Assembly: GCA_015485495.1 (NCBI GenBank)
Contig: WFTL01000109.1
Location: forward strand, 1-38,817
Direction of reading: 5' to 3'
Length of the DNA: 38,817 bases
From: Planctomycetaceae bacterium
GTDB taxonomy: Bacteria > Planctomycetota > Planctomycetia > Planctomycetales > Planctomycetaceae
In this document: in pieces, positions 1 to 38,817 of the stretch
How positions within the stretch are numbered: the first letter of the stretch is position 1
Layout of the letters: each line of letters starts with the position of its first letter
Position numbers and translations under genes: made by a program
Notes under the pieces: model-generated
The model's input: only the letters and a program-made list of their open reading frames with translations
Told to the model about the DNA's origin: nothing
Databases searched by the model: none

Positions 1-14
1 CCCCCGTTCCCCGG

Positions 15-1052
15 TCAGGTTGCGTTTCCGGTGTCCGGTGTGCGGCCAGGATCAGCCGTTCGGGGATCCGAATCGTGGAATTCGGCGAGAATGGAAAGAC
101 CAGCCCGGACGCGATCGCCCGGCCGTGTCCGGATCGTCAGCTGTGGTTCCCGGGGCAGCAGCAGTTCCGTACGGGAACCCAGTTTGATCATGCCGAACTG
201 TTCGCCGCGCTGCAGCCGGTCGCCGGGCTTCAGCCAGCAGACGATACGGCGGGCGATGGCACCGGTGATCTGCCGCACCACCAGTCCGCGGCAGTGTCCG
301 TCCAGGGATTCCATGAGAACCGCCAGTTGTTCATTTTCGCGGGCCGATTCCGGACGCAGGGCATTGAGATATTTTCCCGGCCGATAGCGCAGTCCGATCA
401 CGCGTGCAGCCATGGGAGCCCGGTTGATATGCACATTGAAGATGGACAGGAAAATGCCGATCTTCACAGCCGGACCGCCGATGTCGTCATCGTGCCCGAT
501 TTCTTCCACGTCGACCACACGTCCGTCGGCCGGCGACACCACCAGTCCGGGTTCTGTCGGAATGGTGCGAACCGGATCCCGAAAAAACCAGGCCGTCAGC
601 CCGGCCAGCACGGCACTCACCATGCCGACCGCAGCGGCAATGACGCGCCCTGGTCCGCCGGTCAGAACAGCGAGGACCGCACAGACGACGGCCACGGCGG
701 CAAATCCGCCTCCGATCACAAGCAGTTCGGCCAGGCCCACCCGGACAAACGGCAGGCGATCCCGCCAGGTGAACGGATCATCCTGGGGATCCCAGTACCA
801 GCCGCCCTGGTTCCGATGAAATTTCAGGTCGCGCGGATCCAGCACGTCGTGCGGACAGGGATTGAAGTCCCCCCGCCTGAGCGCCGCCATGCGGCGAACC
901 CAGGACCGCCGAAACCGACTCAGCCACCATCGCCGCAGCCTGCCCCAGGCCTGTTCCAGACGAATCACCACACCACCGCCGGGCTGGATATCCTTCAGCT
1001 GCGGGTCCATCGGCTGCAGAGGGCGCGGTTGTCGCGGAGCAGAAACGGCCAT
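15..1052 (-). CDS. psd: Phosphatidylserine decarboxylase family proenzyme
   Basis: The product should decarboxylate phosphatidylserine to phosphatidylethanolamine at the inner membrane. Seen: an unusual basic, Trp-rich N-terminal extension of about 100 residues, two adjoining hydrophobic segments (about 104-131 and 136-157), then the catalytic core with SPADG (173-177), the NVHINRAP stretch (206-213) and the LGSR motif (291-294). In this family the Gly292-Ser293 bond is the self-cleavage site that creates the pyruvoyl group. The core resembles the short PSD type, which uses GSR rather than the LGST of E. coli. At 345 aa it is longer than short PSDs because of the extension. The start is the only upstream ATG; the best Shine-Dalgarno-like GAGG lies a long 15 nt away. 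It is divergent from the hydrolase gene at 1227. A phosphatidylserine synthase gene might follow beyond the left edge, but this cannot be seen. Confidence 0.9.
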   Translation of the reverse strand: MAVSAPRQPRPLQPMDPQLKDIQPGGGVVIRLEQAWGRLRRWWLSRFRRSWVRRMAALRRGDFNPCPHDVLDPRDLKFHRNQGGWYWDPQDDPFTWRDRLPFVRVGLAELLVIGGGFAAVAVVCAVLAVLTGGPGRVIAAAVGMVSAVLAGLTAWFFRDPVRTIPTEPGLVVSPADGRVVDVEEIGHDDDIGGPAVKIGIFLSIFNVHINRAPMAARVIGLRYRPGKYLNALRPESARENEQLAVLMESLDGHCRGLVVRQITGAIARRIVCWLKPGDRLQRGEQFGMIKLGSRTELLLPREPQLTIRTRPGDRVRAGLSILAEFHDSDPRTADPGRTPDTGNAT

Positions 1053-1226
1053 GAGACATCAGAAACCTCAAGGAAACACGAACACCTGGTCCCCTGACAC
1101 AGGATCGGCGGGAGAAATCGTGGTGGTCGGCATCCGTGGAATCCAGCAGCTCTCGGCACTCTTCCTAATTTCCGGCCGGATCGATAGATTCTCAGCTCCC
1201 GCACCCGGATTTCGGATCGCTTTCAC

Positions 1227-2039
1227 TTGTCTGCAGACGCTTCTTCACCGCCGCGGCATGCCACGCTGACCCTGATGGGCACGGGGACCAGTGTGGGCGT
1301 TCCCGTGGTCGGCTGCGACTGTGCGGTGTGCACATCGGACGATGAACGGAACCAGCGGACCCGGTCGGGTGTGCTGGTACGGGCCCCCCAGGGGGAATTC
1401 GTCATCGACACCGGTCCCGAACTGCGGCTGCAGCTTCTGCGCAGTCGGGCATCACTGGTGCACGCGGCCATTTTCACGCACAGCCATGCGGATCATGTGG
1501 CCGGGCTGGACGATCTGCGGATCTTCGGGTTCCGGCTGGAGTCCGACATCCCGCTGTACTGCGAAGAAAATGTAGAAGAAGCCATTCGCCGCATGTTCAG
1601 CTATGCGTTTCTGGACCGCGACCGGCTCGCTCATCGTTTCGCCGCGCCGCGATTCGCCTTCCGCCGGATCGTGCCTGGCGAATCGTTCGAACTGCTGGGG
1701 CTGTCTGTTCTGCCCGTTCGCCTGGTCCACGGTCGCCTGCCCATCCTGGGGTTTCGCATCGGCGACGTGGCCTTCTGTACGGACGTGTCGTCCATCCCCG
1801 CAGAATCCCGTGAACTGCTGCAGAATCTGGACACGCTCATCCTGGGGGCTTTGCGCTACAAACCTCACCCGACACACCTGCACGTCGAGGCGGCCGTGCG
1901 GGTGGCGCGGCAACTGGCGGCCCGCCGGACATTTCTCACACACATGGCACACGATCTGGATTTTCAGTCGCTGTCGCGTGAACTGCCGGACGGCATCGAA
2001 CCGGCCTGGGACGGTCTGGAGATCGACGTGCGCCTGTGA
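1227..2039 (+). CDS. MBL-fold metallo-hydrolase, PhnP-like
   Basis: A metallo-beta-lactamase-fold phosphodiesterase-type hydrolase of 270 aa. Seen: the opening GTGTSVGVP strand-loop (18-26), a Cys cluster GCDCAVC (C30, C32, C35) like the structural zinc site of PhnP, the metal-binding THSHADH motif (84-90), and a late LTHMAHDLDF motif typical of the PhnP/RNase Z side of the superfamily. PhnP itself cleaves cyclic ribose phosphate in phosphonate breakdown, but no other phn genes are present, so the substrate is unknown. The TTG at 1227 is chosen because the next in-frame start (ATG 1275) would remove the first beta strand; the ribosome-binding site is weak. The gene runs convergently into the PQQ-propeller gene, with 7 nt between the stops. 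Confidence 0.85.
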   Translation: MSADASSPPRHATLTLMGTGTSVGVPVVGCDCAVCTSDDERNQRTRSGVLVRAPQGEFVIDTGPELRLQLLRSRASLVHAAIFTHSHADHVAGLDDLRIFGFRLESDIPLYCEENVEEAIRRMFSYAFLDRDRLAHRFAAPRFAFRRIVPGESFELLGLSVLPVRLVHGRLPILGFRIGDVAFCTDVSSIPAESRELLQNLDTLILGALRYKPHPTHLHVEAAVRVARQLAARRTFLTHMAHDLDFQSLSRELPDGIEPAWDGLEIDVRL

Positions 2040-2046
2040 TGTCCTG

Positions 2047-3909
2047 TCAGTTTCCGGCCGGCGGAGACAGCAGCGGCAGACGCACGCACACCATCTGCCG
2101 GTCATTGCGCACGAACAGCCGATCACCGACCAGAACCGGATGGCTCCACGTTTTGCGGTCCAGCGCCGGAAAGGCGTCTCCCACCGGGTGCGGTCCGGTC
2201 CGGTCCGGCTTCAGCAGGCGAATGCTGCCCTTTTCTTCCACCACGAGCAGCAGATCGGCGACGCGCAGAATCTGCCCGTGTCCGTAACGCTGTTTCTTCC
2301 ACAGCCGTTTTCCCGTGGCCGCATCGACCGCACACAGAATGTTGTCGTCCAGCCCGACGACCGCATCGCCGAACTGTGCCACACTGGAAAAACGGGTTCT
2401 CATCAGTCGGCGGGTGCTCCACGTTTCCGAAACCTGCAGGGCCCCATCGTCTTTTCGGCGAATGGAAATCCGCGCGATCCCGCCGCGGTAGCCGGTGGCG
2501 ACGAACAGATCGTCCGGATCGTCCTGAACCTGCAGAGGCTGTGTTGCATTGTTATCGAATTCGTTCGTCCATTCGTACTGCCAAAGCGGCGTCCCGGTTT
2601 CCGGATCCACACTGATCACGCCCGGACCGGCGTGCAGCACAATCTGCGGCCGGTCGCAGATCGTCATCAGGGCCGGAGACGCATAACTGGCCCGCCAGGA
2701 AGACGCGCACTTCCACACAGGCCGGCCCGTGCGCTGATCCAGAGCTGCCAGGCAGGGACCGTTTTCAGCCGGCGGACACACGATCACCACGTCATTCAGG
2801 ACAAGAGGCGACCCGCAGACTCCGTGAACCAGTTCTTCACCGGGGTACAGTTCCATGAGGTTCGTTTTCCAGATGTCCTTCCCGGTGGCCGCATCCAGAC
2901 AGCGCACGATGCCCTTCGGGCCGGCCGTGTAGAGCACGAGCCGGGTTGTGCCGGCGTCCGTTTCGTCCGTCAGATGGTGCAGGGCCGGCGTAGCCCGCGG
3001 CCCGTCGCCGCCCAGGCCGCTCCGATAGCGTTCGGAGCCGTCGGGAGCCGCCCACAGCAGTCGACCGGTTTCCAGGTCCCGGGCCGTGACACAGTCTCCG
3101 GCAGGAAGCTGTTCCTGAGTGAACAGGGTGGTTTCGGTCACGGCGAAGGAACTCCACCCCAGGCCACATGGCTGCCGCCACAGTGTTTCCGGAGGCCGGC
3201 TGTTCCAGTCGGGATCCAGAGCGATTCCTTCCAGCACGCTGTTGCGGGCAGTGCCCAGATAGCCCGGCCACAGGACAGCGCCCGTTGATTCCACCGGGCC
3301 GGATTCCGGCGCGATCTCGATCGTCTGCCGCGGCTTCCGCCAGGCGAACTCGACGCGCGTGTCGCCGCGCAGTCCGGTCGCTTCGACAAAGACCCAGAAC
3401 GGAACCGCCAGCAGTCCCACGAGAACCGTCCCGACGAGAACCTCTCGCGACCGAAACAGGCTCCAGGCCCACACGGTCCACACGATCCACAGCGATCCTC
3501 CCGCCCACAGAACGCCCAGGATGAACGCAGGAATTTCCGAATGCGACGCCACAGCCAGCAGAGCAAACGACACGCCCAGCCACAGAACCAGCAGACCGCT
3601 GATCCACAGGACTTTTCTGCGGCCCGGCAGACAGACCAGCTGCCGCCAGGCGAGTACCAGGCCAATGGTGAGGAACACGGCGGTCTGGACGGCATAGAAT
3701 TTTTCGACATCGCCCTGAAGCTGAAAACGTATGACGACTCGTGCGGAAGCGTAGGGGGCCAGCACATGGCTGCAGATCAGAGCCAGCAGCAGGCGTGCCT
3801 TCGACCAGCGGGAAAGACGGCCTTCCGACGAAGAAGGGGCTTCTGCTGATCGATCGGTCTGTCCCGCTTCGACATCCTCAGGTTCGACAGAACGAGCATC
3901 AGAAGTCAT
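2047..3909 (-). CDS. Membrane-anchored PQQ-like beta-propeller protein
   Basis: A 620-aa protein with an acidic N-terminus, about five hydrophobic segments in residues 30-175, and then a large extracytoplasmic beta-propeller. Blade signatures recur: repeats of the type G-x-x-W-(K/R) such as TGKDIWKTNL, TGRPVWKC, TGTPLWQYEW and TGKRLWKKQ. This architecture is common in Planctomycetota and resembles the propeller of BamB and of quinoprotein dehydrogenases. No cofactor-binding catalytic set was recognised, so an enzymatic role is not claimed. The start at 3909 is preferred over an upstream ATG at 4077, because AAGG sits about 9 nt before it and the extra 56 residues look non-coding. A possible promoter lies at 4087-4115. 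It may act in envelope protein assembly or as a binding scaffold. Confidence 0.8.
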   Translation of the reverse strand: MTSDARSVEPEDVEAGQTDRSAEAPSSSEGRLSRWSKARLLLALICSHVLAPYASARVVIRFQLQGDVEKFYAVQTAVFLTIGLVLAWRQLVCLPGRRKVLWISGLLVLWLGVSFALLAVASHSEIPAFILGVLWAGGSLWIVWTVWAWSLFRSREVLVGTVLVGLLAVPFWVFVEATGLRGDTRVEFAWRKPRQTIEIAPESGPVESTGAVLWPGYLGTARNSVLEGIALDPDWNSRPPETLWRQPCGLGWSSFAVTETTLFTQEQLPAGDCVTARDLETGRLLWAAPDGSERYRSGLGGDGPRATPALHHLTDETDAGTTRLVLYTAGPKGIVRCLDAATGKDIWKTNLMELYPGEELVHGVCGSPLVLNDVVIVCPPAENGPCLAALDQRTGRPVWKCASSWRASYASPALMTICDRPQIVLHAGPGVISVDPETGTPLWQYEWTNEFDNNATQPLQVQDDPDDLFVATGYRGGIARISIRRKDDGALQVSETWSTRRLMRTRFSSVAQFGDAVVGLDDNILCAVDAATGKRLWKKQRYGHGQILRVADLLLVVEEKGSIRLLKPDRTGPHPVGDAFPALDRKTWSHPVLVGDRLFVRNDRQMVCVRLPLLSPPAGN

Positions 3910-4086
3910 CTCAGACCTTCCCAGCAGATGCAGAAACGGTCGGCACCAGGAGCCTCCGGACCGCGCGGACGAACCGGACAGGTCCCGGACGAACCGGCTG
4001 CGGACAGCTTCAGACCGCAGGGGCACGGGCATCCGGATCAGACAGACCTGCCCGCAGCGCGGATTACCGGATCGCACGGTGCCTGC

Positions 4087-4115
4087 AGACTACTGTGGGG
4101 CGAATCATCGTGCAA
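4087..4115 (-). promoter_or_regulatory. Possible sigma70-type promoter for the PQQ-propeller gene
   Basis: On the minus strand, TTGCAC (4115-4110) is followed after exactly 17 nt by TAGTCT (4092-4087). The -35 box matches consensus well and the -10 box is weak. Transcription would start near 4080, giving a leader of about 170 nt before the start codon at 3909. Confidence 0.3.
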
Positions 4116-4167
4116 AGCACTCGGCGGCCTTCCCTGGCTGCCACCCTCGTGAGCCATGAACGGCGAA

Positions 4168-4187
4168 TCATGATCGATGCATCATGA
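4168..4187. repeat. Inverted repeat TCATGAT / ATCATGA
   Basis: Two perfect 7-nt arms (4168-4174 and 4181-4187) are separated by CGATGC. The repeat sits in an AT-richer patch of the nhaA to PQQ-propeller gap, directly beside a second palindrome. It could be an operator or a small hairpin; no regulator is identified. Confidence 0.5.
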
Positions 4188-4199
4188 ACAGAATGTTCA
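4185..4199. promoter_or_regulatory. Operator-like palindrome TGAACA-GAA-TGTTCA
   Basis: A perfect palindrome with 6-nt arms and a 3-nt centre, a size and symmetry typical of binding sites for dimeric regulators. It overlaps the preceding inverted repeat. It lies upstream of the possible promoter of the PQQ-propeller gene. The factor is unknown. It resembles a Gram-positive LexA box but has the wrong spacing. Confidence 0.35.
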
Positions 4200-4263
4200 G
4201 GTCGTGTCTGTTCACCACGCGGCTGCCTCAATGAACCGGTTTTGTGCCGCAGTGAAGAGACGG

Positions 4264-4291
4264 GGTGCCGTTCCATGCGGAAGCCGGCACC
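4264..4291 (-). terminator. Hairpin downstream of nhaA
   Basis: GGTGCCG (4264-4270) pairs with CGGCACC (4285-4291), and inside it TTCC (4271-4274) pairs with GGAA (4279-4282), leaving an ATGC loop and a 2-nt bulge. It begins 11 nt after the nhaA stop. On the minus strand it is followed by a pyrimidine-rich stretch without a run of U, so it is a terminator-like or 3'-protecting stem rather than a textbook terminator. Confidence 0.5.
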
Positions 4292-4302
4292 GTGCATCGC
4301 TG

Positions 4303-5571
4303 TCAGGACTGATTCGATGCGGGCACCGGATCCGGCGACGTCAGGTGTTCGATCAGTTCTTCGGCCGCTTTTTCGATCCGCAGAACGCTGCGCAGAACGA
4401 CGGCCAGCAGGGCGGCTGCCACGCTGAAGACAGCTCCCATGCGGGCTGCTCCCTGCAGGGCCGGGTCGGTGAAGGCCTGGTCGCTGACGAACAGGGCCAC
4501 TGTCAGCCCCAGACCGGCGACTACGCTGGTTACCAGGACGTGGCGGACTGTCATTCCCGGCGGCAGGCGGAAACCGGCCAGGTGGGCGGCCAGTGAGAAC
4601 AGGGTGATCCCCGCCATTTTCCCCACGATCAAAGAGGCCAGAATGATCCAGCTCAGCCCGCTGACTTCGCTGAAGGCCACGCCGGCGTTCGCCAGCGCGA
4701 AAAAGAACAGGCCGAAATCCACCAGCCGTTTCAGATCGTGTTCAAAAGCTTCCAGAGGAGAATGGGCGTGGTGATCCACGCGATCCACGTACAGGCCCGA
4801 ATCTCGCCTGGGGCCGGGCAGGAACGGAACCACGAACACCAGTGCCAGAGCCGGGTGCAGGTGGGCGCTGTACAGTCCCCACCAGCAGAAGGATCCTCCA
4901 ATGACGATGTATGGCACCCAGTTTCCGACCTGCCGACGGCGCAGATACCATGCCGTGCCCATTCCGGGCAGCAGCCACACAAGCTGACTCCACTGCGTCG
5001 GATGGTACGGGTCCGGGTAGCCGATCGCGATGATTCCCAGTCCGATCGCGTCATCGGCCACGGCCAGAAGCAGCAGAAAACTGACAGCCGGATGCGTTTT
5101 TCCGAACAGGCAGCGCATCACCAGCCAGGCCAGAGCGATGTCCGTGGCTGTGGGGATGCCCCAGCCGCCGGCCCATTCCGGCCGGCCGAACGCTGCATTC
5201 AGGCTCAGAAACATGGCGATCGGGCCGATGACTCCGCCGGCGGTTGCGAACAGCGGATTGATGGCCTTGGAAATCGGATTCAGTGCTCCGCCGGCCAGGC
5301 AGGCTTCTGTGATTTCCTTGGCTGCAATGCCGAAAAACACGACCATGAAAATGTCGTTGATCAGAAAATGGGCGGTGAACAGATGCTCCCAGCCGTCGTG
5401 AGAGACTTCCATTGCGTGGTCGGCATGCAGCCAGGCGCCGAACTGATGAAAGGGCGCGTGGATGGCCGCGTGATAGCTGTGCGGGCTGAGATTCGCCCAC
5501 GCAATGGCCAGCAATACGCCGGAAATCAGCGGAATGGAGAATTCCTGAAGTCGCTCAACCGTTCTGGCCAT
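4303..5571 (-). CDS. nhaA: Na+/H+ antiporter NhaA
   Basis: An inner-membrane antiporter that exchanges sodium or lithium for protons and supports pH and salt homeostasis, fitting a marine or saline lifestyle. The 422-aa product is slightly longer than E. coli NhaA. Seen: roughly a dozen hydrophobic segments, the TATDIAL motif at 141-147 (matching the Thr-Asp of the discontinuous helix in E. coli) and ADDAIGLG at 172-179, with Asp173-Asp174 corresponding to the ion-binding Asp pair. The start at 5571 is chosen over an upstream ATG at 5697 because an AGGGGGG ribosome-binding site precedes it, and the next residues MARTVERLQEFSIP begin the domain. Three small hairpins lie in the leader (5602-5643). 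A hairpin follows the stop codon. Confidence 0.95.
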   Translation of the reverse strand: MARTVERLQEFSIPLISGVLLAIAWANLSPHSYHAAIHAPFHQFGAWLHADHAMEVSHDGWEHLFTAHFLINDIFMVVFFGIAAKEITEACLAGGALNPISKAINPLFATAGGVIGPIAMFLSLNAAFGRPEWAGGWGIPTATDIALAWLVMRCLFGKTHPAVSFLLLLAVADDAIGLGIIAIGYPDPYHPTQWSQLVWLLPGMGTAWYLRRRQVGNWVPYIVIGGSFCWWGLYSAHLHPALALVFVVPFLPGPRRDSGLYVDRVDHHAHSPLEAFEHDLKRLVDFGLFFFALANAGVAFSEVSGLSWIILASLIVGKMAGITLFSLAAHLAGFRLPPGMTVRHVLVTSVVAGLGLTVALFVSDQAFTDPALQGAARMGAVFSVAAALLAVVLRSVLRIEKAAEELIEHLTSPDPVPASNQS

Positions 5572-5601
5572 GCTGTCATCCCCCCTGGTGTTCTGATACC
5601 G

Positions 5602-5643
5602 CGTTCCCGTGTTCAGGAACGACGAAACGTCGGCCTGGAGGCC
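5602..5643 (-). promoter_or_regulatory. Three tandem small hairpins in the nhaA leader
   Basis: CGTTCC (5602-5607) pairs with GGAACG (5616-5621). Overlapping it, CGACG (5620-5624) pairs with CGTCG (5628-5632) around an AAA loop. GGCC (5632-5635) pairs with GGCC (5640-5643) around TGGA. Because the first two stems share bases they cannot form at the same time, which would suit a switching leader. This reading is inference from base pairing only. Confidence 0.35.
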
Positions 5644-5739
5644 TTTCATCGAACGATGTGAGAAAAAATTGCGTTCTGAAAGCACGCGTTCTGCCATGTG
5701 TTCCGGTTCGAACGGTTTCGCCGCCGGCGTTTACTCTGA

Positions 5740-6060
5740 AACAAACGGCCGTCAGGCGGATGGATGCGTTCCCTGCGTGGGTTTCGATACTGCCGGCGTC
5801 TGCGTCTGGCCTGGGGGCACCGCGCCGAACCATTCAGTATCCGACTGCGATTCAGTCCGGATCAGGGAGCTTCCTGGGGACCGATCGTCGTACTCCGCGA
5901 TGACGGAAGCAGCCGGGATATCGGCTATCCGCGAATGGTCCAGCGTCCGGACGGAAAGGTTGTGGTCGTGTATTACATGAGCGATCCGTCGTTCGGACCG
6001 GAACGCATCATCGCGGCATCGATTTTCGATCCGCGGTCGATTCCGGACGGCGGGGAATGA
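5740..6060 (+). pseudogene. Remnant of an exo-alpha-sialidase-like protein (C-terminal end)
   Basis: The open stretch from the in-frame stop at 5737-5739 to the TGA at 6060 encodes about 106 residues. Its last 75 or so match the C-terminal blades of the planctomycete sialidase/BNR propeller type: AWGHRAEPF, an Asp-box SPDQGASW, then LRDDG, DIGYPRMVQRPDGKVVVVYY and AASIFDP. A full protein of this kind needs some 350-450 residues, so most of the propeller is missing. Upstream of about 5785 no frame shows recognisable sialidase sequence, and there is no signal peptide. The ATG at 5764 lacks a good ribosome-binding site. It is best read as the tail of a deleted gene rather than a working small protein. 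Confidence 0.7.
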
Positions 6061-6091
6061 CCCGAACGCCACGGACTGCTGCCTCCGTGCG

Positions 6092-6120
6092 TTGACCGGG
6101 CTGAAAACGAGTGCCAGGAT
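6092..6120 (+). promoter_or_regulatory. Possible promoter of the DNA methyltransferase gene
   Basis: TTGACC (6092-6097) and CAGGAT (6115-6120) are spaced by exactly 17 nt. The -35 box matches consensus at five of six positions; the -10 box is weak. A transcript would start near 6127, run through the direct repeats at 6142-6169 and reach the likely GTG start at 6220. Confidence 0.35.
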
Positions 6121-6141
6121 TCACCCGTCTGACGGCGGGCT

Positions 6142-6169
6142 GCCGGGCTGACGCAGCCGGGCTGACGAA
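6142..6169 (+). repeat. Two tandem copies of GCCGGGCTGACG
   Basis: The 12-mer occurs at 6142-6153 and 6156-6167 with a 14-nt period (CA and AA as the spacers). A weaker related GGCGGGCTG precedes at 6134-6142. The copies lie between the possible promoter and the start codon of the methyltransferase, where a regulator or the enzyme itself could bind. Confidence 0.55.
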
Positions 6170-6219
6170 GTGCGGCGGTGTGCGGACGGAAACGATGCTT
6201 TTGTCAGGATGATCACCCG

Positions 6220-7332
6220 GTGACACTGCCTGTGGAAACCAGCGACCGGCCGAGATCTTCCCCGTCCGGTGCGACTCTGTTCTCTGCCGATGCCGAACCG
6301 GTGCCGTCGGCTTCCGGAGTGCCGTTCGCTTTCGTCGATCTGTTTTCCGGAATCGGAGGCATGCGGCTGGGGCTGGAGGCTGTGGGCGGGGTGTGTCGGT
6401 ATTCCTGCGAAATCGACCCCTATGCTCAGAAAACCTACCGTGCCTGGTTCGGCGACGACGCGGCCGGAGACGTCACGCAGATCCGCGATGACCTGCCCCC
6501 GCACGATCTGCTGGCAGCCGGGTTTCCCTGTCAGCCGTTTTCCCTGGCCGGCGTGTCGAAGAAAAACAGCCTGGGTCGCCAGCATGGGTTCCTCGACAAA
6601 ACCCAGGGGACACTGTTTTTCCATCTGGCCCGCATCATCGAACAGCATCGTCCGCCGGTTGTTCTGCTGGAGAACGTCAAGAATCTCCGATCGCACAACA
6701 AAGGCGACACCTGGAGAACCATTCAGGGAACGCTGGAAGAACTGAAGTACACGGTGTTCAGCAGGATCATCGATGCGGCCGCCTGGGTGCCCCAGCACCG
6801 CGAACGCATTCTCATTGTCGCCTTCGACCGAACACTGTTCGGTTCGCAGCCGCCGTTCGTGTTCGCACAGCCTCCCGATCATCCCCGACCGAAACTTGCC
6901 GACATTCTGGAACCGAACCCGGATCCCAAATACACGCTGACCGATCGGCTGTGGCGGTACCTGCAGGACTACGCCGAGCGGCACCGTCGGAAAGGAAACG
7001 GTTTCGGCTGCAGCGTGGCGGATCCGCACGGCATCACACGGACCCTCAGCGCCCGTTACTATAAGGACGGATCAGAAATCCTCATTCCACAGGGCGAAGG
7101 CCGCAATCCCCGGCGCCTGACTCCCAGAGAAGCCGGTCGGCTGATGGGATTTCCCGAACACCTGCTGGACCGAATGCTGAACGGCCCTGCCCAGGTGGTC
7201 TCAGACACCCAGGCGTACAAACAGTTCGGCAATGCCGTCGTTCCGGCCGTTGTCGAATCCGTCGCCCGGCAGATCGTTCAGGTGATGCAGTGGCAGCTCA
7301 CGCGGAGCAACGGCTGTCTGCTCAAACGCTGA
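6220..7332 (+). CDS. DNA (cytosine-5-)-methyltransferase, orphan
   Basis: Transfers a methyl group from S-adenosylmethionine to C5 of cytosine in a specific DNA site. Ten-motif C5 enzyme of 370 aa. Seen: motif I FVDLFSGIGGMRLGLE (38-53), motif IV GFPCQPFS with catalytic Cys104, motif VI ENV (151-153), motif VIII QHRER (192-196), a variable target-recognition region of about 100 residues, and the closing motifs TPREAGRLMGFP and YKQFGNAVV. The GTG at 6220 has AGGA 10 nt upstream; a GTG at 6178 would add 14 residues. No restriction endonuclease, Vsr or controller gene is adjacent, so it looks solitary, for regulation or protection. The target sequence cannot be read from the protein. It follows a sialidase relic and ends 5 nt from the convergent dihydrouridine synthase gene. 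Confidence 0.93.
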   Translation: MTLPVETSDRPRSSPSGATLFSADAEPVPSASGVPFAFVDLFSGIGGMRLGLEAVGGVCRYSCEIDPYAQKTYRAWFGDDAAGDVTQIRDDLPPHDLLAAGFPCQPFSLAGVSKKNSLGRQHGFLDKTQGTLFFHLARIIEQHRPPVVLLENVKNLRSHNKGDTWRTIQGTLEELKYTVFSRIIDAAAWVPQHRERILIVAFDRTLFGSQPPFVFAQPPDHPRPKLADILEPNPDPKYTLTDRLWRYLQDYAERHRRKGNGFGCSVADPHGITRTLSARYYKDGSEILIPQGEGRNPRRLTPREAGRLMGFPEHLLDRMLNGPAQVVSDTQAYKQFGNAVVPAVVESVARQIVQVMQWQLTRSNGCLLKR

Positions 7333-7337
7333 ACCGC

Positions 7338-8522
7338 TTACGGCCCGCTGTCTGCATCTGATGAACGGCAGGCCTGTTCGCCGGCATCGGTGCCGGCCCC
7401 GGAATGCCGTTCCGCCGGTTCCGACGGATACCGTCCCGGCTGGTCGGTGTCGTACCAGCGTTTCATAACGTGCATCCAGTCGTCCTGAGACCGGACGGCG
7501 ATGAAATCCTTTCGGACCTGTTCCCGCTGCGGATGCCAGTCGGCATAACGGAGGCTGAACCGGCGCATGCGGCCACAGGCGAGTTTCTGCGGGTACACCT
7601 GCAGGATGCAGGCGAAATGCAGCCGCATCACGTCCCGCTGCTCATGAACGGACGGAGGCGGCGGCAGAGGTCTGCCGGCCAGCAGAGCGCGGCACTGCTG
7701 ATAGATCCAGGGATTGCCGATGGAACCCCGGGCGGCCGTGACCCCGGAAACCCCTGTCTGCCGAATCATGCGCACACAGTCACCGGCGGTGTGCAGGTCG
7801 CCGCTGCCGAGAATCGTGTGCTGAGGCCAGTTGTCCCGAAGCTGTTTCAGAAACTCCCAGTCGGCCCGTCCTGCGTACCGCTGCTGTACGGTGCGTGCGT
7901 GAACCGTTACGGCATCGATGCCGGCATCGAATGCTCCTTCCAGAATGCGATCAAAGCGGTCGCGGCTTTCCGCAGACAGGTCGATGCCGCGCCGCATTTT
8001 CACCGTGACCGGAACGGACGGGGGAACGGCATCCCGCACCCGATGCATGATTTCCATGGCCACGTCCGGCTGTCCCAGGTGGTATCCACCGCGGCAGCGT
8101 CCGAGAACTTTTTTCACCGGACAGCCGAAATTGATGTCGATCACATCGAATCCGGCGTCGACCAGCCGCCGGGCGGCCGCCGGGAAGGCAGCCGGATCGG
8201 CGCCCATGAGCTGAGCGGCGGCCGGGTGATCGTCATCGGTCAGCATGAGAAACCGGCGCGTCCGCGCGCGGTCACGCAGAGACGTGACGAAGTGGTCCAG
8301 CATCACTTCGCAGATGGTATACGGAGCTCCCATCCGGCGGGCGAGATGCCGCATGGGCCAGTCGCTGTAACCGCTCAGCGCCGCCTGAACGACCGGAAGA
8401 TCCAGTGCATATGGTCCGATCGTCAGTGCCGGCAGGGAGACGGCTGTGGCTGATGCCTGCGATCCAGTCGTTCCGTCCGTCACAGACGTTACTCCCATCC
8501 GGTTTTCCGGCTGTCCGGTCAT
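7338..8522 (-). CDS. tRNA-dihydrouridine synthase (Dus family)
   Basis: An FMN-dependent enzyme that reduces specific uridines in tRNA to dihydrouridine. The 394-aa product has a roughly 30-residue Ser/Thr-rich leader, then the TIM-barrel core: PVVQAALSGYSD (43-54), the INFGCPVKKVLGRCRGG stretch (130-146) with catalytic Cys134, VKMRRGID, VHARTVQQRY (His of the active site) and GSGDL. The C-terminus carries the helical tRNA-binding region plus a loosely conserved tail. Which Dus class it belongs to is uncertain; the GRCRGGYHL loop looks like a planctomycete subgroup. The start is placed at 8522; an ATG at 8498 is possible. A GGAGG lies 16 nt upstream of 8522. Much longer upstream readings in this frame run over the opposite-strand genes and are not coding. 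Confidence 0.9.
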   Translation of the reverse strand: MTGQPENRMGVTSVTDGTTGSQASATAVSLPALTIGPYALDLPVVQAALSGYSDWPMRHLARRMGAPYTICEVMLDHFVTSLRDRARTRRFLMLTDDDHPAAAQLMGADPAAFPAAARRLVDAGFDVIDINFGCPVKKVLGRCRGGYHLGQPDVAMEIMHRVRDAVPPSVPVTVKMRRGIDLSAESRDRFDRILEGAFDAGIDAVTVHARTVQQRYAGRADWEFLKQLRDNWPQHTILGSGDLHTAGDCVRMIRQTGVSGVTAARGSIGNPWIYQQCRALLAGRPLPPPPSVHEQRDVMRLHFACILQVYPQKLACGRMRRFSLRYADWHPQREQVRKDFIAVRSQDDWMHVMKRWYDTDQPGRYPSEPAERHSGAGTDAGEQACRSSDADSGP

Positions 8523-8640
8523 CGACGGTTTCGAAAATCCTCCGCCCTGCCGGTTTCTCCCGTGTTTCGTCTTCCCGCGACCTAAGCTGCATACGCAGTC
8601 GGCACATCCGTCGGAACGATCCGGGATCTGCTGCAAAGGC

Positions 8641-8690
8641 CGACCGGCCGGTCGTTTCCCGGAAAAGAAGACGCCGCATGGCCTGCGGCG
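8641..8690 (+). repeat. Two inverted repeats directly before the GNAT gene
   Basis: A perfect 14-nt palindrome CGACCGGCCGGTCG lies at 8641-8654. A hairpin with arms CGCCGCA (8672-8678) and TGCGGCG (8684-8690) ends only 6 nt before the ATG at 8697. The second stem would lie on top of any ribosome-binding site for that start, so it may control translation or argue for the ATG at 8706. Confidence 0.45.
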
Positions 8691-8696
8691 CTGAGA

Positions 8697-9914
8697 ATGA
8701 TAACGATGACGTCTGTTCTGTCCAAAAACGCGGTACGATCCTCGTGCGACACAGCGTCCGGGCGGCTGCAGTGCATCGTACGCCCGCTCACCGACATGCT
8801 CGATGAATACGCGGCTGAACTGGAAACCCTGTTCGATCAGACGCCCCATCCTCATCCGGTTCTGCATCCGGACTGTCTGAAGGCCTGGTTCTGCGGCACA
8901 CTCGATGTTCCGGAAACCGATGTGCGGATGGCGGCGCTGCTGGACGGACCGCAGATTGTCTGCGCCGGTGTCCTCGATCCCTGGAACCTGACGATCGCCG
9001 GTCTGCCGGGAACGAAACGGACCTGGCAGCTTCACGGCCGCCGCCTGTTTGGAAAAGGTCTGCTGTGGAACGGTCGTGCGGAAACCCTGGCCGAATGGCT
9101 GACGGCGATCAGCCGGATCCTTCGCGACCGGTCCTGGGGCGGGCTCATGATCGAAGCACTCGCCGTGGACACCTTTTTGTGGCAGGGCCTGTCGAAATAC
9201 CTGCAGCAGCCGCGACCGGAACTGAAACTGCTGCGTCCGCATCCTGTTCAGCCGCGGTGGAGAATCCGCCTGCCGGACACGGTGGAGGACTACTGGAAGC
9301 AGCAGTTTCGCGGCAAGACCCGCAACACGCTGCGGCGGAAACGCCGCAGGCTGGGATCGTTCGAGGTGACCGTCTGTACTCAGCCGGAAGACGTTCCCGA
9401 GTTTCTGGAAGCGGCCCACGAAGTGTCGCAGCAGACCTGGCAGTCGCGGGAACTGGGCCTGCGCGTCCGAAACAGCCTTCAGGAACGTCGTCTGTATGAG
9501 ACGCTGGCCGCCCGGGCCGGATTTCGAGGGTACATCATGCGGCGGGACGACCGTCCGGTGGCCTTCGTGATCAACACCTGTCATCAGGGATACGTGCACT
9601 ACGAAGAAACCGGGTTTGTTTCCGACCTGGCACGGCTGAGTCCCGGTACGGTTCTCGTCTCGGAGCTCATCGACGACATCATTCGCAGCGGCACCTGCCA
9701 CACCCTGGACTTCGGGCTGGGGCATGCGGACTACAAGCAGTTGTTTTCGAATGTTCAGACGCACAGTTCGGACGTGTGGCTTTTGCCGAACGGGCCTGTC
9801 GCTGCGGCCGCGGCCATGCTGATTTCCTGCCGCACGGCCGTTCATCGCGCGGCCCGCGGTGTTCTGCAGCGGTCGGGCCTGCTGCAGCGTCTGCGGCGTC
9901 GCAGACGATCCTGA
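8697..9914 (+). CDS. GNAT/FemAB-like (CelD/BioF2-type) acyltransferase
   Basis: A 405-aa protein of the double-GNAT type found in exopolysaccharide gene sets (CelD, BioF2-like domain). Seen: an N-terminal half with WGGLMIEAL, a basic QFRGKTRNTLRRKRRR segment near 205-222, which is the usual entry to the second GNAT domain, then the conserved YIMRRDDRPVAFVIN strand, the GTVLVSELIDDI acyl-CoA loop and LDFGLGHADYKQLFS near the end. The C-terminus ends in an Arg-rich tail. It probably transfers an acyl or aminoacyl group to a sugar or peptide acceptor; the substrate is not known. Translation starts at 8697 or 8706. It is the first gene of a plus-strand cassette with the deacetylase (39 nt downstream) and the glycosyltransferase. 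Confidence 0.8.
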   Translation: MITMTSVLSKNAVRSSCDTASGRLQCIVRPLTDMLDEYAAELETLFDQTPHPHPVLHPDCLKAWFCGTLDVPETDVRMAALLDGPQIVCAGVLDPWNLTIAGLPGTKRTWQLHGRRLFGKGLLWNGRAETLAEWLTAISRILRDRSWGGLMIEALAVDTFLWQGLSKYLQQPRPELKLLRPHPVQPRWRIRLPDTVEDYWKQQFRGKTRNTLRRKRRRLGSFEVTVCTQPEDVPEFLEAAHEVSQQTWQSRELGLRVRNSLQERRLYETLAARAGFRGYIMRRDDRPVAFVINTCHQGYVHYEETGFVSDLARLSPGTVLVSELIDDIIRSGTCHTLDFGLGHADYKQLFSNVQTHSSDVWLLPNGPVAAAAAMLISCRTAVHRAARGVLQRSGLLQRLRRRRRS

Positions 9915-9953
9915 TCCGGCCGGGTTCCACCGGGGTTTGTTTCGAGACGCACG

Positions 9954-10730
9954 ATGTCTGTCCTCACACGAATCACCCGCGAAGCTGCCGTCCGGCTGTT
10001 CGGTCCGGAACGCTGTATCACGCGCATGCCGCGAACGGGCGATTCGGGCCGTCCGTCTGTTTATCTGACCTTCGACGACGGTCCGCACCCGGAGCGAACG
10101 GCCCGCGTTCTCGATCAGCTTGCTGCAGCCGGTGCCCGGGCCACGTTTTTCGTGATCGGTCGGCGGGCCCGGAAGCATCCGGCGCTGCTCCGCCGGATTC
10201 TCAACGAAGGCCACGCTCTGGGATCGCATACCTGGCGGCACTGGGGAGCCCGTCGGCTGTCGACAGCGGCGTGGATGAACGATGTGCGGCGCGGCCGGGA
10301 GGAAATCGAGCAGATCACCGGAGTGGGGACCGACCTGTTCCGACCGCCGTTCGGCGAACTGACGCCCGGCGCGCTGTGGCAGCTGCTGGCAGCACGTTTT
10401 CGCATCGTCCTGTGGACTCACGATACACGCGATTTTCTGCTGCCGTCGCTGCCCGAACTGCGAAGCCGATTTCTGGAGGCGGCCTGTCACGATGGTGCCG
10501 TGGTTCTCATGCACGATGACCGCTGCGTGACCAGTTACGTTCTGGAACACGGTCTGCGGGACTGTGCTGCTTCCGTCCGATTTCAGGCGATCCCTGGAAC
10601 AGGATCCGGGCTGCCGACACCCCGCCGGCCGATCCGGCAGTCCGCGGCGGACCTGTTCTGTCCGGCAGCCGAGACGACCGGTCCGGCCGTGTCGGCTGCG
10701 GGAGCGGCATCATCGTGGAGGTTTTCATGA
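9954..10730 (+). CDS. Polysaccharide deacetylase (NodB homology domain)
   Basis: A metal-dependent carbohydrate esterase-4 enzyme that removes N- or O-acetyl groups from a polysaccharide. The 258-aa product shows TFDDGPHP (39-46) with the catalytic and metal Asp41-Asp42, the SHTWRH motif (91-96) with metal ligands His92 and His96, RPPFGE, WTHDTRDF and a late LMHDD. The last 40-odd residues after the NodB domain are Pro/Ala/Arg-rich and unconserved. There is no clear signal peptide, so it may act on an intracellular lipid-linked intermediate. Its TGA overlaps the next gene's ATG in an ATGA sequence at 10727-10730, so translation of the two is coupled. Confidence 0.9.
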   Translation: MSVLTRITREAAVRLFGPERCITRMPRTGDSGRPSVYLTFDDGPHPERTARVLDQLAAAGARATFFVIGRRARKHPALLRRILNEGHALGSHTWRHWGARRLSTAAWMNDVRRGREEIEQITGVGTDLFRPPFGELTPGALWQLLAARFRIVLWTHDTRDFLLPSLPELRSRFLEAACHDGAVVLMHDDRCVTSYVLEHGLRDCAASVRFQAIPGTGSGLPTPRRPIRQSAADLFCPAAETTGPAVSAAGAASSWRFS

Positions 10731-11782
10731 CACCGTCATCGGGTTCATCGGGCAACGGGCTGCCGCTGAGGGTGTCGTTCATCATTCCGGCGATGAACGA
10801 AGCATCGCTGATTACGGCGGCCATCGATTCGATTCGCCGTCAGAAGCAGTCCGCCGATATCCGGGTGGCCGAAGTGATCGTGGTCGATGCCGGTTCGACG
10901 GACGGCACCGCGGAGCTGGCCCGGGCGGCCGGCTGCCGTGTTGTGACGGCACCGCCCGGCAATGTGGCCGTGTCGCGGAATCGCGGTGCCATGGCGGCCG
11001 AAGGGAATGTGCTGGCCTTTGTCGATGCGGACTGCGAACTGCCGACGTCCTGGCTGACAGCCGTCTGCGGACAGCTCCGCCGGTCCGACGTGGCGGCCGC
11101 CGGCATGCAGATGGCTCCGCCTGCGCCCGTGGCGTCCTGGGTGGAACGCACGTGGTATGAACTGGTGCATCGAACAGCCGAAGCCGGTTCGGTCGTTGAT
11201 GCGGAATGGCTGGCGACGTTCAATCTGGCGGTTCGATCGGATGCGTTCCGATCGGTCAACGGGTTCGACGAACATCTGATCACCTGTGAAGACGTCGATC
11301 TGAGTTACCGGCTGCGGCAGCGGGGACGACTGCGGTTCGTGTGCGAATCCGGAGTCGTTCATCACGGGGAAAGCCGCACCGTTTCGGAATTTTTTCGACG
11401 GGAATCCTGGCGGGCGCGTGGCGGGTGGATGCTGCTGCGGCACCACCACCGCAGCTTCCGCGAACTTCTCAGCACGATTCTTCCGTTTGTGGCTGTCGGT
11501 GGTCTGCTGAGCATTCCGCCGGCGCTGCTGTGGGCCGGACCGGCTGCCCTGGCCGGAGCACTGCCGCTTGCGGCAATCGTTGTCCGGCGGCGTCCGGCGG
11601 CCAGGTATCTTGCCCCGGCCGTGGTGCTGCAGGCCGTGTACTGTGCGGCGCGCTGCTGCGGGCTGCTGTACCCGTCCCGTCGCGTGGAACGCCGGTCGCC
11701 CTGCTGCCGGCCCGATGCCGTTCAGCGAACGGCCAGCAGTTCCATCATGTGGGTGACCGGGCAGGATTCGAAGACCGACTGA
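10727..11782 (+). CDS. Family 2 glycosyltransferase with membrane anchor
   Basis: An inverting GT-A glycosyltransferase of 351 aa. Seen: VSFIIPAMNEAS (16-27), VIVVDAGSTDGT (50-61), the FVDADCE motif (98-104) with the Asp100-x-Asp102 metal site, and TCEDVDLSYRLRQRG with the catalytic acidic pair. Two hydrophobic stretches near the C-terminus probably anchor it to the membrane. The ATG at 10727 is chosen over a GTG at 10715 because GGAGG sits 5 nt before it. It is the last gene of the GNAT-deacetylase-glycosyltransferase cassette, which suggests assembly or decoration of a surface sugar. The 3' end overlaps the convergent prpD gene by 61 nt. Confidence 0.9.
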   Translation: MTPSSGSSGNGLPLRVSFIIPAMNEASLITAAIDSIRRQKQSADIRVAEVIVVDAGSTDGTAELARAAGCRVVTAPPGNVAVSRNRGAMAAEGNVLAFVDADCELPTSWLTAVCGQLRRSDVAAAGMQMAPPAPVASWVERTWYELVHRTAEAGSVVDAEWLATFNLAVRSDAFRSVNGFDEHLITCEDVDLSYRLRQRGRLRFVCESGVVHHGESRTVSEFFRRESWRARGGWMLLRHHHRSFRELLSTILPFVAVGGLLSIPPALLWAGPAALAGALPLAAIVVRRRPAARYLAPAVVLQAVYCAARCCGLLYPSRRVERRSPCCRPDAVQRTASSSIMWVTGQDSKTD

Positions 11783-13164
11783 TCGCCGCACAGTTCCAGG
11801 ACGCGATCGGCCTGTGCCTGAGGAATGGCACCCCGCAGATATCGTTCGAATTTGTCTTCCAGCAGAGGAATGCCTTCGGCCCGCCGTCGCCGATGGCCCA
11901 CCGGATAATCGATGGCCACGCGGTCGGTGCACGTTCCGTCACGGAAGAACACCTGAACGGCATTGCCGATGGCCCGCCGTTCCGGGTCCAGGTAATCCCG
12001 GGTGAACTGTTCGTTTTCCGAACACACCATTTTGTCCCGCAGCACATCGATCCGCGGATCGGCCGCCACGTCGTCTTCGTAATCTTCCGCCTGCAGCCGT
12101 CCGAACAGCAGCGGAACGGCCACCATGTACTGCAGGCAGTGGTCCCGGTCGGCCGGATTGTTCAGCGGTCCGACTTTGTTGATGATGCGGTCACCGGATT
12201 CCTGGGTTTCCAGCACGATGCGTTCAATGTCATTCACGCGGTCGCGCACCTGCGGGTGCAGAGCCAGAGCGCATTCCACGGCGGTCTGAGCGTGGAATTC
12301 GGCGGGGAAGGAAATCTTGAACAGGATGTTTTCCATCACGTAGGTGCCCAGCGGTCGTGCCAGGGTGACCGGCTGTCTGGCGAAACTCACATCCTGAAAT
12401 CCCCAGCCCGGGGCTGTCAGAGCCGACGGATAGCCCATTTCACCGCGACGGGCCAGCAGAGCCAGAAACAGCCCGCGGGCGGATGCGTCGCCGCCGGCCC
12501 ATGACTTGCGGGATCCGGTATTGGGCGCGTGGCGGTAGGTTCTCAGAGCCGACCCGTCCAGCCATGCCTGCGAGACCGCATTGAGGATTTCGTCGTGGCT
12601 GCAGCCGAGCATCTGAGCTGTCACGGCGGCCGATGCGATACGAACCAGCAGCACGTGATCCAGCCCCACGCGGTTGAATGCGTTGTCCAGGGCCAGCACG
12701 CCCTGGATTTCGTGGGCGCGAATCATGGCTTCCAGCACATCCCGCATCGTGCGTTCGGGACGGTCGGTCCGCGCCTGGTAGTCGGCCAGAGCCATCAGGG
12801 CGCCCAGGTTGTCCGATGGATGTCCCCATTCGGCTGCCAGCCAGGTGTCGTTGTAGTCCAGCCACCGCACCATGGCTCCGATATTCCAGGCGGCACGCAC
12901 AGGATCCAGTTCGTGGTCGGTGCCCGGCACCCGGGCGCCTCCCGGCATTCCGGCCCCCGGAACAATCGGTCCCAGCAGACGTGTGCAGGCCGGATACTTC
13001 AGGGCGTACAGGCCGCAGCCGATGCTGTCCATCCAGCAGTAGCGCGCCGTCTGCATGGCTTCCTGAGACGCACTCACATCGACATTCTGAACATAGTCTG
13101 CGATGTCCGTGATCACAGAATCGAAATCCGGCCGCACCGTGCTGCGGGGATCAAAGGATGACAT
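11722..13164 (-). CDS. prpD: 2-methylcitrate dehydratase (MmgE/PrpD family)
   Basis: Dehydrates 2-methylcitrate to 2-methyl-cis-aconitate in the methylcitrate cycle of propionate use. The 480-aa length is close to that of E. coli PrpD (483). Seen: the N-terminal CWMDSIGCGLYALKYPACTRLLGP, then GTDHELDPVRAAWNIGAMVRWLDYNDTW, WGHPSDNLGA, RKSWAGGDASARGLFLAL, FKISFPAEFHAQTAVE and the closing FRDGT region, all of which fit PrpD rather than the shorter MmgE-like proteins. Start at 13164 with GGAG 5 nt upstream; longer readings lack support. No prpB or prpC gene is nearby. The 61-nt overlap with the glycosyltransferase gene on the other strand would make their 3' ends complementary. Confidence 0.9.
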   Translation of the reverse strand: MSSFDPRSTVRPDFDSVITDIADYVQNVDVSASQEAMQTARYCWMDSIGCGLYALKYPACTRLLGPIVPGAGMPGGARVPGTDHELDPVRAAWNIGAMVRWLDYNDTWLAAEWGHPSDNLGALMALADYQARTDRPERTMRDVLEAMIRAHEIQGVLALDNAFNRVGLDHVLLVRIASAAVTAQMLGCSHDEILNAVSQAWLDGSALRTYRHAPNTGSRKSWAGGDASARGLFLALLARRGEMGYPSALTAPGWGFQDVSFARQPVTLARPLGTYVMENILFKISFPAEFHAQTAVECALALHPQVRDRVNDIERIVLETQESGDRIINKVGPLNNPADRDHCLQYMVAVPLLFGRLQAEDYEDDVAADPRIDVLRDKMVCSENEQFTRDYLDPERRAIGNAVQVFFRDGTCTDRVAIDYPVGHRRRRAEGIPLLEDKFERYLRGAIPQAQADRVLELCGDQSVFESCPVTHMMELLAVR

Positions 13165-13343
13165 GGAGTTCTCCGAAATCGAACGGGCGATCGTTTCAGG
13201 TTTCTGCGGGTGACGGGTGCGGCCCCGGGAGCGCGGAAGAAACCATAACGGTCCGGGCCGCGCGGTGCATCGGTGGAAGCGGCCGTTTTTCGGTTCCGGC
13301 CCTGCTGCAGGAACAGCCGGGGCAGAAGACCGGGTGCGCGGTG

Positions 13344-14138
13344 TCAACTGTCCGCTCGGCGGGTGCTCTCTGCGGATGTCTCAGGCGGCGACGCGGGTCG
13401 TTCTTCGGTCGGGACACCGCCCAGTTCGGCCAGCCGCGTCATGAGCAGATCGGTGACTTCTTCCAGCAGTTCGTGGGTGATCCGCCGGTCGTACCAGGCA
13501 CTCAGGTCGATCGGTTGTCCCCAGATCAGAAAGGAGTGCGTGCGGACGAGAAAGGAATTGAGCATGGTGGTGCCGCGGGGAGCATGACGAATGTAAACGG
13601 GAATCACGGGCACACGGGCTTTCAGCGCCAGCCATGCAGCTCCCGTGTCTCCCGGCAGCAGCCGGCCGTCCGGAGTGACATCATTGATGCGGCCTTCAGG
13701 AAAAACGCTCACCAGATGCCCCTCTTTCAGCCGCCGCAGCGCGGCCCGGGCCGGTCCCATGTCGTGACCATCGCGGTCGACAGGAATGCTCTGCATCACG
13801 CGAAACACCCACCCGGGAAGCCCGCCGATTTCGTAGTACTCCCGGGCCATCATGAACCCGGGAAGACGGATGCGCGGTCCGGGCCAGCAGCGGCGCATGT
13901 CGGCCCAGATGAGCATCGGGTCCACGGGGCTGGTGTGGTTGGAGATGATCAGAGCGGCTCCTTCTTCGGGCAGGGAACCGTGTCCGGTCGCCCGCAGCCG
14001 GAACATCAGGGACGTGTAGAAACGGGCCACCTGGTACAGAAACCAGGCCTGGAGTCCGCAGCCGCTGACGCGGACGCGCCACGTGATCAGTGCCGCCGGC
14101 AGCAGAATGATCAGCAGAATGACAGCAGCAGTTTCCAT
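13344..14138 (-). CDS. 1-acyl-glycerol-3-phosphate acyltransferase-like (PlsC family)
   Basis: A membrane-bound acyltransferase that probably adds a second acyl chain to lysophosphatidic acid. The 264-aa product opens with a hydrophobic helix (4-20), then carries the family's block I NHTSPVD (67-73, HX4D catalytic pair) and block III VFPEGR (145-150), with the expected PVIPVYI block IV. The Pro/Glu/Ser-rich C-terminus is typical of a disordered tail. Start ATG at 14138 opens the hydrophobic helix, but has no clear ribosome-binding site; a perfect 11-bp inverted repeat lies 12 nt upstream of it. prpD lies 179 nt downstream on the same strand and may or may not share its transcript. Confidence 0.87.
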   Translation of the reverse strand: METAAVILLIILLPAALITWRVRVSGCGLQAWFLYQVARFYTSLMFRLRATGHGSLPEEGAALIISNHTSPVDPMLIWADMRRCWPGPRIRLPGFMMAREYYEIGGLPGWVFRVMQSIPVDRDGHDMGPARAALRRLKEGHLVSVFPEGRINDVTPDGRLLPGDTGAAWLALKARVPVIPVYIRHAPRGTTMLNSFLVRTHSFLIWGQPIDLSAWYDRRITHELLEEVTDLLMTRLAELGGVPTEERPASPPETSAESTRRADS

Positions 14139-14489
14139 AGACGGGTCCACGGACAGCAGACAGGAGTCTGCTGTCCCGGTGCAGTGAATGTCCCGGTACA
14201 GCGAACGGTCGCACGTCCCCTCCGCAGAGCGGTTCGTGTCATCCCGGCTGACAGTGTCCTGGAAATCCGGTGTTTCGAAAATCCGAAATTCTCCTGCCCG
14301 AAAGCCGGGAACCGCCTGCGGTTGTTCAGGACGGCCGGGCCGCGACCGGCAGGGAGCCTGGAGAACGCCTGGCATTCCCTCCGCTCATCGAACAGAATTT
14401 TCTTTTCCCGTTTTTTCTCCGGCCCGGTCGGTAACCGGACCTGGCATTCCTGCAATCGTTCTGTTCGAGGACAGCTCGTGTCAGACTGC
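14139..14489. other. 351-nt divergent intergenic region
   Basis: It separates the acyltransferase gene (-) from the beta-helix gene (+) and should hold promoters for both. Besides the 11-bp inverted repeat at 14151-14176 it contains a pyrimidine-rich stretch with T runs at about 14395-14424. I could not pick convincing -35/-10 pairs on either strand, and the open frames crossing it have no recognisable product. Confidence 0.5.
14151..14176 (-). repeat. Perfect 11-bp inverted repeat before the acyltransferase gene
   Basis: GGACAGCAGAC (14151-14161) and GTCTGCTGTCC (14166-14176) are exact reverse complements around a 4-nt loop, AGGA on the plus strand and TCCT on the minus strand. On the minus strand the stem ends 12 nt before the ATG at 14138, so in mRNA it would occupy the ribosome-binding region. 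It has no U-tract, so a terminator is unlikely. Confidence 0.75.
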
Positions 14490-15824
14490 ATGAAGCGACG
14501 ACGATTTCTGTGCCAGGCGGCCGCGATGACGGCTGCGGTGCCTGCAGTTCATCTGGCTGCGGATGATCGTCCGCCCGTCACGAATCCCCGGGCCACCGAC
14601 GGGGATGCCCGCATCGAACCGGACTGGGACGAACGATTCACACTGACCGTGGGGACGAAGCGCGGGGACCTGATCGGTTCTTCCGATCGGGTTCTGCAGG
14701 CGGCGGTCGACTGCGTGGCCCGCCGGGGCGGCGGAACCGTGCAGCTTCTGGAAGGAACGTTTGTTCTGCGGAATGCCGTGTTCCTGCCGTCCGGCATTCG
14801 TCTGCAGGGGCGCGGGGACGATACGGTTCTCACCCGCGGCCCGTCCGAATCGGTGTCTCTGGCTGCCGATTCGGACTGGTACGACCAGGAAATCACTCTG
14901 CAGCAGGCGGGCGGATTTCGGCCGGGCGACGGTGTCACGCTGTTCGGCACCGACCCTCGGTACAACCGGCCGATCGTCATCAAACGAACGCTGACGGCCC
15001 GGTCCGGAAACCGCTTCCGTCTGAACGACGGTCTGCGGGAGAACCTGTGGCTGGCCGGCAGGCCCCGCTGCACGTCCCTGTTTCCGCTGCTGACCAGCGA
15101 ACGGACATCCGACATCGTCATCGGGTCGCTGGTTCTGGACGGCAACGGTGCTCAGTGCGAAAATCTCAACGGCAACTACGGCGGCTGCATTTTTCTGCAG
15201 GACTGCGTTCGCTGCACCATCGATGCGGTCACGGCCCGCAATTACAACGGGGACGGCATCAGCTTTCAGGTGTGCCACGATGTGGTCGTGAAGAACTGTT
15301 TCAGCCACGACAATGCCGATCTGGGTCTGCATCCGGGTTCCGGATCCCAGCGTCCGCTCATTCAGAACAACCGGCTGCATCGGAACAGTCTGGGGCTGTT
15401 CTGGTGCTGGGGAGTTCGTTACGGGCTGGCCGAAGACAACGACATCGCGGGAAACCGCCGCTACGGCATTTCCATCGGCCACAGCGACACAGACAATCTC
15501 ATGCGCCGCAACCGCATTTCCGACAGCGGCCAGGCCGGCATCCTTTTTCGCAGCGACCCGCGCGGAAAGAACTTTCAGCCGGACCGCAATACAATCGAAC
15601 AGAACGAAATCATCAACAGCGGCGGTCCGGAAGGAGTGGCCATCGACATCACCGGACCGACGCGCGACCTGACCATCACGGGCAACACGCTGATCGAACA
15701 GCGCTCACCGGCGAATCGCATCGGCATCCGCATTGACGATCGGGCCGGGCCGATGCAGATCGAAGGCAATTCCATCACCGGCTTTCGCACAGCCATCGCT
15801 GATTACCGAAGAAAATCATCATGA
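14490..15824 (+). CDS. Secreted right-handed parallel beta-helix protein (Tat signal)
   Basis: A 444-aa exported protein whose fold is that of polysaccharide lyases, epimerases and related carbohydrate-active enzymes. Seen: MKRRRFLCQAAAMTAAVP, a twin-arginine-type signal, then a pectate-lyase-like N-terminal coil with GGGTVQLLEGTF, and from about residue 200 a ladder of parallel-helix turns (NYGGCIFLQDC, NYNGDGISFQVC, NADLGLHPGSGSQ, NRRYGISIGHSD, GQAGILFRSD, ITGNTLIE). No substrate can be named. A GTG at 14478 with GAGG 7 nt upstream is an alternative start adding four residues before the Tat motif. Its stop overlaps the ATG of the next gene (ATGA at 15821-15824), so the two secreted proteins are probably made together. 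Confidence 0.83.
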   Translation: MKRRRFLCQAAAMTAAVPAVHLAADDRPPVTNPRATDGDARIEPDWDERFTLTVGTKRGDLIGSSDRVLQAAVDCVARRGGGTVQLLEGTFVLRNAVFLPSGIRLQGRGDDTVLTRGPSESVSLAADSDWYDQEITLQQAGGFRPGDGVTLFGTDPRYNRPIVIKRTLTARSGNRFRLNDGLRENLWLAGRPRCTSLFPLLTSERTSDIVIGSLVLDGNGAQCENLNGNYGGCIFLQDCVRCTIDAVTARNYNGDGISFQVCHDVVVKNCFSHDNADLGLHPGSGSQRPLIQNNRLHRNSLGLFWCWGVRYGLAEDNDIAGNRRYGISIGHSDTDNLMRRNRISDSGQAGILFRSDPRGKNFQPDRNTIEQNEIINSGGPEGVAIDITGPTRDLTITGNTLIEQRSPANRIGIRIDDRAGPMQIEGNSITGFRTAIADYRRKSS

Positions 15825-16930
15825 AACACCATACGCTGAGTGCGGCATCCATCATCCGGCCGTGGCTGCGGGTGCTGCCTGGTCTGTTCTGGCTGCTGCG
15901 GGTGCTGCCTGCACCGGCAGCGGATCTGCCGACCGTATCAGTCCGGAATGTGCGCTGCGCGTTTTCCAGCGGCGAACACAATGCCTTCACGGATCTCGTC
16001 CGGTTTTCCGGGCGATACTATCTGACGTTCCGAAGCTGTCCGGACGGGCACATGGTGCATCCCACATCTTCGATCATCGTGCTGGCCAGCGACGATCTGC
16101 AGCAATGGGAGCAGGTGCATCGTTTTCGTGTCCGGCACCGAGACACGCGGGATCCGCATTTTCTGGTCTTCCGAAACCGTCTGTTCGTCTACACGGGCAC
16201 CTGGTACACCGGCGAAACGTCCCTTCCTCCCGATCAGTACGATGTCAATCTGCATCTCGGTTACGCCGTATGGACAGAAGACGGGCGCACCTGGACGGAT
16301 CCGATTCTGCTGGAAGGGACCTTCGGTCATTACATCTGGCGGGCTGCCGCATTCGACGGCAAAGCATATCTGTGCGCCCGCCGTAAAGTGGATTTCGAAG
16401 TCACTGCCCGGGGGGAACCCCGCGAAATGGAAGCACTGATGCTGGAAAGCGATGACGGCCTCATCTGGCGAAAACGGGCCGCCTTTCGGCACCACGACGG
16501 CGACGAAACCGCCTTCCTGTTTTCCGACACCGGCCGGATCACGGCCATCGCCCGATCCGGCGGCCGTCGACCGGCGCTGCTGCTGCGGTCCGATTCCCCG
16601 TGGACGAACTGGGAGCGCATCCGTCTGGATCGGTACATCGGCGGACCTCTGCTGGCTCGCTGGGGAACGCGACTGGTGGTCGGCGGCCGCAAAATCACGG
16701 ACACCGCGAAAACATCGCTGTACTGGCTGCATGATGACCGGCTGCACGAATTCGCGGAACTTCCCAGCGGAGGAGACACGTCGTATCCCGGTTTCGTGGC
16801 GCTCAGTCCGCTGCACGCTGTTGTCTCCTGGTATTCGTCTCATACGGCCGACGAACAGGGCCGACCCGTCACGGCGGTCTGGCTGGCTGACCTGCACATC
16901 GACGAACAGACGCCGCCTTCTGCCCCCTGA
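15821..16930 (+). CDS. Secreted sialidase-like (BNR) beta-propeller protein
   Basis: A 369-aa exported protein with a basic start and hydrophobic signal ending near APAADLP (about residue 35). The rest is a propeller of the sialidase/glycosyl hydrolase 33-43 superfold: YYLTFRSCPDGH, IIVLASDDLQQWEQV, RDPHFLVFRNRLFVYTGTW, an Asp-box-like TEDGRTWTDPILLEG, LESDDGLIWRK, DETAFLFSDTGRITAIAR, and GDTSYPGFVAL near the end. The catalytic Arg triad and Tyr of true sialidases were not established, so a sialic acid substrate is not claimed. ATGA overlap with the beta-helix gene suggests that both act on the same extracellular glycan. The C-terminus ends in a short Pro-rich tail. Confidence 0.78.
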   Translation: MKHHTLSAASIIRPWLRVLPGLFWLLRVLPAPAADLPTVSVRNVRCAFSSGEHNAFTDLVRFSGRYYLTFRSCPDGHMVHPTSSIIVLASDDLQQWEQVHRFRVRHRDTRDPHFLVFRNRLFVYTGTWYTGETSLPPDQYDVNLHLGYAVWTEDGRTWTDPILLEGTFGHYIWRAAAFDGKAYLCARRKVDFEVTARGEPREMEALMLESDDGLIWRKRAAFRHHDGDETAFLFSDTGRITAIARSGGRRPALLLRSDSPWTNWERIRLDRYIGGPLLARWGTRLVVGGRKITDTAKTSLYWLHDDRLHEFAELPSGGDTSYPGFVALSPLHAVVSWYSSHTADEQGRPVTAVWLADLHIDEQTPPSAP

Positions 16931-16998
16931 CGGCCTGTTGCTTTCGGTTCCGAAGTCCTGCCGACACACACCCGTTGTTCCGCTTTTCTCGATCTGCC

Positions 16999-17925
16999 AT
17001 GTCCGCCTGGCTGCAGCTTCTGCGACTGCCGACTGTTTTCACGGCCATGGCCGACATCCTGTGCGGATATCAGATAGCCGCGGCAGCCGAAGATGCTGCG
17101 CCGGTTCCGGCGGTCACAGTCGTGTGGCTGCTGCTGAGCAGCAGCGGACTGTATCTGAGCGGCATGGTGTTCAACGATGTGTTCGATGCGGCCATCGATC
17201 GGGTGGAACGTCCTGAACGGCCGATTCCGTCGGGCCGGATTTCTGTCCGGGCCGCTGCGGCTGCGGGAACCGGGCTGATGTCCGTCGGGCTGGCCGCTGC
17301 GGTCGGAGCGTGGCTGGCAGCCGGCCGGACGGGAACGACTCCCGTGGTGGCTGCACTTCTGGCGGTGGCCGTGCTGGCATACGACGGCTGGCTGAAGACG
17401 ACGGTCGCCGGGCCGATCGGGATGGCGGCCTGCCGTGGTCTCAACCTGATTCTGGGCGCCAGTGCTGTGGAAACATCCGGTGGGCTGCCTGGTGTCCTGC
17501 AGGAACCGCTCATGGGGATGGCTCTGGGACTGGCGGTGTATGTGGCCGGCGTGACCTGGTTCGCCCGCAGCGAAGCGGGCGCGGTGTCTGCAGGAGGACT
17601 CCGAGGCGGTCTTCTGCTGGCCGCGGCCGGACCGGTGATCGGGGCGGTTGCCGCGGTGCGCATTCAGGCGGACGGAACGATCCGGACGGCTGCTGCTGTG
17701 CTGTACGTTCTGCTGATTCTGGTGACGGTCGTGCGCGGTGCAGCGGCCCTGCGTCGTCCAGACCCGCCGGTTCTGCAGAAAACCGTGGGCCGCATGCTGC
17801 TGGGAATCATCGTTCTTGATGCGACTGGAACATTCGCGGTGACAGGAAGCGTGTCACACGGAGCAGCCGTACTGGCCCTGACGGTTCCGGTCGTTTTTCT
17901 GAAGCAGCGGATCGCCATGTCCTGA
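16999..17925 (+). CDS. UbiA-family prenyltransferase (EboC-like)
   Basis: An integral-membrane aromatic or polar-lipid prenyltransferase of 308 aa with about eight hydrophobic helices. The key first Asp-rich motif is clear: NDVFDAAIDRVERPERPIPSG (59-79), which binds the magnesium-diphosphate of the prenyl donor. The second Asp motif region, around AVLAYDGWLK, has a single Asp and is less typical. The arrangement resembles the EboC-like subgroup, but no other ebo genes are adjacent, so the substrate is unknown. Start is put at the ATG 16999; a TTG at 16975 would add eight residues. Neighbours on the same strand are 68 nt upstream and 150 nt downstream. Confidence 0.85.
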   Translation: MSAWLQLLRLPTVFTAMADILCGYQIAAAAEDAAPVPAVTVVWLLLSSSGLYLSGMVFNDVFDAAIDRVERPERPIPSGRISVRAAAAAGTGLMSVGLAAAVGAWLAAGRTGTTPVVAALLAVAVLAYDGWLKTTVAGPIGMAACRGLNLILGASAVETSGGLPGVLQEPLMGMALGLAVYVAGVTWFARSEAGAVSAGGLRGGLLLAAAGPVIGAVAAVRIQADGTIRTAAAVLYVLLILVTVVRGAAALRRPDPPVLQKTVGRMLLGIIVLDATGTFAVTGSVSHGAAVLALTVPVVFLKQRIAMS

Positions 17926-18075
17926 AAAGGCTGACCGGATGTCCCTCGGTCGGCGGCCCGCCGCGGCTGTCACGGGGCGCGGCCGATGTGGATGCATGTC
18001 GCGGTGTTCTTCGACCTCTGCGGCCGTTTCTGCTGTTCATTCGGTCGATTCCCCGCCAGAATTCTGAGCGAACTT

Positions 18076-19179
18076 ATGCATCAGATCCGATTCATCATGA
18101 TCGGCGGCTTTCTGGGCGCCGGCAAAACGACCACCCTGGCCCGACTGGCCCGTCATTATACGGAACAGGGGCTGCGGGTCGGCATCGTCACCAACGATCA
18201 GGCAGCGGACCTGGTCGACACGAACCTGCTGCGGTCTCAGGGGTTCGATGTGGGTGAAGTGGCCGGGGCCTGTTTCTGCTGCAGCTTCGACGATCTGATG
18301 ACGACCGTGAGCGGTCTGGGACAGGATCGCCGTCCCGATGTGATTCTTGCGGAGCCGGTGGGAAGTTGCACGGACCTGGTGGCCACGGTGATCCAGCCGA
18401 TTCGTCAGTTGTTCGACGCGGAATTTCGCATCGCGCCGTACAGCGTCATTCTGAAACCGTCACACGGCCGGCGGATTCTCAGCGGTGGCCGCCGGGCCGG
18501 TTTTTCGCCCAAAGCCGCCTACATTTTTACGAAACAACTGGAAGAAGCCGACCTGATTCTGCTGAATCGCATGGACGAACTGACGGCTGAACAGGCGGAT
18601 GAGCTGATGGCACTGCTGCGGCAGCGGATCACCGAGACGCCTGTTTTGAAAATATCGGCCCGCACGGGATCGGGGTTTTCGGAACTGGTCGAGTGGCTCG
18701 ACAGACAGGGCGATTTCGGACGCCGTCTTCTGGACATCGATTACGATGTCTATGCAGAAGGGGAAGCCGAACTGGGATGGCTCAACACAAGCCTGCAGCT
18801 GCGCCCGGCACAGCCGGCGGATCTGGATGCCTTTCTTCTGGATCTGGTGGAACGGCTGCGGCGGCGGCTGGCGGAACAGTCTCTGGAAACCGCTCATCTG
18901 AAGGCCATCGGTCTGCAGGATGGTTTTTTCGGCGTGGCCAATCTGGTCAGCAGCGATTCGCCGGCCGAACTGTCGCTGCCTTCGGGCTGCCGTGTGGACG
19001 CGGCCGACATCATCGTCAATGCCCGGGTCGCCTGCGATCCGGCTGAGCTGGAAGAACTGGTGACGGAAGCGATTCGGACGGCCGCCGGCAGGATCGGGGC
19101 GGAGGTGGTTTTTCGCGGGACGCAGAGTTTTCGGCCGGGTCGTCCTGAGCCGACTCACCGAATCACTGAGCTGTCGTGA
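18076..19179 (+). CDS. CobW/COG0523-type GTPase
   Basis: A G3E-family P-loop GTPase, probably a metal chaperone or cofactor-insertion protein. The 367-aa product has Walker [12 protein letters not shown] (10-20), a Cys cluster GACFCC with Cys66, Cys68 and Cys69 (the CxCC metal site of COG0523 proteins), a switch/Walker B stretch ILAEPVGSC (90-98), and the guanine-specificity motif NRMD (164-167). The C-terminal half is longer and less conserved than usual, with no His-rich tail. It is fused in frame-overlap (GTGA) to nadB, so a role in delivering metal for NAD synthesis, for example to the Fe-S enzyme NadA, is conceivable but not shown. Start ATG 18076 opens the beta strand before Walker A. 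Confidence 0.85.
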
Positions 19180-20888
19180 ACATGTCCGGAGACGCCGTGA
19201 TCCCGGAAAACGCGAACCCGGAGAAACAGGCTGCCGGCGGCACGGAGAAGCGTGCCGTGCCGTCTGATCCGGTTGGTATTCCGCTGTCCCGGCGCTATCT
19301 GGTTCCGTTCGGTCCGCGCCGGATCCCGCATCTGTTCACGGATGTGCTCATCATCGGCGGCGGCATCGCCGGCACCCGTGCGGCTCTGGCGATCGATTCC
19401 GGCCTGCAGGCGATTGTCGTCACGAAGGACCGGCTGCAGCAGTCGAACAGCAGTTATGCTCAGGGAGGCATCGCCGGCGTCCTGGATCCTCTGGATGACT
19501 TTGCCAGTCATGTGGCCGATACGATTGCGGCCGGCAAAGGGCTGTGTGATCCGGAGATCGTGGAACTGGTGATCCGGGACGCCCCTGAGCGGATTCGGGA
19601 ACTCATCACGCTGGGCGCTCAGTTCGATCAGATCGACGGCCGCCTGGCTCTCACACTGGAAGGCGGACACAGTCATCCGCGGGTCGCTCATGCTCTGGGC
19701 GATGCCACCGGAACAGAAGTCATGCGGGCGATGCATGCGGCCGTTCGCCAGGCTCCTCACGTCGACATCTGGCAGCAGACCTATACGATCGATCTTTTGA
19801 CCGAGAACGGAATCTGCCGGGGAGCGCTTGTCTGGAACCGGCATCACGGCCGCACGCTGGTGTGGGCCAAGCAGACGATTCTGTGCACCGGGGGAGCCGG
19901 TGCCCTGTATCGGGAAACCACGAATCCTCCCATCGCCACGGCCGACGGGCACGCGCTGGCTTTTCGGGCCGGGTGCGAAGTTCGTGATATGGAATTCATG
20001 CAGTTTCATCCGACCGTGCTGTACATCGCCGGCAGCTCCCGGCATCTCATTTCTGAAGCTGTGCGGGGCGAAGGCGCCCATCTGGTGGACGTTACGGGAA
20101 AGCGGTTCATGGCGGACTACGACGACGCCCTGGAACTGGCCCCCCGGGACGTGGTGTCGCAGGCCATCACGCAGCAGATGGAAAAAACGGCGCATCCCTG
20201 CGTGTATCTCGACCTGTCCCCGATTCCGACCTCGCAGATTCGCCGCCGCTTTCCGCACATCGGCCGGGTGTGCCGGGAATTCGGCCTGGACATCACCCGG
20301 GACCGGATTCCCGTTCGTCCGGGAGCGCACTACATGATCGGCGGCGTCACCACGGATGGGGACGGGCGGACATCGGTCGGCGGTCTGTGGGCGGCCGGCG
20401 AAGTGACATCGACCGGGCTGCATGGAGCCAACCGGCTGGCCAGCAACAGCCTGCTGGAAGGCGTCGTCTTCGGTCGGCGCTGCGGGATCAATGCCTCCCG
20501 GGCCGCCCTGGACATTCCTGACAGTCTGACGGCCCCTGCCCTGTCGGCGGCGTCCCGGGCGGGGGACACGGACGAAACGCTGGACCTGGCCGATATCCGC
20601 AACGCCCTGAAAAGCCTCATGTGGCGCAACGTGGGCATCACCCGAACGGAAACAGGGCTGGTGGAAGCCCGTCGTCAGCTCGACTTCTGGGCCGGTTATG
20701 TCTGTCGCCGCGATCTGATGGAACCGGACGGCTGGGAACTGCAGAATATGATGCTGGCCGGGCAGCTGATGGCGACGGCTGCCCGGGAACGCCGCGAAAG
20801 CCGGGGCGTTCATGCCCGCAGCGATTATCCGCACACCGACGATGCGGCCGGCACCCACATTCGACTCATTCGGCAGGACGACCGATGA
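19176..20888 (+). CDS. nadB: L-aspartate oxidase
   Basis: An FAD enzyme that oxidises L-aspartate to iminoaspartate, the first step of de novo NAD synthesis. The 570-aa length is a little above E. coli NadB (540), owing to a leader of about 50 residues. Seen: the FAD-binding GGGIAG (61-66), [12 protein letters not shown], the [18 protein letters not shown] stretch, [37 protein letters not shown] and the ending [16 protein letters not shown], which is the classic C-terminal FAD/active site block. Translation begins at GTG 19176, overlapping the previous stop by 4 nt, or at ATG 19182. NadA and NadC are not in the window. It is the middle of a coupled trio with the GTPase and the dehydrogenase. 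Confidence 0.95.
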
Positions 20889-21688
20889 CGGACCATTCCC
20901 CGACAGACATCACTTCCCTGCCCGGCATCCGCCAGTTCGATCTGGATGGACAGGTGGCGCTGATCACGGGCGGATCGAAAGGACTGGGAGCCGCGATGGC
21001 TGCGGGGCTGGCATCGGCCGGTGCGGCCGTCGTGTGCGCGTCCCGGAATGGTGCCGAGGCCGACAGGACGGCTCAGCAGATCGCCTCCGCCTGGTCGGTT
21101 TCGGCCTGCGGTCTGTCTGCGGATGTCACGGTCCCGGCGGATGTCCGGAATCTCGTTGAACAGGTCATCGAACGGTTTGGAAGGCTGGATATTCTGATCA
21201 ACAGTGCGGGGATCAATATCCGCGGGCGGATCGATGAAGTGTCCTACGACGAATTCCGTCAGGTGCAGGCAACCAATGTCGACGGCACCTGGCTGTGCTG
21301 CCGCGAAGTGATTCCGCACATGAAGGCGGCCGGGTACGGACGGATCGTCAACATTGCAAGTACGCTGGGGCTGGTGGGACTGTCGGGCCGCACTCCCTAC
21401 ACGGCCAGCAAGGGCGCCGTCGTGCAGCTCACCCGGGCTCTGGGGCTGGAGCTGGCACCCTGGGGCATCACCTGCAACGCCGTGTGTCCGGGGCCGTTTC
21501 TGACGCCGATGAACGAAGCGATTGCCGACACCGAAGAAGCGAAAACCCGAATCGTGGGAGCCGTCGCGCTGGAACGCTGGGGGGAACTGAAGGAGATTCA
21601 GGGAGCTGCCCTGCTTCTGGCCAGTCCGGCCGGAAGTTACATGACGGGCAGTCTGGTTACGGTCGACGGCGGCTGGACGGCGCGCTGA
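20885..21688 (+). CDS. Short-chain dehydrogenase/reductase (SDR)
   Basis: A classical 267-aa SDR that oxidises or reduces a small alcohol/ketone with NAD(P). Seen: the Rossmann motif TGGSKGLG (28-35), NSAG (106-109), catalytic Ser159, and Tyr172-x-x-x-Lys176, followed by the usual NAVCPGPFLTPM and the closing MTGSLVTVDGGW. The family members closest in pattern include gluconate 5-dehydrogenase and 3-oxoacyl-ACP reductases, so the substrate remains open. The start ATG at 20885 overlaps the nadB stop in ATGA, so translation is coupled to nadB. The esterase gene follows after 36 nt. Confidence 0.92.
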   Translation: MTDHSPTDITSLPGIRQFDLDGQVALITGGSKGLGAAMAAGLASAGAAVVCASRNGAEADRTAQQIASAWSVSACGLSADVTVPADVRNLVEQVIERFGRLDILINSAGINIRGRIDEVSYDEFRQVQATNVDGTWLCCREVIPHMKAAGYGRIVNIASTLGLVGLSGRTPYTASKGAVVQLTRALGLELAPWGITCNAVCPGPFLTPMNEAIADTEEAKTRIVGAVALERWGELKEIQGAALLLASPAGSYMTGSLVTVDGGWTAR

Positions 21689-21724
21689 ACAAAACATCCT
21701 CTCTGCACAGGAAGGTTTTTCATC

Positions 21725-22636
21725 ATGATGTCTGTCGTTGACCGCTGCCGGTGCCAGGTGGCTGCCGTGGGAGCGTTCCTGCTGTCGGCGGCCGCGGTGT
21801 CCACGGCGGCCGCCGCCGACTGGATTCCGCTGTGGTCCCAGGGGGCTCCTGGAGCACACGGCACCGAAGATGAAGATGTGCCGGCTTTGCTGCCCTGCCT
21901 GGTGACGGGGGAAAACCGTTCGGGATGCGGTGTGCTGGTCTGTCCCGGCGGCGGTTATGCGGGGCTGGCCATGGATCATGAAGGCCATCAGATCGCCCGC
22001 TGGCTGAACGATCGCGGAATCAGCGCGTGGATTCTGAGATACCGTCTGGGGTCTCACGGATACCATCATCCGATCCAGCAGGGCGATGTTCTGCGGGCCG
22101 TTCGCTGCGTGCGTTCCCAGGCGGCTGCTGCGGGCGTCGATGCGCATCGGGTCGGAATCTGGGGGTTTTCCGCCGGCGGGCATCTGGCATCCACGGCGGC
22201 CGTTCATTTCGACACGGGAAATCCGCAGGCCGAAGATCCCGTGGATCGCCTCAGCAGCCGGCCGGATTTCGCCATTCTCTGCTATCCGGTCATCACGATG
22301 GATGCGTCGTTCACTCACGCGGGATCGCGTCGGCATCTTCTGGGTCCGCGGTCCGAAGATCCGCGTCTTGTGGACCTTCTTTCGAACGAAAAACATGTGA
22401 CGTCCCGGACACCGCCGGTGTTCCTGTTTCATACGAGTGAGGATCAGGCGGTACCGGTTCGCAATGCGGTGGAATTCTACGCCGCTCTGCGCCGCAGCGG
22501 CGTGCCGGCCGAACTGCACATTTATCAGCGGGGCCGTCATGGAGTCGGACTGGGAGGAGACGATCCGGTTCTGTCCACCTGGCCGGCTCGTCTGGAAGAC
22601 TGGCTGCGCCTCAACGATTTTCTGCCGGCCCGCTGA
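21725..22636 (+). CDS. Secreted alpha/beta hydrolase (acetyl xylan esterase-like)
   Basis: An exported 303-aa esterase. Seen: a signal peptide of about 31 residues ending in TAAAADW, the oxyanion region CPGGGYAGLA (73-82), the nucleophile elbow GFSAGG with Ser149, and the rest of the triad as Asp240 (HTSEDQAVP) and His272 (RGRHGVGLG). This pattern matches the BD-FAE/acetyl-xylan-esterase-like group that trims acetyl or feruloyl groups from plant or algal glycans. GGAAGG precedes the tandem ATG codons at 21725 and 21728; either may serve as the start. Flanked by the SDR (36 nt) and the exported oxidoreductase (69 nt), all on the plus strand. Confidence 0.88.
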   Translation: MMSVVDRCRCQVAAVGAFLLSAAAVSTAAAADWIPLWSQGAPGAHGTEDEDVPALLPCLVTGENRSGCGVLVCPGGGYAGLAMDHEGHQIARWLNDRGISAWILRYRLGSHGYHHPIQQGDVLRAVRCVRSQAAAAGVDAHRVGIWGFSAGGHLASTAAVHFDTGNPQAEDPVDRLSSRPDFAILCYPVITMDASFTHAGSRRHLLGPRSEDPRLVDLLSNEKHVTSRTPPVFLFHTSEDQAVPVRNAVEFYAALRRSGVPAELHIYQRGRHGVGLGGDDPVLSTWPARLEDWLRLNDFLPAR

Positions 22637-22705
22637 TAAACGGTCCGTCCGTTCTGCGCATGGTTTCTCTGCACCTTTTCTCGATCATCATGATGGGGTG
22701 TCCTG

Positions 22706-24022
22706 ATGTCCGTGTCCCGACGTCGTTTTCTGACTCACACAGCAGCCGGTTCGTCCGTGCTGGCCGCCGCGTCTCTGGTGAAACCCGTTTATGCCGGATC
22801 AGAACGCCCGGAAACCGTTCACCTGGGACTGATCGGCTGTGGCGGCATCATGAATTTTCACCTGCGGGAACTGGCCGATACGGGAGAAAACGTGTCGATC
22901 GTGTGGCTGTGCGATGTCGATCCGGGCCAGATCAGCCGTCTTGAAAAGCACGCGGACCGCATTCAGAAGACGCGCCCCAAAACCACGTCCCGTTTCGAAG
23001 AGGTTCTGGAAGATCCTCTGGTGGACGCCGTGATCATCGCCACGCCGCATCACTGGCACGCTCCGATGGCCATTCGGGCCATGCAGCACGGCAAAGACGT
23101 GTACATCGAAAAGCCGATTTCGCATGTGTATTCCGAAGGCCATGCGGTGATTCAGGCAGCGGAAAAATACGGCCGGGTGGTGCAGCAGGGCAGTCAGATG
23201 CGCAGCAGCCCGGTGACGGACCGGGCCCGAAAGCTGCTGGATGAGGGCATCATCGGGGAAGTCCGGGTGGCCCGGGCCTGGACGGCTGAACAGCGCACAC
23301 TGCTGCGTCCGGTTCCCGACAGCGCACCGCCAGAGGGCGTCGATTACGACCGCTGGCTGGGACCGGCTCCGAAGCGTCCCTTCAACCGTCATCGGTTCCA
23401 TCACACATGGCGGCTGTTCCGCGACTACGGCAACGGAGAAATCGGTGACGACGGAATCCATGACATCGACATGGCGACGTGGGGGCTGGGCATCGATTCC
23501 CTTCCCGTTCGTGTCACAGCCCGGAGCAGCCGCATGATGCTGCATGGTCACACGGGCGACTATCCGGACAACATGACGGTGACCTGGGAATTTCCGGACG
23601 GCCGGCTGATTCTGTACGAAAACTACCCGTTCACGTCGTACGGCCTGCACGGGTTCGACAATGGCAACGTATTCTACGGCACGGAAGGTTACATGGTGTT
23701 TTCCCGGCGGGGTGCCTTCAGCGTCTATCTGGGCCCGAAGGGAAAGAAAGGACCGACGGAAGGCGACGTTCGGGGCGAACGGGGCTACCGGGAACACCGG
23801 GCCGATTTTCTGCGGGCCGTCCGGTCACGCGACCGGCAGACGCGGGCGGATCCCGTCACGGCCCACCGTTCGTGTGCTCTGGTGCATCTGGGCGATATCG
23901 CCAGCCGCACGACCGGTCGACTCGAGTTCGACCCGGAGACAGAAACGGTCGTCGGCAACGACGAAGCGGCAGAGCTGCTCACAAAGACCTGGCGGGCTCC
24001 CTGGGGACTGCCGGAACTGTGA
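22706..24022 (+). CDS. Tat-exported Gfo/Idh/MocA oxidoreductase
   Basis: A 438-aa NAD(P)-dependent oxidoreductase of the sugar-related Gfo/Idh/MocA family. It begins with a textbook Tat signal, MSVSRRRFLTHTAAG, and a hydrophobic stretch, followed by the Rossmann opening GLIGCGGIM, the nucleotide-binding VWLCDVD, the family's EKPISH signature and an IGDDGIHDIDMATWGLG segment. Planctomycetes carry many such secreted members, used on periplasmic sugars or inositol-like substrates; the real substrate is not known. It is the last gene of a plus-strand run and ends 98 nt from the convergent radical SAM gene. Confidence 0.92.
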   Translation: MSVSRRRFLTHTAAGSSVLAAASLVKPVYAGSERPETVHLGLIGCGGIMNFHLRELADTGENVSIVWLCDVDPGQISRLEKHADRIQKTRPKTTSRFEEVLEDPLVDAVIIATPHHWHAPMAIRAMQHGKDVYIEKPISHVYSEGHAVIQAAEKYGRVVQQGSQMRSSPVTDRARKLLDEGIIGEVRVARAWTAEQRTLLRPVPDSAPPEGVDYDRWLGPAPKRPFNRHRFHHTWRLFRDYGNGEIGDDGIHDIDMATWGLGIDSLPVRVTARSSRMMLHGHTGDYPDNMTVTWEFPDGRLILYENYPFTSYGLHGFDNGNVFYGTEGYMVFSRRGAFSVYLGPKGKKGPTEGDVRGERGYREHRADFLRAVRSRDRQTRADPVTAHRSCALVHLGDIASRTTGRLEFDPETETVVGNDEAAELLTKTWRAPWGLPEL

Positions 24023-24025
24023 GGT

Positions 24026-24110
24026 CCGGAATTCCGGCAGTCGTGTCGGCCGTGCGGGCGGTCGTCATCCTGTCCTGGCAGGACGAGCGGGCCTGATTCC
24101 GGAAACCGGA
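24026..24110. terminator. Inverted repeats between convergent genes
   Basis: The 98-nt gap holds a perfect 12-nt palindrome CCGGAATTCCGG (24026-24037) 4 nt after the oxidoreductase stop, a short stem GTCCT/AGGAC around GGC (24072-24084), and TCCGG/CCGGA around AAA (24098-24110) next to the radical SAM stop. No U-run follows. They are candidate bidirectional 3' stems rather than proven terminators. Confidence 0.35.
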
Positions 24111-24120
24111 GGTCGTGCGA

Positions 24121-25437
24121 TCAGGGATCTGCTGTCGGAGCGGTCTGTGTGGCCGGTTCCGTCTTCGGACCGGATGCGGGGGACGCCGGATTCAGGCGCC
24201 AGGGAGCGGCGGTCCGGGAATGGTCGTGTCCGTCGTACACGCCGAAATCGCTGAACAGAAATTTCTTGGCGATTCGGTAGTACCAGTTGCGTTCGGGGAT
24301 CTCCCGGCCCGGGTGATACTGCGACGTGCGCGGGACCATGGATTTCAGTTCGGCGTGCGCTGTCCGGCGGGCGGTGGAATCCCGTGCGCCATGACGGACC
24401 ACCAGTTCATGCAGCAGGTCGGGGCGTTCCAGCACAATGCAGCCACGAGTTGTTTCCTGCGCCAGACGACGGAAATCGGCCAGAAATTCGGACTGCGTGA
24501 ACCGTTCGAACAGGGGCCGATCATCATCGCCTGGATGAATGGATTCGGTGGAAAACTGAACGATCGGGCACGGTTCGATGTCCCCCCACGGGTTGATGTG
24601 GTGACTCATTCCGTTGGCCGCCGGGCACAGAGCCTGTCCGTCACCGTCGTAATAGGCATCGATGATGATGATGGGTTTGCGGGCCCGCATTTCCACGACG
24701 AATTCGCGGGCTCGCTGCTGCTGTTCCGGTGTGAGGCACAGTTCCGGACAGGCATCCGGTCCCATGGGACGATAGACATGGAACCAGGTGTACAGCACGC
24801 CCATCTCGATGAGCCGATCGATCCAGGATTCGGTGAGCAGATCATCGATATTGGTCCGGCACAGACTTGTGCACACCCCCGTCAGGACGCCGTGTTTCAG
24901 ACAGTTGCGGATTCCGTCCAGAGTTCGGTTGTACACGTCGGGGCGACCGCGCCGTTCGTCGCTGACGATTTCGTTGCCTTCCACACTGATCAGCGGGGTC
25001 ACATTGCCCAGCTCAAACAGCCGCCGCGCTTTTTCGTCCGTGATGAACTGTCCGTTGGTGAACACCTGGAAGTAGCAGTCGGGATGAGCGGCGAGGATAT
25101 CGAACAGTTCCGGATGCATGAACGGTTCGCCGCCGACCAGGCCGAAGAAACTGTTGCCGGCTGCTTTGGCTTCGCCGATGAGACGGTTCATGGCGGGCAG
25201 GTCGATGGTCTGCTGTTTGTGTCCCACGTCGACCCAGCATCCCTGGCACCGCAGGTTGCAGCTGTTGATGATGGAAATGTACAGGAACGGTGGAAAGAAC
25301 TGACCGCGTTTCATTCGCCGGCGGTGGCGCAGCACAGACAGGCTGCCCCGGACTCCCAGGTTCCAGAAAAGTTTCCACAGCAGGCGTTTGTTCGTTTCGA
25401 ACAGAACGCGCCGGGCCATCTGCAGCGTGTACTTCAT
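24121..25437 (-). CDS. Radical SAM protein with extra Cys motifs
   Basis: A 438-aa radical SAM enzyme of unknown substrate. Seen: a basic, amphipathic N-terminus of about 50 residues, then the CxxxCxxC cluster motif SCNLRCQGC (Cys60, Cys64, Cys67), GGEPF, a second glycine motif, and after the barrel further cysteines in ALCPAANG and INPWGDIEPCPI that look like a SPASM or twitch auxiliary cluster. A long tail rich in Arg, Thr and Pro follows. The pattern fits the MoaA/PqqE group broadly, but no precursor peptide or partner enzyme is adjacent. The start at 25437 has AGG 9 nt upstream and opens the coding-like sequence; longer readings are not supported. It shares its upstream region with the helicase gene. 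Confidence 0.8.
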   Translation of the reverse strand: MKYTLQMARRVLFETNKRLLWKLFWNLGVRGSLSVLRHRRRMKRGQFFPPFLYISIINSCNLRCQGCWVDVGHKQQTIDLPAMNRLIGEAKAAGNSFFGLVGGEPFMHPELFDILAAHPDCYFQVFTNGQFITDEKARRLFELGNVTPLISVEGNEIVSDERRGRPDVYNRTLDGIRNCLKHGVLTGVCTSLCRTNIDDLLTESWIDRLIEMGVLYTWFHVYRPMGPDACPELCLTPEQQQRAREFVVEMRARKPIIIIDAYYDGDGQALCPAANGMSHHINPWGDIEPCPIVQFSTESIHPGDDDRPLFERFTQSEFLADFRRLAQETTRGCIVLERPDLLHELVVRHGARDSTARRTAHAELKSMVPRTSQYHPGREIPERNWYYRIAKKFLFSDFGVYDGHDHSRTAAPWRLNPASPASGPKTEPATQTAPTADP

Positions 25438-26051
25438 GTTGCGAACCTGCCCGTGAGCGGTGAACGGAACCGACCCGGTGCCCGTGGAACGAACGGGCAC
25501 GGAAGGCGTGCACGACGGAGGCAGACGGATTTCCGACCGGAAAGGCTGCGGCAGGCAGCGGCCTGCCTGACGGCAGAATCCGTTCAAAAACGCCAGGAAA
25601 CCAGCGACTGTCCCCGGTTCCGTTCCGGTTTTTCAGAAAAAGTTGACCTGGACGGTCGGTTGAGCTAGACTCACTCCGTCTTTTGCAGCTCGGAACCGTA
25701 CTGAATATCGGAACACCTGCTGAACAGAGGCCTCTGCTGGTGGCCGGTGTTCGCCTGTTCCCGGTATCCGCATCGCGTGGTGCGTCCGGTTCCGCAGTCG
25801 TTCCTGCCGCTTTTCCGGGTGGCAGACGACCGGCAGGCTCCGCATTGTCCGTGTGCCTGGTTCAGCAGATTTCCGGCCTCGCCGCCGTTGTTGTTACGGC
25901 GGGATTCGACGGCCGACAGTTTTTCGCCCGATGTGGGGCGACCCGATTCCGTCCGGGCCGCGATTTTGCGAGAGCACCGGTCCTGCCGCCGTCCTGCGTT
26001 CAGGACGCCTCCCTGGTTTCGGATTCCTGAGAGACAAGAAGAGACAGCCAC
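25438..26051. other. 614-nt structured divergent intergenic region
   Basis: It lies between the radical SAM gene (-) and the helicase gene (+). It holds five clear inverted repeats: arms GTGCCCGT/ACGGGCAC (25478-25500), GGCAGGC/GCCTGCC (25550-25567), the palindrome CAGAGGCCTCTG (25725-25736), CCGCCGT/ACGGCGG (25882-25902) and CGTCCTG/CAGGACG around CGTT (25990-26007). A near-consensus plus-strand promoter sits at 25643-25671. The open frames crossing it have no recognisable product. The plus half is therefore a long helicase leader or a separate small RNA. Confidence 0.6.
25643..25671 (+). promoter_or_regulatory. Near-consensus sigma70 promoter
   Basis: TTGACC (25643-25648) is followed after exactly 17 nt by TAGACT (25666-25671). 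It is the best promoter match I found in the window. Transcription would begin near 25678, about 374 nt before the helicase start at 26052, giving an unusually long leader that contains three of the region's hairpins. Confidence 0.6.
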
Positions 26052-27248
26052 TTGCAGACAACGACCGACAAAAGTTTCCGTGATCTGGGCCTGGATTCCG
26101 GCACGCTGGCCGCCGTGCACCAGGCCGGTTACGAGACTCCCAGTCCGATTCAGGCGGAACTCATTCCCATTGCTCTTTCCGGACGGGACTGCATCGGTCA
26201 GGCCCGTACGGGAACCGGGAAGACGGCCGCCTTCATGCTGCCGTCCATGGAACGGATCGATCCGCGGCGGCCGGGAGTGCAGCTTCTGGTGCTGTGTCCC
26301 ACCCGAGAACTCAGCGAGCAGGTTTTTCACGAATCGAAGAAGCTCAGCAACAACCGGCTTCAGATCGGAATTGCCGTGGGCGGTCGTCCGATTCACAGTC
26401 AGATCCGGGCTCTGGAAAACGGTGTTCAGGCTGTGATCGGGACACCCGGCCGGGTGATCGACCTGCTCCGCCGAAAAGCTCTCGACCTGCGGGGGCTGCG
26501 CATCGTTGTGCTTGATGAAGCCGATCGCATGCTGGACATCGGATTTCGGCCGGACATCGAACGGATTCTGAAAGCCTGTCCGAAAAAGCGTCAGACGCTG
26601 CTGCTGTCAGCGACCATGCCGGAACCGGTGGAACGTCTGGCACGGCGGTATATGTCGGATCCGGAAATGGTCGACCTTTCTGAAGACAGCGTGGTGGTCG
26701 ACACCATCGAACAGTTCTATGTCACGGTGGACGAAGACCGGAAAGCGTCTTTGCTGCTGCGTGTGCTGGCCCAGGAGAAACCGTCTCAGGCCATCGTATT
26801 CACCCGCACGAAACGCGGGGCCGATCGCCTGTTCGAAAAGTTTTCGCGGCGGCTGAAATCCAGTCGCATCGCCGCCATCCACGGCGATCTGCCGCAGCGC
26901 AAACGGGATCGCGTCATCCGTGATCTGCGGGCCGGGAAACTGCGGCTGCTGATCGCCACCGATGTGGTGGGCCGCGGCATCGATATCAGCGGCATTTCCC
27001 ACATCATCAATTACGACATTCCCGAAGACTGCGACGACTACATCCACCGGGTGGGCCGCACCGGCCGGCTGTCGTCATCAGAAAACGGACGGGCCATCAC
27101 GTTCGTCACTCTGGCTCAGGGCAGCGAACTGACGAAGATCGAAATGCGGATCAATGCGGTGCTGCCCCGCTACCCGATTCAGAACTTCGAACCGTTCCGT
27201 CGGCCGGAACGTCCGAAGCGTCGTGTCCGGCGGTTCGGCATGGCCTGA
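26052..27248 (+). CDS. DEAD-box ATP-dependent RNA helicase
   Basis: An RNA-unwinding helicase of 398 aa, of the RhlE-like bacterial type, probably in ribosome assembly or RNA decay. Seen: Phe and Gln of the Q motif (TPSPIQ, Gln34), motif I ARTGTGKT (51-58), CPTREL (82-87), TPGR (131-134), DEAD (155-158), SAT (186-188), and the C-terminal RecA domain with [10 protein letters not shown] and HRVGRTGR. The C-terminus is a short basic tail ([14 protein letters not shown]), likely RNA-binding. The start must be the TTG at 26052, since later GTG or ATG codons would remove the Q motif region; the ribosome-binding site is weak. Its long structured leader suggests post-transcriptional control, as seen for cold-shock helicases elsewhere. 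Confidence 0.95.
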
Positions 27249-27362
27249 CAGACGCTTCGAAGAAATCTGCAGGTGCGATTCCTTCGCGGAACTGCCGGAG
27301 CCGGCCCGTCATCCGCAGCTCCGACACATACCGACCCTGCAGGCGTTCGGACGCTGAAGGAA

Positions 27363-27387
27363 GAAGGCGACCGGAACAGTCGCCTTC
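27363..27387. terminator. 9-bp hairpin between convergent genes
   Basis: GAAGGCGAC (27363-27371) pairs perfectly with GTCGCCTTC (27379-27387) around a 7-nt loop. On the minus strand the stem is followed by TTCCTTC and on the plus strand by GAAATCTTC, so it could end transcripts from both the helicase gene (115 nt away) and the small ORF at 27482-27589. Confidence 0.55.
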
Positions 27388-27481
27388 GAAATCTTCTGAC
27401 ATGGCCCGTCGCCCGGTCGGAAAGGGGCGTAGTCGACCGCGTGGTGTCGGCCGAATGGGTCTCAGGCGGACCGGCCGGCCG

Positions 27482-27589
27482 TCATTCGGCCGCCGATGCC
27501 TGGGTGCCGGATCCCCCTTCGGGAACTCCACAGCCGCCGCAGACCGCCAGACTCAGACACAGACAGATCAGTCCGATTACTCGTGACAT
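27482..27589 (-). CDS. Small Cys-rich signal-peptide/lipoprotein-like ORF
   Basis: A 35-aa reading frame starting MSRVIGLICLCLSLAVCGGC and ending in a short Gly/Ser/Ala-rich stretch, GVPEGGSGTQASAAE. A basic residue, a hydrophobic core and then Cys17/Cys20 give the look of the tiny lipoproteins common in Planctomycetota. The lipobox is imperfect, since neither Cys has the usual Leu-x-Gly/Ala before it. AAGGA lies 9 nt before the ATG at 27589, a good ribosome-binding site. An ATG at 27622 would add 11 residues and spoil the signal. A terminator-like hairpin lies about 95 nt downstream. It is below usual gene-calling size and its function is unknown. Confidence 0.55.
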   Translation of the reverse strand: MSRVIGLICLCLSLAVCGGCGVPEGGSGTQASAAE

Positions 27590-27932
27590 GGGATGGATTC
27601 CTTTTGTGTAAAGACTGGTCATCGATGTGATGACTGCAATGACCAGGAAGACGGTGTTTCCGGATGCACGCTGCAGCAGCGAACGGCGTTCGGGAAACAC
27701 GATTTCCGCCGGGGCATTGTGCAGATCTGCAGCAGAATTCAAGTCACACGGTCTGTCCGGCGAAACCATGGAGATTCCAGGACGCTGCCGGCGGAATGGA
27801 GTCCTGTCATCGGGAATTGTCGAAATCCGGTTCCCGTGCGTATGATGGGGCGGCAGGGCGCAGCCAGACCGTTTTCTCTGCGGGCAGGTTTCAGCAGACA
27901 CCGTTGCAGCAGCCCAGGGACATTTCTGTTTC
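27590..27932. other. 343-nt divergent intergenic region upstream of uvrC
   Basis: It separates the small minus-strand ORF from uvrC. It contains the uvrC promoter candidate at 27817-27846 and, near the small ORF, an inverted repeat of arms TGGTCAT and ATGACCA (27617-27623 and 27640-27646). Frames open across it in both directions, but none shows recognisable protein sequence. Confidence 0.45.
27817..27846 (+). promoter_or_regulatory. Likely uvrC promoter
   Basis: TTGTCG (27817-27822) and TATGAT (27841-27846) are spaced by 18 nt. The -10 box matches five of six consensus bases. Transcription near 27853 would give a leader of about 80 nt. No LexA-type box was seen overlapping it. Confidence 0.5.
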
Positions 27933-29309
27933 ATGACGGCAGACCGGACACAGACGACCACGGACGAACCGGGCCGATCCGACATTCCGGCCGCTGAGCA
28001 GGCGCGGAAGCTGCCGGCGTCTCCCGGCGTGTATCTCATGAAAGACGCTCAGGATCGCGTCATTTACGTGGGCAAGGCCGTCAGTCTGAAAAGCCGCGTG
28101 GCCAGTTATTTTACTCCGGCTGCACGCACCGACCGCCGCACGGCCGATCTGGTTCCGGAAATTCACAGCATCGATTTCATCGAGACAGACAGCGAAGTCG
28201 ATGCTCTGCTGACCGAAGCCCGGCTGATCAAGGACATTCAGCCGCGGTTCAATTCTCTGCTGAAGGACGACAAGACCTTCCCGTATCTGCAGATCACGAC
28301 GCGCGAAGACTATCCACGTGTGGAATTCACGCGGACTCCTGCGGCGAAGAACGTGCGGCTGTACGGTCCGTTCACCAGCGCCGGAAAACTGCGCGGAATG
28401 ATTTCTGTTCTGCAGAAGATTTTCCGATTCCGTACGTGCACACTGGACATCGATGCATCGGACGAACGCTGGCGCTGGTTTCGTCCGTGTCTGCTGGCCG
28501 GCATCGGACAGTGCACGGCTCCCTGTGCTCTCCAGATCAGCCCGGAAGACTACGCCCGCGACATCCGCCGGCTGCGGATGTTTCTGGACGGCGGCCGTGA
28601 CCGGCTGCTGCGGCAGATGGAAAAGGACATGCTGGCCGCCTCGCGGGAACGGAAGTATGAGCAGGCGGCCCGTCTCCGCGACGATATGGAAGCGCTGCGC
28701 AGTCTGAACCTGAAGGGCGACCTGGAAAATCATGTGCAGCCGGAAGTGTTTTTCCATGATCCGAAAAAGGGGCTGGCCGGCCTGAAGAAGGTTCTGAAGC
28801 TGCCGGACATTCCGCGGCGCATCGAAGGAATCGACATCGCTCATCTGCAGGGCGATCAGACGGTGGCCGGTCTGGTGCAGTTTCTGGACGGCCTGCCGTT
28901 CCGGCACGGTTATCGCCGGTACCGGATTCGGTCTGTCCAGGGTGTGGATGATTTCGCTTCCATGCGGGAAGTGGTGATGCGTCGATTTCGTCGCCTGATG
29001 CAGGAGGGCGAATCATTTCCCGACCTGCTGCTGATCGACGGAGGCCGGGGACAGCTGAATGCCGTACTGGACACGCTGCATTCGCTGGGCATTGATCGCC
29101 CGCAGATGACGATTTCTCTGGCCAAGAAGCAGGAAGAACTGTTCGTCCCCGGTCGGGCAGAACCGCATCGGCTCAGCCGTCATTCCAGTGCCCTGCGGCT
29201 GCTGCAGTATGTGCGGGATGAGTCGCACCGATTCGCCCGGCATTATCATCATCTGCTGCGGGGCCGGGCCGCGCTGGACGGGGCAGACGGGGCACAGGCC
29301 GATTCATGA
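27933..29309 (+). CDS. uvrC: Excinuclease ABC subunit C, short form
   Basis: The dual-incision nuclease of nucleotide excision repair, acting with UvrA and UvrB. The 458-aa product is well short of typical UvrC (about 600). Present: the GIY-YIG nuclease (GVYLM 32-36, YVGKAVSLKSR 45-55), four cysteines placed like the Fe-S cluster ligands (Cys169, 186, 194, 198), the UVR domain that binds UvrB (KYEQAARLRDDMEAL 241-255), and the RNase H-like 5' nuclease with Asp301, Asp339/340, Asp369 (LLIDGGRGQL) and His432 (RDESHRFA). Missing: the C-terminal helix-hairpin-helix pair, which usually begins a few dozen residues later. Its stop overlaps the next ATG (ATGA). The nuclease sites look intact, so it is probably functional. 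Confidence 0.93.
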   Translation: MTADRTQTTTDEPGRSDIPAAEQARKLPASPGVYLMKDAQDRVIYVGKAVSLKSRVASYFTPAARTDRRTADLVPEIHSIDFIETDSEVDALLTEARLIKDIQPRFNSLLKDDKTFPYLQITTREDYPRVEFTRTPAAKNVRLYGPFTSAGKLRGMISVLQKIFRFRTCTLDIDASDERWRWFRPCLLAGIGQCTAPCALQISPEDYARDIRRLRMFLDGGRDRLLRQMEKDMLAASRERKYEQAARLRDDMEALRSLNLKGDLENHVQPEVFFHDPKKGLAGLKKVLKLPDIPRRIEGIDIAHLQGDQTVAGLVQFLDGLPFRHGYRRYRIRSVQGVDDFASMREVVMRRFRRLMQEGESFPDLLLIDGGRGQLNAVLDTLHSLGIDRPQMTISLAKKQEELFVPGRAEPHRLSRHSSALRLLQYVRDESHRFARHYHHLLRGRAALDGADGAQADS

Positions 29310-31279
29310 CCGCCGTTTCCCACAGCCCGAATCGATTGGTCCCGGCGATCGTGATTCCGCGTCTGACGGTTCTGGTGGCCGCCTGCACGATGCTGGGAAG
29401 CGTGCTCACCGGGACCCCTCTGAACAGTGCCAACGACCGGTCCCGCTGGGCCGCGGTGTGGTCGCTGGTGCATCGAGGGACGTGGCAGATCGATGAAATC
29501 GACCGTGATCCGCACTGGACAACGATCGACAAGGTGCGGCACCGTCTGTCCGAAGACGAGCCGTATCATTTCTATTCCTCCAAGCCGCCGTTTCTGTCGG
29601 CCGTCGCGGCCGGACTGTATTTTCTGCAGCGCCGGGTGTTCGGAGCGGATCTGCGGCGTCATCCGGCGGAAGTCACCCGCGGGATTCTCGTGGTGATCAA
29701 TGCCCTGCCCATGATTCTGGGGCTGTGGATGTTTCAGCGGCTCCTGATGCGCCTGCGGCTGGATCCGTCTGCACAGACCGGCATTCTGATGGCTGCCGGC
29801 TTCGGCTCGATGCTGAATCCATATCTGTCCGTCCTGAACAACCACACGCCGGCTGCCGTGTGCCTGCTGATCTGTCTGGTCACCATCGCGCGGATCCAGC
29901 AGACGGATGCGCCGGCCGGACGCGATTTCGCGGTCGTCGGGCTGACGGCGGCACTGACGTCCTGTCTGGAGCTGCCCGCGGCGCTGTTCGGAATCGTGTC
30001 GTTCGTCTGGATGCTGAAACGCGACGCGCGGCGGACTCTGTTGTGGTACGTCCCGGCGGCTCTGGTGCCTCTGGCCGTCTTTTTCATCACCAACTGGCAG
30101 GTGACCGGGGGCATCCGTCCGTTCTACGCATACTACGGCACAGACCGGTATCTGTACGTGCACAATGGTGTTCCCAGTTACTGGATGAATCCTCAGGGCC
30201 TGGACGCGGCTGCGGATCATCCGCTGATCTATCTGTTTCACTGCCTGTTCGGCCACCACGGCCTGTTTTCTCACACCCCCCTGCTGCTGCTGGCTGTGTG
30301 GGGATGGCTGCGGCCGGGCCGCTCCGCCAATCGGTCTGGTCTGCGGGGAATTCTGCCGGTGGGGGCCCTGGTCTGTACGGCCGTGCTGCTGTTCTATCTC
30401 AGCCGAACACAGAACTACAACTACGGCGGCAATTCGGTCGCTCTGCGCTGGATGCTGTGGCTGACACCGTTTTTCTGGTTCGCCATGATCGATCCGATCG
30501 AACGGCTTCTGGATCGCCCCGGTGGCCGCCGTCTGTTCGCTGCGCTGCTGGCGATGTCCGTTGTCACCGTCAGCGTGTCTCTGCCCTTTCCCTGGCGACC
30601 ATCGTGGATCTATGCGGCGATGGAGCGAGCCGGATGGATCGACTATCGCACGAAAGTCGCGGATTTCGACCCGGCCCGCTGGAGTGTGTTTGCATCATGG
30701 CCGACTCAGCCCGGGACAACCGGGAGCTGGGTTTCCGGAGACGGGCAGCGTCTGCTGATTCTGAAAAGTCGGGGATCGCGGGAAGTCGACGGACAGATCG
30801 TATGCGATGTGTCGGTGCAGATGCGGTGTCGCCGCGCCGGCCGCTGGCAGGACCTGCTGTCGACGTCCTGTGCCGTGGTGCTGCCGGTGTTTGCGGACGG
30901 ACAGCCGGTTTCGAAGTGGCTGATGGAAACGGACGTTTCGGGAAGGCTGCAGCCGGCTTCCGAGGAACTGCAGGATCTGTTTCGCGGCATGCCGGCCTCT
31001 CGCGAATACCGGCCGTCCGGAGTACGCTGGTTTCAGCGGACTCCGGATTCCCCGGGATACCGCTGCGAACGGGCGGCTTCGCGTGTTGCTGCCGATGCTC
31101 CCGGAGCGGGGCGCTGCTGGCACCGATGCGACGTCTGGTACTGCGAAGACCTGCCATTCGGCGTCCTGAGGTGGAAACAGACCGTCACGCGTGAGAGCAC
31201 TCGGGAACCTGTACACATTCTGACATGGACCTCCACTTCGATCGTTTCCGAACCCGACGTTGCGGCACCATCGCTCTGA
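29306..31279 (+). CDS. GT-C-like membrane protein with soluble C-terminal domain
   Basis: A 657-aa multi-pass inner-membrane protein. Seen: about ten hydrophobic segments spread over residues 10-430, with an early acidic loop (IDEIDRDPHW) after the first helix, as in GT-C glycosyltransferases of the PMT/Arn type, and then a soluble extracytoplasmic part of about 200 residues without a familiar motif. Several His/Tyr-rich loops (YAYYGTDRYLYVHNG, FGHHGLFSHTP) face the same side. A lipid-linked sugar transferase role is the best guess, not an established one. It starts inside the uvrC stop (ATGA), and its end overlaps the next gene by 55 nt. The link to DNA repair is probably just shared transcription. 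Confidence 0.65.
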   Translation: MTAVSHSPNRLVPAIVIPRLTVLVAACTMLGSVLTGTPLNSANDRSRWAAVWSLVHRGTWQIDEIDRDPHWTTIDKVRHRLSEDEPYHFYSSKPPFLSAVAAGLYFLQRRVFGADLRRHPAEVTRGILVVINALPMILGLWMFQRLLMRLRLDPSAQTGILMAAGFGSMLNPYLSVLNNHTPAAVCLLICLVTIARIQQTDAPAGRDFAVVGLTAALTSCLELPAALFGIVSFVWMLKRDARRTLLWYVPAALVPLAVFFITNWQVTGGIRPFYAYYGTDRYLYVHNGVPSYWMNPQGLDAAADHPLIYLFHCLFGHHGLFSHTPLLLLAVWGWLRPGRSANRSGLRGILPVGALVCTAVLLFYLSRTQNYNYGGNSVALRWMLWLTPFFWFAMIDPIERLLDRPGGRRLFAALLAMSVVTVSVSLPFPWRPSWIYAAMERAGWIDYRTKVADFDPARWSVFASWPTQPGTTGSWVSGDGQRLLILKSRGSREVDGQIVCDVSVQMRCRRAGRWQDLLSTSCAVVLPVFADGQPVSKWLMETDVSGRLQPASEELQDLFRGMPASREYRPSGVRWFQRTPDSPGYRCERAASRVAADAPGAGRCWHRCDVWYCEDLPFGVLRWKQTVTRESTREPVHILTWTSTSIVSEPDVAAPSL

Positions 31280-32139
31280 TGCTGGCTGTGGCCGGGTGGG
31301 TCTGTTCTCCGGCACCGGCTCAGATCATCGGTGTTTCCGGTCCGCGTCTGTCCAGCGGGAGCAGCCTTTATGCTCAGGCTCAGGATTTGTTTCGACGAGG
31401 ACAGTACGAAGCGGCTTTGGAACAATGTGACGCCGCGGCGGCAGCCGCGGAGGTAACGGGGCTGAAAAACCGCATTCGAGCAACCGCCGCCCGCTGTTGT
31501 CTGCGGCTGAATCGTCGTGCGGAGGTCGTCCGGCGGCTGGAAGAAATCGAGCGGGATGATCGGGCGTCTTCCTGGCTGGCTCTGCTGCCCCTGGTGTGGA
31601 ATGAGAAACTGCCGGAATCGGAGCGTTACGTGGCGGCGCCGACGGACCTGCAGGCGCCATCTGCCGTCCGCCGGCTGGCCGCCGCGTCGGCTCTGCTGCA
31701 CGAAACAGCGTATCGGGATGACTGCGAGCGGATTCTCAGGGAATTCTATCTGGCCGGGCGGCTGCCGTTCAGCATGATGGCCGAAACGCAGTTATGGCGG
31801 CTGGCGGCCGACGATGCAGAAGCGGCCTCCCTGGCGACCGTGCGGCGGTGGCAGAGCCGGCTGTCGGAACTGCCTCCGACGATGCGGGGCGGTCCGACGT
31901 ATCTGACCGGCCGGGCACTGCGGATCCGGCATCATTCGGCCGAAGCCGTTCCGCTGCTGCTCTGGCTGCCTTTGACCGAACACGACGACCGGTTTCTGGC
32001 AGCAGCGTCTCTGGCCGAATCCATCCGGTGTCTGCGCGACAGCGGCTGCCTGGCCGAAGCCGGTCTGCTGGAAAAGGAGCTGGCCGAACGGTTTGGGGAA
32101 ACGTCTGCGGCACAGCGGTCCGACGGGGACTTTCCGTAA
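31225..32139 (+). CDS. Exported helical-repeat (TPR-like) protein
   Basis: A 304-aa protein I cannot assign. It begins with RTRR and a hydrophobic run ending in SPAPAQ, a likely signal peptide of about 33 residues. The mature part is almost entirely alpha-helical and Ala/Leu/Arg-rich, with TPR-like units such as YAQAQDLFRRGQYEAALEQCDAAAAAA and later helices repeating at 35-40 residues. ATG 31225 is preferred to ATG 31279 (TGATG with the previous stop) because the shorter form would lose the basic start of the signal. The 55-nt overlap with the upstream membrane protein suggests that the two are co-expressed and may interact on the outer side of the membrane. Confidence 0.65.
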   Translation: MDLHFDRFRTRRCGTIALMLAVAGWVCSPAPAQIIGVSGPRLSSGSSLYAQAQDLFRRGQYEAALEQCDAAAAAAEVTGLKNRIRATAARCCLRLNRRAEVVRRLEEIERDDRASSWLALLPLVWNEKLPESERYVAAPTDLQAPSAVRRLAAASALLHETAYRDDCERILREFYLAGRLPFSMMAETQLWRLAADDAEAASLATVRRWQSRLSELPPTMRGGPTYLTGRALRIRHHSAEAVPLLLWLPLTEHDDRFLAAASLAESIRCLRDSGCLAEAGLLEKELAERFGETSAAQRSDGDFP

Positions 32140-32286
32140 TCTCAGAAGCACCGGGCCGACGGTTTGGTTAGGCTGTGGCAGAATGCCGGCTGTCCGAGAG
32201 CCGGCTGACGGACGTGCCGGCGGCAGGGACGGCAGCGGGCGTGTCTGTGTTCAGGATGTGCATTTCTTCCCGGAAGGCCTGTTTCC

Positions 32287-33087
32287 ATGCCCGCGACGCA
32301 TCGTCTGATACCCGGAAAACGGGTGCGTCTGTCCGAACTGTCGACCAGAGGCCGTGATTTCTGTCGGGACCGCGATGCGGCGGAAGAGGAATTTCAGAAA
32401 CTGCGGCAGGAATTCACGGAACTGCAGCCGGTTCTGTACGCGGAGGGGCGTCGAAAACTGCTCATTGTTCTCCAGGCGATCGATGCGGGGGGCAAAGACA
32501 GCACGATTCGCCGCATCTGTGAAGGCGTGAATCCGCAGGGCGTCCAGGTGACGTCGTTCAAACAGCCATCCACTCTGGAACGCCGTCACGATTTTCTGTG
32601 GCGCATTCACCGGGCGGTTCCGGCCGCGGGGATGATCGGAATCTTCAATCGTTCGCACTATGAAGACGTTCTGGTGGCCCGCGTGGACCGCATTGTACCG
32701 GAAGATGTGTGGCGGGCGCGCTACGAATTCATCAACCGGTTCGAAGAGTATCTGTGTGCCACGGGAACCACGATTCTGAAGTTCTTTCTTCATCTGTCGA
32801 AGGGCGAACAGAAAAAACGACTGCAGGATCGTCTGGATCGTCCGGACAAACACTGGAAATTCGATCCGGACGACCTGAAGAAGCGGGCTCAGTGGGACGA
32901 CTATCAGAAGGCGTTTCAGGACATGCTTCGGCACTGCACGACCCGGACCGCTCCGTGGTATGTCATTCCGGCCGATCAGAAATGGTACCGCAATGTGGCC
33001 ATTATGCGGGTCATCGTTCATGCGATGAAAGCCATGGATCTGCGGTATCCCCCTGCCGAAGATCTCAGCGGAATCGTGATTGAATGA
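32287..33087 (+). CDS. ppk2: Polyphosphate kinase 2 (PPK2 family)
   Basis: Transfers phosphate between polyphosphate and nucleotides, usually making GTP/ATP or ADP/ATP from lower phosphates. The 266-aa one-domain protein carries Walker A QAIDAGGKDSTIRR (63-76), the HDFLWRIHRA lid segment (101-110) and Walker B FNRSHYEDVL (120-129), with the KRLQDRLDRPDKHWKF block typical of PPK2. The pattern points to class I or III, and which nucleotide it prefers cannot be read here. Start ATG 32287 has GGAAGG 9 nt upstream. It is a single gene between the helical-repeat protein (147 nt) and the XdhC gene (52 nt). Confidence 0.92.
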   Translation: MPATHRLIPGKRVRLSELSTRGRDFCRDRDAAEEEFQKLRQEFTELQPVLYAEGRRKLLIVLQAIDAGGKDSTIRRICEGVNPQGVQVTSFKQPSTLERRHDFLWRIHRAVPAAGMIGIFNRSHYEDVLVARVDRIVPEDVWRARYEFINRFEEYLCATGTTILKFFLHLSKGEQKKRLQDRLDRPDKHWKFDPDDLKKRAQWDDYQKAFQDMLRHCTTRTAPWYVIPADQKWYRNVAIMRVIVHAMKAMDLRYPPAEDLSGIVIE

Positions 33088-33139
33088 AAACCGGTGCGCC
33101 GGCGACAGGCCGGTGCGTGTCCTTCCGGAAAGGCCGATC

Positions 33140-34006
33140 ATGTCATTCGATGTCGTGCAGTTCAGCCGGGTGCTCAGCGATGTGGTCCATCGCCGGTGTC
33201 CGTTCGCCATCGTGACACTCGTTGAAATCCGGGGCAGTGCCCCGCAGATTGTGGGGGCTCGGGCGATCATCACTTCGGACGGACTGGAAGCGGGGACCGT
33301 GGGCGGCGGGCGGATGGAGGCCGCCGCGATTCGCCATGCGCAGCAGTGCCTTGCGGATGCACAGCGCAGCGGCAGCGAACTGGTGACGTGGAATCTGCAG
33401 ACGGACATCGGGATGACCTGCGGCGGGGAAGTGCGTCTGCTGTTCGATTTCTGCGGGACCGCTGCGTGGCCTCTTGCTGTCTACGGAGCCGGCCACATCG
33501 CTCAGGCCCTGGTGCCTCTGCTGCTGCAGCTCCACTGCCAGGTCACCTGCATCGATTCCCGGGCGGACTGGCTGGAGCGGCTGCCGGATGATCCGAAACT
33601 GACGAAGATCCGTTCGGATGATCTGCCGTCGACAGTGTCGCAGCGGCCGCCGGGAACCTGGTTTCTGCTGATGACTCAGGGGCATGCCACCGATCTTCCG
33701 GTCCTCGCGGAAATTCTGCGATCCCGCGTGGCGCCCTATGTGGGAGTGATCGGGAGTCGGCAGAAGGCGAAGGTGCTTCGCCGCGATCTGCAGCAGCAGG
33801 GGATTCCGATGGAACGGATCGATGCGGTGTTCTGTCCGATGGGACTGGCTCTGGGCAACAACACGCCTCCGGAAATCGCCATCAGTGTGGCAGCGCAGCT
33901 TCTGCAGCGGCGCGATGAACGGGATCGATCACCGGCGGCCGCCGGATCGGGTCTGACAGCGAACACCGTTCCTGGAAAGCTTATGAAGAACGCGACAGTT
34001 CGGTGA
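33140..34006 (+). CDS. XdhC/CoxI-family protein
   Basis: A 288-aa protein of the XdhC family, which inserts sulfurated molybdenum cofactor into xanthine dehydrogenase-type enzymes. Seen: the N-terminal domain with RGSAPQIVGARAIIT and GTVGGGRMEAAAI, then a Rossmann-like domain with VYGAGHIAQAL, IDSRADWLERLP and VGVIGSRQKAKVLRRDL, and the final GNNTPPEIAISVAAQLL. The start at 33140 has AAAGG 8 nt upstream; an in-frame TTG at 33080 would add 20 unconserved residues. No molybdenum hydroxylase subunit is adjacent, so its client enzyme must lie elsewhere. Its end overlaps the convergent DUF1501 gene by 26 nt. Confidence 0.88.
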   Translation: MSFDVVQFSRVLSDVVHRRCPFAIVTLVEIRGSAPQIVGARAIITSDGLEAGTVGGGRMEAAAIRHAQQCLADAQRSGSELVTWNLQTDIGMTCGGEVRLLFDFCGTAAWPLAVYGAGHIAQALVPLLLQLHCQVTCIDSRADWLERLPDDPKLTKIRSDDLPSTVSQRPPGTWFLLMTQGHATDLPVLAEILRSRVAPYVGVIGSRQKAKVLRRDLQQQGIPMERIDAVFCPMGLALGNNTPPEIAISVAAQLLQRRDERDRSPAAAGSGLTANTVPGKLMKNATVR

Positions 34007-35390
34007 TGGCCCGTCCGTCGGGCAGAATGGGAACCGGCCGTCCGGAGAAGTTCACGACGGCCGTGTGTTCGTAGTCGATTCCCAGGTGACGATAAATCGT
34101 GGCCAGAACATCCTGCGGAGTGACGCGACGTTCCACGGGATCTTCACCGCGCTGGTCGGTGGCGCCGATAACCTGTCCGGTCTGGATGCCTCCGCCGGCG
34201 AACAGCATCGTGTTGGCCCGCGGCCAGTGGTCACGGCCCGGCTGGATGGTGCCTTTCGGACCGCTGGCCACGCCGGCCCCGCTGCTGGCCACATACGAAA
34301 TGCGGGGTGTACGGCCGAACTCGCCCGTGACCAGGACAAGAACGCGGCGGTCCAGGCCGCGTTCGTACAGGTCGTTTATCAGAGCCGACACAGCCTGATC
34401 GAAGAACGGTGCCCGGTATTCCAGTGCCTGAAACACATGATGATTCACGGCGTGGTCATCCCAGTTGGCGACCCGGCCGCACAGCCGTCCGTCGAATTCC
34501 GTGGTGACAATGTCGACGCCTGCTTCCACCAGCCGACGGGCCATGAGGCACTGCTGTCCCCATGCATGTCGGCCGTACTGATCGCGCACGCTGTCTGGTT
34601 CCTGTGTCAGATCGAAAGCGCGGCGCGCTTCCGGGCTGGTAAGCAGTCTCAGGGCCTGATTGTCGAAACGATGCACGGCTTCCATCGCTCCGTTTCCGTC
34701 GGAACGGGCCGGCAGCCGATCCAGTTCATCGCGCAGCCGAAACCGTTCCGTCAGACGGGTGGCCTGACGATCATCGGTGTGGCTCATTCCAGGAATGTGA
34801 AAATCGGCCCGGCTGAGATCACCGGTGATCCGAAAAGGTTCCCATGCGGGGCCCAGATACGCCGATCCGGCGATGACGAAACTGTCATAGCGATCCACCG
34901 GGTTCACAGCCACATAACCCGGAATGAGACGGTCCGGGCGGTGCCTTTGCCAGTTGGCGATGGACATCCAGTCCGGCAGTTTCGGACGCGGCTTGTCAGC
35001 ACGGTCCGGATCGCCGCTGAGGACCCGCAGTGAACCGGCCGGATGGCCGCCGGCATCATGGGCCACTGAACGCAGCAACGAGAATCGGTGAGCACAGCGG
35101 GCCAGCTGTGGCAGCAGTTCCGTCAGCTGCAGTCCCGGGACCGTCGTATCGATCGGCAGAAACGGTCCTCGATATTCCGAAGGAGCTTCCGGTTTCGGGT
35201 CGAACGTGTCCAGGTGGCTGCAGCCGCCGCGCAGCCACACGAGAATGACGGCGGTATCCGGCCTGCTGATTGTGGATGCAGCACGCAGCCGCCCAACGGC
35301 TGCCAGATTCAGTCCCGTGAATCCTGTCAGCGCCGCCTGCACGGCATGGCGGCGGTGGAGCCGTCTGTTTTTCAGATTGGGCAGGTTCAT
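33981..35390 (-). CDS. DUF1501 protein, Tat-type exported
   Basis: A 469-aa member of the DUF1501 family, which is abundant in Planctomycetota and related to alkaline phosphatase/sulfatase folds. Seen: an N-terminal twin-arginine-like region, NRRLHRRHAVQAALTGFTG, then VILVWLRGGCSHLDTFDPKPEAP, FSLLRSVAHDAGGHPAG, TEFDGRLCGRVANWDDHA, VLVTGEFGRTPRISY and the final RDHWPRANTMLFAGGGI block, a classic run for this family. The usual cytochrome-containing DUF1549/DUF1553 partner gene is not beside it. Start ATG 35390; a nearly leaderless promoter candidate lies at 35407-35434. Function is not established. Confidence 0.92.
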   Translation of the reverse strand: MNLPNLKNRRLHRRHAVQAALTGFTGLNLAAVGRLRAASTISRPDTAVILVWLRGGCSHLDTFDPKPEAPSEYRGPFLPIDTTVPGLQLTELLPQLARCAHRFSLLRSVAHDAGGHPAGSLRVLSGDPDRADKPRPKLPDWMSIANWQRHRPDRLIPGYVAVNPVDRYDSFVIAGSAYLGPAWEPFRITGDLSRADFHIPGMSHTDDRQATRLTERFRLRDELDRLPARSDGNGAMEAVHRFDNQALRLLTSPEARRAFDLTQEPDSVRDQYGRHAWGQQCLMARRLVEAGVDIVTTEFDGRLCGRVANWDDHAVNHHVFQALEYRAPFFDQAVSALINDLYERGLDRRVLVLVTGEFGRTPRISYVASSGAGVASGPKGTIQPGRDHWPRANTMLFAGGGIQTGQVIGATDQRGEDPVERRVTPQDVLATIYRHLGIDYEHTAVVNFSGRPVPILPDGRAITELSRSS

Positions 35391-35406
35391 GTGCAGGGAT
35401 CAGTCC

Positions 35407-35434
35407 ATTCTACGGTGCGGATCTTCTCTGAAAA
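35407..35434 (-). promoter_or_regulatory. Possible promoter of the DUF1501 gene
   Basis: On the minus strand, TTTTCA (35434-35429) and TAGAAT (35412-35407) are spaced by 16 nt. The -10 box matches five of six consensus bases. It lies so close to the ATG at 35390 that the transcript would have a leader of only about 10 nt. Confidence 0.35.
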
Positions 35435-35598
35435 TCTCGAAGTATCGTACCGAACCAGCCGGGGGGATTCCCAGAGCCGGGGTTTTATTTGATCACCCGG
35501 AGGGGCGAACGTTCCCATCGCACCGGGCGCAGGAGACCGCGGAAGACGGATTCGTCAGGCGTGCCGACGGCCGTCTGAAAACCGCCGCGAATCCTGGT

Positions 35599-36117
35599 TC
35601 ACCACGGCATTTCCATCATGTCGACGATCCGGGCTGCCAGACGCTCCGCGGCCTGCTGCTGGGCCGTGGCCATGGAATGCCCCAGTTCCGGAGCGAAACT
35701 GACGCTGGCGGCATACCGGGACAGCGCCTGCCCGACGGGGAACACGCGTTCCTGCAGGACGCGTCCGGTTCGTCGGTCGGTCCAGGTGATCTGTATTCCC
35801 AGGCTGAGCTGCAGTTCGCGGGCGTCGTCGAATCGCGTTTCGCTCAGAAGATCCTTGCGCATGTCGATGATGCGTCCGGTGAGAATCGTGTCGGCGGTTG
35901 CCCGGGAGGCCAGCCGATAGTTCGTGCGGCTGCGGATTTCCTGCTGAATCGCTTCGGTCAGCAGATAGTCCATGTTGCGGCGAAACGAATCCGTCTGCAC
36001 GATGGCCACGTGTACGGTTCGCGCGCCGGCGATCGGCTGAGGTCCGAAGGTGTAACCGCAGCCGCCGGCTGTCAGACTCAGCAGAAAAGTCGTCAGGACC
36101 AGGTTGCGGGCTGCCAT
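35599..36117 (-). CDS. lptE: LPS assembly lipoprotein LptE
   Basis: A 172-aa outer-membrane lipoprotein that plugs the LptD lipopolysaccharide export channel. Seen: a signal with lipobox-like LTAGGC, giving lipidated Cys20, then GYTFGP, the VAIVQTDSFRRNMDYLLTEAIQQEIRSRTNYRL block and the TGRIIDMRKDLLSE strand, all of which are typical of LptE family proteins. Start at 36117 opens the signal; a reading from 36180 would put 21 residues before it. It is the last gene of the recO-bamD-lptE operon, 40 nt after bamD. Its presence supports an outer membrane with LPS-like glycolipid. Confidence 0.87.
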   Translation of the reverse strand: MAARNLVLTTFLLSLTAGGCGYTFGPQPIAGARTVHVAIVQTDSFRRNMDYLLTEAIQQEIRSRTNYRLASRATADTILTGRIIDMRKDLLSETRFDDARELQLSLGIQITWTDRRTGRVLQERVFPVGQALSRYAASVSFAPELGHSMATAQQQAAERLAARIVDMMEMPW

Positions 36118-36157
36118 GAATCGGTTTCCACGGATGCCGGTCGGAAGGACGAACGTG

Positions 36158-37462
36158 TCAGCGGTCCTGCCGGGACGCACTGACGGACCGCACGTTCCGG
36201 CCGGAGGATGGCTGTGTCTGCTGTCGGGTCAGCCGGCGGATCGCGTCACCGACTTCCGGCAGATGATCGACAGATGCCGGATCGATGCGGGCCAGACGGT
36301 CCCGGGCCATGTCCGCAAACTTCGTGTCGGGAAAGGTGCTGATGAGCTGAATGCAGGTGATGGCGACCGCCGCATCGCTTTTTTTCGCTTCGTAATACTG
36401 AACGTCTTCCCAGATTCTCTGAGCCTTCAGCAGGTACATCTTCTGACGATCCCGGCGCAGCTGCTGACGTTCCGGTGCGTCGGGGAACAGCCGCAGCGTC
36501 CGGCCGATCAGTTCATCGGCCTGTTCCAGAGTCGTTCCATCGTAGGCCGGACCCTGGTAGGACATGAGTTTCACATGTGAGCCGAGCAGATGTGCTTCCC
36601 GCAGATATTCGCTGTCGGGATATTCTTCCCGCAGAATTCCGAAGTAACGGTCGGCTTCCACGTAATCCTTCCGGCGCAGGTAGTAACGCGCCGTCATGGC
36701 CAGAGCGTCATCCGCCAGAGGCCCCAGCGGGTCATTCAGCCAGATGGATTTCAGGGCCTTGAGGGCCCGGCCCTGAGTGTCGAAAACCGGCCGCGTCCGG
36801 TCGTGCAGATTGGGAAGAACGCGGTACCGGATCGTGGGATCCTTCGGGGGAGGCGGCAGGTCGTCCGGATCGTCATAGCGGATTTCCACGGCACTGACAG
36901 TGCGAATCGCGCTGCGGTGTTTCGGGTCCGACATGTCCAGCCAGACCTGGGCGATTTCGTACAGCCGACGGGATGCCGTCTTCACAAAACGGGTGCTCGT
37001 GTAGTCCGCAAAAAGCTGTTCATAGGCGTCCTGAGCGGCCGGGTAACGCTTTTGAGCGAACAGGCATTCGGCCAGGCGGAACTGAGCTTCTTCACCGACG
37101 GATGTTTCCTGGTACTTTCGGGCGATCTTTCGGTACTGCTTCGCGGCAGCCGCATAGCGCCCGGCGTCGAAGTCGGAATTCGCCTGTTCCAGAGCGGCCC
37201 GGCCGGCTTCATCGAACCGTGCTGCGTCAGCCAGCGACTGAGGCTTCCTGTCTTTTCGTTCGGGATCGCCGGTCCAGAACATGCGGGCGGCATCGGTCAC
37301 CGGCCGCGTCGTCCGGGCCAGCAGACCGTCCCCATCGTTCGCCAGTGTCCGGCACCCGGCCAGCAGGGCCACGGCGCACAAAGGCAGAATGGCCTGAACA
37401 GCGGCCAGGCGGCGGCAGCGGTGTTCTCGATGTGCCGAATCCTTTCGGCAGTCTGGCTTCAT
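36158..37462 (-). CDS. bamD: BamD-like TPR lipoprotein of outer-membrane assembly
   Basis: A 434-aa lipoprotein with a signal ending in LLAGC (lipidated Cys37) and then a run of TPR helices: ALEQANSDFDAGRYAAAAKQYRKIARKYQETSVGEEAQFRLAECLFAQKRYPAAQDAYEQLFADYTSTRF is the classic BamD/YfiO N-terminal pair, and later units include DDALAMTARYYLRRKDYVEADRYFGILREEYPDSEY. E. coli BamD is 245 aa, so this one has extra repeats and a linker with a DDPDDLPPPPKDP segment. Start ATG 37462 lies 15 nt after the recO stop. It should work with BamA on beta-barrel insertion, although other TPR lipoproteins of the same build cannot be excluded. Confidence 0.8.
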   Translation of the reverse strand: MKPDCRKDSAHREHRCRRLAAVQAILPLCAVALLAGCRTLANDGDGLLARTTRPVTDAARMFWTGDPERKDRKPQSLADAARFDEAGRAALEQANSDFDAGRYAAAAKQYRKIARKYQETSVGEEAQFRLAECLFAQKRYPAAQDAYEQLFADYTSTRFVKTASRRLYEIAQVWLDMSDPKHRSAIRTVSAVEIRYDDPDDLPPPPKDPTIRYRVLPNLHDRTRPVFDTQGRALKALKSIWLNDPLGPLADDALAMTARYYLRRKDYVEADRYFGILREEYPDSEYLREAHLLGSHVKLMSYQGPAYDGTTLEQADELIGRTLRLFPDAPERQQLRRDRQKMYLLKAQRIWEDVQYYEAKKSDAAVAITCIQLISTFPDTKFADMARDRLARIDPASVDHLPEVGDAIRRLTRQQTQPSSGRNVRSVSASRQDR

Positions 37463-37477
37463 GCTGGCGACCGTTTG

Positions 37478-38263
37478 CTATCCGATGTCCAGATACCGCA
37501 GCGTCTTCGGCCGGCGGCCGAGGACATGCGCGATGGCGGACACGGCGAACTGATGGCATTCCCTGATCTGCTGCTTCGTCAGCCGGACTCGAGCCGACAT
37601 CTGCCGATCCATCCGTCCGAGCTGCCGCAGCGCCGCGACCGAACCTGCAGACATCGATCGTTTCCTGTATTCCGGCCGGCAGCACGATGGACACAGCAGT
37701 CCGCCCTGGCTCACCCAGTGAACCAGACGGCCAGGTGCCGGGGAGCCATCTGTGTGCGCGCCCGAAGGTTCCAAAAAAGACGTTCCGCATGCCGTGCATT
37801 CCGTCAGGTCGCCCAGATGACCCGACAGACGCAGGATTCCAATTTCAAATTCCACAATGACCGAAAGCGAGTCCTGAACGTCCGACATCAGCCCGTCCAG
37901 ACTTCGAACCGCCAGCTCATAGACCAGCGGAGCCGGATCATCGTCTTCTGTCAGCCCGTTCAGCAGTTCAGCCAGGTAATAGCCGCCGTACAGAGACATC
38001 AAATCCGGCCCCGGCGGCTGAAACCGGGCGGCCAGACGAGCTTCCGTCAGAATTCCCAGAGCCCCTGACGATCGGCGAATGAAGACTACGTGACACCTGG
38101 AAAGCAGGTCAATACCAGCATCGAACGGGCCTTTGAGTCGTTTGACGCCCTTTGCCAGAACGGACAGCTTCCCGAAATCTTTGCTGAACAGCGTGACCAC
38201 CCGGCTGGATTCGCTGAATTCCGCCTGGCGGATGACGATGGCTTCCGTTTTCTCCTGGGACAC
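37478..38263 (-). CDS. recO: DNA repair protein RecO
   Basis: A recombination mediator that loads RecA with RecF and RecR and anneals single strands. The 261-aa product has an N-terminal OB-fold (EAIVIRQAEFSESSRVVTLFSKDFGKLSVLAKGVKR), a helical C-terminal domain, and a four-Cys zinc motif, CTACG and CPSC, with a longer-than-usual insert between the two pairs. Start is a GTG at 38263, with GGAA 9 nt upstream. It heads the recO-bamD-lptE operon, divergent from folD. A promoter candidate lies at 38347-38375, and two small hairpins (38298-38312 and 38320-38337) lie in the leader. Confidence 0.9.
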   Translation of the reverse strand: MSQEKTEAIVIRQAEFSESSRVVTLFSKDFGKLSVLAKGVKRLKGPFDAGIDLLSRCHVVFIRRSSGALGILTEARLAARFQPPGPDLMSLYGGYYLAELLNGLTEDDDPAPLVYELAVRSLDGLMSDVQDSLSVIVEFEIGILRLSGHLGDLTECTACGTSFLEPSGAHTDGSPAPGRLVHWVSQGGLLCPSCCRPEYRKRSMSAGSVAALRQLGRMDRQMSARVRLTKQQIRECHQFAVSAIAHVLGRRPKTLRYLDIG

Positions 38264-38297
38264 CGCAGTTTTCCGTGTTCAGCAGCCTGATGTGTGT

Positions 38298-38337
38298 TGC
38301 GCGGACCGCGCAGGTTCCGCTCTGTGAGGAAACAGAG
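38298..38337 (-). repeat. Two hairpins in the recO leader
   Basis: TGCGCGG (38298-38304) mirrors CCGCGCA (38306-38312) around a single base, and CTCTGT (38320-38325) pairs with ACAGAG (38332-38337) around GAGGAA. Both lie between the possible recO promoter and its GTG start, so they could affect recO translation. Confidence 0.4.
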
Positions 38338-38346
38338 GGGCGGACG

Positions 38347-38375
38347 ATTGTATTCCGGCGGCGAAATCAGGAGAA
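38347..38375 (-). promoter_or_regulatory. Possible promoter of the recO-bamD-lptE operon
   Basis: On the minus strand TTCTCC (38375-38370) and TACAAT (38352-38347) are spaced by exactly 17 nt; the -10 box matches five of six consensus bases and the -35 box is weak. Transcription would start near 38340, with a leader of about 75 nt before the GTG at 38263. Confidence 0.4.
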
Positions 38376-38443
38376 CACGTTCCGGCGGCCGGCGTGGCCG
38401 GTCACCGGGAATCGTTCAGCCGGCGGGGGGATTGAGTTCTTTC

Positions 38444-38817
38444 ATGACAGCACGACGGATCGACGGAAAACAGATTGCTGCTCTGGAACGGCAGCAGGTC
38501 CATGAGGCCGCAGAATCCTTTCGGCAGCAGCTCGGCCGTCCGCCCTGTCTGGCGGCGGTTCTGGTGGGAGACGACCCGGCCAGTCAGGTCTACGTTCGCA
38601 ATAAGGAACGGGCCTGTGAACGCAGCGGCCTGACAAGCTGCGTCCACCGTCTGCCGGCCGAAACATCTCAGGACGCTCTGCTGGAACGGATTGCCCGGCT
38701 CAACTCCGATGATCAGGTCGACGGCATCCTGGTTCAGCTGCCCCTGCCCGGTCATCTGAATGCGCCGCGTCTTCTCGATGCGGTCTGTCCGGAAAAAGAT
38801 GTGGACGGATTCCATCC
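38444..38817 (+). CDS. folD: Methylenetetrahydrofolate dehydrogenase/cyclohydrolase FolD (5' part)
   Basis: The bifunctional enzyme interconverts methylene-, methenyl- and formyl-tetrahydrofolate for one-carbon metabolism. Only the first 124 residues are in the window, since the frame runs off the right edge without a stop. Seen: MTARRIDGKQIAA, VGDDPASQVYVRNKERACE with the Tyr and Lys of the active-site YxxxK, DGILVQLPLPGHL and PEKDVDGFH, which together are diagnostic of FolD. The full protein is normally about 285 aa. Start ATG 38444; only a distant G-run serves as a ribosome-binding site. Divergent from recO, with 180 nt between. Confidence 0.93.
   Translation, partial: MTARRIDGKQIAALERQQVHEAAESFRQQLGRPPCLAAVLVGDDPASQVYVRNKERACERSGLTSCVHRLPAETSQDALLERIARLNSDDQVDGILVQLPLPGHLNAPRLLDAVCPEKDVDGFH

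Follow-up and report, generated by a model that had tools for sequence, protein, structure and literature searches.

The 614-nt intergenic gap between a radical SAM gene on the minus strand and a DEAD-box RNA helicase gene on the plus strand, located at positions 25438–26051 of the 38,817-nt stretch of planctomycete DNA analysed here (the window), probably holds a promoter and a long 5′ untranslated leader of the helicase gene, most likely tuning the output of that gene with the helicase itself as the feedback sensor. The region is best read as a lineage-specific structured 5′ leader of the helicase mRNA. According to this reading, a conserved housekeeping-type promoter would start transcription about 374 nt before the TTG start codon, a distance estimated from the position of the promoter, and the resulting leader is predicted to fold into several hairpins. 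The leader would most likely tune helicase output post-transcriptionally, by affecting how stable the mRNA is or how accessible its start codon is, and the helicase may act on its own folded leader as a feedback sensor, by analogy with rhlE of Caulobacter. The features of the locus are collected in Table 1.

Table 1. Features of the helicase locus, in the coordinates of the window.
Feature	Positions	Strand	Remarks
Radical SAM protein gene, divergent	24121–25437	−	438 aa; ATG at 25437
Inverted repeat, 8 bp	25478–25500		5′ of the promoter, not part of the predicted helicase transcript; not seen in the congener scan
Inverted repeat GGCAGGC/GCCTGCC	25550–25569		5′ of the promoter; no counterpart in the congener scan
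−35 element TTGACC	25643–25648	+	TTGAC-N17-TAnnnT recurs before the best-matching helicase in many relatives
−10 element TAGACT	25666–25671	+	CTAGACT identical in three genomes of the genus
Predicted 5′ leader of the helicase mRNA	25678–26051	+	374 nt; start estimated from the promoter; fold z −3.73
Imperfect hairpin near the leader 5′ end	25711–25752	+	10-nt arms, 90% complementary; no congener counterpart identified
Inverted repeat, 7 bp, in the leader	25803–25837	+	Perfect arms; congener repeats of unrelated sequence
Hairpin CCGCCGT-TGTTGTT-ACGGCGG in the leader	25882–25902	+	Pairing kept in both congeners; register ambiguous
Start-proximal hairpin CGTCCTG-CGTT-CAGGACG	25990–26007	+	Congener hairpins differ in sequence, position alike
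DEAD-box RNA helicase gene	26052–27248	+	398 aa; TTG start

Regarding the genes on either side, both the DEAD and the Helicase_C families of Pfam matched the protein encoded downstream of the gap, whose four best named matches, among the matches listed, were planctomycetes. The top NCBIfam model was CshA at 421 bits, below the model cut-off of 646, and the protein is therefore named only as a DEAD-box helicase. The radical SAM protein likewise remained below the cut-off for all 25 of the NCBIfam models shown (the best 25 of 38), including HpnH (36 bits, cut-off 225). TTG occupies the homologous start position in 16 of the 30 helicase loci of at least 70% identity, window included, and 10 of these 16 share the start context TTGCAG or TTGCAA; no clear Shine–Dalgarno sequence was recognized by eye before the TTG of the window. 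A relative of the radical SAM gene was situated within 1.5 kb upstream of the helicase gene in both congeners, i.e., the two other genomes of the same genus (G001 and G002), and in two of the three g47 loci (L021 and L134), whereas none was found near the helicase in those loci of g42, g6, and g53 that were examined. In genome G048, just 154 nt (L021, 1344–1497) lie between the two genes of this divergent pair, with the −10 element 45 nt before the TTG and the long leader absent. In none of the three genomes of the genus did a loose pattern search return a promoter directed at the radical SAM gene.

The promoter claimed from the window by a sequence-only reading of this DNA, TTGACC-N17-TAGACT pointing at the helicase, was present, and comparison with relatives strengthened the case for it considerably. 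The two hexamers (25643–25671, spacer of 17 nt) match the consensus at 9 of 12 positions, as a promoter of the sigma-70 type should, and constitute the single sigma-70-like site called in the segment 25000–26500 (shuffle mean 0.2); the exact pattern TTGAC-N17-TAnnnT occurs a single time in the 38.8-kb window, both strands considered. Footprinting covered the DNA upstream of 53 helicase matches, comprising 30 loci from a search of 99 genomes, the window's own locus among them, and 23 from a search of 170 genomes, with L148 omitted because its upstream DNA amounts to 46 nt; these relatives are best protein matches and putative orthologues, and the counts that follow exclude the window. Of the 28 relatives whose helicase is at least 70% identical, 23 carry the pattern in the 500 nt preceding the gene, as do 14 of the 23 relatives below 70%, so that a spacing of exactly 17 was found in 37 of the 51 relatives with at least 500 nt of upstream DNA, relatives that are not independent because many share a genus (g53, g42). 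Dinucleotide-shuffled upstream DNA contained on average 0.12 (close set) and 0.05 (distant set) matches per set, and the same half-sites at spacings other than 17 gave 0–3 matches. The relatives without the spacing-17 pattern are L022, L127, L135, L141, and L147 in the close set, together with nine more distant loci; a spacing of 18 was present instead in L022, L135, L141, L039, and L041, thereby including three of the five close misses. Within the genus, the eleven letters of TTGAC and TAGACT are identical in all three genomes, against 28% identical columns in the three-way alignment of the leaders, and no other promoter-like site was called in the gap of either congener. Such conservation across relatives provides strong evidence that the promoter is in use. 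Since the motif is conserved before the helicase in relatives, it is likely that the helicase mRNA carries a 5′ leader transcribed from this promoter. We found little in the literature on planctomycete start sites, and here the promoter was pinned down by comparison alone.

The length of the leader, measured from the −10 element, varied from 45 to 539 nt with a median of 151 nt among the 39 loci with the motif within 600 nt (window included), a few of whose motif matches may be due to chance; in the distant matches, the alignment was extended to place the start codon, and the lengths may err by some codons. Leaders of at least 300 nt were present in nine of these loci, and leaders of at least 374 nt in four (again counting the window). 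The three genomes of the genus have lengths of 380, 300, and 301 nt, the g42 loci 181–321 nt (motif in six of seven), g6 291 nt, the g53 loci 56–156 nt, and the g47 loci 45 and 405 nt (motif in two of three). Given this range, a long leader is not required; it appears to be common near this genome, yet not obligatory.

It has to be considered whether transcription starting at this promoter often stops within the leader, which would then be a free small RNA, as had been suggested for this region, or an attenuator. The conserved promoter and the stable hairpins would be compatible with such termination, as would the run of T at 25920–25924, some way 3′ of the hairpin 25882–25902, and the terminator-like sites on the helicase strand of the congener leaders, namely two overlapping sites in L017 (2886–2869 and 2878–2864) and one in L018 (2933–2916). 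However, no terminator-like site was called on the plus strand inside the leader of the window, and the congener sites are weak, with 5–6 pairs, and differ in place; no site was called in L018 at the place of those in L017 (2864–2886), and the one site of L018 over both strands together compares with a shuffle mean of 1.1. Runs of at least five T do not coincide either, being located at −132 from the start codon in the window and at −273, and at −276 and −219, in the congeners. Moreover, a promoter of this kind sits close to the helicase in those relatives whose leader is short, and no Rfam match reached the gathering score. Because the congener sites are weak and at different places, early termination is unlikely to be a conserved feature, and frequent termination within the leader seems to us very improbable; the free small RNA thus retained little support.

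A coding function of the gap was also evaluated. In the window, the open frame of the helicase reaches just 7 codons upstream of the TTG, and the gap therefore does not encode an N-terminal extension of that protein there. The leader does contain a 115-codon ORF (25683–26030, plus strand), which could be taken for a small protein or an upstream ORF regulating the helicase. Nevertheless, two ORFs tested over the leader had no Pfam or NCBIfam family match, and neither the 115-codon ORF nor an overlapping ORF on the minus strand had a tblastn match in the gaps of the congeners at E ≤ 10; moreover, many indels separate the leaders. The same two ORFs obtained five short, weak, and chance-like matches in L019 and L020 (best E 0.17). 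We regard a hidden small protein or regulatory upstream ORF as hardly credible.

The scan for inverted repeats (perfect arms of at least 7 nt, loops of 3–25 nt) bore out the claim of five clean repeats across the gap, three of which (25803, 25882, and 25990) lie 3′ of the promoter, within the predicted transcript. The gap holds six repeat pairs, two of them at one place, compared to a shuffle mean of 1.04; six were reached by one of 300 shuffles and by one of 192 background segments of 614 nt from the window, a segment that may overlap the region itself. In the congener gaps, three pairs were found in L017 (shuffle mean 1.07; 10 of 100 shuffles reach three) and four in L018 (shuffle mean 0.92; 0 of 100 reach four). 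Two of the repeats of the window resemble repeats of the congeners in position: the repeat at −249 from the start codon (25803–25837) is paralleled at −226 and −229, and the start-proximal hairpin at −62 (25990–26007) at −62 in L017 and −64 in L018. The stems are unrelated in both cases and homology is uncertain; for the start-proximal hairpin, only the position is claimed as alike because the congener stem is unrelated.

When the predicted leader was folded as a single sequence, none of 100 dinucleotide shuffles was as stable, and of 60 pieces of 374 nt drawn at random from the window (mean z −0.69, sd 1.22) one was as low, which places the leader in the tail of the window background without making it unique. 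A random piece at 32821–33194 (plus strand) folds at z −3.95, lower than the leader. Among the relatives, the leader of L019 had a fold z of −3.82 and that of L020 one of −0.41, the two congeners gave −1.3 and −1.2, and eight further leaders fell between −2.96 and +1.93, so that over the 13 leaders the values extend from −3.82 to +1.93 and unusual folding is not consistent. Stem-loops are therefore above chance in the leader of the window and uneven in those of the relatives.

The sequence of the gap itself is poorly conserved. When the 614 nt were searched against their own genome and against a set of 99 genomes, only short matches were obtained besides the window (best E 7.4e-4 in the set of 99), none of them at the gap of a congener among the matches listed, and BLAST between the window gap and the congener gaps returned only pieces of at most 17 nt. 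The congener gaps align to each other at 77%, compared to about 62% of aligned bases between the window and the congeners, where the alignment scores were 133 and 125, against means of 106 and 105 and maxima of 128 and 133 in 30 shuffles; the window sequence is thus at most slightly above the shuffled level. Poor conservation in relatives, which the sequence-only reading had named as an outcome that would speak against it, was largely what we observed at the level of sequence, the promoter being conserved all the same.

Searches for a known or shared RNA family agreed with this picture. Rfam 15, a check that had been proposed for the region, gave no match at the gathering score in the window or in 13 helicase loci of relatives; five matches below threshold (E 0.18–7.2) fell in the gap, and a single one of these within the leader. 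A covariance model built from the leaders of the two congeners (R1, 54 pairs) did not recover the leader of the window as a whole, its best match outside the training sequences being 18 nt on the hairpin 25882–25902 with E 0.96. Over 170 genomes of the family, under strict filters, R1 recovered the two training genomes and one 31-nt match in G153 (E 0.004), located on a contig other than that of the helicase match of this genome; the element was not recognized by R1 in more than one genus. The genus sample comprises three genomes, and the contig scan gave at least 80 loci, those listed having at most 61% identity. These comparisons do not support an RNA family that is both new and widespread, and the new structured RNA family envisaged earlier is left with a hint in one genus, the idea failing at the genus boundary on present data.

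These observations could also be accommodated by a long unconstrained untranslated spacer, in which the hairpins would arise from G+C-rich sequence and drift and selection would act on the promoter and the start region alone. The near-shuffled scores of the alignments between the window and its congeners, the failure of R1 on the whole leader together with the absence of anything convincing in other genera, the wide variation in leader length, and the uneven structure signals would all be expected of such a spacer. Against it stand the inverted repeats, which exceed those of shuffled sequence in the window and L018 and to a lesser degree in L017, the pairing kept in the hairpin 25882–25902, and the alignments of leaders in g1, g42, and g53_a, which lean to structure as their upstream controls do not. 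On balance we consider an unconstrained spacer rather unlikely. The last two lines of evidence are given below.

The hairpin 25882–25902 is the most conspicuous part of the leader in comparisons within the genus. The segment CGTTGTTGTTACGG at 25886–25899 corresponds to CGTCGTTGTTACGG in G002, at −166 and −145 from the start codon, respectively, and of all ungapped matches between these two leaders it scores highest, with a score reached by 2 of 60 shuffles; for the leader of G001, no ungapped match to the window was significant, the score being reached by 49 of 60 shuffles. As an exact match, CGTYGTTGTTACGG is present a single time in the genome of the window, a single time in G002, and not at all in G001; matches with one mismatch are no commoner than those of the reversed control (28 versus 30, three genomes together). 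When the seven stem pairs of the window were followed in G002, two showed two-sided changes and one a change from C-G to T-G, none being broken; in G001, six of the seven pairs were kept and one base of the last was missing, with a three-base gap in the loop placed by hand. The register is ambiguous due to a CGT repeat: MAFFT and the covariance model led to an alternative in which one arm is shifted by three bases, which pairs in all three sequences and likewise includes two pairs with two-sided changes. Because G001 and G002 share the stem, this amounts to one evolutionary comparison, and the chance that such changes would all leave standard pairs in the three genomes is 0.066–0.187, depending on the transition rate. 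The compensatory changes are hence no more than suggestive of conserved pairing, three genomes being too few for proof; the covariation sought for the region took the form of two compensatory pairs in one hairpin, a result that at this chance level is not statistically secure.

At the level of whole alignments, the z of the leaders against column-shuffled alignments was −2.55 for the congener pair, −2.08 for the three genomes of the genus, and −3.21 for the g42 trio, compared to −0.99 and −0.98 for two g53 sets and −0.2 for the part of the congener gaps upstream of the promoter. In windows of 120 columns, the mean z was −0.96 for the leaders, where 2 of 17 windows had a z of −2.5 or less, and −0.31 for the controls (upstream and coding), where 3 of 109 did, all three of them coding. 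Specifically, the mean values of the leaders in g1, g42, and g53_a were −1.14, −2.21, and −2.48, and those of the corresponding upstream controls 0.02, 0.21, and −0.13; two of the five groups, g53_c and g53_d, had no leader signal, and the congener pair's own 120-column windows reach only −1.82. Since no spacing-17 motif was recognized in L022, L135, and L141, the leader sets g53_b and g53_d were trimmed to arbitrary lengths. Twenty RNAalifold pairs with two-sided changes in the alignment of the three leaders were not counted as covariation, owing to its many gapped columns and broken pairs. Taken as a comparison of alignments, leader structure appears to be favoured in some genera, not in all. 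The leader sequence turns over fast, so that between genera the arrangement alone seems to be kept, i.e., a fixed promoter, a variable spacer that would be structured in some genera, and the start codon.

The preferred reading therefore remains that of a promoter and a structured leader of the helicase mRNA. A more far-reaching version would make the leader an undescribed feedback element of one planctomycete genus, in which the hairpin 25882–25902, through its UGUUGUU/CGUUGUU loop, contacts the helicase or another RNA-binding protein, the start-proximal hairpin acts as a switch, and the same logic has been rebuilt with unrelated sequences in neighbouring genera; we judge this version distinctly unlikely. 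As it stands, the region amounts to an ordinary leader in which one hairpin is open to testing, and it appears to be a local variant of a known arrangement. Of the earlier proposal of a regulatory 5′ leader, the promoter and the leader are supported by conservation, and regulation is made plausible by analogy with the systems discussed below.

The cold-induced DEAD-box helicase mRNA deaD/csdA of E. coli carries a very long structured 5′ UTR and is described as self-regulated; the leader of the window is comparable to it by analogy only. Passages on feedback on RNase J in H. pylori (PMC5874925) and on long leaders and cold in Acetobacterium (PMC6239172) carry no weight as evidence here. In Synechocystis, the DEAD-box helicase gene crhR responds to temperature and to the protein it encodes, and the half-life of its transcript does not depend on CrhR (PMC3485376). 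The relevant passages of that paper concern transcript and protein half-life and the term “UTR” is absent from its main text, and for this reason no leader mechanism is drawn from crhR.

The closest likeness is to rhlE of C. crescentus, where maximal expression requires a 186-nt leader with predicted stem-loops, fusions are expressed more strongly in the rhlE mutant, and transcriptional fusions are not induced at 10 °C (PMC5472812). Both genes encode a DEAD-box helicase preceded by a long leader with predicted stem-loops, which here would extend over about 374 nt between promoter and start codon, judging by the promoter. In contrast to rhlE, the leader of the window belongs to another phylum and another helicase subfamily and is about twice as long, and whereas reporter data exist for the Caulobacter gene, the present leader is known from its sequence. 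By this analogy, the leader is plausibly autoregulatory, as for rhlE, and feedback of that sort would be its most probable function, provided that it has any. If so, feedback through a long helicase leader would recur in another phylum, and would persist there while the sequence of the leader changes almost freely.
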